Origin: Acidobacteriota bacterium
GTDB taxonomy: Bacteria > Acidobacteriota > Blastocatellia > Chloracidobacteriales > JADJPF01
Assembly: GCA_016213785.1 (NCBI GenBank)
Contig: JACQZQ010000113.1
Location: 1-64,000, forward strand
DNA length: 64,000 nt
Direction: 5' to 3'
Below the pieces are notes generated by a model. It searched no databases and had not been told where the DNA came from. It was given only the letters and a program-made list of their open reading frames with translations. Position numbers and translations under genes: made by a program. The first letter of the stretch is position 1; each line of letters begins with the position of its first letter. Of this stretch, positions 1 to 64,000 are shown one piece after another.

Positions 1-471
1 TTGTATTTGTGCAGAGCGGGAGAAAAAATCTTTAAGTCAAAGAACCCATATTTGTAAGAAATGTGGGTTTGTTGCTCCTAGAGATGAGTTATCAGCTTAT
101 CTTGCTCTACACACTAGCTTGGTAAACGGAGAATGGAAAACTGACTTTCAAAAGGCATTTTCTGGTATCCAAGGACATAGAACTTTGTCCTTAGGGCAGG
201 AGTTAAAGCCTGTACCTGGTGCGGTTTATCAACCTTTGGTGACCAAAGAAAAAAGTGCAACAGATGGATTCACTATCCAAAAACGCAAATCACCTTGCGT
301 CGGAGCGCTTCGCACAGAAGATCGGACACTAACTTAGAGCCTACAACGACCTGGGGCATTGTAGGAAGCGGTTAGCGAGACAGTTTTGGCCTTAAGCTTT
401 TCTGCCTCTGAAGATCACAGAATACCCCACTTCAAAAAATTCATAGAAGTTTTAAGTGGCGGGAGGTTCAA
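1..471 (+). mobile_element. Right end of an IS200/IS605-family (IS1341-like) element
   Basis: The left edge of the window lies inside a transposable element. The coding end of a TnpB-type protein (to 337) is followed by about 130 noncoding bases rich in inverted repeats. A subterminal hairpin pairs CCACTT near 425-431 with AAGTGG near 454-459, with a second ACTTC/GAAGT pairing possible inside. The sequence then runs GGGAGGTTCAA and stops being element-like at 471. Ending in TCAA after a subterminal hairpin is what IS200/IS605 right ends look like (IS608 cleaves after TCAA). The left end and any tnpA lie outside the window, so completeness and mobility cannot be judged. Confidence 0.75.
2..337 (+). 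CDS. tnpB: TnpB-family RNA-guided endonuclease, C-terminal fragment (cut by window edge)
   Basis: The reading frame is open from base 2, so this is the C-terminal ~111 residues of a longer protein. The visible part begins with a Cys-x-Cys pair, continues through LSQRTHICKKCGF (C-x2-C) and then PRDELSAYLALH. That is the OrfB zinc ribbon followed by the RuvC-III segment carrying its aspartate, in the form seen in IS891/IS1341-type proteins (CGFVAPRD). TnpB proteins are RNA-guided DNA nucleases that help retain the element; they use an RNA made from the 3' end of their own gene. The last ~70 residues are low in recognisable motifs and overlap the predicted RNA. Whether the nuclease core is intact cannot be seen here. 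Confidence 0.82.
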   Translation, partial: CICAEREKKSLSQRTHICKKCGFVAPRDELSAYLALHTSLVNGEWKTDFQKAFSGIQGHRTLSLGQELKPVPGAVYQPLVTKEKSATDGFTIQKRKSPCVGALRTEDRTLT

Positions 472-490
472 TTTTAAGCCTTGGTTAATT
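230..490 (+). ncRNA. Probable omegaRNA/reRNA of the TnpB element with adjacent guide
   Basis: TnpB guide RNAs overlap the 3' end of tnpB and run through the right end into flanking DNA. This stretch has the expected structure: ACGCAA (near 283) pairs with TTGCGT (near 295), CCTACA (near 341) pairs with TGTAGG (near 360), and the terminal CCACTT/AAGTGG hairpin sits just before the GGTTCAA end at 471. The guide would be the host bases from 472 onward, which run into the start region of the next gene. The 5' boundary is an estimate from the coding overlap seen in characterised systems. No promoter was identified. Confidence 0.5.
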
Positions 491-516
491 TCTCTAGGAA
501 AAAGGAAGGGTATTTT

Positions 517-921
517 ATGAGCGGATTCTTTCGTGACTTAGATCAAAAAGAACTTGTAGAAGTAGCAAAAAGCCTTCATCAACTTGGTGTTAGACGACAG
601 CCTTGGCAAGATATTGATGAATATGCTAAGGAAACAAACGTAACCTATATGCTAGCAACCCGTCCTGAAATCTTTCGCTATCAAGGTGAATATATAGAAG
701 AAGATATATGTTACTTTATCCCTACTTTAGAAGATGCTTTAGCCTTTCTTGTGCAACGCAATTTTATTCCTACACTAGAGTATTTTGCTAAAGGTAAATG
801 GAGACTTGTTTGGACAGTTGGTGGTTTTGCTGAAGGCTTAACTCCTAGGCTTGCGGCATTAAGAGCAATGGAAGAGTTATTAAAAGCAGATAAAGAATCA
901 AATAAAGAATCAGAGAGTTAA
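517..921 (+). CDS. Hypothetical protein
   Basis: A 134-residue soluble, acidic protein that I do not recognise. An upstream TTG at 481 is in frame, but the ATG at 517 is preferred because AGGAAGG lies 7 bases before it and the 12 extra residues overlap the transposon flank. It begins MSGFFRDLDQKELVEVAK and contains FIPTLEDALAFLVQRNFIPTLEYFAKGKW split over two helices, ending in a Lys/Glu/Ser-rich tail. There are no cysteines in a metal-binding pattern, no signal peptide and no membrane segment. The element upstream inserted only about 45 bases before the start, so its native promoter may be lost or displaced. Confidence 0.7.
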   Translation: MSGFFRDLDQKELVEVAKSLHQLGVRRQPWQDIDEYAKETNVTYMLATRPEIFRYQGEYIEEDICYFIPTLEDALAFLVQRNFIPTLEYFAKGKWRLVWTVGGFAEGLTPRLAALRAMEELLKADKESNKESES

Positions 922-1224
922 AAAAAAAGGAAAAAGTAAGGAAAAATTTTTTTATTTAGACAACTTTCCTTTATGGATAAAACATCAGAAAAGCCATTCA
1001 AAAGATAATTTAGTTTTATAGTTTTAACCAAACTAAAGGGCTTAAATATCCCTTATCTTAATCAAACCTTTTGTCAGACCTTCGTCTGAATGCTAACAAG
1101 TTTTATAATATTTTGGAAAAATAGTTTTAGTAGTGGCAATGGTTTTGTTAAACTTGCTAACTATCAGTTGTTGGCATTGTAACTAATTCACAAATAAAAA
1201 ATTAACTCTTAAGGAGGAGGCAAA
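922..1224. other. Intergenic region with a small hairpin
   Basis: About 300 AT-rich bases without a credible gene. The one structure I see is CAGAC (1075-1079) pairing with GTCTG (1084-1088) across a CTTC loop. It has no following T-run, so it is not an obvious terminator. A strong ribosome binding site, AAGGAGGAGG, lies at 1211-1220 for the next gene. No clear -35/-10 pair was found. Confidence 0.4.
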
Positions 1225-1833
1225 ATGGTTCTCTCACTCAAAGCCCGCTCACATAATTTTTGGATTTCTTTAGTCTTGGCTTTAACTCTTTTAATGGTAG
1301 GCTGTGGAGGTGCTCCAAAACAAGAATCTCGTTGGGATAAAGCACAAAAAGAAAGTACTGGTCAAAAGACTGATAAGAAAGAAGACAAGAAAGAAGACAA
1401 AAAAGAAGATAAGACTACAGAAGAAAAACCAAGCCAAGCTATTCCTGATAAAACTGCCCCAGATGCGGTTAAGCCTGTAGCTGGAAGTGCCTTAAATAAA
1501 TTTTTTCCTGCACCTGGAGATGGATTTGAACGTGTAGCTTCACAGGAAAAAGAAGGTGCAGCCATCTATAAACTTAAAAAAGATGGTAAAGATGCCGCAG
1601 AATTATCTATTACTGATACTGCCAACAACCCTGGTGCTGTAGATAAATTTAAATCAGCCTCAGATAAAATAGGCGGTTTTCCCGCACTAGAACAAGGTAG
1701 CACTGCTACAGCAGTTTTAGTTGCTAATCGTTTTCAAGTAAAAGCTATTTCTAAGAACCCAGGTTTTACTAAAGACAACCGTAAAGCTTGGTTAGGCAAG
1801 TTTGACCTAAAAGGCTTATCTGCTTTGAAATAA
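1225..1833 (+). CDS. Putative lipoprotein with KKED repeats
   Basis: A 202-residue predicted lipoprotein. The N-terminus has a basic stretch, a hydrophobic core and the lipobox LMVGC, so cleavage before Cys27 and lipid anchoring are expected. Residues ~45-70 are a highly charged linker of tandem KKED units encoded by 12-base repeats (about 1371-1412), typical of a flexible spacer between membrane anchor and domain. The remaining ~130 residues (AGSALNKFFPAPGDGFERV onward) form a compact domain I do not recognise; it contains VDKFKSASDKIGGFPALEQG. The start is well supported by AAGGAGGAGG just upstream. The next two genes follow on the same strand and may be cotranscribed. Confidence 0.75.
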   Translation: MVLSLKARSHNFWISLVLALTLLMVGCGGAPKQESRWDKAQKESTGQKTDKKEDKKEDKKEDKTTEEKPSQAIPDKTAPDAVKPVAGSALNKFFPAPGDGFERVASQEKEGAAIYKLKKDGKDAAELSITDTANNPGAVDKFKSASDKIGGFPALEQGSTATAVLVANRFQVKAISKNPGFTKDNRKAWLGKFDLKGLSALK

Positions 1834-1873
1834 ACACTGTAACTAATTTTACTTAAGAACATAAGGAGTCTAA

Positions 1874-2761
1874 ATGAGTAAACCTATTTATGAAATAATA
1901 GATGAACTACCTACTAGTGGGATGACTGTGCGGGCATTAAACGCACTAGATTTTGTAATACCTGGACAATGGGAAAATATTGTTGGATTTGAAAATACAA
2001 TAAAAACCATTACTGGTGAGACAGATGAAAGTATGGTTCAACAAATTGGTGAAAGAGCCATTCATCTTTATAACGATAAATCACAGGGTTATCAAACTGC
2101 ACTTTGGATCTATCAAAAGGTTAATAGCGCTGGTGGAGCACTTGGTTCTGCTGCATTAGCCAATAAATTTACTGAAAGTGTTTCTTTTCTCTCATTCTTA
2201 AATAGACTTACACCTAAAGCAGATAATTTACAAGCCATTGATCTTTGCTTAAAAATTGTTGGTGAAGTAGTTGCTTATACTAAGATAAATGGTATTCCTG
2301 GAGATGGTATTGCTGAATTTGGCGGGGCTATTGCTGATTATGGCAATGCTTCTCTAATGCGTATGGCTGCACTAATTTGTTTTGATGGTGTTATACCGCT
2401 AGGGCCTGATTTTGTACTAAAAGTAGAAGACATGGTTTCTAAGTTCCAACCCTCTGACTTAACTAGCCACCCAGGTTTTAGTTATTTAAGTAGTTTTATT
2501 CCTGGCACAGATTCTTTTGGTCAATTAGGTTTTATTAGACAAAGCTTTGGCTCAATTAGAGATTGGATGGGCAGTTTTGTTAGTTCACATAGCTTGACTC
2601 AAAATGTCCTAGTTAGCAACCTTCAACGCTTTATTGAAGTTTCTGAAAGCAAACTTGACTATGTAGCTGCTTTCTTAGATATGACTACTAATTACTATGA
2701 GCATACAGGAATTCAAACCCTAGCCCGTAGCTTAGTAGAACGTGCACAAGCAGAAATTTAA
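1874..2761 (+). CDS. Hypothetical protein (helical, soluble)
   Basis: A 295-residue protein with no family I can name. It starts MSKPIYEIIDELPTSGM behind a good AAGGAG (1862-1867). It is predicted mostly helical, with Gly/Ala-rich stretches (SAGGALGSAALANKF; GDGIAEFGGAIADYGNASL) that could be weakly membrane-associating but are not convincing transmembrane helices. There is no signal peptide. It is followed after 31 bases by a short helix-hairpin-helix-like gene on the same strand, so the two probably form one transcript ending at the hairpin at 3021-3044. No function is proposed. Confidence 0.7.
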   Translation: MSKPIYEIIDELPTSGMTVRALNALDFVIPGQWENIVGFENTIKTITGETDESMVQQIGERAIHLYNDKSQGYQTALWIYQKVNSAGGALGSAALANKFTESVSFLSFLNRLTPKADNLQAIDLCLKIVGEVVAYTKINGIPGDGIAEFGGAIADYGNASLMRMAALICFDGVIPLGPDFVLKVEDMVSKFQPSDLTSHPGFSYLSSFIPGTDSFGQLGFIRQSFGSIRDWMGSFVSSHSLTQNVLVSNLQRFIEVSESKLDYVAAFLDMTTNYYEHTGIQTLARSLVERAQAEI

Positions 2762-2792
2762 CCTTAATTTATTACACTTAAAGGAGAAACTT

Positions 2793-2999
2793 ATGGATCT
2801 TAAAGATATGCTTGACAAAGCTTATGAAACCAAATCACCAAAAGAACTTCTAGATGCTCCATTAAGCGCTTTAGAAGGTATTTCTGATGCAGGCGGAAAA
2901 GAATTAGAAAAACTATTAGGTGTAAAAACCATTGGACAATTAGCCGATTGCAAATATTTCCATTGGGCACAAGAGATTAAAAAACTAGCTGCTAGTTAA
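2793..2999 (+). CDS. Small helix-hairpin-helix-like protein
   Basis: A 68-residue protein. An in-frame upstream start at 2742 overlaps the previous gene, but ATG 2793 has AAGGAGAAA directly before it and is preferred. The segment APLSALEGISDAGGKEL followed by GVKTIGQLADCKYFHWAQEI resembles small helix-hairpin-helix modules in which an LxGI(S/T)xxxAxxL turn is followed by a TIxxLA helix. Such modules occur in DNA-binding proteins and as stand-alone scaffolds. No catalytic residues are apparent. A DNA-binding role is inference only. Confidence 0.6.
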   Translation: MDLKDMLDKAYETKSPKELLDAPLSALEGISDAGGKELEKLLGVKTIGQLADCKYFHWAQEIKKLAAS

Positions 3000-3020
3000 T
3001 GGCTAATAACTTCTTCTAAG

Positions 3021-3044
3021 GGGGTAGAGCTATAACTCTACCCC
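3021..3044 (+). terminator. Hairpin after the 1874-2999 gene pair
   Basis: GGGGTAGAG (3021-3029) is a perfect inverted repeat of CTCTACCCC (3036-3044) with a six-base loop. It begins 22 bases after the stop codon. A strong T-run is missing downstream, so efficient intrinsic termination is likely but not certain. Confidence 0.5.
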
Positions 3045-3065
3045 TAAATTACTTAGAGAATATAA

Positions 3066-3773
3066 TTGAAAAAATGTTTATTAAGTAAGCAGTTTCTAAC
3101 AAAAAGAAGACATCAGCGCCTATCACCAACTAGCGTTTATGATATAGGCGATAAACTAAGGTTAGTTTTTGGTAAACCCTCCTCTATTAATTCTCTAGAC
3201 AATAACTTAAATAACCTTGATAGCCATTTGTTAATAAAACTTTCCTCAAGTGTTCCTAGTGCTTTTGGAACTAATAATTTACACCCTACAACAATCTGGT
3301 GTATTGAGATGTTAGAAAAATATCTTAAGGGAGAAAAATTGCTAGATGTTGGAACAGGGGCAGGAATAATTACTATTTGCGCTCTTAAATTGATAAGAAA
3401 TAAAGAAGAAAAATTTCCTACTAATTTTCAAGCGGATGCATTTGATATTTATCAAGATGCAATCAAACAAGCTAAAACAAACTTAAGGTTAAATGGTCTA
3501 GAAAAATATGTAAATCTAGAACAAAACACCCTAACTAATTACCCAAATAATTTTTATACCCTAGTTATAGCTAATCTTCCTCCAATTGCAATTTCAGAGC
3601 TTTGGCTAGAGCTTATAGAAAAAGTAGCTGATAATGGTAGGCTAATTTTATCTGGTATTTTAAGACATAGTTTTGCTGATTTGGTTGAAAGATTTTCTAG
3701 AAAAGGCTTTAAGCTTATAGATGAAAAATTAACAGATTTGTGGTGTTTAGCAGTTTTAGAAAAAAACCTTTAA
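3066..3773 (+). CDS. PrmA-like (ribosomal protein L11) SAM-dependent methyltransferase
   Basis: A 235-residue class I methyltransferase. The order of motifs matches the PrmA family: AFGTNNLHPTTIWC (PrmA has AFGTGxHPTT), the SAM-binding LLDVGTGAGI, an acidic strand-2 end (AFDIYQDAIKQA), the NPPY-like position LVIANLPP, and LILSGIL, a PrmA signature near the C-terminus. PrmA methylates ribosomal protein L11. This protein is somewhat shorter than usual PrmA, and its N-terminal ~60 residues are not clearly the L11-recognition domain, so the substrate could differ. The start is a TTG, because no in-frame ATG occurs before residue ~82. Hairpins at 3021-3044 and 3785-3813 flank the gene. Confidence 0.72.
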   Translation: MKKCLLSKQFLTKRRHQRLSPTSVYDIGDKLRLVFGKPSSINSLDNNLNNLDSHLLIKLSSSVPSAFGTNNLHPTTIWCIEMLEKYLKGEKLLDVGTGAGIITICALKLIRNKEEKFPTNFQADAFDIYQDAIKQAKTNLRLNGLEKYVNLEQNTLTNYPNNFYTLVIANLPPIAISELWLELIEKVADNGRLILSGILRHSFADLVERFSRKGFKLIDEKLTDLWCLAVLEKNL

Positions 3774-3784
3774 GAAAATAAAAA

Positions 3785-3813
3785 GCCACTGTAGCCCTAC
3801 CGATTACAGTGGC
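3785..3813 (-). terminator. Intrinsic terminator, strongest for the minus-strand PHA operon
   Basis: GCCACTGTA (3785-3793) and TACAGTGGC (3805-3813) form a perfect nine-pair stem. Read on the minus strand it is followed by TTTTTATTTTC, a good U-tract, so it should end transcripts from the phasin gene about 115 bases upstream on that strand. It may also act on the convergent methyltransferase gene, with a poorer tail. Confidence 0.7.
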
Positions 3814-3927
3814 AATATTTATTGGCCCTATTGTTTTTAGTTACACGTTGGAGGATGCTCTAACTCCATTTAGCCTTTACCTAAACTAAATTGAGTTAAA
3901 CACGCTAGTCCATTACAAATAAAACTC

Positions 3928-4587
3928 TTATGCATTAACTGTTTCTGCTGTTGCAGTTTCTACTACTTCAGTAGTTTTTACTGCATTTTCACTTGATGAA
4001 ACTTTAGCCTTGCGGCTAACGCTACCACGTTGAGTAGACGATAATTGACGAGAAAGATCTGTTAAACGTCGATTAATTTGTTGTAACTCATCACGAGTTG
4101 GAAGATCTAAATTAGCTATTACTTCTTCAATCTTTGCTTCAATTGTGTTCTCAGTTTGAATTTTTGGCTTTGGAGTAGTGAAAAATTCTCTTACACGATT
4201 AGCTTGAGATTCTTGAAAATCTTTTATTGTTTGTGCTGTGGTCTTTTCAAATTTTTCACCTTTATTAATGGTGTTGTTAATAAAGCTATTAACATTTTTC
4301 CTCAAATCACTGCTAGAGGTGTTACGTAGAGAATCAAACTTAAAGTTTTGAATGGTTTGTAGGTTTTGACGACCATCTAAAATTAAGGCTCCTAAACCTA
4401 AACTAAAGTAAATACTTTTAGTTGTAACATCCTTAAAAAGCTCTACAGGAGCTTGAACTGTTTTAATAAAGTTAAATTGGGTTGGCTCAACTGTTGCGGT
4501 AGTTTTAGTAGTTTTAGTTTGGGCTTTTTTGCCATTAGTTTTGGTGGTTTTAGTAGCTTTGGTTGTTTTCTCTGTTGTTTTTGACAT
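3928..4587 (-). CDS. Phasin-family protein (PHA granule associated)
   Basis: A 219-residue protein downstream of phaR. The first ~35 residues are a Lys/Thr-rich basic tail of the kind found at one end of PhaF-like phasins (there C-terminal and nucleoid-binding). Residues ~37-130 contain a helical phasin-like stretch (FNFIKTVQAPVELFKDV onward). Near the C-terminus is LPTRDELQQINRRLTDLSRQL, a leucine-heptad coiled coil typical of PhaF/PhaI and PhaE. Phasins coat polyhydroxyalkanoate granules. The gene starts 50 bases after the end of phaR with no obvious promoter between, so the two likely share the PhaR-controlled promoter. A PHA synthase gene is not in this window. The stop codon is followed by the terminator at 3785-3813. 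Confidence 0.75.
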   Translation of the reverse strand: MSKTTEKTTKATKTTKTNGKKAQTKTTKTTATVEPTQFNFIKTVQAPVELFKDVTTKSIYFSLGLGALILDGRQNLQTIQNFKFDSLRNTSSSDLRKNVNSFINNTINKGEKFEKTTAQTIKDFQESQANRVREFFTTPKPKIQTENTIEAKIEEVIANLDLPTRDELQQINRRLTDLSRQLSSTQRGSVSRKAKVSSSENAVKTTEVVETATAETVNA

Positions 4588-4637
4588 AATTTTTTCTCCT
4601 TATGCTAAATATCTTAATTAGAATTCGTGTTAATAAA

Positions 4638-5231
4638 TTATTTAATATCTTTAGTTTTTTTAGGCTCTTTAGCTTTATTAGTAGGTGAAGGTTTTTTTGG
4701 GCTTTTAAGAACCATTTCTAGTTCATCTAAGCGTTTATTTAATTCATTAATTTCTGTTCTAGTTGGCAAATTCATTTTATTAATTAAAAAATGTAAACTT
4801 TCATCTATCATTCGTTGAATAATCAACTTAAAATCCTCTGTAGGGGAACTAGTTTCTTCTTTTCCAGTAACACGTTTCCAACTTTGTTGAAATTGCTGTT
4901 GAATTTGCTGCTCTACACCTTTTACTGTACGAACACTAGCTTCAATTCCTTGTTTAACATAGTCAACAACAGCATCTGAACGCTTTTGAATAATTTCTCT
5001 TAACACTGAAGCATTAACTTGACCATCACCATTTTTTGCATTATCTGAAATTACTTCAGATAGTACTTTTGATAAAACTACACTAGTTATATCAGCAGAT
5101 GTTTTATTATCAATGATCTGAACTTCTTGACCGTTCTTTACTAGCTCTGCTAATTCTTCTAGTGTTACATAGCGCTTGGCAGTTGAGTCATAAAGTTTAC
5201 GATTAGCGTAACGCTTAATTACTATTGCCAT
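4638..5231 (-). CDS. phaR: PhaR, polyhydroxyalkanoate synthesis repressor
   Basis: A 197-residue member of the PhaR family. The N-terminus IKRYANRKLYDSTAKRYVTL is the signature of the PHB/PHA accumulation regulator DNA-binding domain, followed by the accumulation-regulator segment (VQIIDNKTSADITSVVLSKVL). PhaR binds both DNA and nascent PHA, derepressing phasin synthesis as granules form. The C-terminus carries LPTRTEINELNKRLDELE, matching the coiled-coil motif of the phasin encoded next to it. The start ATG has AAGGAGA eight bases upstream. Two palindromic sites sit over its promoter (5255-5303), indicating autoregulation. Confidence 0.92.
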   Translation of the reverse strand: MAIVIKRYANRKLYDSTAKRYVTLEELAELVKNGQEVQIIDNKTSADITSVVLSKVLSEVISDNAKNGDGQVNASVLREIIQKRSDAVVDYVKQGIEASVRTVKGVEQQIQQQFQQSWKRVTGKEETSSPTEDFKLIIQRMIDESLHFLINKMNLPTRTEINELNKRLDELEMVLKSPKKPSPTNKAKEPKKTKDIK

Positions 5232-5254
5232 TTGCTTATCTCCTTGATGAATAA

Positions 5255-5283
5255 AATATAACGCGCTGCGTTATAAATGTCAA
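5255..5283 (-). promoter_or_regulatory. phaR sigma-70-type promoter
   Basis: On the minus strand TTGACA (complement of 5278-5283) and TATATT (complement of 5255-5260) are separated by exactly 17 bases. The -35 is a full consensus match and the -10 differs at one position. It lies just upstream of the phaR ribosome binding site and start codon. Confidence 0.85.
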
Positions 5284-5303
5284 GAAAAATAACGCAGTGC
5301 GTC
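5260..5303. promoter_or_regulatory. Tandem palindromic operators, probable PhaR sites
   Basis: Two copies of AACGC-N3-GCGTT lie at 5260-5272 (perfect) and 5291-5303 (one mismatch at the last base). Their centres are 31 bases apart, about three helical turns. One occupies the spacer between -35 and -10 and the other sits immediately upstream of the -35. Known PhaR sites are TGC/GCA-rich inverted repeats, so these are very likely the PhaR operators. No further copy was noticed elsewhere in the window. Confidence 0.8.
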
Positions 5304-5419
5304 AAAAAATTTCCGGCTTTTGCAATTTTTATTTGAAGAATAATAAAAATTGCATTAACTTTTGATGATTAAATAAAAAATGGTCTAAAATAAAAACACA
5401 CTAACCAGTTGATAAAGTT

Positions 5420-6556
5420 ATGTTTAATGAAATTAACCAGCACCCTTTAATCAAAAACTACCGCAATAAAGCTTCGGCTTGGAGTCAGCAAACTTATGAA
5501 CAGTGGAGACTTGCAGCAGAAGAGTTTACTGAATTAAAAGCGCGTCATGGTGAGTTACCTGCATTAATTGCTGCACAAGCTTTTTGTGAAGGACAATCTG
5601 CGCGTAAACAAGAATTTTATGAGCAAGCCGTAAGTTACTATAAAAAAGCTGCGGAAATGCTTCCAGAATGGCCTCTAGCGCCTGAAGCACTTGGAGAGGT
5701 TTACCGTTATTTAGGTAAGCGACCTGAAGCAGAAAAACAGCTTAGCCATGCCCTAAAACTTGATGGTAAATTAGTTCATGCTCGTTTAATTTATGCTGCA
5801 ATGCTTTGTGAGAGAAATAATTATAAGGCCGCAGAAGATGTGTTAAAACTAGGATTAAAAAATAATACTACAGAAATAGCTTTTCATTGTTTTCTAGGAC
5901 ATATTGCTTTATCTGATCGCCGCTTAAGTAGTGCAGAACGCCGTTACCAACGTGCTCTAACATTAAGTGATAGTTCTTCAGAAGCTTATGCAGGGCTTAG
6001 TGCTGTTAGGATAATAGAAAAACGCTATGATGAAGCGCTAGATTATTCAAAACTATCACTCCATCATGATCAGCGTAACACTACAGCATTAATTAATCGG
6101 GGTATTGCGCGATGTTTAACAAATCAACGTAAGGAAGGCGAGGCTGATTTTGATCGTGTAGTAAGAATTGCTCCTCGTATAGCCCATAATTACTTTAGAA
6201 TTGCTAATTTTTATTGGCAATATGACCGTAATTTAGCTTTAACTGAACGTTACTTAAGACTAGCAATTAATTGTGAATCATATCGTAGTGATTATCATAC
6301 AGCTATGGGAGTACTTTATTTAGAGCAAAATAATTTAATGGATGCAGAGAAATATCTTCGCCAAGCAATTATACTTAATCCAGATGATATTTTAGCTCTT
6401 CATGGTTTAGGGATTCTTGCAATTCTAGGCTCAGATCAAAAAATTGCTAGCAAATATTTTTCTCATGCTACTACTTTATTATTTACTAGTAGACGTTACT
6501 TAGTCGCAAAGCTAGCCTCACAACTAGACCCTAGATTAAAAGAGTCTGCTGAATAG
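5420..6556 (+). CDS. Tetratricopeptide repeat protein
   Basis: A 378-residue soluble protein made almost wholly of TPR helical pairs. Recognisable units include AVSYYKKAAEMLPEWPLAPE, RYQRALTLSDSSSEAYAGLS and a clear AEKYLRQAIILNPDDILAL near the C-terminus. There is no signal peptide, membrane segment or second domain, so it is probably a cytoplasmic protein-interaction scaffold. It is transcribed divergently from phaR, and the ~190-base gap between them contains the PhaR operators, but no promoter was identified for this gene. The ATG at 5420 lacks a strong ribosome binding site. A hairpin with a T-run at 6564-6606 follows. Confidence 0.8.
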   Translation: MFNEINQHPLIKNYRNKASAWSQQTYEQWRLAAEEFTELKARHGELPALIAAQAFCEGQSARKQEFYEQAVSYYKKAAEMLPEWPLAPEALGEVYRYLGKRPEAEKQLSHALKLDGKLVHARLIYAAMLCERNNYKAAEDVLKLGLKNNTTEIAFHCFLGHIALSDRRLSSAERRYQRALTLSDSSSEAYAGLSAVRIIEKRYDEALDYSKLSLHHDQRNTTALINRGIARCLTNQRKEGEADFDRVVRIAPRIAHNYFRIANFYWQYDRNLALTERYLRLAINCESYRSDYHTAMGVLYLEQNNLMDAEKYLRQAIILNPDDILALHGLGILAILGSDQKIASKYFSHATTLLFTSRRYLVAKLASQLDPRLKESAE

Positions 6557-6563
6557 TTTTAAT

Positions 6564-6606
6564 AAATGCCTAGAGTGGGCTAGCAATAGATATTTAAGGC
6601 ATTTTT
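6564..6606 (+). terminator. Terminator-like hairpin after the TPR gene
   Basis: AAATGCCT (6564-6571) pairs with AGGCATTT (6597-6604), and the right arm runs directly into a T-run. The loop is long (25 bases). It sits between convergent genes and could serve the plus-strand gene. Confidence 0.5.
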
Positions 6607-6625
6607 AAAGATTATATAATAAATA

Positions 6626-7546
6626 TTATTCAGCATCTTTTAACCGGACAATTTCTACAGAGCAATGAGCGCGTGCAGAAATGGCGGTTGATACACTGCC
6701 AAGGAGTAATCGTTTAATTTTTCCAAAACCTCTTGAACCGATAAAAACAGTATCTGCTCCCCATTTTTCAGCTTCTTCAAGTAAAACTTTTCTTGGGTCG
6801 CCTTCCTTAAATATTGTAGAGACAAATAGCCCTTGTGCTCTTAGTTGTGCTTCTAGAGCTTGTTCTAAGACTTTTTTAATACTAGTTAGCTCATCGTGTT
6901 TAGCTTTAGCAGGTGAAACATCTTCTGGTAAGGCTGCATCAATCATAGCCTTATATTCATTTACTGGGATTTTTCCTGTAGCAGTTAGTAATATTACTTC
7001 TGTTCCTCTAGGCCAAGAACGTGATGCTACTGAGCGAATAGCCTCATTAGATTCTGGAGAGCCATCTACACCTACAATTATTCTAGAAGGCTCATTAAAT
7101 TCTTGTAGTCGTCCTCTAGAAATACGTACAGATGTATGAGCTTCAGTAGAGACTTTTTGAGATACACTACCTAAAAGAAAGCGCCCTATTGTGGAAAGCC
7201 CTTGTGAACCAACTACAATTAAATCTGGGTGAAATTCATCGGCTTTCTTTAATAATTCCCTTGCAGGGGAGCCTATAGTAGATTCAACTGTGACTTTCCA
7301 AGTAGGAAAGAGTGCTTTAAGCTGTGTAGCGCCTTTTTCAGCTACTTCTCTAGCCAAACGTACATCTAGTTGAAAACTTTCAACATAATCAGTTTGAGCT
7401 AGTCCATAGCTTGGTGGAGGCACAAGCCACATTTCTGCTATAGACATTATTACTGCTTCGCTATCTGAAGGAAGTCCTGCTAATTTTAAGTCATCTAACA
7501 TTGCCACAGAACTTTGTGAGCCATCATAGCCAATAAGGATTTTCAT
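6626..7546 (-). CDS. Tandem universal stress protein (two UspA domains)
   Basis: A 306-residue protein with two UspA folds in tandem (~1-148 and ~155-303). Each has the ATP-binding signature: GSQGLSTIGRFLLGSVSQKV in the first half and GSRGFGKIKRLLLGSVST in the second, i.e. G-x2-G-x9-G-S. The acidic residue at the end of the first strand is present in both (IGYDGSQSS; VGVDGSPES). Usp proteins bind ATP and support survival under starvation or oxidative stress. It lies downstream of a single-domain Usp gene on the same strand, so the pair is probably one operon. The leader between them contains an unusual repeat (7557-7619). Confidence 0.92.
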   Translation of the reverse strand: MKILIGYDGSQSSVAMLDDLKLAGLPSDSEAVIMSIAEMWLVPPPSYGLAQTDYVESFQLDVRLAREVAEKGATQLKALFPTWKVTVESTIGSPARELLKKADEFHPDLIVVGSQGLSTIGRFLLGSVSQKVSTEAHTSVRISRGRLQEFNEPSRIIVGVDGSPESNEAIRSVASRSWPRGTEVILLTATGKIPVNEYKAMIDAALPEDVSPAKAKHDELTSIKKVLEQALEAQLRAQGLFVSTIFKEGDPRKVLLEEAEKWGADTVFIGSRGFGKIKRLLLGSVSTAISARAHCSVEIVRLKDAE

Positions 7547-7556
7547 ATAATTACCC

Positions 7557-7619
7557 TTAAAACCTTTCCTTGAAACTTTTCCTTAAACCTTTCCTTAAAG
7601 CTTTTCTTAAAAGCTTTTG
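7557..7619 (-). repeat. Short tandem repeats rich in AAGGA between two usp genes
   Basis: On the minus strand about five imperfect copies of a 12-14-base unit, consensus GTTTAAGGAAA, run up to the tandem usp start codon. Each copy includes an AAGGA or AAGAA core that resembles a ribosome binding site. The nearest functional site is the AAGG about ten bases before the ATG. Confidence 0.6.
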
Positions 7620-7632
7620 ATTAATTTTTTAG

Positions 7633-8082
7633 TTATGCTGGGCTGTGTTCTGGCTTACGAACAATTTCTACTGAGCATTTAGCATGTGATGCTACTCTTT
7701 GGGCTACTGAGCCAAGTAAAAACTTACTTAAGCCTTTTCTTCCATGTGTTCCAAGGACAATTAAATCAGCATCCCACTCACTAGCTTCTTCAAGGATTTC
7801 TTGTGCTACTAGCCCTTCACGAACTACATAAGAGGTTTTACAGCCTGTTTTTGATAATGTATCTGTTGCGCTAGAAGCAATTTGTTTTAACATTTGTCGG
7901 ACTTCTTCGCGGATTTCATCAAGCTTAAGTGCATATTCACCAGCAGTTATGGATTCTAAAGAAGAATGTTCTAAAACAGATATAACTCTAAGTTCACTAC
8001 CTGTAGGCCAGGGACGTGCTACTACAGCTTCAAGCGCTCTATCACTGTAGTTTGATCCATCGGTAGCAATTAGGATTTTCAT
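7633..8082 (-). CDS. Universal stress protein, single UspA domain
   Basis: A 149-residue UspA-family protein. It begins MKILIATDGSNYSDRALEAV, the usual strand-1 and phosphate-contact region, and ends with GTHGRKGLSKFLLGSVAQRV, the G-x2-G-x9-G-S/T ATP-binding motif, so it is probably an ATP-binding type. Length is normal for a single-domain member. The tandem-domain paralogue follows 86 bases downstream on the same strand and the two C-terminal motifs are similar, consistent with duplication and fusion. Confidence 0.92.
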   Translation of the reverse strand: MKILIATDGSNYSDRALEAVVARPWPTGSELRVISVLEHSSLESITAGEYALKLDEIREEVRQMLKQIASSATDTLSKTGCKTSYVVREGLVAQEILEEASEWDADLIVLGTHGRKGLSKFLLGSVAQRVASHAKCSVEIVRKPEHSPA

Positions 8083-8352
8083 AATTTTCCCTTTCTACTC
8101 AAATAAATTTGAGCTATTGGAAATCTTTCACTCTTTGTTTACGCAAAGGGTATGCCAAGGCTTAAATCATAGATTTAGATAGGTTATAATGCGCTAATTT
8201 AATAAATTGTGGAAATTTTCGCTTTTTGAATCTGAGGAAATTTCCTCACCAATCTTAAAAATACACAAAGTTAACAAATTGTGGTTTAATCTTTGGATAT
8301 TTGTCCCAAGTCTAAAAACTTATTTTATTTACAGAGCAGCTAATCTAATTTA

Positions 8353-9573
8353 ATGAATGAAAATACTAGCTACACTTCTTCTCAGTGGCAGACATTAATA
8401 CTTCTTTCAGTTGCAGAACTTCTTGGAATGACTCTTTGGTTTAGCACTGCTGCAATGTTGCCAGCACTAGAACTTGAATGGAGCTTAAACCAGTCAAGCG
8501 CAACTTGGTTAACCTTAGCTGTGCAACTAGGTTTTGTTCTAGGAACTCTACTAAGCGCTATCTTTAATCTTCCAGATATTCTTAACACTCGCCGCTTTTT
8601 AGTTATATCTGTACTACTAGGAGCTTTATTTAACTTGGTGTTAGCCCTTTTTGCCAGTAATGCTCAAATAGCAATTGCCCTAAGATTTTTAACAGGAATG
8701 TGTTTAGCTGGAGTCTATCCTCCAGCTATGAAAATAATGGCAACTTGGTTTCGCTATGGTAGGGGGCTAGCTATAGGCGTTTTAATAGGTGCATTAACCT
8801 TAGGTAAGGCTTTTCCATATTTAATAAATGCAATAGGTTTTAATAATTGGCGGCATAATTCTCTTTTAGTTTCATTATGTGCAGTAGTTGCAGCAATTAT
8901 AGTGTTTTTCTTTGTTAAAGATGGCCCTTATACTTTACCAACAGCAAAATTTGACCTTAAACAAATAAAGAAAATTATTGCAAATCGTGGTGTAAGACTA
9001 GCAAATTTAGGCTATTTGGGTCATATGTGGGAACTCTATGCAATGTGGACATGGCTTCCAGTAATGCTTAGAGCAAGCTTTAAGGGACAAGAATCAGGCG
9101 CTATTTTAGCCGAAGTTGGGTCATTTTTAGTAATTGGTGCTGGGGTCTTAGGCTGTATTTTTGCAGGGCTACTTGCAGATCGCTTAGGTAGAACTCTTAT
9201 TACATCTTTAGCAATGATTATTAGTGGAACTTGTGCTTTAACTATAGGCTTACTTTATCAAGCTAATCCATTGATTTTATTGATATTAGCTATAATTTGG
9301 GGAGCAAGTGTTGTTGCCGATTCAGCACAATTTTCTACTTGTGTTACTGAACTAGGCGAAGCTCAATATATTGGAACTGCCCTAACTTTACAAACTTGCC
9401 TAGGGTTTTTACTAACTATGGTTTCAATTAAATTAATTCCTTTTCTAGTTGATTTAGTTGGGTGGAACTATGCTTTTATAAGCCTTGCCCCAGGCCCAAT
9501 ACTAGGAACTTTAGCTATGCTCTACTTACGCTCAACCCCTGAAGCAGTAAAAATTGCCCAAGGAAAAAAATAA
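8353..9573 (+). CDS. Major facilitator superfamily transporter
   Basis: A 406-residue integral membrane protein with about 12 hydrophobic helices, the normal MFS size. The first helix starts ILLSVAELLGMTLWFSTAAM. The N-terminal half has TGMCLAGVYPPAMKIMATWF and the central loop between the halves is followed by FAGLLADRLGRTL, a clear MFS loop motif. Overall it resembles the CynX/NimT and NarK-like families, but the substrate cannot be read from sequence. It is followed after one base by a DMT-family transporter gene, so the two are cotranscribed. Confidence 0.85.
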   Translation: MNENTSYTSSQWQTLILLSVAELLGMTLWFSTAAMLPALELEWSLNQSSATWLTLAVQLGFVLGTLLSAIFNLPDILNTRRFLVISVLLGALFNLVLALFASNAQIAIALRFLTGMCLAGVYPPAMKIMATWFRYGRGLAIGVLIGALTLGKAFPYLINAIGFNNWRHNSLLVSLCAVVAAIIVFFFVKDGPYTLPTAKFDLKQIKKIIANRGVRLANLGYLGHMWELYAMWTWLPVMLRASFKGQESGAILAEVGSFLVIGAGVLGCIFAGLLADRLGRTLITSLAMIISGTCALTIGLLYQANPLILLILAIIWGASVVADSAQFSTCVTELGEAQYIGTALTLQTCLGFLLTMVSIKLIPFLVDLVGWNYAFISLAPGPILGTLAMLYLRSTPEAVKIAQGKK

Positions 9574-9574
9574 A

Positions 9575-10567
9575 ATGCAGAACTTAGAAAGCCCTAAAAA
9601 TCAAAAACTGATAGGTTATTTGCTTAGACTTATGGCTGTAATTATTTGGGGTATAGATCCTCTGGTTGCTAAATATGCTCTAGCTCGCTTTGATGGCTAT
9701 TTTATTTGTGCTCTAAGCCTATTTATTTCAGGGCTTTCTTTTTTACCTATAGTTTTTTGGAAAATATTAAAAAATACTAAGTCTGATAATCAAAAAATAT
9801 CGTATCATCCTTTATTTTTTATAATTATTTTATTTGGGGGATTAACAAGCTTTTTCCATTTTATTAGTCTTAATTACACTATAGCTATTAATACAGTGCT
9901 ATTTCTTACTTTTGCTCCAGTAGTAGGTTTATTTATCACGCTAGTTTTTTTAGGCTCCCAAGTAGCTTACTTACAAAGATTCTCAGATAAAATAAAAATA
10001 ATTGCTGTATTTCTTATAGGTTGTATTGGAGCAAGTTTATTAATTACTAATAATAGTAAAGGAGTTTTCTTACAAGCAAAAAATAAATTATTAGGGGACT
10101 TTATAGCTTTTTTAGCAATGCTTTCAGATGTAATTGCTACTCTAGCGCTAATACGCTATAGAAAGCTCTCGCAAGCTTTTAGTGGAAGTGATTTTATGAT
10201 TCGTAGGCAATTTATTTTATCTTTAGTTTCTCTCCCCATTATTTTGCCAAGTTTGTTATCTTTAAGTTTAACTAGTAAAGAACTAGCAGCATTTCTCTTT
10301 ATTGGTTTAGGAACACATACAGCAGCCTATTACTTATCCTATGAAGCTTATAAACGTTTAGATGGGCTAATTAATTATTTGTTTTTTAACATAACTCCAG
10401 TAATTACTATTACCTTAGAGTCATTTCTTTTTGATCTTCCATTATCAGTAAATTTAATATTAGGAACTACTTTTACAATAGCCTCCTCTATTATTGCAGA
10501 AATTGTTAATAGCCAAGCTCAAAATAGGGCTAGTATAACAATTAATTCAGAAGAAAAGTTAGCTTAA
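9575..10567 (+). CDS. EamA/DMT-family transporter
   Basis: A 330-residue membrane protein with about ten hydrophobic helices and two repeated EamA halves. It opens with LLRLMAVIIWGIDPLVAKYALARF, split around the first helix, and the second half has the typical LGTHTAAYYLSYEAYKRLD and final helix regions. DMT proteins export or exchange metabolites such as amino acids. An upstream in-frame TTG at 9554 lies inside the previous gene; ATG 9575, one base after the MFS stop and behind AAGGA, is the better start. Translational coupling with the MFS gene is likely. Confidence 0.85.
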   Translation: MQNLESPKNQKLIGYLLRLMAVIIWGIDPLVAKYALARFDGYFICALSLFISGLSFLPIVFWKILKNTKSDNQKISYHPLFFIIILFGGLTSFFHFISLNYTIAINTVLFLTFAPVVGLFITLVFLGSQVAYLQRFSDKIKIIAVFLIGCIGASLLITNNSKGVFLQAKNKLLGDFIAFLAMLSDVIATLALIRYRKLSQAFSGSDFMIRRQFILSLVSLPIILPSLLSLSLTSKELAAFLFIGLGTHTAAYYLSYEAYKRLDGLINYLFFNITPVITITLESFLFDLPLSVNLILGTTFTIASSIIAEIVNSQAQNRASITINSEEKLA

Positions 10568-10831
10568 TAGTTTCTGGTAAGGCAAAGAAATAGAAACTTT
10601 AATACTTCTTTCTAACTAGGGAGTTTTAACTACTTAGAGTTTTGATTATTTGTATTTTTTCCTTTTTTATTAGAAAGCCAACGGCCTTAGGTAAATTCTC
10701 CTTTCATTTTCACCCAGTATAAATATAATTGTTATCTATTTTAGTTCTATCTTTGTTATTATCAATAAAAATAACTAAAAACCTGATTAAGAAGTCATTA
10801 AAAATCCATTAAGAAATTATTAAGAAATTAT

Positions 10832-11599
10832 ATGATAAATTCTCAGTCTTCTAATTCTACAGAATTTAAGTTAGAACGTTTACTAGTTTTATCTCAAATT
10901 GAAAGATGGCATTTTTGGTTTATTGGAAGACAAAAGTTAATAAAACAATTGCTTAACAAACACCTTAAAAAAGGCTCACTTGTTCTAGATTTAGGTTGTG
11001 GAACTGGTTTTATGTGCGAAACCTTAATAGAGCAGGGATATAAGGTTATAGGTTTAGATAAGCGTCCAGAAGGTATTAAACTTGCTCAAGAAAAATTTCC
11101 TCAAGCGGTTTTTTTACAAGCTGATGCTACTAATATTCCCCTAGAAGAAAACACTATTGATTTAGTTTTGTTATTAGATGTTTTAGAGCATGTGGATGAT
11201 AAGGCTTTATTACAAGAGATTTTTAGAGTCCTTAAACCCAATGGTTTAGCATTAATTACTGTTCCTGCAATGCAATGGTTATGGAGCTATAGAGATGAAA
11301 ATGCAGGTCATTTGCGTCGCTATAGCTTTAAGAATCTTAAAGATGTGCTTAAGAGTGCAAATTTTCAAATGGAGGAAACAAATTATTATCAGTTTTTCCT
11401 TTTCCCTATGATTTTAATAACTAGATTGTTTGGGCGGAAAAAATCTACTATGAGGGATTTAGAAGAAAAACCTTTTTTTATTTTTAACACTCTTATGTGT
11501 TGGGTTAATAAAACTGAGGCTTATTTAAGTCAATTTATTTCTTGGCCTTTTGGTTCATCTTTAATAACAATTTCTCGAAAGATAGTACCTTTTAAATAA
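10832..11599 (+). CDS. Class I SAM-dependent methyltransferase
   Basis: A 255-residue methyltransferase of the Methyltransf_11/UbiE-like type. Motif I is VLDLGCGTGFMCETL, the acidic end of strand 2 is GLDKRPEGIKLA, motif II/III are DLVLLLDVLEHVDD and VLKPNGLALITVPA. Downstream, an aromatic segment (WLWSYRDENAGHLRRYS) is common in methyltransferases of surface-glycan and lipid clusters. It opens a run of seven plus-strand genes with small gaps or overlaps. Its last base is shared with the ATG of the aldolase gene. The acceptor is unknown. Confidence 0.85.
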   Translation: MINSQSSNSTEFKLERLLVLSQIERWHFWFIGRQKLIKQLLNKHLKKGSLVLDLGCGTGFMCETLIEQGYKVIGLDKRPEGIKLAQEKFPQAVFLQADATNIPLEENTIDLVLLLDVLEHVDDKALLQEIFRVLKPNGLALITVPAMQWLWSYRDENAGHLRRYSFKNLKDVLKSANFQMEETNYYQFFLFPMILITRLFGRKKSTMRDLEEKPFFIFNTLMCWVNKTEAYLSQFISWPFGSSLITISRKIVPFK

Positions 11600-12402
11600 T
11601 GAAAAATATATTCTCTTTATTGTTATTTTCTATTGATTCTCATTTAATACTTCAAGCAGTAGAAGGGGGCGTTGAGGCAATAATTGTTGATTGGGAAAAC
11701 CTGGGAAAATCTGCTAGGCAGGCAGGATTAGATACAGAAATCAATTCACATATGTTGTCAGACCTAAAAACAGTTCGAGCCTCTACTAAAAAACTAGTTA
11801 TTTGTCGTGTTAACAATCACCCTAGCGCTACAGCAAAAGAAATAGAGCAGGCTATTGATTGCGGTGTAGATGAAATTTTTTTACCTATGGTAAGAAGCAT
11901 TAAAGAAGTGGAAAAGGTTTTAGAGCAAGTAAAAGATCGCGCTAAGGTAGGAATTTTAATTGAAACCATAGATGCTATAAAAATAGCAAAACATCTAGCT
12001 CAACTACCTTTATCAAGAGTCTATATAGGCTTAAATGACCTTGCTATAGATAGAAAAGCACAAAATATTTTTACCCCATTACTTGATGGGACAATAGAAG
12101 AAATTCGCCATTTTTTTAATATGCCATTTGGTTTTGGAGGACTAACCCTGCCTAAATTAGGTAGCCCTATACCTTGTTACTTACTTATGTGTGAAATGCT
12201 AAGGCTAAATTGTAGTTTTAGTTTTTTAAGGCGCTCTTTTCATAGAGATATCCTACAACATAATACTGTAGAAGGAGTCCAAGAAATACTATTTGCATTA
12301 AAAGATCTTAAGTTAAGATCTAAAGAGCAAATAATTAAAGATAGAAAAGAACTTGAGAAAGTGATCTATACACTTCAAACAAATGAACTTACTAGAAAAT
12401 AA
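11599..12402 (+). CDS. HpcH/HpaI aldolase/citrate lyase family protein
   Basis: A 267-residue protein with the TIM-barrel fold of HpcH/HpaI aldolases. Family hallmarks are visible: AIIVDWEN early, GVDEIFLPMVRSIKEV in the middle, then VGILIETIDA and YIGLNDLAID, which provide the metal-binding Glu and Asp. Members cleave or form C-C bonds with pyruvate or acyl-CoA. Here it sits inside a glycan-type cluster, overlaps the next gene by 20 bases and shares one base with the previous one, so it may build an unusual acid or sugar substituent rather than degrade aromatics. The usual catalytic Arg/His region is divergent, so activity is uncertain. Confidence 0.72.
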   Translation: MKNIFSLLLFSIDSHLILQAVEGGVEAIIVDWENLGKSARQAGLDTEINSHMLSDLKTVRASTKKLVICRVNNHPSATAKEIEQAIDCGVDEIFLPMVRSIKEVEKVLEQVKDRAKVGILIETIDAIKIAKHLAQLPLSRVYIGLNDLAIDRKAQNIFTPLLDGTIEEIRHFFNMPFGFGGLTLPKLGSPIPCYLLMCEMLRLNCSFSFLRRSFHRDILQHNTVEGVQEILFALKDLKLRSKEQIIKDRKELEKVIYTLQTNELTRK

Positions 12403-13333
12403 ACGAGTTTTAGTTACAGGAGCAGCAGGTTTTATAGGTGCAAATTTGCTTATAGAACTTCTTAAGCATAAAGCCTTAGTTTATGCTTTAGTTAAGCCTA
12501 CTACAAATTTGTGGAGGATAAATAACCTACTTCCTAAGATTAATATTTATAAAATAGATTTTAATGATAGGACTAGACTTAAGGAAACCTTAAATAATAT
12601 TCAACCTGAGATAATATTCCATACAGCTTCAATTGGAGGACATCCTAATTCATCAGAAGCATACTTAAATATGCTGCAAAACAATGTTTTAGGAACAGCA
12701 GGTTTACTTGATGCTATTTCTAGTACTTGCGTTAAACATTTTATTCATCTAGGTAGTTCTTTGGAATATGGGCATAAAAATGAATCTCTTAAAGAGTTTG
12801 ACTGCTTAAAGCCTACTACTTTTAGAGGTGTAGTAAAAGCATCAGAAACCTTACTTTGCCAACAATTTAGCCAAAGCAGTTCTGTTTATGTAACAATCCT
12901 AAGACCTTTTTCAGTTTATGGGTATTTAGAACAGCCTACACGCCTTATTCCTACAGCTATTTTAGCCGCTTTAAGACAAAAAGAGTTTCTTTTAACTCCT
13001 AATTACTATCGAGATCCTATTTTTATTGAAGATGTGGTAGACGCATTGTTTCTTTGTTTAGAAAAAACACATACTAGCGGAGAAATATTTAACGTAGGCT
13101 CTTCAAAGCAATGGAGCAATGAAGAAATTGTTAGAATGGTAGAAAATATTTCTCAGCAAAAAATTAATATTAAAATAAGTGATTTTCATAAACGCCCTTC
13201 TGACACAGAATGTTGGGTGGCTAATATTGATAAAAGTAAAAAGTTTCTTGGGTGGCAACCTAAACATACTCTTGAAGAAGGTTTAAGAAAAACTATAAAT
13301 TGGTTTAGAGAAAATACTGGTTTATATACTTAA
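12383..13333 (+). CDS. NAD-dependent epimerase/dehydratase (extended SDR)
   Basis: A 316-residue extended short-chain dehydrogenase. The nucleotide-binding motif GAAGFIGANL is at the N-terminus (residues ~11-20). SSLEYGH corresponds to the Ser region, but where a YxxxK pair is expected the sequence reads TTFRGVVKASETLL: the tyrosine is not present, with Phe or Gly at that position. The C-terminal part has YRDPIFIEDVVDALF and IFNVGSSKQWSNEEIV, typical of sugar-nucleotide epimerases/dehydratases. It overlaps the aldolase gene by 20 bases. The changed active site leaves catalytic competence open, and the substrate is probably a nucleotide sugar. Confidence 0.75.
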   Translation: MNLLENKRVLVTGAAGFIGANLLIELLKHKALVYALVKPTTNLWRINNLLPKINIYKIDFNDRTRLKETLNNIQPEIIFHTASIGGHPNSSEAYLNMLQNNVLGTAGLLDAISSTCVKHFIHLGSSLEYGHKNESLKEFDCLKPTTFRGVVKASETLLCQQFSQSSSVYVTILRPFSVYGYLEQPTRLIPTAILAALRQKEFLLTPNYYRDPIFIEDVVDALFLCLEKTHTSGEIFNVGSSKQWSNEEIVRMVENISQQKINIKISDFHKRPSDTECWVANIDKSKKFLGWQPKHTLEEGLRKTINWFRENTGLYT

Positions 13334-13380
13334 TCTTAAGTATTTAATATTTTAGAAAAGCAATTTATTAATAAATATTT

Positions 13381-14166
13381 ATGAATCAATCCAAACTACA
13401 ACTAAGCATTGTACTGCCTGTATATAAAAATGCTGAAGTCCTAGAAGAGCTTTTTGAAAAACTTAAACAAGCTTTATTAAAACTTGGTGTTTTGTATGAA
13501 GTAATTTTTATAAATGATTCTTGCCCTGAAAACTCCTTAAGTATATTAAAAGGTTTAGGAGATAAAAACCCTGAAATAATAATTTTAGATCTTAAAAAAA
13601 ATGTAGGGCAAAACAGGGCTATTCTAAGTGGTTTAAGCCAAGCAAGAGGAGAGTTTATAGTGATAATGGATGCAGATCTTCAAGATCCTCCTGAGGCTAT
13701 TGCTTTGTTATTTGATAAAATAAAAGAAGGCTATGCAGTAGTTTTTGCTGGCAGACGAGGAAAATATCAATCTAATCTTAGGCTTTTGACCTCTCATTTA
13801 TTTAAGACATTTCTTTCTTTAATTTCTAATTTACCTAAAGATGCAGGTATTTTTCTAATAATGAATAGGCAAATCCAAGAGTATCTTTTAAGCTTTCAAG
13901 AACCCTATCCTTATGTAGTAGGAATGATAGCTTGTAGTAAATTACCACTTATATCTATTCCTATAACACGTAATAAACGTCCTAGAGGAAAATCAGCCTA
14001 TAGTTCTTGGAAACGCTTTAAGCTAGGTTTTTCATCATCTATCAAGGTAATAAAATGGAGATATTTTCCTAAGCTTGGGAAATCTCATCAAAATATCTAT
14101 CAAAATGATATTAAAACCCACATTAGTAACAGTTTACGCCCAAGGAATATTTATGAAACAAGATAA
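13381..14166 (+). CDS. Family 2 glycosyltransferase (DPM1/ArnC-like, no membrane tail)
   Basis: A 261-residue GT-A enzyme. Motifs: LSIVLPVYKNAEVLEEL, FINDSCPENSL (donor-binding Asp), NVGQNRAILSGLSQARGEFIVIMDADLQDPPE with its DAD metal site (shown here split), and the acceptor-end RGKSAYSSWKRFKL. This is the pattern of polyprenyl-phosphate glycosyltransferases such as GtrB, ArnC and DPM1. Those usually have two C-terminal membrane helices; here the protein ends shortly after the last motif, so it is soluble or peripheral. Its last 14 bases overlap the next gene, where a short Lys/Asn-rich tail replaces the helices, possibly the result of truncation. Confidence 0.8.
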   Translation: MNQSKLQLSIVLPVYKNAEVLEELFEKLKQALLKLGVLYEVIFINDSCPENSLSILKGLGDKNPEIIILDLKKNVGQNRAILSGLSQARGEFIVIMDADLQDPPEAIALLFDKIKEGYAVVFAGRRGKYQSNLRLLTSHLFKTFLSLISNLPKDAGIFLIMNRQIQEYLLSFQEPYPYVVGMIACSKLPLISIPITRNKRPRGKSAYSSWKRFKLGFSSSIKVIKWRYFPKLGKSHQNIYQNDIKTHISNSLRPRNIYETR

Positions 14167-14887
14167 TTTTTTAAATTTTGAAGAGCACAATACACGCCAA
14201 ATTCGTTATTTTGAAAAAATAATTAAACCTAGTATGGTGCCTAGTAATTCACCATACTTAAAACGCCAAATCAATGAATTGCTACAATTTGCTGGTATAT
14301 CCAAACAAGACCACATTCTAGAGATAGGTTGTGGAATGGGGCGTTACACTTTGTTATTAGCACAAGAAAATCTAAAAGTTGAAGGCTTAGACCTCTCATC
14401 TGTATTATTAGAGCGCTTGCAAAATTTTAACAATAATAGATTTAATATTTCTTTACACTGTTCAGATATAAGTAATCCTCCTAGAGAGCTAATAGAAAAA
14501 TTTGATGTAATAGTAGGTTTTTTTATGCTACATCATTTGCATGATCTTAATAGTAGTTTTACTGGCATATCCCGTTTATTAAAGCCTAATGGTAGAGTTG
14601 TTTTTCTTGAGCCTAATCCTTTTAACCCTCTCTACTACTTACAAATTCTGCTTACTCCTAATATGACTTGGGAAGGTGATAAGGGAATTGTAAAAATGCG
14701 CCCAAAACTAATATCTCAAGCTATGCAAAATGCAGGTATAAGTGATTTTGCTATGTCTCGTTTTGGCTTTTTCCCTCCTTTTATAGCTAATAGTAGTTTA
14801 GGAATGTCTTTAGAGCCTATTTTAGAGAGAGTGCCTATTTGGAAAGCATTTTTGCCCTTTCAGCTTTTTAGAGGGAAAAAATTATGA
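14153..14887 (+). CDS. Class I SAM-dependent methyltransferase
   Basis: A 244-residue methyltransferase. The start at 14153 (MKQDNFLNFEEHN) is chosen because AAGGA precedes it; an earlier in-frame ATG at 14075 would extend deep into the glycosyltransferase gene. Motif I is ILEIGCGMGRYTLLL, strand 2 ends GLDLSSVLLERL, motif II is FDVIVGFFMLHHLHD and motif III LLKPNGRVVFLEPNP. The LEPN segment is common in sugar or lipid methyltransferases. The stop codon overlaps the start of the following membrane protein by four bases (ATGA), so translation is coupled. Confidence 0.83.
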   Translation: MKQDNFLNFEEHNTRQIRYFEKIIKPSMVPSNSPYLKRQINELLQFAGISKQDHILEIGCGMGRYTLLLAQENLKVEGLDLSSVLLERLQNFNNNRFNISLHCSDISNPPRELIEKFDVIVGFFMLHHLHDLNSSFTGISRLLKPNGRVVFLEPNPFNPLYYLQILLTPNMTWEGDKGIVKMRPKLISQAMQNAGISDFAMSRFGFFPPFIANSSLGMSLEPILERVPIWKAFLPFQLFRGKKL

Positions 14888-16533
14888 ATGAGTCTTTAGA
14901 AAACCCTACTTTAGAGCTTTCTAATAATGATTCTGAAAATAATAAAACCTTTAATCAAACACCTATAACTTTAAGAGTATATTTTATAGAGAACTTTTAT
15001 TGGTTTGTTATTGGTTTTGTTATTTTTATCCTTAGCTTTTTTGCTAATATTGCTTCTGGTTACAATCCAGCTGATGAAGCTTGGTTTTTACAAGTATTAA
15101 GCCGAATAAATTCTGGTGAAATTTTATATAAAGATATTTCTTATGGCGTAACTCCTTTAGCCTTGTATATTACGGCTATTTTTACATATATTTTTGGTAT
15201 AGAACTATTAGTTATTAAAATCTTAGGATCTATAATTTTTACAATAAGTACTTTATTAGTAGTACATATAGCAAAAAAACTAGGGCTAAAGACAAGTTCT
15301 ATTACAGCTTTAGCCTTTGTTCTTCTTACATATACTATTGCTAGTCCATACTCGCTTGGTGCACTCTATACGCCATTAGCCAATTTATTTTTTTTAAGTA
15401 GTTTTACTTTTACTCTAAATTGGCAAAAAGCTAAAGACCAAAACCAGCCTGATAAAAAGCTTCTGATAAATCTGGTTATAGCTGGAATTTTTGCTGGTTT
15501 TTGTTTTATGTCAAAGCAAAACATAGGCATCTATCTTCTAACTGCTTTACTCGCAGTTGTAGCTATTAATTATAAAAGTAATTTGTTTAGCAGAAATTCA
15601 TTAGTTTCTTTTAGTATTATTTTATTTATTTTTGCACTAGTATCCGCACTAGTTTCTTTACCTATTTTAGTATCTGGTGGAATGGAAAAATTTATCTATT
15701 ATAGCTTTTTTAATAAAACAACTTATCTTGCTAAATCAAGTATATCTTATTTTACACAACTTTCTAAGCTACTCTCTTTGTTAGAAGTACCTCTAGAAAA
15801 TATTTCAGCTATAATAGAAAACTTTCGTTTTCTATTACCTTTATTAGCTTTTATATCTCTATTACTTGTAATAGCTAAAGCTGATGATAGTCAAAATAAC
15901 TTTAATGTAACTATCACTATTTTTTTTGTTGCATCTTTTTTAGGAGTATTTCCACGTGTTGATATAGCACACTTAAGTCCAACATTACCTGTTATTATAT
16001 TAGCACTATTTTATTGTTTAGATTACCTTTTAGAAGCAGAAATATATAAAACATTATCTACCATTATTTCAAGTGTTTATATTTTGTTTTTACTAAGTAT
16101 TTTACTTGGCTATAAACAACTTTTTTTCTCTCCAGACTCTCAATTTTCATCTCTACCTCACTTTCAAGGAATTTTAATTGATAAAATAGGAGAAAATAAT
16201 TCAGAAAAGATAGTAGAAATGTTTTCTCCTTATAAAGAGTCAAAAGAAACTTTTTTAATTAGTCCCTCTGCTGGATTTTATTATTTAATATCAGGCTTAA
16301 AAAATCCTACTCCTTTTGATTACCCATTAATAACTACACTTGGAGCCAAAGGTGAACAAGAAGTTATTGCTGCTATTAGTGAAAAGAAAATCAAGCATGT
16401 TTGGATAGAAAACTCTAAGGCAACAATTTACCTTGAAAACTTAAAAGCTACGGCATTAATTAATTATATTGAAACCAATATGGTTAAAACTAAAGCTAGT
16501 GGTGCTTTTACACTTTATTCGCTAGAACCATAA
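14884..16533 (+). CDS. GT-C fold membrane glycosyltransferase (PMT/ArnT-like)
   Basis: A 549-residue protein with about ten to twelve transmembrane helices. The first periplasmic loop contains YNPADEAWFLQVLSRINSGE and LYKDISYGVTPLALYI, the acidic loop plus YxxGxxPL-like pattern of dolichyl/undecaprenyl-phosphate sugar transferases (GT39/GT83, ArnT and PMT). The Asp/Glu in the ADEAW segment matches the catalytic acid position. The C-terminal ~130 residues are soluble and presumably periplasmic. With the adjacent GT2 enzyme, which could make the lipid-linked sugar donor, it suggests sugar transfer to lipid or protein outside the cytoplasmic membrane. Confidence 0.75.
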   Translation: MNESLENPTLELSNNDSENNKTFNQTPITLRVYFIENFYWFVIGFVIFILSFFANIASGYNPADEAWFLQVLSRINSGEILYKDISYGVTPLALYITAIFTYIFGIELLVIKILGSIIFTISTLLVVHIAKKLGLKTSSITALAFVLLTYTIASPYSLGALYTPLANLFFLSSFTFTLNWQKAKDQNQPDKKLLINLVIAGIFAGFCFMSKQNIGIYLLTALLAVVAINYKSNLFSRNSLVSFSIILFIFALVSALVSLPILVSGGMEKFIYYSFFNKTTYLAKSSISYFTQLSKLLSLLEVPLENISAIIENFRFLLPLLAFISLLLVIAKADDSQNNFNVTITIFFVASFLGVFPRVDIAHLSPTLPVIILALFYCLDYLLEAEIYKTLSTIISSVYILFLLSILLGYKQLFFSPDSQFSSLPHFQGILIDKIGENNSEKIVEMFSPYKESKETFLISPSAGFYYLISGLKNPTPFDYPLITTLGAKGEQEVIAAISEKKIKHVWIENSKATIYLENLKATALINYIETNMVKTKASGAFTLYSLEP

Positions 16534-16568
16534 CTTATAAGGTTAAAGTAGGTTAGGAGAAATGCTAG

Positions 16569-17240
16569 TTGAGTGATAAACCCCCTAAAACCATTTTGGT
16601 TATTTCTCCTCATCCTGATGATCTAGAAATAGGGATGGGTGGAACAGTTGCCTATGAAATTTCCTTAGGTACTAAAATAGTGTCGGTTGTTCTAACTGAT
16701 GGTAGACGTTCTCAAAGATCTTTTAAATGTAGTGATAACGAGATGGCAGAAATTCGCAATAAGGAAGTAAAAATAGCTGCGAATTTATTAAAAATACAAG
16801 AGTTACATTGCCTTAATCTTTCAGACTTATATTCACCTGAAAATCAAGAAAAACTATATGAAAAACTCAGCCATTTGCTTATTAAATACCAACCTAACGA
16901 TCTTTATATGCCACATCCAAAGCTAGATCGCCACTATTCGCACGTTTTAGCCTCAGAGCTTGTTTTAGCAATAATAAAACGTCTTAGAGAAGAAAATCAG
17001 CTAACTAGTCTATCTTTATGGGCTTATGAAATTTGGGGATTATTTCCAAGTTGGGATTTAGCCGTAGATATTAGTAAATTTGTTGATAAAAAAAGAGATG
17101 CCATTAACTGCCATCAAAGCCAAGTACAAGACATTGCTTATGCTGAAGGCGTATTAGGTCTAAATCGGTGGCGAGCCGTTTTTAGCGATCCTCATAAAAT
17201 ACCAGCGGCGAGTTATTTAGAAGTATTTGTTAGTTTATGA
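16569..17240 (+). CDS. PIG-L/LmbE-family deacetylase
   Basis: A 223-residue member of the PIG-L family of zinc-dependent N-deacetylases. The metal motif is ISPHPDDLEIGMGGT near residue 12 (HPDD), and the second metal histidine lies in PHPKLDRHYSHVLASEL. These enzymes remove N-acetyl groups from GlcNAc-containing lipids or cofactors. The start is TTG at 16569, supported by TAGGAG nine bases upstream; there is no in-frame ATG before the HPDD motif. It closes the 10832-17240 glycan cluster and is followed by a strong intrinsic terminator. Confidence 0.88.
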   Translation: MSDKPPKTILVISPHPDDLEIGMGGTVAYEISLGTKIVSVVLTDGRRSQRSFKCSDNEMAEIRNKEVKIAANLLKIQELHCLNLSDLYSPENQEKLYEKLSHLLIKYQPNDLYMPHPKLDRHYSHVLASELVLAIIKRLREENQLTSLSLWAYEIWGLFPSWDLAVDISKFVDKKRDAINCHQSQVQDIAYAEGVLGLNRWRAVFSDPHKIPAASYLEVFVSL

Positions 17241-17258
17241 TCTGTTAGTTAATAACAG

Positions 17259-17288
17259 AAAAAGGCTGCCAAAATTAGCAGCCTTTTT
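17259..17288 (+). terminator. Rho-independent terminator of the glycan cluster
   Basis: AAAAAGGCTGC (17259-17269) and GCAGCCTTTTT (17278-17288) form a perfect stem with a U-tract on the right arm, 18 bases after the deacetylase stop. It lies just beyond the 3' end of the convergent tRNA gene and could terminate both strands. Confidence 0.88.
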
Positions 17289-17295
17289 ATTTAGA

Positions 17296-17369
<74 letters not shown>

Positions 17370-17398
17370 TCAATTTCCTTATTGTTAAAGAAAAACGG

Positions 17399-17427
17399 AG
17401 TATAAGAGTCTTATAAATATCTGTCAA
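17399..17427 (-). promoter_or_regulatory. Promoter of the initiator tRNA
   Basis: Minus-strand TTGACA (complement of 17422-17427) and TATACT (complement of 17399-17404) are 17 bases apart. The -35 is perfect and the -10 differs at one position. The -10 ends 29 bases before the tRNA 5' end. Confidence 0.8.
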
Positions 17428-17580
17428 GCTAGTTTCCAGAAAAACTTGCAGATTTAGTAAATCTCTCCTTAATAGGTAATAAATAGTAAAAGCATTTTGT
17501 TTTTGGGCTAACTAGTTGTTATACTTGCGCTTACTACATATATTTCTTATCACAAGCTTTAGTGTAATTACCGTAATTTT

Positions 17581-20500
17581 ATGAGCAAAACTTATCTTAA
17601 TCCTCTTAAAAGTATTGTGTTTATAACAGGATGGTTACTTTTAATATTTGCTAGTAAAAGCTTAGCACTAGATCCAAATAAAGCTATTTCTCAGTATGTA
17701 CAACAGGTTTGGCAAGAAGAACTTCCACAAAGCACTATACTTGCTATTACTCAAACTCGTGATGGTTATATGTGGTTTGGTACTTATAAAGGATTAATTC
17801 GCTTTGATGGAGTGCGCTTTACAGTTTTTGATTACAATGTAGATAAAGATCTTAAAACCAATAATATACATTCTCTTTGCCAAGACCAAACAGGAACTTT
17901 TTGGGTGGGCACTAATCAAGGGCTTTTTTACTCAAAAGATGGCGATTTCCATGCCTTTACAGCTAATAAAGAATTATCTGAAAGTTTAATTAATGTGCTT
18001 TATGAAGGGAGTAATGGAAACCTTTGGGCAGGTACAACTAAAGGCTTATTTCAAATAAAAAATAATCAGGTAAAACACTATAGCGTCAAAGATGGACTCT
18101 TTTCAGAAACAATTTTTGCTATTTGTGAGGATAAAAATAAGAATCTGTGGGTTGGGACAAATAATGGTCTAGTTTGTCTTAACGATGGAAAATTAAAAGT
18201 CTATACAACTCAAGATGGTCTATCCAATAACGTTATTAGAGCTATTTGTGAAGATCGTGATGGTAGTTTATGGGTAGGAACAGATATAGGACTAAACCGC
18301 TTAAATAAAAATAAGACTACTATTTATACTACTAAAGATGGCTTAATACATAATTTTATTCTCACACTTAGACTAGACCCAGAGGGCTTTTTATGGATCG
18401 GTTCTCCAGGAGGTTTAACTAGGTTAACAGGAACGCATTTTAGTAACTATACTAGCGCAGATGGTTTATCTAACACTAGAGTAAGGTCTATGTATCAAGA
18501 CCGCGAAGGATCTTTATGGGTAGGAACCAATGGAGGAATTAACCGTTTTAGCGAATCAAAATTAATTGCTTATACAATGAAAGAAGGTCTTTCATCAGAC
18601 TATATTAGAAGTGTTTATGAAGACAATAGCGGTGCTATTTGGGTTGGTACAGATGGAGGTGTTACTTATTTTAATCAAGGGAAATTTACTGTTTATACGG
18701 TTAAAGATGGTCTGGCTGATAACTCTGTTCGTACTATTTGCCAAGATCGCCAAGGAAATATTTGGTTAGGTAGCATTGGAGGGTTAACTAAATTTAGTAA
18801 TGGAAAATTTACTAGCTATACTAAAGAAAATGGTCTTAGTAGCACTTATGTAAGAGTAATTTATGAAGATAGTTTGGGTAATTTATGGATAGGTACAGAA
18901 GATGGGCTTAATTTATTTAAAGATGAAAAATTTATAGTTTATACAAAGGCTGATGGCCTTTCTAGCAACGATGTTAGGGCTATTTTAGAAGACAAAGAAG
19001 GAAATCTTTGGTTTGGTACTTATGATCAAGGAATAAGTTGTCTAAAAAATGGAAAGTTTACTATATATACTAAGGAAAATGGTTTACCAGAAAATTTAAT
19101 TTTTTCCTTTTACCTTGATAACGATGGAACAGTCTGGATTGGTACAGATACAGGGCTTGCAAGGTTTAAAGATAACAAGTTTTTTACTTATAAAACAAAA
19201 GAAACTCCTAATGAAGAAATATTTAATATCTTAGAAGATAATAAAAGTAATTTTTGGTTAAGTACTAATTCAGGTATTTATCGAATTAGCCGAATAGAGC
19301 TAAATGATTATGCTGATGGAAAAATAACTGCTCTTTCATCAGTAACTTATAGCAAAGCTGATGGAATGAAATCTACTCAATGTAATGGAGCTTCTCAACC
19401 CGCAGGATGGAAGACCAGAGAGGGTAAATTATGGGTTCCTACCGCTAAAGGTGTGGTAATGATAGAACCTGAGGCTATCAAGCTAAATAAAGTAATTCCT
19501 CCTGTTGTAGTTGAGCAAATAATTGTTGATGGTCAAGCTATTGAGATGAAAAATAAAATCTCTCTTTCCTCAGGGAAAGAAAAATTTGAGTTCTATTACA
19601 CAGCTTTAAGCTTTGTTGCTCCAGAAAAAGTTAAAATTAAATATAAGCTAGAAGGATGGGAACGTGATTGGGTTGAAGCTGATACTCTACGACGTGTTAC
19701 TTATACAAATTTACCACCACGTGATTATGAATTTAAGGTAATTGCTTGTAATAATGATGGTTTTTGTAATGAAGTAGGGGCAAGCTATAGTTTTCATATT
19801 CAAACCCCTTTAAGCCAAACTTGGTGGGCGTATCTAAGCTATATATTGGCAATTGCAGGCTTTACTTATGGTCTTTCCCGCTATCGTTTAGAAACTCTTA
19901 AGCGAAGCAATAAACTTCTAGAAGCTAAAGTTTTAGAAAGGACTATAGAAGTTGATCAAAAAAATGTCCAACTTGCAGAAAAATTTGACCAACTTAAAGA
20001 TGCTGTAGAGAAAATAAAATTTTCAGAAAAACAAGCCTTAGAGTCACAACGAAAAGCTGTTGAGGCCAGCCGTGCTAAAAGCATATTTTTAGCTAATATG
20101 AGCCATGAGCTAAGAACTCCATTAAATATTATTTTAGGTTTTGCTCAAGTTCTTGCTCGCGATAAATCCTTTGATGAAAATCACCGCAAAACTTTATCAA
20201 CTATTATGCGTAGTGGAGAACATTTACTAGGTCTGATAAATGATGTTTTATCAATTGCTAAGATTGAAGCAGGGAAGTTGATGCTTAATGAACAGCCTTT
20301 TAATCTTTCTCAGATGCTCTATGACATTGAAAATATGATTAGAGTTCGGGCTGAGGCTAAAAATCTAAAACTTAATTTTTTTATTCCTCCAAATTTACCT
20401 CAAGCTGTAATAGGAGATGAAGGTAGGCTAAGACAAGTGCTTATAAACCTATTAGGCAATGCTGTAAAGTTTACTAAAGAAGGCAACGTTAGTTTAGAAG

Positions 20501-21447
20501 TTAGCTGGCACAATAATTTAGCTTCATTTGTAATTACCGATACTGGCCCAGGTATGTCAAAAGAAGAAACAGAAAAAGCTTTTAATGCTTTTGAGCAAAC
20601 TCAAACAGGGAAAGCATCTCAAGAAGGTACAGGACTTGGACTAACCATTAGCAGGGATTTTGTTAACCTTATGGGAGGAGATTTATTGTTGATTTGCGAG
20701 CTAGGAAGAGGTTGTAAATTTAGTTTTGAAATAAAATTACCTGAATCTAAAGAAGTTATACAAGTTGAAAAACGTAAGGTAATAGCTTTAGAAGAAGGTC
20801 AGCCACAATATAAAATTTTAGTAGCAGATGATGTTTTGGAAAATTGTAATTTACTAAATATGATGTTAAGGCCATTAGGATTTTTAGTTAAACAAGCTTC
20901 TAATGGTTTAGAGGCTATGGAGATTTGGGAAAACTGGCAGCCTCAAATAATTTTAATGGATATTCAAATGCCTTTAATGAATGGCTATGAGGCTACTAAA
21001 CAAATTAGAGAGAAAGAACATAATAGCCAAGCTACTGTAATTATTGCCTTTACTGCTAATGTCTTTGACCATACTAAAGAAAGCCTTTTGCAGGAAGGTT
21101 TTAATGATCTTATAGTTAAACCTTTTCGTGATATAGAAATCATAGAAAAACTTACTAAACACTTATCAATTAAATTTAAATATGAGACATCTCAAGAGCC
21201 TATGTTGACTAATAATGAGACTCTTTTAGAAGAAAATTTATTTACTCAAGAACGCCTTTGCTTGCTATCTAATGGGCTAGTTAGCAGATTAGAAAGAGCC
21301 TTAGTTGTTGGGGATAAAAAAATGGCTCAACAGGTAATTCAAGAAATAGCTAATCAAGACCAAAAACTAGCTGATGAAATGAGCAAAATGGTTAGAAATC
21401 TACAAATAGATGAATTATTAGAAATTGTAGAAGGGGTTACTAAATGA
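17581..21447 (+). CDS. Two-component regulator propeller hybrid histidine kinase
   Basis: A 1288-residue hybrid sensor kinase. An N-terminal signal/anchor helix (to ~29) leads to about 14 repeats with the LWVGTxxG core (residues ~55-620), enough for two seven-bladed Reg_prop propellers. A Y_Y_Y domain follows (ending near 740), then a transmembrane helix (~747-765) and a coiled coil. The HisKA box is MSHELRTPLN with His842, followed by a HATPase (NAVKFT; GTGLGL) and a receiver domain with Asp1127 in ILMDIQMP. A C-terminal tail of ~90 residues may be an Hpt-like helical region, but no phosphotransfer His is evident. The sensor part is periplasmic. The stop overlaps the next gene by four bases. 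Confidence 0.93.
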   Translation: MSKTYLNPLKSIVFITGWLLLIFASKSLALDPNKAISQYVQQVWQEELPQSTILAITQTRDGYMWFGTYKGLIRFDGVRFTVFDYNVDKDLKTNNIHSLCQDQTGTFWVGTNQGLFYSKDGDFHAFTANKELSESLINVLYEGSNGNLWAGTTKGLFQIKNNQVKHYSVKDGLFSETIFAICEDKNKNLWVGTNNGLVCLNDGKLKVYTTQDGLSNNVIRAICEDRDGSLWVGTDIGLNRLNKNKTTIYTTKDGLIHNFILTLRLDPEGFLWIGSPGGLTRLTGTHFSNYTSADGLSNTRVRSMYQDREGSLWVGTNGGINRFSESKLIAYTMKEGLSSDYIRSVYEDNSGAIWVGTDGGVTYFNQGKFTVYTVKDGLADNSVRTICQDRQGNIWLGSIGGLTKFSNGKFTSYTKENGLSSTYVRVIYEDSLGNLWIGTEDGLNLFKDEKFIVYTKADGLSSNDVRAILEDKEGNLWFGTYDQGISCLKNGKFTIYTKENGLPENLIFSFYLDNDGTVWIGTDTGLARFKDNKFFTYKTKETPNEEIFNILEDNKSNFWLSTNSGIYRISRIELNDYADGKITALSSVTYSKADGMKSTQCNGASQPAGWKTREGKLWVPTAKGVVMIEPEAIKLNKVIPPVVVEQIIVDGQAIEMKNKISLSSGKEKFEFYYTALSFVAPEKVKIKYKLEGWERDWVEADTLRRVTYTNLPPRDYEFKVIACNNDGFCNEVGASYSFHIQTPLSQTWWAYLSYILAIAGFTYGLSRYRLETLKRSNKLLEAKVLERTIEVDQKNVQLAEKFDQLKDAVEKIKFSEKQALESQRKAVEASRAKSIFLANMSHELRTPLNIILGFAQVLARDKSFDENHRKTLSTIMRSGEHLLGLINDVLSIAKIEAGKLMLNEQPFNLSQMLYDIENMIRVRAEAKNLKLNFFIPPNLPQAVIGDEGRLRQVLINLLGNAVKFTKEGNVSLEVSWHNNLASFVITDTGPGMSKEETEKAFNAFEQTQTGKASQEGTGLGLTISRDFVNLMGGDLLLICELGRGCKFSFEIKLPESKEVIQVEKRKVIALEEGQPQYKILVADDVLENCNLLNMMLRPLGFLVKQASNGLEAMEIWENWQPQIILMDIQMPLMNGYEATKQIREKEHNSQATVIIAFTANVFDHTKESLLQEGFNDLIVKPFRDIEIIEKLTKHLSIKFKYETSQEPMLTNNETLLEENLFTQERLCLLSNGLVSRLERALVVGDKKMAQQVIQEIANQDQKLADEMSKMVRNLQIDELLEIVEGVTK

Positions 21448-22985
21448 AAGGTGATGTTTTTATAGTCGATGATAACTTAAATAATTTAGAGCTACTAGAA
21501 AAACTTCTAAGTGAAAATAATTATAGAGTAAGAATGGCTAGTAGCGGTAAACGTGCTTTAAGAGCCATAAGAACAGAACTGCCAGAATTAATTATGCTTG
21601 ATATAAACATGCCTGAAATGGATGGTTATCAAGTTTGCCAAGACTTAAAAAGTACTCCTCAAACTCAAAGTATTCCTATAATTTTTATTAGTGCTCTAGA
21701 TGATGTCCTAGATAAAGTTAAAGCCTTTAAGCTTGGTGCTGTAGATTATGTAACAAAACCATTTCAAGTAGAGGAAGTATTAGCAAGAATTGAAAATCAA
21801 TTAGTTATATCTAGGCTGCGTAAAGAACTAGAAGCAAGAAATTCTCAGTTAGAGGCAAAAAACGAAGAATTAAAGCGAAAAAATGAAGAGTTAATAAATT
21901 CGTATGAAAGAGCAAATAGAATATTTTCAGCTTTAAGTGAAGTTTTACCTGGAACTGTTTTAGATGGAAAATATCGATTAGAAGAAAAAATAGGAAGTGG
22001 TGGTTTTGGGTCTGTTTATAAAGCTACTCATCTATCATTAAATAACCCTGTAGCAATTAAAGTATTCTGTCCAAGTAACAGTGCTACTCCATTAGATTTA
22101 GAACGTTTTCGACTAGAAGGCGTTTCTAGCTGCCAAATCAATCACCCTAATGCAATTAGTATTTATGACTTTTCAATTTCTTCAACAGGGATTGCTTATC
22201 TTGTAATGGAACTCTTAAAAGGAATCTCTTTAGCCGATAAGCTAAAGCAAAAGAAATGTTTAAGCGTTAATCAATGTCTAGAGATAGCTGTTCCTGTTTG
22301 TCAAGTGCTAGCAAAAGCTCACTTGGCAGGGATAATTCATCGTGATATTAAACCAGAAAATATTTTTCTTCATAAAAGTAGTAGCGGTGAAATAGTCAAG
22401 GTGCTTGATTTTGGTATCGCTAAACTCTTAGGTGAATCAACTGATCCTGATAAATTTGATACAGGAGGCGTTGTTTTAGGGACTCCAACTTATCTTTCTC
22501 CTGAACGAATTACAGGAGATCCTTATGATGGTCGCTCAGATATTTATAGCTTAGGTGTTGTGCTTTACGAAATGCTAACGGGTGTTATTCCTCTTACAAT
22601 AAAGCAAACTAACTTAGCTGCATTAATCTATGTACATATGACACAGTCTCCTGTTGCTTTAAGGGAACTTAATCCAACTATACCTGAGGCTATGGAAACT
22701 ATAGTTATGGAGGCATTAAATAAAGATCCTGAAAAACGCCCAACAGCACAGCAATTAGAAGCAGCTTTAATAGATATGCAATTTCAATTAGAAGGGATGA
22801 TTATAGATATTACTAAAGAAAGTACCCAAACTCTTAACCCTGCTTTTGTTCTTGAGACCTTAGATATTCAATCTACTCAAGTCTTAAACCAAAAAACTAC
22901 TGAGATAAATGCTCAGAAAACAGAGTTTCAAGAAACAAAGTCTATTTGGCAAGAAAGCAAAAAGCTCTTTGATAAACAAAAGTAA
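21444..22985 (+). CDS. Receiver domain fused to a Hanks-type Ser/Thr kinase
   Basis: A 513-residue fusion. Residues 1-~120 are a receiver domain (FIVDDN acidic pair, phosphoacceptor Asp53 in LDINMPEMDG, Lys in VTKPF). Residues ~125-160 are a coiled coil of Leu/Glu/Lys heptads. Residues ~172-435 are a protein kinase with GSGGFGSVYKA, VAIKVF, HRDIKPEN, DFGIAK and GTPTYLSPE, all catalytic residues intact. The C-terminal ~60 residues are Thr/Gln-rich (STQTLN, STQVLN, NQKTTE). Overlap ATGA with the hybrid histidine kinase gene implies a two-protein pathway in which histidine-aspartate phosphorelay controls Ser/Thr phosphorylation. It has no membrane segment. Confidence 0.92.
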   Translation: MKGDVFIVDDNLNNLELLEKLLSENNYRVRMASSGKRALRAIRTELPELIMLDINMPEMDGYQVCQDLKSTPQTQSIPIIFISALDDVLDKVKAFKLGAVDYVTKPFQVEEVLARIENQLVISRLRKELEARNSQLEAKNEELKRKNEELINSYERANRIFSALSEVLPGTVLDGKYRLEEKIGSGGFGSVYKATHLSLNNPVAIKVFCPSNSATPLDLERFRLEGVSSCQINHPNAISIYDFSISSTGIAYLVMELLKGISLADKLKQKKCLSVNQCLEIAVPVCQVLAKAHLAGIIHRDIKPENIFLHKSSSGEIVKVLDFGIAKLLGESTDPDKFDTGGVVLGTPTYLSPERITGDPYDGRSDIYSLGVVLYEMLTGVIPLTIKQTNLAALIYVHMTQSPVALRELNPTIPEAMETIVMEALNKDPEKRPTAQQLEAALIDMQFQLEGMIIDITKESTQTLNPAFVLETLDIQSTQVLNQKTTEINAQKTEFQETKSIWQESKKLFDKQK

Positions 22986-22989
22986 GTTT

Positions 22990-23022
22990 TTAATAGCCCA
23001 GGAATGGCTCTTGGGCTATTAA
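22990..23022. terminator. Bidirectional hairpin between convergent genes
   Basis: TTAATAGCCCA (22990-23000) and TGGGCTATTAA (23012-23022) form a perfect 11-pair stem. It starts five bases after the kinase stop and lies 28 bases before the end of the convergent peroxidase gene. T-runs are weak on both sides. Confidence 0.6.
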
Positions 23023-23049
23023 CAGTTCTAAAAATTTAGAAAACAGGGT

Positions 23050-23637
23050 TTATTTTAATGCGGTTTCGATTGCTCCAACAAGAGATGGATTATCAGGAGT
23101 GATTCCAGAATCATAACTCGCCACTACTTTACCGTTTTTGTCAACCAAGAATTTATTAAAGTTCCATGCTACTTCTTTAGCTGAATCTGGATTAGTAGCT
23201 TTCTCAGTTAAGAATCTATAAAAAGGATGTTTATCTGCTCCTACTACGGTAAGCTTACTAAACATAGGGAATGTAACATTAAATTTTGTACTGCAAAAAG
23301 TTTTAATTTCTGCATCACTACCTGGTTCTTGTGCTCCAAAATCATTAGCAGGAAATCCTAGGACGTAAAAACCTTGATCTTTATATTGTGTATAAAGTTT
23401 TTGTAGCCCTTCATATTGTGGTGTATAACCGCATTGGCTAGCTACATTAACTATTAATAACACTTTACCTTTATATTCTTCCATTTTTACATCTGCACCA
23501 TCTATAGACTTCATAGAAAATTCATAGATAGATTTTTCTTTTAATGGAGGTAAGCTAGCGTTAGCCTCGCAACCAATAAAAAGAGATAAGCTTACTAATG
23601 ACATTATTAGCACTGTAATTAGTGAAAGTTTTTGCAT
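23050..23637 (-). CDS. Glutathione peroxidase-family lipoprotein
   Basis: A 195-residue peroxidase of the Cys-type GPx family, which usually uses thioredoxin. The N-terminus is a lipoprotein signal (SLSLFIGC, Cys23). The catalytic Cys is in VNVASQCGYTPQ, the Gln-bearing motif is PANDFGAQEPGS (usual form PCNQFGxQEPG, so one cysteine is replaced by Ala), and WNFNKFLVDKNG supplies the Trp/Asn of the catalytic tetrad. A second cysteine in IKTFCSTKFNVTFP could resolve the disulfide. A lipid-anchored envelope location would protect against lipid or hydrogen peroxides. It is a single gene on this strand, about 190 bases downstream of the molybdoenzyme gene. Confidence 0.88.
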   Translation of the reverse strand: MQKLSLITVLIMSLVSLSLFIGCEANASLPPLKEKSIYEFSMKSIDGADVKMEEYKGKVLLIVNVASQCGYTPQYEGLQKLYTQYKDQGFYVLGFPANDFGAQEPGSDAEIKTFCSTKFNVTFPMFSKLTVVGADKHPFYRFLTEKATNPDSAKEVAWNFNKFLVDKNGKVVASYDSGITPDNPSLVGAIETALK

Positions 23638-23823
23638 TATTTTCTCCTTACTTAAAATAAATATAAATTTTAGCCAAATTAATTTTTATTTAGCCAATTA
23701 ATTCATTAACTGACAGACTAATTTCAGGAAAAGAACTAATTAAAAAAGTCTGATTTCTTGATAAGTATCATCAAAAGGACGATAGTAAATTTCAAGCCTA
23801 GACTTATTTGAAAATTTTGAAGA

Positions 23824-26727
23824 TTAGAACTCATGTTCTTTCTCTCTATTTGTTTGCGGCCAAGCGTCTAATTTAGACTCTTCTAAACTTAATTTATTTT
23901 CCTGAATTATATAGGTTTCAGGTGCTGGTTTAACAGCACGAGCAAACCAACGAGGACGGCGTAAATTTTCTGGCCCTGGGGCAGGGCGCGTCATTGATAG
24001 CCACTGTTGATAAACTTGATGTGCGCGGGCTGTATCAACAAAAATATCACCATAACGCTCATTAGGTAAAGGTCTAGAGACTTTGACCTTTTGATGCCAA
24101 CAATGCATCCCACTAACAGGATCAGGATGTACAGAAAAAGTTAAGTTTTGATGTACTCCAGCATCAGACCACCAAACTTGTTCTGATTCAGGATCCTCGC
24201 TTACAAATGGCTCTACAGGCTTTATTTGCCTCATATACCATTGATTTTGACTAAGCTTAGTTAAATCTACTAAAGCAGTTGACCAGCGATCTCCTCCTGT
24301 AGCATCACGTAATCGCCAACGTCCTAAATGATGTGAACAAGCAATTATCCCAGGACGAATCCCTTCTGTTACCCAAACACGATTAATAAACAAACCTATT
24401 TCAGTTTCTACCTTAAGCAAATCACCAGTTTTTACACCTAACTTTTGAGCATCTTCTGTATGAATCCAGATAGGGTTACTATGTGAAATTTCATTTAACC
24501 ATTTAGCATTACCTGAACGTGTATGAATTAAAGTAGGTAAACGAAATGTTGGTACAAGTACCATTTCATTAGCTTGTTGATTTATGTTTTCCCAATGAAC
24601 ATGGCTACGAATATAGCCAGGAAGCGTATATTCTGACCAATGCCAATCTTTCATAGTTGGCGAATAAAACTCAAGCTTACGCGATGGGGTTGGAAACCCA
24701 ATTAATGGTGTAGAATCAATCATTACACCAACTGCATTTCCAGCCTTAGTAATAATTCCTGTTTGAGTATCAACTTGAGTATCTGACATTTCATTTTCAG
24801 AAAGCGCTTTTTCATACTTTTTGTAAATATTATTTTCAACTGCAAAAGCTCCATACTTACGCATATAAGCAAGCGGAGTTAACCCTTCAGCAGAAGCTTT
24901 TTCCTTTAATCCTGGAACACTATTTTCAAAAATCCATTGATAATATTCATCAACTGTAATTTTCTGCCCTGGACGATAAGGGGATTCAAAAAACTTACGA
25001 ATGCCTAAAGAGCCGTCTAAGTCAATACGCCAAGAAAGTTCTGTCCAAAACTCATCTTCTTCCCATACTTCACCAGGGTTTGCTTGATAGGTAAATTCAA
25101 ATTTCTCACCTAGTTTTTCCCTTGCAATGCGTAAAACGGGTTGACGAAACCCTATCCAACTTCCTGCATGCGTTTCTTGACTTTGAATATCATGGCGTTC
25201 TGCTCCAACCCCCATTGGTAGAATATAATCAGCAAACCAAGCTGTCTCACTCCATACAGGAGTAAGCGCAACGTGCAAGCCCACCATATTTTCATTAAGT
25301 AGTACTTCTAGCCAGCTTAACCCATCTGGATTTGTCCAAACAGGGTTGTACACACGTGTAAAATAGACAGATAAACGCCCTCTACCTGATTTTAGAAAAT
25401 GTGGGAGTAAAAAGCTTAATTCATGGTGTGATAAAGGATACTCCTTAGGGTAAAGTATTTCATTCCACATTTTTTGTGGGCTAGGCTTATTAGGTGGTGT
25501 AGGAACAAATTTATCCCAAGTATTAGGTGAGACTCCACCTTTAGTTCCAATACTACCAGTCAAAACATTTAAGAACTCTAAACAGCGCGAAACCTGCCAA
25601 CCTCCTAAATTTCCAGATGCAGCATTACGCCAAACATGTGAACTAAAAGCCTCACCAGCTTGTGCAATTTCACGAGCTATTTTTTTAATTAACTCTGCTG
25701 AAACACGAGTTTCTTTTTCAGCAAATTCAGGGGTATAGTTTTTATAATGCTCTTTTAAGAGCATTATAAATTCATCAAAAGTTTTATTTTTATCAGGGTG
25801 CTCTTTAGTTAAAAATTCTTCCCAGTTAACCCAACGACGTAAAAACTCCGAATTAAAAAGCTCTTCAGTAATAATAACATTTGCCATTGCAAGAAGTAGC
25901 GCGGCTTCTGTTCCAGGCCAAGGCGCTAGCCAATAATCACCCATTGAGGCTGTATTAGAAAGCCTAATATCAACCACAGCGATTTTTGCCCCAGCCATTT
26001 TAGCTTCAATAATTCGCTGTGCATGTGGGTTAAAATAATGACCTGTTTCTAGATGTGAGCTAAGCAGTAAAATAAACTTTGCATTAGCATGGTCTGGTGA
26101 AGGGCGGTCTGAGCCTTGCCAAAGTGCATAACCAAGCCGTGCTGCTGCTGAACAAACATTAGTATGGCTATTATGACCATCTATTCCCCAAGCTTGCAGT
26201 ACACGATCCATATAACCATCATGCCCAGGGCGACCAACGTGATACATAACTTCATTATGACGATTATTTAAGAAAGCCTCTCGGATCCTACCAGCAATAT
26301 CATTTAGTGCTTCATTCCAGCTAACTCTTGTCCAATGCCCTGCACCACGATTTCCAACACGGCGCATAGGATAAAGTATTCGCTCAGGGTCATTAATTTG
26401 ACTTAAAGTAGCTGGCCCTTTAGCACAATTACGGCCTCTGCTTCCAGGGTGAACAGGATTTCCTTCTAACTTGCGGATCTCCAAAGTCTCTTTATCAATA
26501 TAAGCTAAAAGCCCACAAGCAGCTTCACAATTAAAGCAAATCGTAGGCACAAGCATATAATTACGGGCTATAGGCTCAGGCCATTGTGTAGCCTCATATT
26601 CTGTCCAATCATCCCAACGCTCTATGGGTGGAAAATTAGATAATTCACCACTATTTGATGTAATAGGAGTAATTTTATCTTTTCGTGGTGTTTGTCGTGA
26701 AAGTAGATTTTTTACAAACGTAAACAT
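23824..26727 (-). CDS. Molybdopterin oxidoreductase catalytic subunit (PsrA/PhsA-like), no Tat signal
   Basis: A 967-residue member of the DMSO reductase family. A [4Fe-4S] motif C64-x2-C67-x3-C71-x29-C101 precedes the three molybdopterin domains. The likely Mo ligand is Cys192 in SHTNVCSAAARLG, the position used by polysulfide/thiosulfate reductases and some formate dehydrogenases. The molydopterin-dinucleotide-binding domain is at the C-terminal end (~740-860). The first 60 residues hold no twin-arginine motif or hydrophobic stretch, so the enzyme is probably cytoplasmic. The FeS/NrfD partner gene lies 24 bases upstream in the same operon. The substrate is not readable; polysulfide, thiosulfate, formate or another oxyanion are all possible. 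Confidence 0.85.
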   Translation of the reverse strand: MFTFVKNLLSRQTPRKDKITPITSNSGELSNFPPIERWDDWTEYEATQWPEPIARNYMLVPTICFNCEAACGLLAYIDKETLEIRKLEGNPVHPGSRGRNCAKGPATLSQINDPERILYPMRRVGNRGAGHWTRVSWNEALNDIAGRIREAFLNNRHNEVMYHVGRPGHDGYMDRVLQAWGIDGHNSHTNVCSAAARLGYALWQGSDRPSPDHANAKFILLLSSHLETGHYFNPHAQRIIEAKMAGAKIAVVDIRLSNTASMGDYWLAPWPGTEAALLLAMANVIITEELFNSEFLRRWVNWEEFLTKEHPDKNKTFDEFIMLLKEHYKNYTPEFAEKETRVSAELIKKIAREIAQAGEAFSSHVWRNAASGNLGGWQVSRCLEFLNVLTGSIGTKGGVSPNTWDKFVPTPPNKPSPQKMWNEILYPKEYPLSHHELSFLLPHFLKSGRGRLSVYFTRVYNPVWTNPDGLSWLEVLLNENMVGLHVALTPVWSETAWFADYILPMGVGAERHDIQSQETHAGSWIGFRQPVLRIAREKLGEKFEFTYQANPGEVWEEDEFWTELSWRIDLDGSLGIRKFFESPYRPGQKITVDEYYQWIFENSVPGLKEKASAEGLTPLAYMRKYGAFAVENNIYKKYEKALSENEMSDTQVDTQTGIITKAGNAVGVMIDSTPLIGFPTPSRKLEFYSPTMKDWHWSEYTLPGYIRSHVHWENINQQANEMVLVPTFRLPTLIHTRSGNAKWLNEISHSNPIWIHTEDAQKLGVKTGDLLKVETEIGLFINRVWVTEGIRPGIIACSHHLGRWRLRDATGGDRWSTALVDLTKLSQNQWYMRQIKPVEPFVSEDPESEQVWWSDAGVHQNLTFSVHPDPVSGMHCWHQKVKVSRPLPNERYGDIFVDTARAHQVYQQWLSMTRPAPGPENLRRPRWFARAVKPAPETYIIQENKLSLEESKLDAWPQTNREKEHEF

Positions 26728-26751
26728 TTTTTATTTTACCTAAAATTTTAA

Positions 26752-28284
26752 TTAACTTAATGGTATAGCTTGACCTGCTTTAATCCATAATCTTTCATAA
26801 GTGTATAAACCAGAAAGTGCTAGAAAAGCTACTAGGAATGTAGGCAAAAAGCCTGAGACTAGGAAAACTAAAGGTAGTAATGCACCAAAAAATACTGAAT
26901 TAATCCAAAATTGATACCAATAAGGCCCGCGAGTTAATAATTTTGTTGCCCGTACAGCGTCAGCCATTTGAGGCTTGGCTTTTGTAAAGGAAGGCAAAAA
27001 AGCCTCTAAAAGCATCATTGCTAAATGTCCAACTAAGCCAACAATTAAACTTGCCTTTACATAGTCATTAGAAAAAGGGTTCCCTCTAAACCAATTGGCA
27101 ATAGGAGCAACAAAACAAATTGCTGATGCTCCTGCTAAAACAGCTTGGAAGAAAAGATGTGGTGTAGTTAAAGAGCTTTGCCAAAAATCGCGCCCTTCGG
27201 CTTGCTTAAAAAGAAATCCACTATAAATAGCTGATAAGACTCCTAAAATTGCTCCAGGAATAGCTACAAAGTAAGTGATATTATGGTAGCCAAAGGTTTC
27301 TAGTAGCCAAACTAGTGTAGAAACCCCACCAAAAGCCGTTAAAATATAGGCTCCAATTGCTAACCAAGATTTCCACTGAGGTCTTAGTAAAATACGTAAA
27401 AACCTATCAGGGCGGCGTAAATCTGCTACAAGTAAAGCCGCAGTTATAACTTGAAATATCAGTGAAATAAGAGCACCAATTAAAAGTGATTGTGATTTTT
27501 GCCAACCCATTACAAAAGCAAAAGCAGGAAGGAAAAATGCTCCAGCCGCAATAGATTTAGTCCAAAGATATGCCCAAACTCGCCATCCCCAAGGCTGATG
27601 GTGTGGTACATCATAAGCAGTTCTAGCTTTAGCTTCAGCTTTAGCTATAAAAGCTTGTAAATCAAGCGTTTGCTCATCAAGCCCAGTTTGTGACCATAAA
27701 TAGCCATTATCACGTTTTTGTAACTCTGGTTTTAGAACACTTTTTCCTGAACCAAGATAATAAAGTTTTGGACGAGTAGCTTGTTCAGGTTTACGTGCTA
27801 CTCCTTTATTTTTGCTAAGTAGCTCAGAAATATGACTTTGTGGATTATCTAAATCACCTGTAATAATTGCTTGTTCAGGGCAGACAATAACACAAGCAGG
27901 TTGGAGACCTACATCAACTCGATGAGCACAAAAATTACACTTTTGTGCTGTTTCTGTTTGAGGGTTAATATAAAGAGCATCATAAGGACAAGCCTGCATA
28001 CAGGCTTTACAGCCAATACACTCATTTTGATCAAAATCAACTATCCCATCAGGACGAGTATAGAGTGCTTTAACAGGGCAAATTTTAACACAAGGAGCAT
28101 TATCACAATGATTACAACGCAAAACTGCAAATTGTCTTTGAGTATCAGGAAACTGACCTTCTTCAACGTATTTTACCCAAGTACGAAAACTACCTAAAGG
28201 AACAGCATTTTCTGCTTTACAAGCTACTGTACAGGCATGACAGCCAATACATTTATTTTGATCAATCACAAAGCCATAGCGCAT
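26752..28284 (-). CDS. Fused PsrB-PsrC protein: four-cluster ferredoxin plus NrfD membrane anchor
   Basis: A 510-residue fusion of two subunits that are normally separate. Residues 1-~150 hold four [4Fe-4S] cysteine groups: C12-x2-C15-x2-C18-x3-C22, then CNHCDNAPCVKIC, CIGCKACMQAC and CNFC with PACVIVC. A linker (~150-230) leads to a PsrC/NrfD-type membrane domain with about eight helices (~235-505), which exchanges electrons with quinones. The ferredoxin part has no export signal and so faces the cytoplasm, in agreement with the Tat-less catalytic subunit downstream. Upstream of the start lie five tandem hairpin repeats. Confidence 0.88.
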   Translation of the reverse strand: MRYGFVIDQNKCIGCHACTVACKAENAVPLGSFRTWVKYVEEGQFPDTQRQFAVLRCNHCDNAPCVKICPVKALYTRPDGIVDFDQNECIGCKACMQACPYDALYINPQTETAQKCNFCAHRVDVGLQPACVIVCPEQAIITGDLDNPQSHISELLSKNKGVARKPEQATRPKLYYLGSGKSVLKPELQKRDNGYLWSQTGLDEQTLDLQAFIAKAEAKARTAYDVPHHQPWGWRVWAYLWTKSIAAGAFFLPAFAFVMGWQKSQSLLIGALISLIFQVITAALLVADLRRPDRFLRILLRPQWKSWLAIGAYILTAFGGVSTLVWLLETFGYHNITYFVAIPGAILGVLSAIYSGFLFKQAEGRDFWQSSLTTPHLFFQAVLAGASAICFVAPIANWFRGNPFSNDYVKASLIVGLVGHLAMMLLEAFLPSFTKAKPQMADAVRATKLLTRGPYWYQFWINSVFFGALLPLVFLVSGFLPTFLVAFLALSGLYTYERLWIKAGQAIPLS

Positions 28285-28301
28285 ATATTAAGCCTCAGTA
28301 G

Positions 28302-28458
28302 TAGGTAGTCCTATGTGACTACCTTCTTTATAATAGGTAGTCCTATGTGACTACCTTCTTTATAATAGGTAGTCCTATGTGACTACCTTTATGGTAGGCA
28401 GTCATATTTGGCTACCTTCTTTATAGTAGGTAGTCCTATGTGACTCCCTTTATATGAG
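28302..28458. repeat. Five tandem hairpin repeats (32-base period)
   Basis: Units start at 28302, 28334, 28366, 28395 and 28427; most are 32 bases, the third is 29. Each holds AGGTAGTC, a six-base loop CTATGT, and GACTACCT, an eight-pair inverted repeat, then TTCTTTATA. Units 1-3 have intact stems; unit 4 differs at several stem positions (one mismatch and one wobble) and unit 5 has one arm change. The array lies between two minus-strand genes, just before the ribosome binding site of the FeS/NrfD gene. Confidence 0.93.
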
Positions 28459-28484
28459 TAGCACAGAGTTTACTCAAGTAAGTC

Positions 28485-29204
28485 TTAAGGTCTTCTGTTA
28501 GATATTGGTGGAGGCGAAACCTTAAAAGCTTGCATAATGCGATCAGCTGTTTCTACTCCTGCTTGTTCTAATGAATGCTGCAAAGGATTAGGCTGTCCTG
28601 GTACTCCAATAGGGCTATTAGGTACAGGTATTGGCACAGGTACAGCAATACCACCAACCCCAACGCTTGGTTGATAAGGGCGTAAGTAAACTTTGCCTTG
28701 AGTTTTTATCTTTCCATCTTTTGGGCTAAAAACTATATATTCTACTTGGAAATCCTGCAAACTAGCACTACGGCTGTTATTAAACCTGTCTACTTGCACT
28801 TGCAGCCAGACAACATGGTGTTGCTCTTCAGCTTTGGCTTTATCTGAAGCTTGTTTACGGTCTAAAGGCTTTTCTTTGGCAATGCTTAATGCAGTAGCTT
28901 GACGTAAACGCTCTGTACAGGTAGACACTACAACATTAGCAAGATTGCCTAAATTATCAAATTTATTATCATCTTGTGTAACAAGTAGACGGGCTACCAC
29001 TTCAACTGTTTTTTCTGGAGCAGGTGCAGGTTCGTCTGCTGGTCTAGAAGGTTGGCTTGGAACACTTGATGGTTCTGGAGGAGGAGGTGGTGGTGGCTGA
29101 ACTCGTCTTCCTGATTGAGCATAAATAGGATTAATAGATAATGCCAAGATATAAATACATACTATTAATAGATTACACAAAAAATAAAACAATCTATTTT
29201 TCAT
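28485..29204 (-). CDS. Secreted proline-rich hypothetical protein
   Basis: A 239-residue protein with an N-terminal signal peptide (hydrophobic core to ~27, then IYAQSGRR, cleavage after AQ or A). A Pro-rich linker (PPPPPPPEPSSVPSQP) covers ~36-62. The mature domain (~66-170) is a mixed alpha/beta region with VEVVARLLVTQDD and HHVVWLQVQVDRF that I cannot assign, followed by a Pro/Val/Gly-rich stretch (VPVPIPVPNSP). It is probably exported. It lies upstream of the molybdoenzyme operon on the same strand, separated by the hairpin array, so a shared transcript is possible. No function is inferred. Confidence 0.7.
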   Translation of the reverse strand: MKNRLFYFLCNLLIVCIYILALSINPIYAQSGRRVQPPPPPPPEPSSVPSQPSRPADEPAPAPEKTVEVVARLLVTQDDNKFDNLGNLANVVVSTCTERLRQATALSIAKEKPLDRKQASDKAKAEEQHHVVWLQVQVDRFNNSRSASLQDFQVEYIVFSPKDGKIKTQGKVYLRPYQPSVGVGGIAVPVPIPVPNSPIGVPGQPNPLQHSLEQAGVETADRIMQAFKVSPPPISNRRP

Positions 29205-29419
29205 AAAATTTCCTTGGTTTAATTATTATGAAGAGGTTAAAGATACTGATATTTAAGCATAAGTTAGTAAAGCTCTACAATCAAAGCTGCTAATTACTTA
29301 GCATTTTAATGGGTTAAATGGGTTAAGCAATAGGCGCTCAACCTATACGTATTTACCATAAATATGTTAGTTTTAGCTGCAAATATTTAGCTACTAAAAT
29401 AAAAGGTAGGAAGCAAAAT

Positions 29420-30208
29420 ATGTCAAAGCGTTACCAAACTTTTCTATATGAAGCCTTAGAAGATGGGATTTATTATCCAGATAGTGATGGAGAACCTATG
29501 GCAGAAAATACAACACAATATAACTGGATTGTAATGCTTAAAGAGGGGTTAGAGGCAGAACGTCCTAATGATTTTATTGCAGCAGACTTGTTTTGGTATC
29601 CAGTACAAGGCGATCCCACAATACGTTATGCTCCTGATGTTATGGTTGCACTTGGCCGACCAAAAGGTGAAAGACCTTCTTATAAACAATGGAGAGAAGA
29701 AAATGTTGCCCCACAAATTGTTTTTGAAATCCTCTCCCCAGGTAATAGACGCGCTGAAATGAAAGACAAATTTAAGTTTTATGAAAAATATCAGGTAGAA
29801 GAATATTATGTATATAACCCTGATAAAAACAAACTAGAAATCTGGGAAAGAGATACTATAGATAATACGTTAAAAACTGTTAATTTTGTTGGAGGTTGGA
29901 CTAGCCCGCGTCTAGGAATACGATTCCAGCTTTCTTCCAATAAAATGCAAATCTTTCACACTGATGGATCCACTTTTCTAACAGTCCAAGAGTTAAGAGA
30001 TTCGCTAAAACAAATGGTGATAGAGAAGGAAAAAGAGCGTGCAGAAAAGGAAAAAGAACGTATAGAGAAGGAAAAAGAGCGTGCAGAAAAGGAAAAAGAG
30101 CGTGCAGAAAAAGAATCTATAATTCTTATAGCGGAAAAAGAGAGAACGGAAAAAGAAAGGCTAAAAGAAAAATTACGTCTTTTAGGTATTGATCCAGATA
30201 CAATTTAA
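29420..30208 (+). CDS. Uma2-family (DUF820) endonuclease-like protein with coiled-coil tail
   Basis: A 262-residue protein. Residues ~25-175 are the Uma2 (DUF820) restriction-endonuclease fold: FIAADLFWY, YAPDVMVALG (catalytic Asp), IVFEILSPGNRR (Glu-x-Leu-Ser motif), EKYQVEEYYVYNP. Such proteins are abundant in cyanobacteria and some other phyla; their role is uncertain. The C-terminal ~60 residues are a Glu/Lys coiled coil built from 7-residue units (EKEKERA), encoded by 21-base tandem repeats at about 30028-30112. The gene is isolated, and moeA follows 36 bases downstream on the same strand. Confidence 0.85.
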   Translation: MSKRYQTFLYEALEDGIYYPDSDGEPMAENTTQYNWIVMLKEGLEAERPNDFIAADLFWYPVQGDPTIRYAPDVMVALGRPKGERPSYKQWREENVAPQIVFEILSPGNRRAEMKDKFKFYEKYQVEEYYVYNPDKNKLEIWERDTIDNTLKTVNFVGGWTSPRLGIRFQLSSNKMQIFHTDGSTFLTVQELRDSLKQMVIEKEKERAEKEKERIEKEKERAEKEKERAEKESIILIAEKERTEKERLKEKLRLLGIDPDTI

Positions 30209-30244
30209 AAATCTAAAATATTTTTCTTGGGAATTGGAAACTTA

Positions 30245-31477
30245 ATGACTACAAAACTACTAACAGTTGAGGAAGCACTTGCTAAAGTATTAGACCAAAT
30301 TACACCTTTAGGAACTGAACGGGTAGATTTATTAAACACTCTAGGGCGTGTTATTAGAGAAGATATTAAAGCACCAATGGATGTACCGCTAACAGCAAAT
30401 TCAGCAATGGACGGGTTTGCCGTTAAAGCAGAAGACCTTGAAAATGCTTTTAGTGATAACCCTATAAAATTAAAGGTAATAGAAGATTTACCAGCAGGTT
30501 ATTTAGCTAAATCTAAGGTAGAGAGAGGTCAAGCCATTCGTATTATGACAGGAGCCACTATTCCTGAAGGTGCTAATGCTGTTGTAATGGTTGAAGTTAC
30601 TAAAAAAGCTGATAATGATTTTGTTGAAGTTTTTGAGTCAGTTAAAGTAGGCCAACATATTCGACCTCGTGGAGAAGATTTACAAAAAGGAGATTTATTA
30701 ATTAAGAATGGGACAATGATTAATGCTGCTGAAATAGGCATTTTAGCCTCTGTTCAACGGCCTTTTGTAAAAGTTTCGCGCTCTCCAGTTGTAGCTATTC
30801 TTTCTACTGGCGATGAGCTTGTAGAAATAGAAGAAGCGGTTTTGCCAGGAAAAGTAGTAAATTCTAATAGCTATTCTTTAGCTGCTTTAGTAAAAGCTAG
30901 TGGGGGTATTCCTATAGTGCAATCAATTGCTAGGGATAATGAACAGGAAATTCGCTCTACAATAAAAGCGTCACTAGCAGCAGATTTTGTTATATCTTCT
31001 GGTGGAGTATCTGTAGGTGATTATGATTATGTTAAGCCTGTTTTAGATTCACTAGGTGCAGAGCTAAAATTTTGGCGTGTATCAATGAAACCTGGTAAGC
31101 CAATAGCTTTTTGCCTACTTTCTGGTAAACCCTATTTTGGGCTTCCAGGAAACACTGTTTCTAGTATGCTTTCTTTTTTACTTTTTGTAAAGCCTGCCTT
31201 ACGTAAAGCTATGAATATGTTGCCTCCTTGGACAATGCCAATAATAGATGTAGTTTTAGACTCAAGGGCTGTATCTAAAGGCGATAGACGGACTTATTTA
31301 AGGGCAAGTCTTCGCTATTGGGAAGGAAAATTTTATGCTCGTCTTGCTCCTAGACAAGGTTCAGGAGTGTCAAGTTCTATGTTAGGCGCAAATGCTTTAG
31401 TTATTCTAGAAGAAGGTGTAACAGAGCTTAAAGAGGGCAGTCAAGCTAAAGCTATGATAATAGATAATATTTTTTAA
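30245..31477 (+). CDS. moeA: Molybdopterin molybdenumtransferase MoeA
   Basis: A 410-residue protein of normal MoeA length. MoeA inserts molybdate into adenylylated molybdopterin. Family landmarks: TANSAMDGFAVKAED, IMTGATIPEGANAVV, RPRGEDLQKGD, the MPT-binding STGDEL, SSGGVSVGDYDYVK, and MKPGKPIAF followed by GLPGNTVSS. An in-frame TTG at 30227 would add six residues; ATG 30245 matches the usual N-terminus (LLTVEEAL). It is followed after 11 bases by moaB. The pair presumably supplies cofactor to the molybdoenzyme at 23824-28284, which is on the opposite strand nearby. Confidence 0.93.
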   Translation: MTTKLLTVEEALAKVLDQITPLGTERVDLLNTLGRVIREDIKAPMDVPLTANSAMDGFAVKAEDLENAFSDNPIKLKVIEDLPAGYLAKSKVERGQAIRIMTGATIPEGANAVVMVEVTKKADNDFVEVFESVKVGQHIRPRGEDLQKGDLLIKNGTMINAAEIGILASVQRPFVKVSRSPVVAILSTGDELVEIEEAVLPGKVVNSNSYSLAALVKASGGIPIVQSIARDNEQEIRSTIKASLAADFVISSGGVSVGDYDYVKPVLDSLGAELKFWRVSMKPGKPIAFCLLSGKPYFGLPGNTVSSMLSFLLFVKPALRKAMNMLPPWTMPIIDVVLDSRAVSKGDRRTYLRASLRYWEGKFYARLAPRQGSGVSSSMLGANALVILEEGVTELKEGSQAKAMIIDNIF

Positions 31478-31488
31478 AGGGTAAATTT

Positions 31489-31992
31489 ATGAGCCATATA
31501 GAGCATAAAGAAAAAGCTAAAAGAATAGTATCTTGTGCTGTAATTACTGTTAGTGATTCTAGGACAGAAGAAACTGATGTAGGTGGAAAAATTCTTAAAG
31601 AGCAGCTTTCTAATGTAGGGCATAAGATTATTTACTATCAAGTAATTAAAGATGATCCTGAGCAAATTAAAGAACTTTTATTAAAACTTTCAGATGATGT
31701 TAATTGTCAGGCAATGATTTTTAATGGTGGTACAGGAATTTCTCGTCGAGATAGAACTTTTGATGTGATCGACTCTTTTTTAGAAAAGCGGTTAGTTGGA
31801 TTTGGTGAAATTTTTCGCTATTTAAGTTATTTAGATATTGGTTCATCGGCAATTATGTCTCGTGCTACAGCCGGTAGCTATAAAGGGCGTGTCGTTATTT
31901 CTATTCCTGGTTCTCCTGCGGCTGTAAGACTTGCAGTTGAAAAATTGATTTTGCCAGAAATCGCTCATATGGTTTGGGAATTAGGAAGATAG
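31489..31992 (+). CDS. moaB: Molybdenum cofactor biosynthesis protein MoaB/Mog family
   Basis: A 167-residue MoaB/Mog-type protein, which adenylylates molybdopterin before metal insertion by MoeA. Motifs: AVITVSDSRTEETDVGG, MIFNGGTGISRRDRTFDV (MPT-binding GGTG and the conserved Asp) and ISIPGSPAAVRLA. The length and SRRDxT pattern favour MoaB over MogA. It starts 11 bases after moeA, so translation is probably coupled. The lipase gene follows after about 40 bases on the same strand but looks functionally unrelated. Confidence 0.92.
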   Translation: MSHIEHKEKAKRIVSCAVITVSDSRTEETDVGGKILKEQLSNVGHKIIYYQVIKDDPEQIKELLLKLSDDVNCQAMIFNGGTGISRRDRTFDVIDSFLEKRLVGFGEIFRYLSYLDIGSSAIMSRATAGSYKGRVVISIPGSPAAVRLAVEKLILPEIAHMVWELGR

Positions 31993-32031
31993 AAAGTATT
32001 AAAAATATTTATATAATATAGGAAAAAATAA

Positions 32032-33141
32032 ATGAGCCAAAACTTTGAACAAAAAGTAGCAAAAATAGTTAAAGAACAATTCAAAAAGTATAAAATAAAA
32101 GAAAATCTTTCTGAGTTTGAAGATGCTTATCAAGCATTTAAAAAACTTGCTCCACCTAATGAAGGATATAAGTACTTTACTGATTGGCAAAAGGCTAAAA
32201 TGGCTTTTAAGCCTAATGCAGTTGTTTTTGAATTAACTAATGCTTGGTGGTTAATGCAAGTGTCATTATTAGCTTTTGATGAAGCAAAAAATGCAAAACC
32301 TATATTTCAAAATGTAGGCTTTAATGTTCAATTTATTGAAAATAAAGATACTAGCACACAATGTTATATCTTAGAGAAAGAAGATTTTATTATAGTAGTA
32401 TTTCGAGGTAGCCAGGTAAGAAGTGTTAAATCTAATCTAGAAGATATTATTATAGATTGGATGACTGACACTAAAATAGATTTGGTTCCTTTTGATATAG
32501 CAGGAAAAATACCCATCCATTTTGATGGAAAGATACATAGCGGATTTAGAGAAGCATTTAGTTCTATTTGGAATAAAAGTACCAAAAACAATGTTAATTT
32601 AGGAAAAATATTTCAAAAACTTGCTGAGAAAAATAAGCCCGTTTGGTTTACAGGCCATAGTCTAGGGGCAGCATTAGCAACTCTAGCTGCAAGTTCTTAT
32701 GAAGGTAATGTCCAGGGTTTATATACATTTGGTTCTCCTAGAGTTGGAGATAGAGATTTTGTTGATGCTTTAACTAAAAAACTTCTTAAAGTAGATGTTT
32801 ATCGCTTTATTTATAAGGATGATATTGTCACTAAAGTCCCCTTAATAGATTTAGATTTAGAAGTTTATAAACATATTGGCACAGTTAAATATATTAATAA
32901 TAATAACATAATAGAAGACTCACCAAACCTAATTATTAAACTAGCTCATGACCTAAAGACTACTGTAAAAAACTTGCTTGCAGAATTAGGGCAGTTAGTA
33001 ATGGGACAGCAACAAATAAAGCTTAGAGCTAAGTTAATTTCAGAAATATTAATAACTGTTGCACCTACAGGTATTCCAAACCATGCACCGATTTTTTATG
33101 CAATAGTTATAGAAGCGAATCTTAGAGCTAAAACTAAATAA
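32032..33141 (+). CDS. Class 3 lipase-family protein
   Basis: A 369-residue alpha/beta hydrolase of the Lipase_3 (fungal type) family. The oxyanion segment VVFRGSQ, the nucleophile elbow FTGHSLGAALATL, the acid in FIYKDDIVTKVP and a candidate His in YKHIGTVKYI form the expected triad order. There is no signal peptide, so it appears cytoplasmic or is exported by an unrecognised route. The ~100 C-terminal residues after the His region are helical and unassigned. It likely hydrolyses acylglycerols or other esters. An inverted repeat follows the stop. Confidence 0.85.
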   Translation: MSQNFEQKVAKIVKEQFKKYKIKENLSEFEDAYQAFKKLAPPNEGYKYFTDWQKAKMAFKPNAVVFELTNAWWLMQVSLLAFDEAKNAKPIFQNVGFNVQFIENKDTSTQCYILEKEDFIIVVFRGSQVRSVKSNLEDIIIDWMTDTKIDLVPFDIAGKIPIHFDGKIHSGFREAFSSIWNKSTKNNVNLGKIFQKLAEKNKPVWFTGHSLGAALATLAASSYEGNVQGLYTFGSPRVGDRDFVDALTKKLLKVDVYRFIYKDDIVTKVPLIDLDLEVYKHIGTVKYINNNNIIEDSPNLIIKLAHDLKTTVKNLLAELGQLVMGQQQIKLRAKLISEILITVAPTGIPNHAPIFYAIVIEANLRAKTK

Positions 33142-33213
33142 TAGACATTACCAGAATTAAAAATTTGTCATTTTTTACTATTTCTGATTTTTTGCTATTT
33201 CTGATAATGTCTA
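33142..33213. repeat. Inverted repeat between convergent lipase and nrfA genes
   Basis: TAGACATTA (33142-33150) is a perfect inverted repeat of TAATGTCTA (33205-33213), enclosing ~54 bases that contain two direct copies of CTATTTCTGAT. It begins at the lipase stop and ends seven bases before the nrfA stop, so it may be a shared transcription end. Confidence 0.5.
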
Positions 33214-33219
33214 AGGCTA

Positions 33220-34614
33220 TTATTTACTTAATGCATGTATTGCATTTTGTCCTCTACGAGATAGATCTATGGATTCAGCTAAAATTCTTGCTGCTTCTTG
33301 AGGTGCATGAAAACCAGTAGAGTTTTCAGCTTCAACAAAGTCTAACCGAAACTGTGCTTTACGTTGAAAGTCTCTTGCAGTAGCAAGCTCTTCATCGGTT
33401 TTTCCTGCTGCTTTAGCTGTTTTAATATCGCTAATCAAATCCATTAAAGCATCCATAGCTAGATTCCTCATTAAGTAAGTGCGCTCTTGGATTATTTCTA
33501 CACGCTCTTTTAATTCAGCTTCAGGCCATTTATGACAGGTTTGACAAGAAATATTGATACTTAGTAGAGGGCTACGAACATGATGCTCGCTAATTTTCAT
33601 TGCTCCTTCGCGTTTATAAGGCATATGGCAATCAGCACAAGAAACGCCAGAACGAGCATGAATACCTTGGTTCCACATTTCAAACTCAGGATGTTGTGCT
33701 TTTAAGGTTAAAGCTCCTGTTTCGGCATGTGTCCAATCCTTAAACTTTGTTTCTTCATAATAGGCCATTATATCTTCTACCTTTATGCCTTTTGCCCAAG
33801 GGTAAGTAAGGCGTTTTTCTGGCCCTTGAAAGTAATATTCAACATGACATTGTCCACAAACAAAAGATCGCATTTCTTGACGACTTGCCATTTTATTTAC
33901 ATCATAATCTTTTATTCCTTGAGCAAATTTCCAAGCTCGCATTCCTTCAATAAATGCAGGGCGAGTTACTCTAAGTTGCATTGTGTCGGGTGAATGGCAA
34001 TCAATACAGGCTACAGGGTGTTTTACTTGTTTACGCCCATCAGCAAAAGACATTTGGTTAAGTTGCTCAAACCCTTTAGTAATATCACCATTGCCTAATT
34101 TTTTATAGAGTGTATAAGTTGAAGAATGGCAATTAAGGCAAGTTCCAGGCTGTTTAACTACTATTTGCCGTTCGGTATAGGTTTGATCCTCAAGCATATA
34201 AGCATGTCCACGTTCTTCACGAAAATCTTTGGAAAAAGCATAACCCGCCCACATAGTCTTTAATCTAGGGTCTTCTTCTAGTTTTGACTGAGCTACAACC
34301 GAACGAGGATCAACTTGTGTAGGTGTGTGTGGAAGTCCTTCGCTACCTCCAAATCGAGTTCTTACTTGGTCAACTGTGCGTTTATATCCATCATATTGTA
34401 GAGGAAAATTTTTTCCCCAAACCTCTGGGTCATCAATATCATCATTAAGCTCTGTAACACGATAAAAAGGGTTTTTAGATTCTTGTTTATGCTCTAAAAT
34501 ATTGATAAGTAAGGCAGTACTACCAATTGCCATAATTGCTGCAATTACGACTAATAAATAAAGCTTACGGCGTTTAGTAAGAAAAGTTGAGGAACTATTA
34601 GTATTTTCAGCCAT
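33220..34614 (-). CDS. nrfA: Cytochrome c552 ammonia-forming nitrite reductase NrfA
   Basis: A 464-residue pentaheme cytochrome of usual NrfA length. It reduces nitrite to ammonium in the periplasm. Heme sites in order: GTCLNCHSS, VACIDCHSP, FVCGQCHVEYYF, VSCADCHMP and ISCQTCHKW. The first site is CxxCH rather than the CxxCK found in the E. coli enzyme; a minority NrfA type such as that of Campylobacter has the same. The N-terminal hydrophobic segment (~15-37) is a signal or anchor. The nrfH gene lies 23 bases upstream in the same operon. A conserved His for distal ligation occurs in GIHARSGVSC. Confidence 0.95.
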   Translation of the reverse strand: MAENTNSSSTFLTKRRKLYLLVVIAAIMAIGSTALLINILEHKQESKNPFYRVTELNDDIDDPEVWGKNFPLQYDGYKRTVDQVRTRFGGSEGLPHTPTQVDPRSVVAQSKLEEDPRLKTMWAGYAFSKDFREERGHAYMLEDQTYTERQIVVKQPGTCLNCHSSTYTLYKKLGNGDITKGFEQLNQMSFADGRKQVKHPVACIDCHSPDTMQLRVTRPAFIEGMRAWKFAQGIKDYDVNKMASRQEMRSFVCGQCHVEYYFQGPEKRLTYPWAKGIKVEDIMAYYEETKFKDWTHAETGALTLKAQHPEFEMWNQGIHARSGVSCADCHMPYKREGAMKISEHHVRSPLLSINISCQTCHKWPEAELKERVEIIQERTYLMRNLAMDALMDLISDIKTAKAAGKTDEELATARDFQRKAQFRLDFVEAENSTGFHAPQEAARILAESIDLSRRGQNAIHALSK

Positions 34615-34637
34615 TTATCTTCTCCTAAGGATTGTTT

Positions 34638-35084
34638 TTAGTGCATATGTCCAACAGAGTTATGACATCTTAAACAAGAAATTTTGTCTTTTTGCTCTGC
34701 ACCTTCAATTGTATCAACTACATCTTGATGACATTTTAAGCAAGCTTGTTCAGTAATTTTGCGGTTATTAGGTTTGATTTGAATTGGTTCATGAAAATCG
34801 CCTGAAGTAAAAGCAAAAGAATGCCAAAAACCATTAGAAGCTTTTGAGACATACTTTCCTACAAAACTTGCAGGAGTATGACAGTCATTACAAGTAGCTA
34901 CATTGTGATGACTAGACTTAATCCATCCATCATATTGCTCATTCATTATATGGCAATTGGCACATGCAGAAGGATCATTAAGTAAATACGAATAGCCTTT
35001 AGCATAAATAAAAGTATAAATGCTAATACCTAGAGCAATACCAATAAAAATACTAGCCACAATCGCAAGAATACGGGATTTCAT
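34638..35084 (-). CDS. nrfH: NrfH, tetraheme quinol dehydrogenase subunit
   Basis: A 148-residue membrane-anchored NapC/NrfH-family cytochrome. One N-terminal transmembrane helix (~7-28) precedes four CxxCH sites: CANCHIM, CNDCHTP, CLKCHQD and CLRCHNS. The first has the CxxCHxM form, giving the unusual Met-ligated heme of NrfH. It takes electrons from menaquinol and passes them to NrfA, encoded 23 bases downstream. The length is typical. The presence of nrfHA points to respiratory or detoxifying nitrite ammonification. Confidence 0.95.
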   Translation of the reverse strand: MKSRILAIVASIFIGIALGISIYTFIYAKGYSYLLNDPSACANCHIMNEQYDGWIKSSHHNVATCNDCHTPASFVGKYVSKASNGFWHSFAFTSGDFHEPIQIKPNNRKITEQACLKCHQDVVDTIEGAEQKDKISCLRCHNSVGHMH

Positions 35085-35290
35085 TCTCTTTAAAAAACAA
35101 TCCTTATTAAATTAATTATAATTTGAAAATAAGCTATAGCAATAATTATGCCAGCAGACAAAAATAGCTTAAACTCTAAATAGTAATAGGTTTTAATATT
35201 TAGATTATAGATTAAAGGGAATTTAGAGCTATTAGTTAAAGACTAGGTGGGGAAAATTTACCAGTTAGTAATTATAATATTTTGTTAATC

Positions 35291-36862
35291 CTAATCTAGG
35301 TTTTTTCCTTGAAGAGATTTTTGATTATTTTCTTGGCTATTTGACCTTGAGTTAAGAGGTGCAACACGAAATTCTAGTTGTTTAGTTCTAAAGTTAAGAT
35401 TTTTGCGTTTAGGAGAGACAGGAACCACTTGCCATTTATAAACTTCATTAGCCTGTAAACGTCCTGATTCTTCATAGGTCAATGTATAGACTAAATTACT
35501 GGTATAGCGTTCAATAATCTTTTTATTATCTTTTTCGATGATTAGTAAAAATCCTATATTTTCTGTAGTTGTATCCCATTGAAATTCTGCATTGTTTAAG
35601 TCTAAAGTGCTTTCATTAGAGGGTTCTAGAGGCTCAACTACTATAGCATTTTCTCTTCTAGCTAGGGGAAAAGATATAACTATAATGATTGCAATAGAGA
35701 TTAAAATAGCAATATCTCTAGCTTTAATTCGGTTTTGTAACTCCAGTATAGTTTCTTGGCTTTTTAGCCTAAGCTTATTAAAACGACTTAAAGGAGTATT
35801 ACAATTAGCACATTTAGCGCTGTTAATATCATTTATTGTATTGCACTTAGGGCATAATAATTTATTAACATTAAATTTTATAGTCGATTGTTTTTGATTA
35901 GTAATTTTTGAACGCTCAACATAAGCATCTATATCAGCTAAAACTTCAGCAGGAACTTCTTTAAGCTCTTGAGTGCTAGCAACTTGAGGAGGTGCAATAG
36001 TTTTAGGTTTAATCGATTCTTCTAGTTCATTTAGTTTGCTAATAAGTTCAGGGTGTTGAGGTGCATATTCTAAGGCTGTATTAAGTAATTTTATAGCTTC
36101 GGTTACTTTACTATCTTGAGCCTGTAATTCTGCTAATTTTAAGTAATAAGTTGGATTTTCAGGGTAATTCCTAATTGCATCTTGAAGAGAATTTATAGCT
36201 CCAAGGCGGTCGCCTCGCTCTAGGCATTCTTCTGATTCAATTAAACTCATTTCAGCAAGAGTTTCTTTTAATCTGCCTGTTTGGGATTTAAGCTCTTTTT
36301 TTCTTTCTCTGCGTTCAAGTTGTGTTTTAGTTAGTGTTTTTACAAGAGGAACGGTTTTGTCCTCTTTTGCAGAGCTTTCAGATGTTTGTGGGTTAGATAT
36401 ACTAGGTAGGCTTAATTTGGCATATTTGCTTTTTACATTAATAGTAGCTTGATCTGAGAGTATTTGAGTTGCTGTTTGAGTTGCTGAATTAGAAACACTA
36501 TTAGGTGTATTTGCTTGGGTTAGAGCATTATTTTTAGCATTTTTGTTGACTATTTCTAATTCAGCTATTTTAGCTTTAATTACGGGATTAGTTGGACAAT
36601 GTTTTAGCGCTGAAGTAAGTACTTTTATAGCATCATGTACTTTGTTTTCAGATTGAAAGACTTCAGAGAGTTTGATGTAATAAAAAGGGTTTTCAGGGAA
36701 ATTTTTTATTGCATCATAAAGTGCACTAATAGCAGTAGCTGTATCACCTTCTTCAAGTGCTTCTTCGGCTTCAATCAAGCTCATTTGTGCCAGGGTTTCT
36801 TTTAATTTCCCTGTTTGAGATTTTAATAATTCTCGTCTCTCAGCAGGAGAGATATCACGCAC
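35291..36862 (-). CDS. TPR and zinc-ribbon membrane protein with internal duplication
   Basis: A 523-residue protein. A module of ~95 residues occurs twice (~13-106 and ~190-285): LKSQTGxLKETLAxMSLIE, then two or three TPR helices (AIKNFPENPFYYIKL; AIRNYPENPTYYLKL). A zinc ribbon follows (LLCPKCNTIND with CANCNTPL), then a transmembrane helix (DIAILISIAIIIVISFPLA). The last ~120 residues form an extracytoplasmic Ig-like domain (PSNESTLDLNNAEFQW). The start is GTG behind AGGTAGGTG. It lies directly downstream of the minor pilin genes on the same strand, so it could be part of that operon. Function unknown. Confidence 0.72.
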   Translation of the reverse strand: MRDISPAERRELLKSQTGKLKETLAQMSLIEAEEALEEGDTATAISALYDAIKNFPENPFYYIKLSEVFQSENKVHDAIKVLTSALKHCPTNPVIKAKIAELEIVNKNAKNNALTQANTPNSVSNSATQTATQILSDQATINVKSKYAKLSLPSISNPQTSESSAKEDKTVPLVKTLTKTQLERRERKKELKSQTGRLKETLAEMSLIESEECLERGDRLGAINSLQDAIRNYPENPTYYLKLAELQAQDSKVTEAIKLLNTALEYAPQHPELISKLNELEESIKPKTIAPPQVASTQELKEVPAEVLADIDAYVERSKITNQKQSTIKFNVNKLLCPKCNTINDINSAKCANCNTPLSRFNKLRLKSQETILELQNRIKARDIAILISIAIIIVISFPLARRENAIVVEPLEPSNESTLDLNNAEFQWDTTTENIGFLLIIEKDNKKIIERYTSNLVYTLTYEESGRLQANEVYKWQVVPVSPKRKNLNFRTKQLEFRVAPLNSRSNSQENNQKSLQGKNLD

Positions 36863-36893
36863 AAATCACCTACCTAAATCAAAAGCTAAATTC

Positions 36894-38687
36894 TTAAAAA
36901 ACTCTTCTTACTTGAGTTTGTGGAACAAAGCTAAATATTGTAGAAAACTCATTTGCTAATTGGCGGTCAAAATGCACTCCTGCTTGTTGGGTAGCACTAC
37001 CCCCGCCATTTCTACGAAAATTATTAGCGACTATCGCTCCATAAAATGCAGAAGAGCCGCTATTAGTAACTTGGGCATTAGGGGCAACCAATATACAGCT
37101 TATGGCAGGATTTCCACTAGCGCTAATATCTAGGCTAGTGCTACCTGTATAGAAAACTTTTACACCACCAGGATTTGTTGAGCTATTAAAATTAGCATTG
37201 CCACCAAAATCAAAAGCTGTTTTAACATATATATTTACAGGGTTATTGATGTCTGACATAACAATAATATTTCTATTATTTGTAGAAATACTATCAACAT
37301 ATATATTAAGCGTACCTTGATTAGCTATAGGGATAATACTTCCTACTATACGAGGAGTTAAATTATCAATAATTAAATCTCCGCTCCCGCCAGAACCGTT
37401 TTGAATGTTTTTTACCCAAAAAGAAAAGTCTCCACTTATTCCAGCAATAGTTATGGTCTTATTAATGCCTCCGCCTAGGTTTATATCACGGGCACAAGCT
37501 GTACAGGTTGCTAAAGTAGGTGCTGTTGGACAAGTTGGGTTGCAAGCACTTGGTGTTGGTATTGCAAGATAAATAGGGGGAAGTCCTAGACCAGTATCAG
37601 TAGGAAGCGTACCAGTACCAAAGTTAACAAAATTGGCTGTTGGAATAGGTGGAACTGCTGGACAAAAGTTAGTCCCGCAATTTACACCTGGCATACCACA
37701 ACCATTAAACCCAAAAGTAGTTGGTGGTGTAGGTACATCAAATTGACCACCTGGAAGAGTTTGATTACCTCGGTCAAATGTTCCTGAAGTCGTAGTTTCA
37801 AAAGCTCCAATAGCTGTAGCACCTCCACTATTTGTAGTGCTATATGGCCCTAAAGAAGAATCATAGCTATCTACCGTAGTACTACCATTAAAATTAAAAC
37901 CATTGGCACAAATAGCATGGCTTAAATTTGATTTGGTTAAAGTTTCAATTATTGCAATATTTTCTGCACGCGCTAGCTCAACTCCAGGATTAGTAGCAGT
38001 ATTAGCAAAGTTAGCCCAGGTTCCTATAGAGGAAATTCTCCATCTTTCAACTCTTTGAGATTGTCCTGTAAGGCTAGAAATTAACTTAGTTGAAAGAAGA
38101 GTGGCAGTTACTATATAGCGCCCTTTTAGCTTTCCAGAGACGGAATTTGTTGCTGTACTCTCAAAATCATTTGTTGCATTAAGGTAGTTTTGAAAATCGG
38201 CTGCAACATTTACAGAAGTTCCATTAAGTGTTCCACCAGTTTTTGTAACCGTCGGAAATGTTGCTACTGTAGCTCCTGAAGAATCATTAGTTAAAATAAC
38301 CAGACTATTATTAGTCATTTTATTAGGATAAATCCTATCTCCCTGACCATTTATTCCAGTAGGAATATTATTTGTACCAGCAATATTAGGCCAATCTGGA
38401 GGACTACTTGGGCTAGGCTGTAAATTATCTTGGGAATAACGGTGGGTAAACCAATCTATCGAACGCTGAACCCCTGCTTCAGCTACATAAAAAGCTTGGC
38501 TTGTGTCGCGATAATTTGCACTAGATGTAGTCTGAACGATTGTTGTGTAATGAGCAGAAATAATTAAGATAGTTAACACAAGCAAAATTAGAGAAACTAT
38601 TGCAAGTGCAGCACCAACTTGTTTTTTAGTTTTCCTAAAAAATTTTCTTAAAGTTTTAGCTAGGGCTTTAATGTTTCTCCTACTCAT
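36894..38687 (-). CDS. PilX-type minor pilin, enlarged
   Basis: A 597-residue protein, far longer than classic PilX (~200 residues). The N-terminus QVGAALAIVSLILLVLTILI is the PilX_N prepilin-like region, with cleavage expected after Gly25 in a longer basic leader. FYVAEAGVQRSI follows the helix, as in PilX proteins. The remaining ~500 residues are Gly/Asn/Thr/Ser-rich with a Cys-rich patch (CNPTCP, CTACARD) and beta-strand-like repeats, probably an exposed adhesive or cargo domain. It is the last gene of the four-gene minor pilin set 40552-36894. Confidence 0.85.
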   Translation of the reverse strand: MSRRNIKALAKTLRKFFRKTKKQVGAALAIVSLILLVLTILIISAHYTTIVQTTSSANYRDTSQAFYVAEAGVQRSIDWFTHRYSQDNLQPSPSSPPDWPNIAGTNNIPTGINGQGDRIYPNKMTNNSLVILTNDSSGATVATFPTVTKTGGTLNGTSVNVAADFQNYLNATNDFESTATNSVSGKLKGRYIVTATLLSTKLISSLTGQSQRVERWRISSIGTWANFANTATNPGVELARAENIAIIETLTKSNLSHAICANGFNFNGSTTVDSYDSSLGPYSTTNSGGATAIGAFETTTSGTFDRGNQTLPGGQFDVPTPPTTFGFNGCGMPGVNCGTNFCPAVPPIPTANFVNFGTGTLPTDTGLGLPPIYLAIPTPSACNPTCPTAPTLATCTACARDINLGGGINKTITIAGISGDFSFWVKNIQNGSGGSGDLIIDNLTPRIVGSIIPIANQGTLNIYVDSISTNNRNIIVMSDINNPVNIYVKTAFDFGGNANFNSSTNPGGVKVFYTGSTSLDISASGNPAISCILVAPNAQVTNSGSSAFYGAIVANNFRRNGGGSATQQAGVHFDRQLANEFSTIFSFVPQTQVRRVF

Positions 38688-38735
38688 CTTTTTCTTCTCC
38701 TTAAAAAATTACTATTTACTCTCTATATTTTTTAG

Positions 38736-39914
38736 TTAAGGTAAAAGTTCGTCTGATGTGTCATTATAATTTCTTGCTGTAAAATTACTTACAACCTTAT
38801 TCCACCAAGGCCAAGGATTAGCCATTGTATTCCAGCCTGCACAAGGTGGATAGCCTGTCCCAGGAAATGAACCATTACAAGGTGGAGTCATTGCTCTTAA
38901 TCCTGATTCAGCCCCATTGGCAAGAAGAAATGCTGCTGCTGCTGTTCCACGTGAAACTATTTCTGTACGGGAATTTACTATATTAAAAGTTGCTGCGCCT
39001 CTGCGATTTTCAGCTACAGCATTTCGTGCTTGTATGTTAAGGGTTATAGACACTGGGATTGGTACACTTGTACTATAGTAATTTATAGTAAAATTTGTTC
39101 CTGGTAAAACATCATCAAGTAATACTGTGGCAGGTGCCTTGTTAGGTGCATTAGGGTTAAGTGCTATATTATCAGGGTCATTAGGATCAAGCGGGGTTAG
39201 CGAGCGATAAATTCGCCTAGTAGCCATATCATAAGTATATTCAATATATTGAAGCCTTCCATTACTTAGAATATCTCCAATAAATCCAATACGATTAACA
39301 GTTTTTACAGGAGGATCTACTAAAGGTAAAGAGGTTCCAGAGGCAAAAGGCGGGGGATTAAGTACCCCAAACATTAATGGTAAGGCTGGGGATGTAATAG
39401 TTGTCCCTGAAGGATGATTTATACTTTTACCTGAGTTTGTAACAGAAATAGCACAAGGATTTGTACAAGTTGTAGGAAGTGTTACAACTTGTAGAGCTTG
39501 GGAATTAGAAGTTCCTTCTGGCAGCCCAAAAATAATTTGTCTTCCAGGATAAAGCCCTCTAACCGATAAACCTGAAGATCCTATTGTACTATTTGTTAAG
39601 GAAATATTATTAATAGTAGCAGGGTAGTTTGCAGTAGTTGTATTGGTTGCATTTTGCAGTGTAGTGACACCAGGATTAGCTATAAGAGGATTAAGAATAT
39701 CTGGTGAAGCCCCAGCTTGTCCTATTTCTAGAGTCATTAACTCTAAAGCACGTTTAATATCCAAATCCCGTCTAGATAAACTGGTTTCACGGCGAAGAGA
39801 CCGAAGGCTACTAGTAAAAGCGCTAATTATTACCGCAGAGACTATTAATAAAATTCCAAGGGTTATTAATAACTCTATTAATGAAAACCCTTTATGTTTT
39901 TTAGCATTCAACAT
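38736..39914 (-). CDS. PilW-type minor pilin
   Basis: A 392-residue prepilin-like protein. The prepilin peptidase site is KHKGFSLIELLITLGILLI, with Gly at -1 and Glu at +5, followed by an N-terminal hydrophobic helix and the SLRSLRRETSLSRRDLDIK coiled region common to PilW. A C-terminal tail rich in Pro/Gly/Cys/Trp (NGSFPGTGYPPCAG, NPWPWW) is exported. PilW with PilV and PilX primes type IV pilus assembly. It starts 21 bases after the end of pilV. Confidence 0.88.
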   Translation of the reverse strand: MLNAKKHKGFSLIELLITLGILLIVSAVIISAFTSSLRSLRRETSLSRRDLDIKRALELMTLEIGQAGASPDILNPLIANPGVTTLQNATNTTTANYPATINNISLTNSTIGSSGLSVRGLYPGRQIIFGLPEGTSNSQALQVVTLPTTCTNPCAISVTNSGKSINHPSGTTITSPALPLMFGVLNPPPFASGTSLPLVDPPVKTVNRIGFIGDILSNGRLQYIEYTYDMATRRIYRSLTPLDPNDPDNIALNPNAPNKAPATVLLDDVLPGTNFTINYYSTSVPIPVSITLNIQARNAVAENRRGAATFNIVNSRTEIVSRGTAAAAFLLANGAESGLRAMTPPCNGSFPGTGYPPCAGWNTMANPWPWWNKVVSNFTARNYNDTSDELLP

Positions 39915-39935
39915 ATTTATTCCTAAGCTAGTAAA

Positions 39936-40520
39936 CTATCCTAATCTAGAGCGATAGACTGATAAAGTAACAGAAGGTAAACTATTACGTAAAGTAGGGT
40001 TAAGTGCTGTAACTGTTACCATTATTTTTTTTAGTACAGGAGAGGGAGTGCAATTTGGAGCACTAGCATTACAATCAGGAGCGCCGCTAGTTGTACCGCT
40101 ACAACCATCGCAGATTTGCCATTGGCGTATAAAATAAGCACCCGCAGGGGTTGTAGTTATTGCTGTTCCTGGCATTGGTAGAGTAGCAAAATTAACAGGG
40201 GTTCCATCATAAGAAAAGAAATCTACAAAACCAGCTATAGGCTGAGGGGTTGTAATTATAGGGTTAAGATTAGGCCCTCCAGGTACTTTACCCCCTTTAG
40301 CAAGTTGAGCGCCTGTCCAAATAAGTTCAGGTCTAAGAAGTTCATCAACCTTTTGTTGGGCAAAAGATGTTGCTAAAGTAATGTCGCGGTTTCTTTGATT
40401 AGAGTTAATTGTAATAGCTATTAATTGAAGTAATCCAAGAATACCTATAAAAAATACTAATAAAGCTACCGCTAATTCTAATAAAGTAAATGCTTTAGAG
40501 TTTTTTAGTTTTAAGCACAT
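39936..40520 (-). CDS. PilV-type minor pilin
   Basis: A 194-residue prepilin-like protein. The cleavage region is NSKAFTLLELAVALLVFFIG, so the residue before Phe is Ala rather than the usual Gly, while Glu+5 is kept; Ala is accepted by some prepilin peptidases. The PilV-typical TLATSFAQQKVDELL segment follows. Four Cys residues cluster near the middle (CDGCSG, DCNASAPNC). It lies between the FimT-like and PilW-like genes, in operon order. Confidence 0.86.
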   Translation of the reverse strand: MCLKLKNSKAFTLLELAVALLVFFIGILGLLQLIAITINSNQRNRDITLATSFAQQKVDELLRPELIWTGAQLAKGGKVPGGPNLNPIITTPQPIAGFVDFFSYDGTPVNFATLPMPGTAITTTPAGAYFIRQWQICDGCSGTTSGAPDCNASAPNCTPSPVLKKIMVTVTALNPTLRNSLPSVTLSVYRSRLG

Positions 40521-40551
40521 AACATTTCCTTAAACTAAGATACTATTTTTA

Positions 40552-41298
40552 TTATTTACCTGTACCGGAAATGGGTATCCACTGATTTGAGCCACCACGA
40601 TCATTAGCCCAAACTTGTATTCTGCCTAATAAATTAACTGTTATTGAATAACTAGTATTATTATCAGTTATATAGATTGCATTTGCTGCTCTAGGAGCAG
40701 TTGGGGGATTAGTATTAGTTGCAACAGGAAATCCACGACTATTAAAGCGGATTTCTCCTTCCTGGGTTGTTGAGCCACAAAGTTGTCCTGCTTGGACTAA
40801 GCCAGAGGCACAATTAGGTTGATCTGTTGGAGGGGTTATAATAGCTGGACTTCGGGTGTCTAAACCAAAACGAATTTTACTATTTAATGTAATAGGAACA
40901 GAACTTACTGCTGGTTCTGCTACCCATTCTAGAGTATCTGGCTTGTAATATTCAGCAATCATACAATTGCAAGGAGCACCAGAAATTTGATAATTAAAAC
41001 GAATACGATATTGTGTTCCTGTTCTTTGGCCCCCAGATGTGATTTCTACTTGTCTACGTTGCGCTTCAGCAATACTACGAACCTGTTCTATTCTTGTAGC
41101 AATATTTATAGCTTCACTTTGTACTAAATTACGTCTTATAACACTACGATACCCATTAGCCACTATTAAAGTTAAAGCTAAAACCAGTAAAACTATAATA
41201 AGTATTTCTACTAAACTAAAGCCTTTAGAGTTATCTTTAGAGTTGTGATTTTTTAGAAAATTATTTTGTTTTAATAATAAAAAATTTAACCTGTTCAT
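40552..41298 (-). CDS. FimT/GspH-type minor pseudopilin
   Basis: A 248-residue prepilin-like protein. A 26-residue basic leader precedes KGFSLVEILIIVLLVLALT (Gly-1, Glu+5). The segment IATRIEQVRSIAEAQRRQVEI matches the FimT/GspH helix that follows the hydrophobic part. The C-terminal domain ends with INLLGRIQVWANDRG-like beta strands (sequence reads VNLLGRIQVWANDRG), as in GspH. It is the first gene of the minor pilin operon. Main pilin and motor genes are not in this window. Confidence 0.86.
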   Translation of the reverse strand: MNRLNFLLLKQNNFLKNHNSKDNSKGFSLVEILIIVLLVLALTLIVANGYRSVIRRNLVQSEAINIATRIEQVRSIAEAQRRQVEITSGGQRTGTQYRIRFNYQISGAPCNCMIAEYYKPDTLEWVAEPAVSSVPITLNSKIRFGLDTRSPAIITPPTDQPNCASGLVQAGQLCGSTTQEGEIRFNSRGFPVATNTNPPTAPRAANAIYITDNNTSYSITVNLLGRIQVWANDRGGSNQWIPISGTGK

Positions 41299-41619
41299 AT
41301 AGAAAAATTTTTAGATATTTAGTTAAAAATTGTTTTTATAACGAAATTGAGGTTTTATTAAGATTTATTTGTAAAAAAGTATAGTGTTAATATCTAACAA
41401 TGGGCTTCGGAAAAGAATAACAAATTATTTTAGAATCTACTAATTAAGAAATAGTTAAGAGCGGAAACAAATTATTTTATTTTAATAAAAAATTAATAGT
41501 TTTATTTTTCTTATAAAAGTTTTAATAAAATTTTTATTCTTTTTGCTAAAAAATTAATAACATTTTTGTAGTTTTCTTGTACAAAAATGTTATTAAATAA
41601 GGTTTTAATTTATTTTAAT
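41299..41619. other. AT-rich intergenic region
   Basis: About 320 bases, strongly AT-rich, with no open reading frame worth calling. It should contain the promoter of the pilin operon on the minus strand, but no clear -35/-10 pair stands out. The only strong structure is the terminator at 41554-41596. Confidence 0.45.
41554..41596 (-). terminator. Intrinsic terminator of exbD
   Basis: A perfect 17-pair inverted repeat, 41554-41570 against 41580-41596, with a nine-base loop. On the minus strand it starts 24 bases after the exbD stop and is followed by ATTTTTTAGC, a U-tract. It therefore separates exbD from the pilin operon. Confidence 0.82.
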
Positions 41620-42036
41620 TTATTCTAAATAATCCACTTGAAGGCCGATAGGAGACGCTCCTGCACCTTTAATACCATCTATAACATTAGCAACAAATTC
41701 ATAGCGAACATTCTTAGGTGCTTTGATGAAAAGTGTTTTTTGATCAGGTGTTCGTTCGGAAAGAATTTGTTTTAAGCTACTAGTTAAATCCATTAGATTC
41801 ATAGTTTGAGAATTTAGGCTTAGTTGAAGATCTTTATCAATACTTACTACTAATAAAGTTGGTGGCGCAGCTAGTTCTTCTTGGGTAGAGTCTGGTTTTT
41901 CTGGAATTTTAGTATCAAATTTTCGAGAGTCAATAGGTGTAATCACCATAAAAATAATTAACAATACTAATAACACATCTATTAATGGAGTAACATTAAT
42001 ATTAGGCGAAGTTTGTTTATTTGACTGTATAGACAT
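41620..42036 (-). CDS. ExbD/TolR-family biopolymer transport protein
   Basis: A 138-residue ExbD/TolR protein: INVTPLIDVLLVLLIIFMV is the family's single transmembrane helix with its proton-carrying Asp, and a periplasmic domain follows (FIKAPKNVRYEFVANVIDG). It normally works with ExbB/TolQ to harness proton-motive force for TonB or Tol. The start is ATG 42036, with GGAGG five bases upstream; a TTG four codons earlier is unlikely. No ExbB/TolQ or TonB gene lies beside it, so it is an orphan here with its own terminator. Confidence 0.88.
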   Translation of the reverse strand: MSIQSNKQTSPNINVTPLIDVLLVLLIIFMVITPIDSRKFDTKIPEKPDSTQEELAAPPTLLVVSIDKDLQLSLNSQTMNLMDLTSSLKQILSERTPDQKTLFIKAPKNVRYEFVANVIDGIKGAGASPIGLQVDYLE

Positions 42037-42048
42037 AATTTCCTCCAA

Positions 42049-42421
42049 TAGTCAAAAGGATCAAGATAGTTAATTTTTTGACTCCAAGAGGAAATATTTT
42101 GTTCCCATATAAAAAATGTTTTAGCTATTTCAACACTTTAGACGGCGGTGTTTTTCCTTCTGCTCTTTAGTAATGTTGTTAATAACTAGCTTGCCGTTTC
42201 ATTGCAAGTGACTCACTTAATGTGAGTTATTTAGTATTGACTTACTTAGAATAGAGGAATAAGGAAAAAAAGTATCCAAAACCCCGAAAAAGGCTTATTA
42301 ACGATATTAATAATGTGTATATTATTAGTATTGTTTTGGATTGGAATAGGTGATTACTTTCTTGTGGAATAGAATGGTTCATCTATATTTTGCTTATAGA
42401 GAAGTTCACTAGGTAAAAAAT
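42049..42421. other. Divergent intergenic region with palindromes
   Basis: About 370 bases between exbD (minus) and the giant kinase gene (plus). AAGTGA-C-TCACTT (42206-42218) is a near-perfect palindrome, and its right half also pairs as ACTCAC (42211-42216) with GTGAGT (42222-42227). This could be a regulator site or small hairpin. No convincing promoter pair was identified. Confidence 0.4.
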
Positions 42422-45400
42422 ATGCATATAGATAAATCAGACCCAATTATTGGAAGAACGTTAGGAGATTTTTCGGTAAAAAAAAAGTTAGGAGAAGGAG
42501 GGTTTGGAGCAGTTTATAAAGCAACTCAAATAACCTTAGAACGAGAGGCCGTAATAAAAGTACTACATATTAAACATAGAACTAATAAAGACGTGATAGC
42601 ACGTTTTAAGAGAGAAGCCTATTTAGCTTCAAGATTAGAACATCCATATTGTGCACATATTTACTCGTTTGGAGCAGAAAGTGATGGATTACTGTGGATT
42701 GCAATGGAATATGTTGCTGGCACACCTCTAAATGAAATACTTAAGGCTCAGAAAAAATTACCTTTAGAAAAGTTTGTTCCATTATTGGATAAAATCTGTG
42801 AAGTCGTTCATACCGCACATGAAGCAAACATTATTCATCGTGATATTAAACCTGCCAATGTTATGATTATTTCCCGCGCTGGGCGGCTCCTTCCTAAACT
42901 TCTAGATTTTGGAATTGCCAAAGGCTTAAATCAAAACCCTATTAAAGAAAAGACTATTATTGCTAATAAAGTTCCTAAAGAAAGCAACACAATTAATGAC
43001 CAGGAAACTATTAAAGATAATGTTTTAATACCTCAAGAAACTCTTATAGAGAATAATTTTGTTATTAACAACGCTAGCCCAAAGAGTCAAAATATAGTTG
43101 ATAATAATTCTAAAAGTCAGAAAACTATTATTGGAAGTGATGTAAACCAAAAAGTTGTTATTGACAAAAATATTTTTCTTAAAAGCCAGAAAACTATTAT
43201 TGGAAGCGATATAAGCCAAAATACTGTCATTACTAATGATAATTTAAAGAATCAAGAAACTATTATTGGCAATGATAAATCTACTAGCCAAGAAACCATA
43301 GTTAGTAATCAAAATAAATATATACAAGATTTTACAAAGTTAGAGGAAGAAATCCCCAATAATAGAGAGCTAATAACATATATTGAAAATGCAGAAAGCA
43401 ATATAAGTACAGAAACCTTCAAGACACAAGGATTTATAGGCTCCCCACCTTATATGTCGCCTGAACAATGGCAAAATGGAAAAGTTGATGCTAGAAGTGA
43501 TATTTATTCCTTAGGCATTTTGACTTATAAAGTAATTACAGGAGCGCTTCCATTTAAGGAAAAAGGCTTTGAGCTTTATGGGGCACACGTTTGTAAAGAA
43601 GTTCCTCCTCTTAGAGAAGGGTTTCCTGTGAAAGTTAATGAAGTCTTACAAAAAGCCTTAGCTAAAAAGCCAGAAAATCGTTATCAAACAGCTTTAGAAT
43701 TTGCAAAAGAATTTCGACAAGCAGCAAACTTTGATGAAGAAAAAGCTCTCTTGCCTGAGTTTGATGAGATTATAAAAGAAAATTTATTAGCTAATGCCCC
43801 AAAGCCAATAGCTGAAAGCCTTGCAAGTTTACTCGCTTCTCATAATGCCTATCAATTCAAAGATAGAGTTTTATTAGTTTTTCGGGTTTTAATACGTTAT
43901 ATAGGTATATTAGCTTTAGCTAGTTATACTAGTACTGCCAATAAGCAACAAAATAATGAGTTAATAAATAAATCTGTAAGTACTTTATACAAAGAATCAT
44001 TAAGTGAAGCCCAATGGATAGAGCTTTCTAGGGAGTTATGCCGTAGTTTTGCTAAAAAAAGAGACGTATTTCCAATTCCAGAACTTGTAACACTCTTTTT
44101 TGCTGATAATGATGACTCTCCTAGTCCTGTAAGTGATCTAGCTGCCAACCTTTTGCAGCTACAAGAAAAAATAATAATGGCGGTGTCATTAAAAGAAGAA
44201 AGCTTAATTGAGTTACTTGAAGAATTTCTATCTAAACTTACTATGTTGCTAAGAAAAGTAAGCTGGATATGTGATTACTACTTAGTAGAACCTAAAGCAA
44301 ATCAAGCAACTAAATGGATGGGTACATCAAAAAGTTTTGGTCTAATGTCTGTAAAGAGTAGTAACTTAGCTAATGAAAAAGCAATGTTATTAGATTCAAA
44401 TGGACATTTTGTTCTTTTACTATGGCCGCTAGTAGAAATAGTAGAACCAAGTTTAGGAACAGCAAAAGAGATCTTTTTTCTTGATGGAAAAGCCCGAAGT
44501 GGAACAAAACTAGTTAGCTTTCCTCAAGCTTTTGAAATAGAAACACAATCAGCTTTTGATTGGGCAAAAGAACATTTTTTTGGAGGAGAGGAAAAAGCTA
44601 AAACAGACTCACTTCTTGAAAAATCTCCTTATTTAGGGTTAGCTAGTTTTTCTCCAAAAGATTCAACTCTATTTTTTGGAAGAGAGAAAGAAACAGAAAG
44701 CTTTCTTAATCGCCTCAGAGTACAACCACTACTAGCCGTAGTAGGTGCATCAGGAGCAGGCAAAAGCTCTTTTGTCCAAGCAGGTGTTGTAGCTTGTTTG
44801 GATAAAAGCTGGAGTGTTCTAACAATTCGGCCTGGCATTTCTCCTATCTCTACTTTATCTGCAAAGCTTTCTAAACTGGGGCTTGAGCTAATCAACTTAA
44901 AATCCGATTTAGAAAAAGATATAGAATGCTTAGCTAAAATCTTAAGAATGTTTGCTATAGCTAATAGAGGTAGGATTTTAATAGTAGTAGATCAATTTGA
45001 AGAGATATTTACTCTTTGTTTAGATAAACAAGAGCAAAAGCTTTATGTAGAAGCACTAGTTTCGCTTGCACGCTCAGAAGAAGACCCCATTAGAGTAATA
45101 CTAACAATGCGTGATGATTTTTTAGTTAGAGCTAAAGAATTAAACGCTCTAAAAGATCGTCTTAATCAATCCATAGAAATCTTAACAATACCTGATTCTT
45201 CTCAACTTCTTAAAATATTAGTACTTCCAGCTAGGCGAGTAGGATATGAATTTGAAGATAGTAATTTACCTATAGAGATAGTAAATGAACTAACAGGACA
45301 AACTAGTGCATTGCCTTTACTAGCCTTTACAGCAGCAAAACTTTGGGAACAACGAGACAATCAATTTAAACAACTTCGTCGCAGAAATTATAAGTCAATG

Positions 45401-48028
45401 GGAGGAGTAGGCGGTGCGCTTGCTCATCATGCTGAAAGTATGCTTCAACAAATGACACAATCAGAACAATCGCTTGTTCGTGAAGCATTCCGTCATCTTG
45501 TAACAAGCCAAGGGACTCGTGCTATTTTAACTCGTCTGGAGTTATTACAACTACTTGGAAAGACAACAGATAGCGAAGCAGTGATAGAAAAGCTTATCTC
45601 AGCTAGGCTTTTAGTTGCTACTGAAGGAGAAAAAGGCATAGATCGTATAGAAGTTATTCATGAAGCACTACTATCAACTTGGCCTCGCCTTGTTAAATGG
45701 CGACAAGAAGATGCTGAAGGGGCAAGATTAAGAGATCAGCTTCGTTCTGCTGCTAGGCAATGGCAAGAACGTAATTATCCTAAAGGTTTATTATGGCGTG
45801 ATGAAGTATTAACAGAATATCAGCTTTGGAGAACACACTATAAAGGAAAGTTAACAGAAGTAGAAGAAGAATTTGCACAAATAAGTCTCTCAGATGCGAC
45901 TCGTAGCCAACGCATAAAGCAAGCCTTAGTCATAATGGCAATAGTTATCTTACTAATGGTTTCTTCCATTATGTTTTATCAAAGGCAACAAACAGAAAAA
46001 CAACTTCTAAAAACCTTAGAACTTTATGAAGAACAAGGTCGGCAAGAAATATTAAAAGGAAAATTTGATCGAGCAGCAGTTTACCTTAGTGAAGCTTATG
46101 CAAAGGGAGATAGTAGCCTAACTTTAAGATATATGCTCTCAGTTGCATTAGCAAAAGTAGAAAATCATCCTCCTATCACACTTTCAAATCATACAGATGT
46201 AGTAACAATGGTTAGTTTTAGCCCTGATGATACTTTAGTTGCAACTTCCAGCATGGATAAAACTGCTCGTATTTGGCAAACTACTGATGGAAAAGAGCTT
46301 TTTGTGCTTAAAGGCCATGAAAGTCCAGTAATATCAAGTAGGTTTAGCTTTGATGGACAGTTCTTAGTAACAGCAAGTGTAGATAAAACAGCAAGAATAT
46401 GGAAAGTATCAGATGGTAGTTTAGTTGCAGTTCTTCAGGGACATACTGATGCATTAAGAGGAGCAGAATTTAGTCCTGACGGTAAAAAAGTATTAACTTG
46501 GAGCTATGACCAAACAGCTAAGATTTGGGATACTACAACTAGTAAACTATTAAATACTTTAGAAGGTCATCTTGGAGCTATTTATGCTGCAAGTTATAGC
46601 AAAAGTGGTAAGTTAATAGCTACTGCTTCGTCAGACCAAACAGCTAAGGTTTGGGATAGTAGCAGTGGTCAATTAAAAAACACACTAAATAGTCATCAAG
46701 CAGCAGTGGTAAATCTTGCCTTTAGCCCAGATGAAAAATTATTAGTAACAGCTAGCACTGATAAGACTGCAAAAGTTTGGCAGTTAGAGGATGGGAAACT
46801 TCTTGACACGCTCGCTAACCATCAATCAGGAGTAACAAACTGTAAGTTTAGTCCTGATGGAAAGGAAATCTTAACTACAAGTGCCGATACCAGAGCTTAT
46901 CTTTGGGAGAGTTCTACAAGGAAATTACTTTGGACTTTAGAAAGTCATACTGGAGATATAGTAAGTGGAGATTTTAGCTTTGATGGAAATTTAATCATTA
47001 CTAGTTCTTATGACAATACAGTAAGAGTATGGGAAAAAAATACTGGCAAATTTCTTGTAGCTTTCACAGAACACAAAAATTCAGTGATAGCAGCTATATT
47101 TTCTAGTAAAACAGACAAAATACTTAGTGCTAGTGAGGATAGAACAGCAAAAATTTGGCAACTAGAAGTGGAAAGACGATCTCCTTTGGAAATAAGCAAA
47201 ATAGTGAAAGAGAAAGTGCCTATAGAGTTGATAGAAGGTAGATTAATTTCTACGCAACCTGTAATACAAGAAGTGAAAAAAGAAGTTATAAAAACACAAG
47301 AACGCCCAGGAGAGAATCTTTATATAGAAAATATAGGCAGTGGTATAAATTTGGAGATGGTGAAAATACAAGCAGGAGAATTTGAAATGGGTTCACCTGT
47401 TAGCGAAAAAGGACGCAATGCAGATGAGCAACTGCATAAAGTAAAAATATCAAAAGACTTTTATATAGGTAGATTTGAAGTAACACAAGCCCAATGGAGA
47501 ATAGTAGCAGGATTACCTACAATAAATATATCTCTCAAGTCAGATCCATCTGGATTTAAAGGAGATAATTTACCTGTGGAACAAGTAAGTTGGCATGAAG
47601 TAGTAGAGTTTTGCGCAAGGTTATCAAAATTAACAGGAAAGCAATATCGCTTGCCAACAGAAGCAGAGTGGGAATATGTTGCCCGTGCAGGTAGCAAGAA
47701 CAACTATCCAGAAAACTTAGATGAACTTGCTTGGTATGATAAAAACTCTGAGGGTAGAACCCATGCTGTAGGACAAAAAAAAGCAAACCCTTGGGGTTTG
47801 TATGATATTTATGGAAATGTTTATGAATGGTGTCTAGATTTATATGGAAATTACCCAAGTGCAACCGTTATAGATCCAAGTGGTGCTAATTTAGGCGTAT
47901 ACCGTGTTTTTCGTGGAGGCAATTGGAAAGACGGCATAATTCACTGCCGATCAGCATATCGTAGTGATAACTTACCAACTGAAAGTGGTAGAGGTTTAGG
48001 TTTTCGTCTATTGAGAAGTTTAGAATAA
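42422..48028 (+). CDS. Giant Ser/Thr kinase-nSTAND ATPase-WD40-FGE-like fusion
   Basis: A 1868-residue multidomain protein. Residues ~18-440: Hanks kinase with GEGGFGAVYKA, AVIKVL, HRDIKPAN, DFG at 162-164 and SPPYMSPE ending at 348. The activation segment is inflated by ~150 residues of Gln/Thr/Asn repeats. Residues ~735-1130: nSTAND-type NTPase with Walker A GASGAGKSS (K781) and Walker B IVVDQFEE (D857). A transmembrane helix lies at ~1167-1185. Eight WD40 units (DKTARIW, DQTAKIW and similar) span ~1253-1583. The C-terminal ~225 residues are a formylglycine-generating-enzyme-like (SUMF1) domain ending RGGNW, CRSAYR, GLGFRLL. Only one of the two active-site cysteines of true FGE is present, so that domain is probably a binding module. 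Confidence 0.92.
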   Translation: MHIDKSDPIIGRTLGDFSVKKKLGEGGFGAVYKATQITLEREAVIKVLHIKHRTNKDVIARFKREAYLASRLEHPYCAHIYSFGAESDGLLWIAMEYVAGTPLNEILKAQKKLPLEKFVPLLDKICEVVHTAHEANIIHRDIKPANVMIISRAGRLLPKLLDFGIAKGLNQNPIKEKTIIANKVPKESNTINDQETIKDNVLIPQETLIENNFVINNASPKSQNIVDNNSKSQKTIIGSDVNQKVVIDKNIFLKSQKTIIGSDISQNTVITNDNLKNQETIIGNDKSTSQETIVSNQNKYIQDFTKLEEEIPNNRELITYIENAESNISTETFKTQGFIGSPPYMSPEQWQNGKVDARSDIYSLGILTYKVITGALPFKEKGFELYGAHVCKEVPPLREGFPVKVNEVLQKALAKKPENRYQTALEFAKEFRQAANFDEEKALLPEFDEIIKENLLANAPKPIAESLASLLASHNAYQFKDRVLLVFRVLIRYIGILALASYTSTANKQQNNELINKSVSTLYKESLSEAQWIELSRELCRSFAKKRDVFPIPELVTLFFADNDDSPSPVSDLAANLLQLQEKIIMAVSLKEESLIELLEEFLSKLTMLLRKVSWICDYYLVEPKANQATKWMGTSKSFGLMSVKSSNLANEKAMLLDSNGHFVLLLWPLVEIVEPSLGTAKEIFFLDGKARSGTKLVSFPQAFEIETQSAFDWAKEHFFGGEEKAKTDSLLEKSPYLGLASFSPKDSTLFFGREKETESFLNRLRVQPLLAVVGASGAGKSSFVQAGVVACLDKSWSVLTIRPGISPISTLSAKLSKLGLELINLKSDLEKDIECLAKILRMFAIANRGRILIVVDQFEEIFTLCLDKQEQKLYVEALVSLARSEEDPIRVILTMRDDFLVRAKELNALKDRLNQSIEILTIPDSSQLLKILVLPARRVGYEFEDSNLPIEIVNELTGQTSALPLLAFTAAKLWEQRDNQFKQLRRRNYKSMGGVGGALAHHAESMLQQMTQSEQSLVREAFRHLVTSQGTRAILTRLELLQLLGKTTDSEAVIEKLISARLLVATEGEKGIDRIEVIHEALLSTWPRLVKWRQEDAEGARLRDQLRSAARQWQERNYPKGLLWRDEVLTEYQLWRTHYKGKLTEVEEEFAQISLSDATRSQRIKQALVIMAIVILLMVSSIMFYQRQQTEKQLLKTLELYEEQGRQEILKGKFDRAAVYLSEAYAKGDSSLTLRYMLSVALAKVENHPPITLSNHTDVVTMVSFSPDDTLVATSSMDKTARIWQTTDGKELFVLKGHESPVISSRFSFDGQFLVTASVDKTARIWKVSDGSLVAVLQGHTDALRGAEFSPDGKKVLTWSYDQTAKIWDTTTSKLLNTLEGHLGAIYAASYSKSGKLIATASSDQTAKVWDSSSGQLKNTLNSHQAAVVNLAFSPDEKLLVTASTDKTAKVWQLEDGKLLDTLANHQSGVTNCKFSPDGKEILTTSADTRAYLWESSTRKLLWTLESHTGDIVSGDFSFDGNLIITSSYDNTVRVWEKNTGKFLVAFTEHKNSVIAAIFSSKTDKILSASEDRTAKIWQLEVERRSPLEISKIVKEKVPIELIEGRLISTQPVIQEVKKEVIKTQERPGENLYIENIGSGINLEMVKIQAGEFEMGSPVSEKGRNADEQLHKVKISKDFYIGRFEVTQAQWRIVAGLPTINISLKSDPSGFKGDNLPVEQVSWHEVVEFCARLSKLTGKQYRLPTEAEWEYVARAGSKNNYPENLDELAWYDKNSEGRTHAVGQKKANPWGLYDIYGNVYEWCLDLYGNYPSATVIDPSGANLGVYRVFRGGNWKDGIIHCRSAYRSDNLPTESGRGLGFRLLRSLE

Positions 48029-48098
48029 TTTGTTGGATTAATGCCCTTTTTGCAAAATAATGCTCTCTACCCAATCTGAAGAAAAAGTTAGGTTTCTT

Positions 48099-49094
48099 TT
48101 ATTTCTCTATTGTATCTTCTTTCTCAACTCCTATTTCTAGAAAGGAAGAGGAGGGCTTTTCTATTGGGTTCTCTATTCCTCGACGATATGAGTGAGAGAG
48201 GGTTAAAAGAATAGGCTTGTTGGTTTTATATGGGAAGTTAATTCCAGAAACCCCTTCAGCTGGATAGCTTGTTCCTTCACGCCTAACAATATATTTTATT
48301 TTTGTAGCATCTGTGCAAGTTGAGATTTTAATTAGAGGTGTTTTGATTTCTGCTATTCCATGCAAAGCAGACCATTCTACAGGCCAAGACAACATTTCTT
48401 GTATAACCTTTATGCTATCTGTATGTCCTGTTTGGTCTCCTACCTCTAAAAGCTTAAGAGCAAGTTCTAGGCTTGGCTTGCAATTAAAACTACAAGGTAG
48501 GTGTGGTATAAGACGGATTCCTAGCCAACGAAGGAGAATATTTAATTCTATTGGGCCTGCAACTTCACACATAGAAAAGCTTAATTCATTTGTAGAATGT
48601 TGATTTATAGAATTAAGAGCCATACTCCAAGTAGTATCAATTAGCCCTTGCTTAATCCAGCTATCAATAAAGAATTTAATGCAACAGTCAGGAAAACCAT
48701 GAAGTTTTCCAATTAGATTATCGTCTTTTTTATCCCAAGCTTCTTTAAATGCTTGTACTTTTTCAGGTTTTCCAATTGCACAAAGGTAGTTAAATGCTTG
48801 TCCTGGTTGTATTTTAACTGGCAGTGATTGATATGGAGACTTTGAACAACCAATTGTTTGGATAGGCATTGCTAAAAGGCCAAATTTACTTACACGGTCA
48901 GTAAAATCTACAAGCCCTTCAGGCGTAATAAGTTGCAAAGCACAAGCTCTAATTTCATAGGCGACTGATAACCACTCTATTTCTTGTTGTGCTTTAATAG
49001 CTTTATTAATTAAAGGTTCCCAAGAAATACGTGCATTTTCACTAGCCCACATATGTCTTGTAAAATCTGGTAAACGAAAATTTAATCTTTCCAT
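48099..49094 (-). CDS. Cys-rich protein, DUF483-like, in the radical SAM locus
   Basis: A 331-residue protein downstream of the radical SAM gene on the same strand. Conserved-looking features are GFPDCCIKFF (~136), a central IELNILLRWLGIRLIPHLPC with SFNCKPSLELALKLL following, and a C-terminal region with CTDATKIKYIV. The GFPxCCxxFF plus HLPCSxxC pattern resembles the uncharacterised DUF483 family; I assign this tentatively. The paired cysteines suggest metal or cluster binding. There is no signal peptide or membrane segment. Its position and orientation (86 bases after the maturase) suggest a role in making or handling the repeat peptide. Confidence 0.6.
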   Translation of the reverse strand: MERLNFRLPDFTRHMWASENARISWEPLINKAIKAQQEIEWLSVAYEIRACALQLITPEGLVDFTDRVSKFGLLAMPIQTIGCSKSPYQSLPVKIQPGQAFNYLCAIGKPEKVQAFKEAWDKKDDNLIGKLHGFPDCCIKFFIDSWIKQGLIDTTWSMALNSINQHSTNELSFSMCEVAGPIELNILLRWLGIRLIPHLPCSFNCKPSLELALKLLEVGDQTGHTDSIKVIQEMLSWPVEWSALHGIAEIKTPLIKISTCTDATKIKYIVRREGTSYPAEGVSGINFPYKTNKPILLTLSHSYRRGIENPIEKPSSSFLEIGVEKEDTIEK

Positions 49095-49179
49095 ATGATA
49101 TTTGTAAGAATTAGATCTGGGAATACCAAAATATACGTATATGGGCTTTTTAAGCTCTTACGCTATTAGCCCATTAGTA

Positions 49180-50358
49180 CTATATTTTATGTGTTGTATT
49201 ATTTTTTACCAATTTTGTGACCAATGATGAAAGAGTTGGGTTTGAGCCTTGTTCCCAGGCTTTGAGCATTGCATCCTCGATCACTGGTCGATCGGGGTGT
49301 AAAGAAATAGGCGTTTTGCCTTGATTAACTAGTCTTTCTTCCATTCTTTGGAATAATTCTTTCCATAAGCCACAATGTTCTGTTCTATTACGCCAATCAT
49401 TATCAATAGCAGTTCCAGGGCATTGGCCTTTACAGGATAAAAAGAATTTACATTCATTACATCCGCCAAATTCTTGTGGAGTATAGTAAAGTGCTAAATA
49501 GCGTTCATAACCAACGGTTTTTGCTTTAATAAAATCAATTCCATCCTTGTTTGTTCTTCCACAGTTACTTTGTTTACCATCACCCTCTATTCCTTGAACC
49601 GAAGCTGTTGTGTAGGGATCGCATGCCATCCACACACAAGTTGTTGATTTATCATCGGCTAACAGCATTTTTTCAATATCTGTAAAAACATCAAGCTTGA
49701 GTGAACTTAATGATAGTTCTAATTCTGCAAAGTTAACAAAGGCTCTTAAATTTTCCTCTTCTGAAAGGGCATATTTATCTCGAATCGTATAGTGATCTAC
49801 TTCCAAGGCATGTAAACGAATAAATTTTACCCCAATTTTGTCAAGATATTTAATCCAATCATTAAGTATAGCTAGTTTATCTGTGGTAGCATTGGCGCGG
49901 TGTAAAGTAATAATGAGATTTACTCGGATACCTTCTTTACATAAAAGCTCGATAGCTTTTTCTGATTTTTCCGTTAATAAACGGGTTTTCTCTAAACTTC
50001 CTGCCCATCGAACGTCATTTAGTTCTCCAGGCCCGTCAATTGATATGCCAATAGACACTGCATATTGTTTGAACATTCTGATGTGATTTTTATTTATTAA
50101 AGTTCCATTAGTTTGAATACTATTTTTACCAAATTTAGAGTATCCCCAAGACAGTATTTCTTCTAAATCTTTTTCTGGTATTAGTAAAGGTTCTCCCCCA
50201 AAAAGTGTAAATGGTTTGTTATAAGCTAAAATAGCATTTTTCATTTTGTCGATGTTATAACTTTTACTTAAATTATTAGCATCTCGCTGTGGATTTTGGT
50301 AACAATACTGACAAGCAATATTGCAGTTAACTCCTAAAGGTCGTAACTCAATAGTCAT
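49180..50358 (-). CDS. Radical SAM/SPASM peptide maturase
   Basis: A 392-residue radical SAM protein with a SPASM domain. The SAM cluster motif is C12-x3-C16-x2-C19 in NCNIACQYCYQ, followed by FTLFGGEPLL and SIDGPGELN. The C-terminal SPASM cysteines include CVWMACDP, SNCGRTNKDG and CNECKFFLSCKGQCPG (C-x2-C-x5-C-x3-C) and a final HC, as needed for two auxiliary [4Fe-4S] clusters. Such enzymes install thioether, C-C or C-O links or epimerise residues in precursor peptides. The His-x-Asp repeat peptide encoded upstream on the same strand is the obvious substrate. No separate RRE (PqqD-like) gene is seen. Confidence 0.88.
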   Translation of the reverse strand: MTIELRPLGVNCNIACQYCYQNPQRDANNLSKSYNIDKMKNAILAYNKPFTLFGGEPLLIPEKDLEEILSWGYSKFGKNSIQTNGTLINKNHIRMFKQYAVSIGISIDGPGELNDVRWAGSLEKTRLLTEKSEKAIELLCKEGIRVNLIITLHRANATTDKLAILNDWIKYLDKIGVKFIRLHALEVDHYTIRDKYALSEEENLRAFVNFAELELSLSSLKLDVFTDIEKMLLADDKSTTCVWMACDPYTTASVQGIEGDGKQSNCGRTNKDGIDFIKAKTVGYERYLALYYTPQEFGGCNECKFFLSCKGQCPGTAIDNDWRNRTEHCGLWKELFQRMEERLVNQGKTPISLHPDRPVIEDAMLKAWEQGSNPTLSSLVTKLVKNNTTHKI

Positions 50359-50685
50359 AATGTCCTCTTAAATAATTGCTTTTTGGGAAAACTAAGAAAT
50401 TTTTTTAAATCCAGAAAATGATGAAAGAGTTTTTCTTGCATATTGTAATATTTGACTTAAAAAATAAGAAAATTTATTGCTATAAATTTAATTGTTTCAA
50501 TCATAACTAGTTATAAAAATTCTCATTTTTTAAGTTCGATACTATAGAAAACTCTTTTGCTAATTCTTAGCTATAACGCTTTAAGGCATAGCCTATTTAT
50601 TATCAACAGTTTTTTCTTATTCTATTGTTTTTCTTAGCCTAACTTATTAGGTTACTGCTCTAAATGTTAGGTATAAAGCCCTAGC
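50359..50685. other. Long leader between repeat-peptide and maturase genes
   Basis: A 327-base AT-rich gap within the putative RiPP operon. A small inverted repeat CCTAA-CTTA-TTAGG lies at 50638-50651, soon after the peptide stop, without a strong T-run on the minus strand. It may act as partial attenuation giving more peptide than enzyme transcript, but that is inference. No convincing promoter for the maturase was found. Confidence 0.35.
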
Positions 50686-51006
50686 TTAAGGGTTAGGTGG
50701 CTCACTAATATCGGTGTGAGAAGGTGGGCCATCACTATGAGGTGTATCATCAGGTGGGGGAGGATCGCCAATATCGGTGTGACCTGGTTGGCCGTTATCG
50801 GTATGAGGCATATCGGGAGGATCGCTAATATCGGTGTGCCCAACAGGCCCGCTGTTATCAATATGAGGCATATCAGGAGGATCGCTAATATCGGTGTGGG
50901 AGGGTGGAGCATCACTGTGTTGGTCTGAAAAAAACACAGTTTGTGAATATTGTAATGGATTAGCTGAGTCAATAAATTGAGAAACATTTTTTTCATGAGT
51001 AGCCAT
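50686..51006 (-). CDS. Candidate RiPP precursor with His-x-Asp repeats
   Basis: A 106-residue peptide. Residues 1-~29 (MATHEKNVSQFIDSANPLQ onward) look like a leader. The rest contains eight His-x-Asp triplets (HSD, HTD, HID, HTD, HTD, HTD, HSD, HTD) in a Pro/Gly/Asp-rich setting. Four units begin HTDI(S/G)(D/E)PP, spaced 20, 19 and 21 residues; inside the units a second triplet follows Pro (PHIDN, PHTDN, PHSDG). There are no cysteines. The start is supported by AGGAG eight bases before the ATG. The maturase gene is next on the same strand, so this fits a precursor modified at each repeat. An alternative is an unmodified metal-binding peptide. Confidence 0.8.
   Translation of the reverse strand: MATHEKNVSQFIDSANPLQYSQTVFFSDQHSDAPPSHTDISDPPDMPHIDNSGPVGHTDISDPPDMPHTDNGQPGHTDIGDPPPPDDTPHSDGPPSHTDISEPPNP
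50710..50898 (-). repeat. In-frame DNA repeats encoding HTDI units
   Basis: The nine bases encoding HTD, identical in all four copies, lie at 50710-50718, 50773-50781, 50830-50838 and 50890-50898 (plus-strand ATCGGTGTG). Periods are 63, 57 and 60 bases, all multiples of three. Neighbouring codons are also conserved at the DNA level, suggesting recent expansion by unequal exchange with selection for frame. Confidence 0.9.
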
Positions 51007-51112
51007 ACTATAATCTCCTAAATGTGTTGGAACTAAATCAAAATGTCTTTACTGATTTTTTCTTAGAAGGGATAGAGTATATTATAAATGGAGAATTTGG
51101 AAAAACGGAAAA

Positions 51113-51997
51113 ATGAAACCAAATATGATTTTACATGAAACACTAGCTTTTTTAGAAATAAGGAAATTAATTGTAGGAAAATCTATTCGTAGTATTTCCC
51201 TAACTCCTTATTTTACTGTGGTTCAATTAGATGATGGCAGTGTTGGGGCTGCTATGAGTTACTACAGCCAATCAGACGAACTTTGCAAGCTAATCCCTTC
51301 AATTATTTCATTTATTGAGCAAGACCCTCTGTTGCTCCGAGGACTATTCTATGAGGACGATCTACTAACACGACTAGGTGTTTCTACTAGAGAAGCTCAG
51401 TTGCTTGCTAATTCACTCCGAACAGCAATTATTAGTGCTCTTTCTTTTCCCTGTTTAGAATCAGGTGGAGATGGTACTTTTGTTGTTTCTCAAAAATTTC
51501 CGTTTAATCCTTTTGCTGAAGCTAAACGAGCCGTAGTAATTGGTTTTGGGGGGTATATTGATGCCCTAGCTAAAGCTGACCAAATTAAGCATTTACACAT
51601 AAGTGACCTACAATGTTCTACAAACAACTATATGCATAGAACTATAGCTAAATATCAAAACTACTTTCCAAGAAAAAATTTTACCTTTTCGGATGGAACA
51701 GACATAAAGTATCAAGTAGAAAATGCTGATGTAGTTACAATTACAGGATCTACATTGTGCAATGGCACTCTTGAAGAAATTCTTGAGTATACTAAAAGTA
51801 GAGCAATTGTAGTTGTTCAAGGTCAAAGCGCAAGTATTTATCCTATGTCACTATTTAATCGTGGGGTTAATTTGGTTGTGACAACTCTCAAACCATCAAT
51901 TTTGGTTCAATTGGCAGCTAATGACAAATCTGGACAAAATCTTCGCCCTTATTTAGAAAGGGGATTGCCTTCTATCTATTTATCTCCATTAAGTTAA
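51113..51997 (+). CDS. DUF4213/DUF364 protein, putative heavy-metal chelation
   Basis: A 294-residue protein. The N-terminal part (HETLAFLEIRKLIVGKSI, FTVVQLDDGSVGAAM) matches the DUF4213 domain, with an enolase-N-like fold. The C-terminal part is the Rossmann-like DUF364: VVIGFGGYIDALA, DVVTITGSTLCNGTLEEIL, IVVVQGQSASIYPMSLFNRG. The family is annotated as putative heavy-metal chelation from structure. It is divergent from the His-x-Asp peptide gene with about 106 bases between the starts, which may be a shared control region. With that peptide it suggests metal handling. Family assignment is from remembered motifs, not a search. Confidence 0.7.
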   Translation: MKPNMILHETLAFLEIRKLIVGKSIRSISLTPYFTVVQLDDGSVGAAMSYYSQSDELCKLIPSIISFIEQDPLLLRGLFYEDDLLTRLGVSTREAQLLANSLRTAIISALSFPCLESGGDGTFVVSQKFPFNPFAEAKRAVVIGFGGYIDALAKADQIKHLHISDLQCSTNNYMHRTIAKYQNYFPRKNFTFSDGTDIKYQVENADVVTITGSTLCNGTLEEILEYTKSRAIVVVQGQSASIYPMSLFNRGVNLVVTTLKPSILVQLAANDKSGQNLRPYLERGLPSIYLSPLS

Positions 51998-51999
51998 TA

Positions 52000-52431
52000 T
52001 CAACATTTGGGGCGATAGTTTGATACATTGGTCTTGAAGTCTACTACCTGTAGTCGTGGCTCTGCTGGCAAGGGTGCGTCTGGTGCTAGGACATAATCTG
52101 GTTCAGGATCACAGAGAAAGCGCACAGCAGATATTGTGGAATGCTGGAGTACATAGGCTTTCGCGATGCGATGTCCGCCATCCATCAAGTAGCCTTCGGA
52201 TGAGAGAATTATTGGATAGTTCAAGTCAGCATTAAGGATGCGGCGGGTGTGCTCGGCAACTGCCCGACAAGTAGGAGGTGTAGTTGGGCCAAACCAGCAA
52301 TTCTGGTCAAACGCGGCAATTTGGTTAATAGACAACTGCTCTATAGGCAAATCGCGAGCAAGATACCACAAACGTTCAACAAACCAAACAAGACGACCTG
52401 CACTTGTGACACGTGAATGCTTATGTGCCAT
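52000..52431 (-). CDS. ParB/sulfiredoxin-fold protein of foreign base composition
   Basis: A 143-residue protein. The start at 52431 (MAHKHSRVTSAGRLVWF) is preferred over an ATG 12 bases earlier because GGAGG lies five bases before it. The segment CRAVAEHTRRILNADLNYPII followed by GYLMDGGHRIAKAYVL is the ParB/Srx nuclease-like motif (here GGHR in place of GxxR). Similar stand-alone proteins occur in gamma-proteobacteria, where no function is established. Two 60-base rows counted by hand are about 52-53% G+C, well above the surroundings, which suggests recent acquisition. It ends three bases from the convergent DUF364 gene. Confidence 0.65.
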   Translation of the reverse strand: MAHKHSRVTSAGRLVWFVERLWYLARDLPIEQLSINQIAAFDQNCWFGPTTPPTCRAVAEHTRRILNADLNYPIILSSEGYLMDGGHRIAKAYVLQHSTISAVRFLCDPEPDYVLAPDAPLPAEPRLQVVDFKTNVSNYRPKC

Positions 52432-52511
52432 AGCATCCTCCATCTAAATATCACCTAAATATTTATATAATTTAAGTATATTAACTGATTTAATTTACCT
52501 ATACTGAATGA

Positions 52512-53045
52512 CTAATTTCTTGAGAGAGCTTGATTAATTATAGGGAAAAGGTCATTAGCAAGATTAGCCTGAGGATCTATACCCACACGCGCACGTCCAA
52601 GGCTACGACCATTTTTGTCTAAAATAAAAATGGTTGGTAATGTATCACTACCTGTTTGCTGAAAAATTCCCCCATCTATATCACGTAGGACTGTTAAGTG
52701 AGAGTACTGATTAGCAATATTTTGTAGTTCAGCATTTGATGCAAAACTACTAGCTTTAGGTTTTAAGCTATTAGTACTAATCCAGATTACTTTAACATCT
52801 TGACCAGAAAATTTGGTTGCTAAGCGTTCTAGTTGCGGTAATTCAATTTGTGCTAAGGGAATACCTTTAGCACTAAAAGAAATTACTAGTACTTGACCAC
52901 GAAATTGATTAAGGTTTATAGTCTCATTATTTAAGGACTTAAAACTTAAGTCAATATTACTAATTGTTTGCCCAGATACTAATTGACAAACAAAAAAGCT
53001 TGCTAAAATAACAATAACTAATAATGTTTTCTTTAAGTTATTCAT
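52512..53045 (-). CDS. TlpA-like thioredoxin-fold protein lacking the CxxC
   Basis: A 177-residue exported thioredoxin-fold protein. A signal peptide (~1-25, with VCQLVSGQ at its end) is followed by LSFKSLNNETINLNQFRGQ, typical of TlpA/ResA proteins. Where the redox CxxC should follow the first core strand, the sequence reads VISFSAKGIPLAQIELPQL, with no cysteine. The cis-Pro loop is present (TLPTIFILDKNGR). It therefore cannot act as a dithiol-disulfide oxidoreductase and may be a binding or chaperone protein. It is a single gene. Confidence 0.78.
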   Translation of the reverse strand: MNNLKKTLLVIVILASFFVCQLVSGQTISNIDLSFKSLNNETINLNQFRGQVLVISFSAKGIPLAQIELPQLERLATKFSGQDVKVIWISTNSLKPKASSFASNAELQNIANQYSHLTVLRDIDGGIFQQTGSDTLPTIFILDKNGRSLGRARVGIDPQANLANDLFPIINQALSRN

Positions 53046-53351
53046 AATGCCATTAAGATGAGTTTTTAATTGAAAAAGATGTTTAAGGTAAAAATTTGTC
53101 TTTGTTAAATTTTTCTTTTACAAACTATTGCTCCTAAAGAAAAATTAAGTTCTACTTAAAATACTTAAGATATTTAAGATATTTAAGATATTTAATTAAA
53201 CCTTGTATAAAATCTAGAGTTAAATTAAATAACCACCGATTTTGGTTTAGTCTATTTTAACAATATGAGAAAATAGAATTCTCAAGCAAGTAAATTTGTT
53301 ATTATAACTAAACTAATGACATATTAAACTTAAAAACACAGGCTTTTAGAC
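53046..53351. other. AT-rich upstream region with 9-base repeats
   Basis: About 300 bases between divergent genes. TTAAGATAT is repeated three times without gaps at 53165-53191, with diverged copies on both sides. Regular AT steps of this kind can bend DNA. No clear promoter pair is visible; the ATG at 53352 lacks a strong ribosome binding site. Confidence 0.5.
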
Positions 53352-54386
53352 ATGAAGATTCTGGTTACAGGCGGCGCAGGTTTTATTGGAACTAATTTTA
53401 TTAGAATGATGGTGTTAAATCATCGTGAACATAAAATTATTAACCTAGATAAACTTACTTATGCTGGTAATACAGATAACCTATCAGATTTAGTAGATTA
53501 TCCAAACTATAGTTTTTACGTAGGGGATATTTGTCAGCCAGATCATGTTGAACCAGTAATAACAGGAGTAGATGCAGTTGTTCATTTTGCAGCGGAATCA
53601 CACGTTGATCGTAGTATTCAAGATGCTGCCCCATTTGTAATAACAAATATATTTGGGACACAACTACTTTTAGACTTTGCTAGAGAGGCAAGAGTATCTC
53701 GTTTTATTTACGTGTCTAGTGATCAAATAGGTGGTAGCTTGCTGCCAGGAATTTACCTAAGAGAAAACTCGCCAGCTTCTCCTAATAATCCTTATGCAGC
53801 AAGTAAAGCGGCATCCGAGCATTTAGTTTATGCTGCTTATCATATACATCAATTTCCTAGCATTGTAGCCAGGCTTTCAAGTTGTTATGGCCCATATCAA
53901 TATCCAGAAAAGCTAATTCCTTTAGTCATTGCTAATGCCTTAGAATTTAAGCCGCTACCTGTTTATGGGGATGGTTTACACGTTCGAGATTGGCTTTTTG
54001 CTGATGATGCTTGTAAGGCTATCTATCAATTACTACTTAAAGGGCGAATAGGGCAGATTTACAATGTTGGCGCAAGAATGGAGAAAACAAATTTAGAAGT
54101 AATAAAACGAATATTAAAGCTTTTAGACCGCCCAGAAAAATTAATTACTTTTGTTACTGATCGGCCCGGACATGATAGACGCTATGCTGTTGATCCAGGA
54201 AAAATAGAAAGAGAACTTTCTTGGCGACCACAAACAGAATTTGAAGAAGGTTTACGTAAAACCATAGACTGGTATTTAAGAAATATTGAATGGCTAGCAG
54301 ATACTCGCTCTAGTAGCTATCGTGAATATTATGAGAGTCTTTATAGTAGCCGTTTTGCTGTAGAACCAACTAAACCAGAGTTTTAG
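53352..54386 (+). CDS. RmlB-like dTDP-glucose 4,6-dehydratase family protein, altered active site
   Basis: A 344-residue extended SDR. Overall it follows RmlB: GGAGFIGTNFI (NAD-binding), HFAAESHVDRSI, YAASKAASEH (YxxxK), CYGPYQYPEKLIPL, VYGDGLHVRDWLF, NVGARMEKTNLEVI and RPGHDRRYAVDP. Two catalytic spots differ. The usual S/T-T-D-E-V-Y-G is SSDQIGGS, so the acid-base Glu of the Asp-Glu pair is Gln, and the R-x-S-N-C motif has Ser in place of Asn. Dehydration may be weakened or lost, leaving an oxidase/epimerase-like activity. It stands alone rather than with rmlA, rmlC or rmlD. Confidence 0.8.
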   Translation: MKILVTGGAGFIGTNFIRMMVLNHREHKIINLDKLTYAGNTDNLSDLVDYPNYSFYVGDICQPDHVEPVITGVDAVVHFAAESHVDRSIQDAAPFVITNIFGTQLLLDFAREARVSRFIYVSSDQIGGSLLPGIYLRENSPASPNNPYAASKAASEHLVYAAYHIHQFPSIVARLSSCYGPYQYPEKLIPLVIANALEFKPLPVYGDGLHVRDWLFADDACKAIYQLLLKGRIGQIYNVGARMEKTNLEVIKRILKLLDRPEKLITFVTDRPGHDRRYAVDPGKIERELSWRPQTEFEEGLRKTIDWYLRNIEWLADTRSSSYREYYESLYSSRFAVEPTKPEF

Positions 54387-54453
54387 AATCCACAAAATAC
54401 AATTTAGCTTAAGAGAAATTTCTTAGGTTAACGTTTTTTGCTACTTGTTTTGA

Positions 54454-54483
54454 TTGACCTAACTAGAAGCCACACAATAAAAT
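54454..54483 (+). promoter_or_regulatory. Candidate pckG promoter
   Basis: TTGACC (54454-54459) and TAAAAT (54478-54483) are 18 bases apart, each with one mismatch to the sigma-70 consensus. The start codon is 72 bases further on, behind AAGGAG. Confidence 0.45.
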
Positions 54484-54555
54484 ACCTCAACATTTTCAGC
54501 TTATTATTAGATATATTAATTTTGTTTTCTTAAGATAAGAAAGGAGCTTTTATTT

Positions 54556-56412
54556 ATGAGTAGCGCAAGACAGGTATCGCTTACGATTCCTGATTATGTA
54601 AAAAATCAAAAGTTAATTGCTTGGGTACGTGAAGTTGTTGACCTTTGCAAACCAGATAATGTTTATTGGTGTGATGGTTCAGAAGAAGAATACAACAGGC
54701 TTTGTGATCTTATGGTCGAGAGTGGGACACTTAAACGACTCAATTCAGAAAAGCGCCCAAATAGCTTTCTTGCGCTATCTGATCCTAGTGATGTTGCTCG
54801 TGTAGAGGATAGAACCTTTATTTGCAGCCTTCGCCGAGAAGATGCTGGCCCAACAAATAATTGGGTTGATCCAAAAGAAATGAAAGCTACCCTTGTAGGA
54901 CTTTTTGATGGTGCTATGCGTGGTCGTACTATGTATATAGTACCATTTAGTATGGGGCCATTAGGATCTTCTATATCGCATATTGGTGTAGAGATTAGTG
55001 ACTCTCCTTACGTTGTTGTAAATATGCGCATAATGACCAGAATGGGGCGTAAAGCCTTAGAAGTGCTAGGAGAAGGTGATTTTGTTCCCTGTCTACATTC
55101 TGTAGGAATGCCTCTTTTAGATGGTCAAAAAGATATTTCCTGGCCTTGTAATAAAGACAATAAATATATTGTTCATTTTCCAGAAGAACATTCTATTTGG
55201 TCTTTTGGTAGTGGTTATGGTGGAAATGCTTTGTTAGGAAAGAAATGCTTTGCCCTACGTATTGCTTCTACAATGGGGCGTGACCAAGGTTGGCTTGCTG
55301 AACATATGTTAATTTTAGGTGTAGAAGATCCTAAGGGCAAGAAAACCTATGTTGCAGCAGCTTTTCCAAGTGCTTGTGGAAAAACAAACTTTGCAATGTT
55401 AATTCCACCTAAGTCTTTTGAAGGCTATAAAGTTACTACAATTGGTGATGATATTGCCTGGATTAAACCTTCCGAAGATGGAACTCTTCATGCAATTAAT
55501 CCAGAAGCAGGTTATTTTGGGGTTGCTCCAGGCACTTCTTATAAATCAAACCCTAATGCAATGGAGTCTATAAAGAAGAATACAATTTTTACCAATGTAG
55601 CTTTAACTCCAGATGGTGATGTATGGTGGGAAGGGATGACAGACCAAGCACCAGAAGAGCTTACAGATTGGCAAGGCAAAGCTTGGACTCCTGATTGTGG
55701 CCGTAAGGCAGCCCATCCAAATGCTAGATTTACTGCTCCTGCTTATCAATGTCCATCAATTGATCCTGATTGGGAGAATCCAAAAGGTGTACCAATTAGT
55801 GCGTTTATTTTTGGTGGTAGGCGTGCAAGTGTAGTCCCATTAGTTTATCAAGCTGTAAACTGGAATTTTGGAGTTTATCTTGCTGCTACAATTGGCTCAG
55901 AGACTACTGCTGCTGCTGCTGGGCAAATAGGACAGGTAAGACGCGATCCTATGGCAATGTTACCTTTCTGCGGCTATCACATGGGAAGTTATTTTAATCA
56001 CTGGCTAAAAATGGGTAGGGAAATTTCTAATCCTCCTAGAATTTTCTGTGTTAATTGGTTTAGAAAAGATAAAGACGGGAACTTTATGTGGCCTGGCTTT
56101 GGCGAAAATATGAGGGTATTAAAATGGATTGTTGATCGAGTACATGGTAGGGCCTATGCTACAGAAAGTCCTCTTGGATGGATGCCTCGTTATGAAGATT
56201 TAGACTGGAGAGGTGCAGACTTTACAGCAGAAGATTTTAACGAAGTAATGTCTATTGACCGTGAAGCTTGGAAAAAAGAAGTCCTTTCACATGAGGAACT
56301 TTTTGAAACTCTTTACGATAGATTGCCTAGAGAATTCTTTTTAATGAGAGAGCTATTATTATCTTCGCTTTGGCGTTCTCCTACTCTTTGGGGGCTTGCA
56401 GCAGAAAGATAG
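54556..56412 (+). CDS. pckG: Phosphoenolpyruvate carboxykinase (GTP)
   Basis: A 618-residue GTP-type PEPCK of normal length, which converts oxaloacetate and GTP to PEP, CO2 and GDP. Landmarks: the P-loop [15 protein letters not shown] (the GTP-class form, with the reactive Cys in SACGKTN), [10 protein letters not shown] metal-binding motif, [15 protein letters not shown], and [14 protein letters not shown]. The ATG has AAGGAG at a proper distance. A strong terminator follows, so it is a single-gene transcript. It implies gluconeogenesis from C4 acids. Confidence 0.97.
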
Positions 56413-56432
56413 CGCTTTTTATTTTATTTAAT

Positions 56433-56465
56433 AAAATAGCTCAGGAACCTTTCCTGAGCTATTTT
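56433..56465 (+). terminator. Rho-independent terminator of pckG
   Basis: AAAATAGCTCAGGAA (56433-56447) and TTCCTGAGCTATTTT (56451-56465) form a perfect 15-pair stem with a three-base loop. The right arm ends in a T-run. It lies 21 bases after the pckG stop. Confidence 0.9.
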
Positions 56466-56486
56466 AGCTTATCAGAAAATTAGTTT

Positions 56487-57566
56487 ATGAGTAGCAAAAC
56501 CTTAAGACAAGAATGGTGGTTATTTTCTCCTAGCATTGACCTAAGCGTATTTCTAGGCAGCGCAATTATTTCTTTACTTGCGCTTTTTATTGGTGCAAAG
56601 CTAGGTGTACTTAAGACAACTACTCCTGATTGGGCTTGGATTGTAGCTGTTTTGCTTATTGATGTTGCACATGTTTATTCTACTGGTTTTCGAGTTTATT
56701 TAGATAATGAAGAACTTAAACGCCGTCCTTGGCTTTATATTTTAGTTCCTACAATAGCTCTAATTTTAGGGACTTTACTTTATTCTCAAGGTGAGTTGGT
56801 TTTCTGGCGTATAGTAGCTTATCTAGCTGTTTTTCATTTTGTACGCCAGCAATATGGCTGGGTTGCGCTCTATCGTGCTAAATTAAGGGAAAATGGCCGC
56901 TTAAGCTGGTGGATTGATACTTTAGCTATTTATTCTGCTACTCTTTATCCACTAATTTATTGGCATACTCATTTACCAAGGCGTTTTTGGTGGTTTTTAA
57001 CAGGAGATTTTCTTTCTATACCAAAGCTTATTTGTGATATTACTGAGCCTATTTATTATATTTCTTTAGTAGCCTATCTAATTAAAAGTCTTTATTATGG
57101 CTTAATTAAAAAACATTGGAATCCTGGAAAAGATATTGTTTTAATAACTACAGCGCTTTGCTGGTATATAGGGATAGTTGGCTATAACTCAGATTATGCA
57201 TTTACTGTTACTAATGTAATTATTCATGGAGTACCTTATTTAGCCCTAGTTTATTGGTATAGTCGTCAAAAGTGTGATGAATACAAAGGTAGAGGTGTTT
57301 ATAGATTATTTTCTCAGGGGCCAGTAAATTTTTTACTCCTGCTTTGGGCGTTAGCTTATGTTGAGGAATTACTTTGGGATCGAGGAGTTTGGCATGATAG
57401 AAGCTGGTTTTTTGGTGAACCTTGGCAAATAGATATTAAATTTATCTTAGTTCCACTTTTAGCTTTACCTCAGATTACGCACTATATCTTAGATGGTTTT
57501 ATTTGGCGGCGTAAATCTAATCCTACTTTTTCTCTCATCTCTAACGCTCAGGCAGCTTCTCGTTAG
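56487..57566 (+). CDS. Polytopic membrane protein of unknown function
   Basis: A 359-residue protein with about eight to nine hydrophobic helices (for example FLGSAIISLLALFIGAKL, WAWIVAVLLIDVAHVYSTGF, WYIGIVGYNSDYAFTVTNV). Polar residues within helices include several His (DVAHVYS, FHFVRQQYGW, VIIHGVPYLALVYWYSRQK, ITHYILDGFIWRR), spaced like metal or heme ligands in membrane hydroxylases or desaturases, but I recognise no complete box pattern. It begins 22 bases after the pckG terminator and overlaps the convergent S24-like gene by 26 bases at its 3' end. Confidence 0.72.
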   Translation: MSSKTLRQEWWLFSPSIDLSVFLGSAIISLLALFIGAKLGVLKTTTPDWAWIVAVLLIDVAHVYSTGFRVYLDNEELKRRPWLYILVPTIALILGTLLYSQGELVFWRIVAYLAVFHFVRQQYGWVALYRAKLRENGRLSWWIDTLAIYSATLYPLIYWHTHLPRRFWWFLTGDFLSIPKLICDITEPIYYISLVAYLIKSLYYGLIKKHWNPGKDIVLITTALCWYIGIVGYNSDYAFTVTNVIIHGVPYLALVYWYSRQKCDEYKGRGVYRLFSQGPVNFLLLLWALAYVEELLWDRGVWHDRSWFFGEPWQIDIKFILVPLLALPQITHYILDGFIWRRKSNPTFSLISNAQAASR

Positions 57567-58020
57567 TAATTATCTTATACCAGGATTTCTCAATAGCAAG
57601 ACCTTCAATTATTCCTCTAATCTCTAAGGCAGAAGGCAAAATTAACAGATCAGGCTTAAAATCTAATGCTCTAAGAGCTACGCCTTGACCAATAATAAAA
57701 ATCTGTTTAATTAGAATATGATCGTTATGTCTGATAAGTGCGATTTGGCCGTTATAAGCTTTATTTGTACGGCGTACAGCTAAATAGTCACCTTTAGCTG
57801 CAATTAAAAAATCAGGTGCTTCTAATAGCTCTAAAACAATCCATCCATTAGCTTTAGCATTAAAGCCAGTAATATCAGCAGGAATTTTAATTTTACCTTC
57901 ATCTAGCTCAAAAGAATGTTTAGCTGCTAACTTAGTTTTATATATAGGGTATTCTAGCCCTAAATCTAGCCGACAAGGTTTAATGCTAATACTATTTCCT
58001 AGGTCTATATCTTCTAGCAT
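57541..58020 (-). CDS. S24/LexA-like peptidase-fold protein without HTH
   Basis: A 159-residue protein. The C-terminal half resembles the LexA/S24 fold: GDYLAVRRTNKAYNGQIAL, ILIKQIFIIGQG, then LEIRGIIEGLAI, matching the usual GDxVxV, VKR and IxGxVVG strands. The catalytic Ser-Met (G-x-S-M) expected before GDY is missing: the stretch reads LELLEAPDFLIAAK. The Lys in ILIKQI matches the catalytic lysine position. There is no helix-turn-helix. It could be a degenerate or scaffold version. It starts nine bases after the end of the first TMTC-like gene, so it is cotranscribed with it. Confidence 0.55.
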   Translation of the reverse strand: MLEDIDLGNSISIKPCRLDLGLEYPIYKTKLAAKHSFELDEGKIKIPADITGFNAKANGWIVLELLEAPDFLIAAKGDYLAVRRTNKAYNGQIALIRHNDHILIKQIFIIGQGVALRALDFKPDLLILPSALEIRGIIEGLAIEKSWYKIITNEKLPER

Positions 58021-58029
58021 TATGCTTTC

Positions 58030-60087
58030 CTAATTAGGGCATTTAACCTCAGATTCAGGATTAAGAGCCTGTTTGTTTATCTCAATAAGCTGTTTTTTTG
58101 CATCAGCATTTGAAGGGCTTAACTTTATATAAAGTTCGATTTCTTTTCTGGCTTCTTTATAGAGGTGCATATCAGCATAAACTAAACCAAGTTCATAATG
58201 TGCTTGAGAGAGTTGCGAATTACTAGATAAAGCTTTGAGTAAATAGCTTTTTGCTCCACATAAATCAGTCTTCATTCTAAACAATGCTCCATAAACTATA
58301 TAAGCGTCAAGTTCATTAGGATCTATTTTTAATGCTTTGTCTAAAGACTCTTGAGCTTGATCAAGTTTATTTTGTTTTTGCAAAACTTTAGCTAAATTTA
58401 TTCTTGGCTCAGCAAAATAAGGGTCTAAGTCTATAGCTTTTTTCATTTCTTGTTCAGCTTTTTCTAAATCACCTTGAAAAAAAATAGCTAAAGCTAATTC
58501 ATGCTGGAGTTTAGCATTAGGGATAATTAGACTAGAAGCTTTTTGAAAGGCTTCTACAGCTTTAGTGTAATTTTTTTGTTTTTGATAAATTCTAGCTAAT
58601 GGGACATAAGCATTAGCAGAATTAGGTGCAAGCTCAATAGCTTTTTCTAGCAAAGGTAGAGCTTTTTCGTCAAAACCTTGATCAATATAAAGACTTGCTA
58701 AAGAAGAGTAGGATTGTGGATATTTTGGAGCTATTTCTATAAGCTTTTTATAATACTTTTCTGCTTCTAATAATTCTCCTTTTTCTTCATAAATTCCAGC
58801 TATAGCTGTAGTCATCTTAAAATGATTTGGAACAAGTTTTAGTACAGAACCAAATAAAGCAAAATTATCCTTAAAGTCTAAATTACGATAGTAAGTACGA
58901 ATAGATAATGATGTTAATAAAATAATTGCTAAACCAATAGAGAGTTTTTGCCAACCTATCTTCTTGATTTGATAGAGTATTAAAGCCAATAATAAACAAA
59001 CACTTGCAACAGGGAAATAAATGGTTCTTTCTGCAATTAAAACACCAGTAGGAAGAAATATATTAGATACAATACTTGTAGTAACATAGAAAAATAAAAT
59101 TGCATAAGATAGTGCAGGTCTTTTGTTTATCTGCCATAATCCAATAATCACTAAAGAAAAAATTACTAATAAAGAGAAAATTACTAGAAAACTTAAACTT
59201 GTAGTCCTAGGAATTACATCATAGGTATATTCTGTATAAAGTTTATCAGGCCAAATTAGCATCCTAAAATATTCTTTATAACCTAAACTCATTGTATAAA
59301 CACGAGTTAAGAAAGATTCTCTTCCTAAAAATTGTCCTCCTTTAGGAATACCAAGAACTTTAGTAACAGAAACACGAATAATTAAATAAGGGATTGTAGT
59401 TAGTATATAGCCTAGTAATTTAGGGTTAGGCTTAAGTTTAGCAATCCAACTGCTTTCTGTACACATTTGAACAAGTAATAAAACCCCAACAAAAACTATT
59501 CCGCTTTCTTTGCAAAGCAGTGAAAGGAAATAATTTAATAAAGAAAAGATATACCACCATTTATTTTTTGAGGATTTTACATAACCAAACCAAGAGATAA
59601 GTAAAAACATAGTTGCTAAAAGCTCAGGACGACCATAAATTGCCGCAACTGCTTCAGAATGAACAGGATGAACAGCAAAAAATAATGAACAAAGTAAAGC
59701 TATATATTTGTTCTTGCAGTAATTATTGCTAAGCCAATAAATTAAAAAGGAGTTAATAATATGAATAAATATATTTACTAGGTGATATCCATAGGTGTCT
59801 TGTCCAGAAATAGCAAAATTTAGTGCATAAGTTACATGTGTTAAAGGCCGATAAAGCCCTTCATTATTGTTATCTCCCCAATAGGGCTGTAGAAATAGAT
59901 TAGGTATATCAGCGAGTTTTTTTAAGTTAGGGTTGTCTTTTACTATTATAAGGTCATCATAAACAAAATCACCTAAAAGGCTATTAGAAAAACAAATTAG
60001 CGGAAGCAAAATTATTATTAGAACAATAAGAAAATTTTTTTGAGATTCTTGGATATTATCAAAAGGATTATTTGTTTTAGAACTCAT
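58030..60087 (-). CDS. TMTC-like GT-C membrane protein with C-terminal TPRs (copy 1)
   Basis: A 685-residue protein. Residues ~20-430 hold about ten transmembrane helices. The first loop has GDFVYDDLIIVKDNPNLKKL (an acidic D-D pair near the membrane) and GLYRPLTHVTYALNF, the pattern shared with eukaryotic TMTC O-mannosyltransferases and bacterial DUF1736-type homologues; HPVHSEAVAAIYGRPEL follows. Residues ~435-680 are seven or so TPRs (LEKAIELAPNSANAYVPLA, KKAIDLDPYFAEPRINLA). It is likely a lipid-linked-sugar transferase acting on extracytoplasmic substrates. The next gene upstream on the same strand is a close paralogue. Confidence 0.85.
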   Translation of the reverse strand: MSSKTNNPFDNIQESQKNFLIVLIIILLPLICFSNSLLGDFVYDDLIIVKDNPNLKKLADIPNLFLQPYWGDNNNEGLYRPLTHVTYALNFAISGQDTYGYHLVNIFIHIINSFLIYWLSNNYCKNKYIALLCSLFFAVHPVHSEAVAAIYGRPELLATMFLLISWFGYVKSSKNKWWYIFSLLNYFLSLLCKESGIVFVGVLLLVQMCTESSWIAKLKPNPKLLGYILTTIPYLIIRVSVTKVLGIPKGGQFLGRESFLTRVYTMSLGYKEYFRMLIWPDKLYTEYTYDVIPRTTSLSFLVIFSLLVIFSLVIIGLWQINKRPALSYAILFFYVTTSIVSNIFLPTGVLIAERTIYFPVASVCLLLALILYQIKKIGWQKLSIGLAIILLTSLSIRTYYRNLDFKDNFALFGSVLKLVPNHFKMTTAIAGIYEEKGELLEAEKYYKKLIEIAPKYPQSYSSLASLYIDQGFDEKALPLLEKAIELAPNSANAYVPLARIYQKQKNYTKAVEAFQKASSLIIPNAKLQHELALAIFFQGDLEKAEQEMKKAIDLDPYFAEPRINLAKVLQKQNKLDQAQESLDKALKIDPNELDAYIVYGALFRMKTDLCGAKSYLLKALSSNSQLSQAHYELGLVYADMHLYKEARKEIELYIKLSPSNADAKKQLIEINKQALNPESEVKCPN

Positions 60088-60194
60088 GTCAACCCAAAAG
60101 TTTTTTATTTTAATAAAGATGTTAGGAAATTATACTAAAAAACTAGCTTTCCCTACTTATGATAACATCATTTTTTTAGCTAATGAATTAAATA

Positions 60195-62246
60195 TTAGTT
60201 AGGACAATCAATAGGAGTTAAAGAAGAGTTAATTTCTTTATTAAGAGAAGTTAGAGTTTCTTTAGCCTCTTCAAATTTAGGGTTAAGGTTAAGCGCTATT
60301 ATTAATTGGCTCTTAGCTTCAGCAAAAAGATTAAGTTTAGAAAAAACTCTTGCTAAATTATAGTGAGTTTCTGCTATCTTATTATTTAATGAAATAGACT
60401 TAAGTAGATAGCTTTTTGCTTCACATAATTTGTTTTGTTCAAATAGGTTAGCTCCATAGAGGTTATAAATATCAGCATCATTAGGAGCCATTTTTATTGC
60501 TTTATCTAAAATAATAATAGCTTCTTCATAGCGATTTTGTTTTTGTAAAATTTTAGCTAAGTTTACTAGAGGCTCATAAAAGCTAGAATCTAGCTCAATA
60601 GCTTTTTTCATACGTATTTCAGCTTGTTTTAAGTCACCTACTTTATAAAAAGCTAGTCCAACTTCATATTCTAGTTGTGGATTGGGTTGATAGACGTTTT
60701 TAGTGACTTCTAAGATTGACTCTAAGGCTTTTTGATAGTTTTCTTTTATATCATATAAACGTGCCATTGCTAAATGACCTGGAACAGAATTAGGATTTAC
60801 TGAAAGTTCCTTTTGAGCCAAAGGTAGCGCTTCTTCATACCTATTTTGTTTAATATATATATTTGCTAGTGTTCCGCAAGCATAATAGCTACATGGAGTT
60901 TGCTCTACAATTTTTTTATAGCATTCCTCAGCTTTTGCTAAATCACCTTTTTTCTCATAAACTGCTGCTAATTGATAAACTTGGCTTGTAAGTCCAGGAG
61001 AATACTTAAGGATAGAATGAATAAATACTATATCGTTTTGAAAATCTAAGTTACGGTAATATGTCCTAAAAGAAGCTAAGGCTAAAATACCTATTGATAA
61101 AAGAACTACTAGTTTTTGCCATCCAAATTGATAAAGCTTATAAAATATTATCGCAAAAAGTAAACATATAGAAAAAGATGCTAAGTAAACACCTCGTTCT
61201 GTAACTATACTACCAGTAGGGAAAATTATGTTAGACACTGCACTACTAGCAACAAAGAAAAATAGTATTGAAAAAGCGAGTAAAGGGTTTTTATTTAATT
61301 GCCAAATTCCTATGGCAAGAACACTAAGAATTAATAATAGAGCTAGTATAACAGGTAGAGTAAAGGTCGTTACTTTAGGGATTATTTGATAGCTATAAAC
61401 TGTTGCAAGGTCTTTAGGCCAGATTAAAAGCTCAAAATATTTAACATAGCCTAGAATCATTACACATAAGCGAGTTAAAAACGTTTCATCAGTAAAAAAC
61501 TGTCCTGTTTTAGGCATACCAAGAGTTTTAGTAACAGCTACTCTCATTATCAAATAAGGAATTGTTGCTAAGATATAGCCTATTAATTTAGGAGATGGTT
61601 TTAGTTTGCTAAACCAAGATTTTTCTGTACAAATTTGTGCTAGTAGTAAAAGCCCTAGCAAGATAATTCCAGTTTCTTTAGAGAGTAATGCTAGAAAATA
61701 ACTTATTAGCGAAAAAATATATAGATAACTTTTTTGTGAAGATTTTATATAAAAAATCCAAGCACCAAGCAAAAACATAGTAGTTAAAAGCTCAGGACGA
61801 CCATAAATTGTTGCTACTGGTTCGCTATGTATTGGGTGGACAGCAAAAAAGAGTGCCGCAAGTAATGATAAAAGCTTGATTTTAGAGTAGTTATTACATA
61901 ACCAATAAATAAGTAAACAATTAATTGTATGTATAAGTATATTAACTAGATGATAACCATATGGATTTAATTGGTTTATAGCAAAATCTATAGCAAAGGT
62001 TAAATTAGTTAATGGTCTATAACCTCCAGCAGGGTCATTTTTACCAAAATAGTTTTCAGCAAATAGAGTAGGTATATAAGCTAGAGATTTAACATTATAT
62101 TTATCTACTATTAAAGTAGTATCGTCAGATATAAATTCCCCTAGTAAGCTATTAGCAAAACAAATAAAACTTACTAAAACTACTGTTAATACTATTAATA
62201 TATTTTCTTTAGTTTCTTCAGAGATATTAAAGCTCATATTTGCCAA
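60195..62246 (-). CDS. TMTC-like GT-C membrane protein with C-terminal TPRs (copy 2)
   Basis: A 683-residue paralogue of the protein at 58030-60087, with matching architecture: LLGEFISDDTTLIVDKYNVK, YRPLTNLTFAIDFA, HPIHSEPVATIYGRPEL, then TPRs (AIELDSSFYEPLVNLAKIL, KAIKMAPNDADIYNLYG). The two differ mainly in loops and in the TPR region, which suggests an old tandem duplication with divergent partners. The acidic loop is kept, with D-D spacing FISDD against VYDD. It lies upstream of copy 1 with about 107 bases between. Confidence 0.85.
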   Translation of the reverse strand: MANMSFNISEETKENILIVLTVVLVSFICFANSLLGEFISDDTTLIVDKYNVKSLAYIPTLFAENYFGKNDPAGGYRPLTNLTFAIDFAINQLNPYGYHLVNILIHTINCLLIYWLCNNYSKIKLLSLLAALFFAVHPIHSEPVATIYGRPELLTTMFLLGAWIFYIKSSQKSYLYIFSLISYFLALLSKETGIILLGLLLLAQICTEKSWFSKLKPSPKLIGYILATIPYLIMRVAVTKTLGMPKTGQFFTDETFLTRLCVMILGYVKYFELLIWPKDLATVYSYQIIPKVTTFTLPVILALLLILSVLAIGIWQLNKNPLLAFSILFFFVASSAVSNIIFPTGSIVTERGVYLASFSICLLFAIIFYKLYQFGWQKLVVLLSIGILALASFRTYYRNLDFQNDIVFIHSILKYSPGLTSQVYQLAAVYEKKGDLAKAEECYKKIVEQTPCSYYACGTLANIYIKQNRYEEALPLAQKELSVNPNSVPGHLAMARLYDIKENYQKALESILEVTKNVYQPNPQLEYEVGLAFYKVGDLKQAEIRMKKAIELDSSFYEPLVNLAKILQKQNRYEEAIIILDKAIKMAPNDADIYNLYGANLFEQNKLCEAKSYLLKSISLNNKIAETHYNLARVFSKLNLFAEAKSQLIIALNLNPKFEEAKETLTSLNKEINSSLTPIDCPN

Positions 62247-62303
62247 TTAAACGAGATATTTTCTTTATTTTTTATAAATAATATGACTAGACCACTAAAA
62301 TAT

Positions 62304-63320
62304 TTATAAGTCAGCAAGTTTTATAGGTGTTCCACCTTTTTCTAGAGATTTTTGAGCAGCAGTTAAAACTTTTAATACTTCAAGTCCATTTATTCCATCA
62401 GTTAGAGGTTTTTTATTATTTATAATACAATCAATAAAATGCTGACACTCTAATTTTAAGGGTTCGACCATTTTAATTGCTGGAATAAAAATATCTCCAT
62501 CTCGGATGGTATATTGTTGTTCATAAGAGACATATTCTTTGGAATCAATAACACCTTTATCATAAATACGTAATTTTTCTTTAGGCTCGGTATCATCAAA
62601 GACAGCCATTTTTTTTCTAGAAACAATGGTGAACTGCCTTATTTTATGAGGATCCAGCCAACTAGCTTGACCATGCCCCATAATATTATTAGGGAAATTT
62701 AAAGAGAAAAACACTACATCTTGGACATCAGACTTTATATAGCTGTTGCCTACAGCATTAATAACTTCAGGGCTTTGGCCTGTTAGGTACATCATTACAG
62801 AAATATCATGGGGTGCAAGACTCCAAAGAGCATTTTCTGTGGTGCGGAGTGTTCCTAGATTTACACGAGTTGAGTAAATATAGAAAATCTCTCCCCATTC
62901 ACCGCTATCAATATATTTTTTGATTGCTGTAACTATTGGATGATAAAGAAGTAAATGACCTACCATTAAGACTTGGCGTTTTTGCTCAGCTAGTTCTACC
63001 AATTCAATTGCTTGGTGTAAATCTAATGTAATAGGTTTTTCTACAAAAACCGCTTTACCTGCTAAAAGGGCATCTTTAGCTAATTTGTAATGAGTATCTG
63101 CATCTGTTGCTATTACAACACCAGCAATATTATCATCTTTTATTATTTGCTGATAATCATTAGTAAGAGGAATATTTTGAGAAATTTCTTTAACTTTTTG
63201 CAAACGTTTTTCAGACAGATCACAGACTAATTTCAGTTCACATTCAGGAAGTTGATGAAAAGTCCGAACATGGTTAAACCCCCAATTACCTATGCCAGCT
63301 ATTGCTAATGGTAGTGTCAC
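62304..63320 (-). CDS. Gfo/Idh/MocA-family oxidoreductase
   Basis: A 338-residue NAD(P)-dependent oxidoreductase. The Rossmann motif is AIAGIGNWGFNHVRTF, the catalytic Glu-Lys-Pro is GKAVFVEKPIT (residues ~91-101), and the second domain has HDISVMMYLTGQ. Similar proteins act on UDP-sugars such as UDP-GlcNAcA 3-dehydrogenases (WlbA-type) or other sugar derivatives. Neighbours are glycosyltransferase-like genes, consistent with a nucleotide-sugar substrate. The ATG has GGAGGAAG immediately upstream. Confidence 0.85.
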   Translation of the reverse strand: MTLPLAIAGIGNWGFNHVRTFHQLPECELKLVCDLSEKRLQKVKEISQNIPLTNDYQQIIKDDNIAGVVIATDADTHYKLAKDALLAGKAVFVEKPITLDLHQAIELVELAEQKRQVLMVGHLLLYHPIVTAIKKYIDSGEWGEIFYIYSTRVNLGTLRTTENALWSLAPHDISVMMYLTGQSPEVINAVGNSYIKSDVQDVVFFSLNFPNNIMGHGQASWLDPHKIRQFTIVSRKKMAVFDDTEPKEKLRIYDKGVIDSKEYVSYEQQYTIRDGDIFIPAIKMVEPLKLECQHFIDCIINNKKPLTDGINGLEVLKVLTAAQKSLEKGGTPIKLADL

Positions 63321-63372
63321 AACTTCCTCCTAAAATTTATATTTTACAAATTATTGGCTATCTATTTAGCAG

Positions 63373-63999
63373 TTATACAAGAGCTTGTTTTGTTAGACTA
63401 GAAGTTTTTTCTTTAACAAAAAAATCTTCTAATGCTGTTTTTACTGGGTTAATAGAAATTATTTTTCCATCATATTTACGAACTAAAAGAAGGATTTCAT
63501 CTATATGACTTTGATCAGGAATTTGAATTTGTAAACCGCTTGCTGTTTGTACTACTTTTTGTGCTTTAGCACAAAAATGAGGTAGGTTTTCATTAGAAAT
63601 TCCTTGGACTGATATTTCCATAGTAGCATCACGGCTTCCTTCTAATTCAGAAAGCTTTCCATACCCAGCTAAATCACCTTTCCTAAGAATTGCTACTCTA
63701 TCACATAAAACCTCTACATCAGATAAAATATGTGTTGAAAAGAAAATGGTTTTTCCTTGTTCGCGTAAAGAGCGGATAATTTCACGCACTTCTCTACGTC
63801 CTATAGGGTCTAGACCAGACATTGGTTCATCCATAAAAACTATTTTAGGGTCATTAACTAGGGCTTGGGCAATTCCAATTCTTTGTAACATACCTTTAGA
63901 AAATTTACGTAATTGACGATCGGCAGCAAAATCTAAATCTACAAGTTTAAGTAACTCATTAATACGGCGATTACGAGCATCATTTGAGAGGCCAAAAAT
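63373..63999 (-). CDS. ABC-2-type transporter ATP-binding protein (5' end beyond window)
   Basis: The frame is open to the window edge, so this is the C-terminal ~208 residues of a longer protein. It shows the signature KFSKGMLQRIGIAQALV, Walker B IVFMDEPMSGLDP and the switch STHIL. The ATP-binding Walker A lies outside the window. The type matches ABC-2 exporters for polysaccharides or lipids. A C-terminal domain (TMEISVQGISNEN onward) follows the ATPase. It is upstream of the oxidoreductase on the same strand. Confidence 0.9.
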   Translation of the reverse strand: MFGLSNDARNRRINELLKLVDLDFAADRQLRKFSKGMLQRIGIAQALVNDPKIVFMDEPMSGLDPIGRREVREIIRSLREQGKTIFFSTHILSDVEVLCDRVAILRKGDLAGYGKLSELEGSRDATMEISVQGISNENLPHFCAKAQKVVQTASGLQIQIPDQSHIDEILLLVRKYDGKIISINPVKTALEDFFVKEKTSSLTKQALV

Positions 64000-64000
64000 T

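Follow-up and report, generated by a model that had tools for sequence, protein, structure and literature searches.

The HxD locus of the window

This locus raises the question of whether a short protein made largely of His-x-Asp (HxD) triplets is the substrate of the radical SAM/SPASM enzyme encoded beside it and, if so, what kind of modification results. The features considered in the window, by which we mean the entire 64,000-nucleotide stretch of DNA that was analysed, are given below; the four genes lie at the coordinates given in a preliminary description of this DNA.

48099-49094, minus strand: DUF483-like partner, present in 82 of 90 loci of the maturase family
49180-50358, minus strand: maturase of the HxD family, a radical SAM/SPASM enzyme predicted to act as an aromatic-x-Asp cyclophane synthase
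50686-51006, minus strand: predicted HxD-repeat substrate of 106 aa, with eight His-x-Asp triplets plus FID and FSD
50759-50898, no strand assigned: 60-bp tandem repeat of 2.4 copies, encoding repeated core units
51113-51997, plus strand: DUF364 protein gene, from a domain search

Eight of the nine His residues of the predicted substrate belong to HxD triplets, as previously counted, and this number was above that of all 100,000 composition-preserving shuffles of the peptide (mean of 1.4, maximum of 7). Two Phe-x-Asp triplets, FID and FSD, stand before the His triplets. The earlier division of the peptide into four near-identical units was roughly right, the DNA itself being a 60-bp tandem repeat in 2.4 copies. 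The peptide and maturase genes are separated by 327 bp, and no terminator-like site was found in this gap. The flanking genes of the window, judged by eye, are of ordinary chromosomal type with no evident prophage. The divergent gene had been called DUF4213/DUF364; its product scored above the cut-off for DUF364 but below that for DUF4213.

Co-occurrence of HxD proteins with the maturase

The window maturase falls in a distinct radical SAM/SPASM family, for which 90 loci were collected, mostly from tailed viruses. A scan of IMG/VR contributed 80 further viral loci, and a genome scan yielded five bacterial members (L088-L092) and 75 other radical SAM loci that served as negative controls, with family members scoring at least 146 bits compared to at most 70 bits for the controls. 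It was found that an HxD-dense ORF (a separate ORF in which 60 residues contain five or more HxD) was present in 77 of the 90 family loci, and within 300 nt upstream of the maturase in 65 of them, whereas it was present in none of the 75 controls. The peptide of the window matches these proteins in gene position. The corresponding numbers for a DUF483-like gene were 82 of 90 and 0 of 75. For loci with ample flanks, the values were 59 of 64 for the HxD ORF and 63 of 64 for the DUF483-like gene. The Fisher P value of 1e-33 overstates the certainty of the association, because some of the loci counted are near-copies of one another and hence not independent. No HxD ORF was found nearby in L003 and L061, although both have ample flanks, and L008 and L029 had weak HxD signals only. 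Each of three members found later (L307, L313, and L314) had an HxD protein encoded directly upstream of the maturase.

The reverse search, which used a degenerate DNA pattern for four HxD, returned 49 HxD-dense ORFs, and the maturase was encoded in the same fetched stretch for 33 of these. The remainder were mostly simple DNA repeats or lay on cut contigs, and on three of the remaining contigs the maturase was located elsewhere. Near-perfect repeats (HRHSD, RHGDP, HPDPD, and similar) were excluded by eye as simple-sequence DNA.

HxD repeats accompany the maturase whichever way the search is run. They do so across several phyla, on a plasmid of haloarchaea, and in numerous viruses, a co-occurrence that the preliminary description had proposed to look for, and the DUF483-like protein it listed does belong to the system. 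The conserved unit consists of a substrate protein with [aromatic]-x-[Asp/Asn] triplets, a radical SAM/SPASM enzyme, and a DUF483-like partner; as in triceptide systems, aromatic-x-acceptor cores are found on a protein encoded adjacent to the enzyme. The HxD repeats are the conserved partner of the maturase and very likely its substrate, and we regard a substrate-enzyme link between the two as close to certain. The DUF364 protein, which had been counted as a member, has no relative in the other collected loci and so looks like a chance neighbour. It was tested there as a partner together with a 147-aa neighbour, and both were dropped.

The same genes have been noticed in phages. A trio encoding a radical SAM enzyme, a DUF483 protein, and a protein of unknown function was described in 2024 in the Thermus phages Cumys and phiMa and in prophages, with a role in DNA modification suggested (PMC11437467). 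In this explanation, the radical SAM/DUF483 module modifies phage DNA and the HxD proteins are an unrelated feature of tails, and it draws on homologues that this paper reports near deazapurine DNA-modification genes in cyanobacteria. We consider it highly improbable, because the HxD proteins and the maturase go together in searches from either side, on chromosomes as well as in viruses, and because 61 of the 90 family maturases have at least three HxD within their own sequence. The earlier statement that no such system had been described thus needs amendment as to the gene trio. The available text of PMC11437467 makes no mention of the HxD motif, and the word 'histidine' is absent from it. 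The link of HxD to the maturase is both stronger and wider than was seen at first.

Viral tail proteins and probable capture by bacteria

The best phage relatives of the window maturase are those of the Thermus phages phiLo, Cumys, and phiMa, with 51-54% identity. The best plasmid relatives come from haloarchaea; in Halomicrococcus, a baseplate gene is followed by genes for an HxD protein of 206 aa, the maturase, and a DUF483-like protein. In all viruses examined, the maturase and HxD genes stand among tail genes. For example, Cumys encodes a 343-aa protein with 54 HxD between the tail genes and the maturase, followed by the DUF483 gene. The HxD stretch in tailed viruses often makes up the C-terminal portion of a tail-associated protein, and some stretches terminate large proteins, one of which has a laminin-G/lectin domain; for most HxD proteins, no name was obtained from PHROGs or Pfam. 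The putative substrates of bacteria are a short peptide in the window and in L088, and the end of a protein of 900-1400 residues in L090, L092, L307, and L313. The preliminary description, which dealt with a RiPP system, was thus correct in linking HxD to the maturase but missed that the family is mainly viral and that substrates lie in tail modules.

In the maturase tree, which spans long distances, the window enzyme forms a clade with L088, L089, L090, and L092, from four phyla (support 95/93), amid viral maturases. We read this as capture from viruses by bacteria followed by spread among bacteria, a direction suggested by the tree. No other copy of the maturase was found in relatives of the window genome or in 396 genomes of the phylum at the cut-offs used, and the gene is therefore rare in that phylum. 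A single-sequence scan of the genome collection gave no match, whereas an alignment-based scan of the same collection did.

The substrate motif

Among 65 non-redundant HxD proteins, Asp was present at position +2 of His in 88% of cases, compared to 18.6% in shuffles. Within dense stretches, Asp or Asn stood at +2 of 96.9% of His residues, 40.6% of Phe, 35.7% of Trp, and 36.6% of Tyr, whereas the value for every other residue tested was at most 9.2% (0-9% for Leu, Ile, Val, Met, Ala, Lys, Arg, Gln, Glu, Pro, Ser, Thr, and Gly). When residues other than His, Asp, and Asn were permuted, 81 ± 8 triplets starting with Phe, Trp, or Tyr were obtained, as opposed to the 277 seen. The odds ratio for Phe plus Trp relative to the aliphatic residues was 9, and the motif rule recurred in 34 held-out proteins with an odds ratio of 8.8, Trp-x-[Asp/Asn] being weak in this set (14.6%). 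Phe and Trp codons are more than one step from His codons, and the residues that can be reached in one step (Gln, Leu, Pro, and Arg) are not enriched. Therefore, the variant triplets do not come from mutational decay of His.

A further variant is found in Fulvivirga (L090), where the C-terminal end of the carrier protein consists of seven His-x-Lys. This protein is homologous to the HxD carrier of L313 (E value of 1e-20), and the change is a natural acceptor switch on a homologous carrier; the beta-carbon of Lys can serve as the acceptor, as in darobactin and streptide.

These variants bear on the proposal in the preliminary description that the repeats bind metal. Such an explanation would have the HxD repeats act as metal-binding arms that the maturase adjusts, or have the maturase act elsewhere, and it is attractive in that His and Asp are classic ligands and the neighbouring DUF364 protein is annotated as a putative heavy-metal chelation protein. 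As the reason for the motif, metal binding is nevertheless disfavoured, because Phe and Trp, which are not metal ligands, replace His in register and because Fulvivirga has His-x-Lys. Furthermore, Cys and Glu are not enriched at the His position of the triplets, and DUF364 is absent from the other loci. We judge this explanation very unlikely, although the product may still bind metal as a secondary property.

Three-residue cyclophane synthases require of their substrates an aromatic residue at position i and a suitable acceptor at i+2, and the comparison with triceptides made at the outset proved to be the right one in that the aromatic-x-Asp/Asn rule fits. The cyclophane pairs reviewed are Trp-Asn/Asp, Tyr-Asp, His-Ala, and His-Arg; OscB accepts both Asn and Asp, YxdB accepts Asp, and the ring partner in HaaB and YhhB is C2 of His (PMC11002830).

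The maturase

The window maturase has 392 aa, with the SAM motif C12-x3-C16-x2-C19 and eight auxiliary-cluster Cys. It is therefore a complete radical SAM/SPASM enzyme, as first described and as found for triceptide synthases, and the SAM-motif and auxiliary-cluster Cys are invariant across the 28 relatives compared. The AlphaFold2 model (pLDDT of 91.6) is nearest in fold to anSMEcpe and ChlB, with a TM score of about 0.69 for each.

The best curated sequence neighbours include AmcB, YhhB, and DynA, and similar scores were obtained with the models for sulfatase maturase, AmcB, DynA, and PapB. The best scores with the curated cyclophane-synthase models (XyeB, GrrM/OscB, FxsB, YhhB, and AmcB) were about 60-83 bits, below cut-offs of 310-450. 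These low scores count against a cyclophane synthase, as does the fact that in sequence and fold the enzyme is just as close to anaerobic sulfatase maturases. It does not have the features of such a maturase: the score with the curated anSME model was 85.9 bits compared to a cut-off of 349, and in C266-G267 it has Gly where anSME has, after an auxiliary-cluster Cys, the Asp that is catalytic in that enzyme.

SPASM enzymes catalyse many reactions, and the similar model scores would also fit a maturase that modifies the triplets by a radical reaction other than a ring-to-beta-carbon bond, such as epimerisation, a C-N or ether cross-link, or other chemistry of the Asp or His side chains; fusions of the DUF483 partner to methyltransferases and a glycosyltransferase point to further chemistry. 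We think it unlikely that such a reaction accounts for the system, given that the i,i+2 spacing, interchangeable aromatic residues at i, and Asp, Asn, or Lys at i+2 are what a ring-to-beta-carbon bond requires, and that epimerisation leaves this spacing unexplained. Ring (cyclophane) chemistry on the HxD triplets is the likely activity of the maturase.

The DUF483-like partner and accessory enzymes

The 331-aa protein of the window scored 24.6 bits with DUF483, for which the cut-off is 25, and its relatives in L025 and L091 scored above it. DUF483-like proteins have conserved G-x-P-x-C-C and P-C-x3-C motifs and W/D/H residues, and the model (pLDDT of 88.8) had no PDB fold match at E < 0.001. 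The protein forms a single chain with the maturase in three bacteria (L088, L089, and L092); other fusions join it to methyltransferase domains (several phages) and to a glycosyltransferase (L086). Because of these fusions in different genomes, we infer that it handles the substrate, holding it or feeding it to the enzymes. Its conserved Cys, Asp, and His could also provide a catalytic role in a second modification.

An aKG-HExxH enzyme is encoded near the maturase in 8 of the 90 loci and in L313, and the enzymes from L090 and L313 score above the curated cut-off of TIGR04267 (peptide beta-hydroxylase). A search of the window genome found no such enzyme. In the ChlB system, His and Asp of a cyclophane peptide are targets of ChlH, a hydroxylase of the aKG-HExxH type (PMC12636437).

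A proposed multi-core cyclophane system

Taken together, the locus is probably a virus-derived multi-core cyclophane system that was captured by bacteria and that in viruses would decorate tail proteins. In the proposed mechanism, the 5'-deoxyadenosyl radical of the maturase would take a beta-hydrogen from Asp (or Asn, or Lys in Fulvivirga), and that beta-carbon would be bonded to the ring of the His, Tyr, Phe, or Trp two residues earlier, giving one three-residue cyclophane and a loss of 2 Da per triplet. The DUF483-like protein would serve to hold the substrate or to feed it in, and in the window up to ten rings would form on the 106-aa protein. Many rings along one chain would make a stiff rod-like stretch, and we are evenly divided on whether tail stiffening is the purpose of the modification.

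We lean, with somewhat less confidence, towards a broader interpretation in which tailed viruses infecting bacteria and archaea encode a radical SAM cyclophane synthase of their own, which would convert parts of tail proteins into long series of aromatic-Asp cross-links, a structural modification not otherwise known in virions. Bacteria of several phyla would have adopted the system for proteins of their own, and DUF483 would be a new module for substrate handling, one that methyl- and glycosyltransferases also use. No report of cyclophanes in virions or phage tails was found in the open-licence literature. Most known cases of radical SAM cross-linking concern small peptides, whereas here it apparently acts on large virion proteins, with up to dozens of cross-links per chain, in viruses from many habitats. 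If correct, this would amount to a new class of virion modification. DUF483-like proteins and many phage proteins that now lack a name would gain a function, and an enzyme for converting simple H-x-D tags into rings would become available. Among Thermus phages, some that carry the system have already been isolated and grown.

Comparison with known systems

The His-Xaa-Ser (HxsB) system resembles the HxD locus in having a His-x repeat peptide beside a SPASM enzyme. It differs in having Ser at +2, where HxD proteins have Asp or Asn (Ser was found at this position of His 10 times, compared to 1968 for Asp), and HxsB was absent from the top models for the window enzyme and a weak, below-cut-off match for one relative. 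Of the solved structures, anSMEcpe is the closest by sequence and has an identical SPASM cluster layout, but its Cys is followed by Asp and that of the HxD maturase by Gly.

The ChlB/ChlH system is similar in using a radical SAM enzyme to form several cyclophanes per peptide (predicted for the HxD system), in fold (TM score of 0.69), and in its HExxH partner, which also occurs in some loci of the HxD family. In contrast, the full-length sequence match of ChlB to the window maturase is poor, the HxD substrate is often a long stretch on a structural protein, a DUF483 partner is present, and most HxD-family loci, including that of the window, lack the HExxH enzyme. In the Thermus phages Cumys and phiMa, the radical SAM module consists of the same genes and its third protein is an HxD protein; the difference is one of interpretation, the available part of PMC11437467 suggesting DNA modification with no mention of HxD. 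The triceptide synthases (XncB, OscB, MscB, YxdB, HaaB, and YhhB) likewise join an aromatic residue at i to i+2, and Asp/Asn acceptors and His donors are each known (PMC11002830). That review gives no example of a His-to-Asp pair, and the HxD system differs further in having up to dozens of cores per chain and substrates in viral tails.

Other Genes in the Window

42422-48028, + strand, 1868-aa putative multidomain fusion protein
52000-52443, - strand, 147-aa protein with a GHRIAKA motif

The 1868-aa protein reads like a putative fusion of Ser/Thr kinase, NTPase, WD40 and formylglycine-enzyme-like parts. The 147-aa protein was without a match in Pfam and NCBIfam, and its motif is, at the sequence level, reminiscent of ParB-like proteins.

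Partner Proteins and Probable Substrates of the Maturase Family

In phage loci L060, L025, L069 and L077, the DUF483-like partner of the maturase is joined to a SAM methyltransferase domain, which suggests a second modification. A glycosyltransferase or glycosyltransferase-like gene is present in each of two loci:

L086, 11062-12780, single protein combining a family 2 glycosyltransferase with a DUF483-like domain
L314, 4852-5685, downstream glycosyltransferase-like ORF, judged by eye

Many maturases of the family themselves bear His-x-Asp (HxD) tails, and in L068, L073 and L076 one of two adjacent maturase-like genes has a long HxD extension; such enzymes may be self-modifying. In the 104.9-kb virus of locus L309 (G500), mixed HxD/HxN repeats are present in several proteins close to one maturase, and a collagen-like HxD protein (L244) is encoded elsewhere on the contig.

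L090, 4841-7975, + strand, 1044-aa carrier protein of Fulvivirga

This carrier ends C-terminally in seven His-x-Lys triplets, whereas its homologues have His-x-Asp there, a difference that, as read from the sequences, is a natural switch of the predicted acceptor residue.
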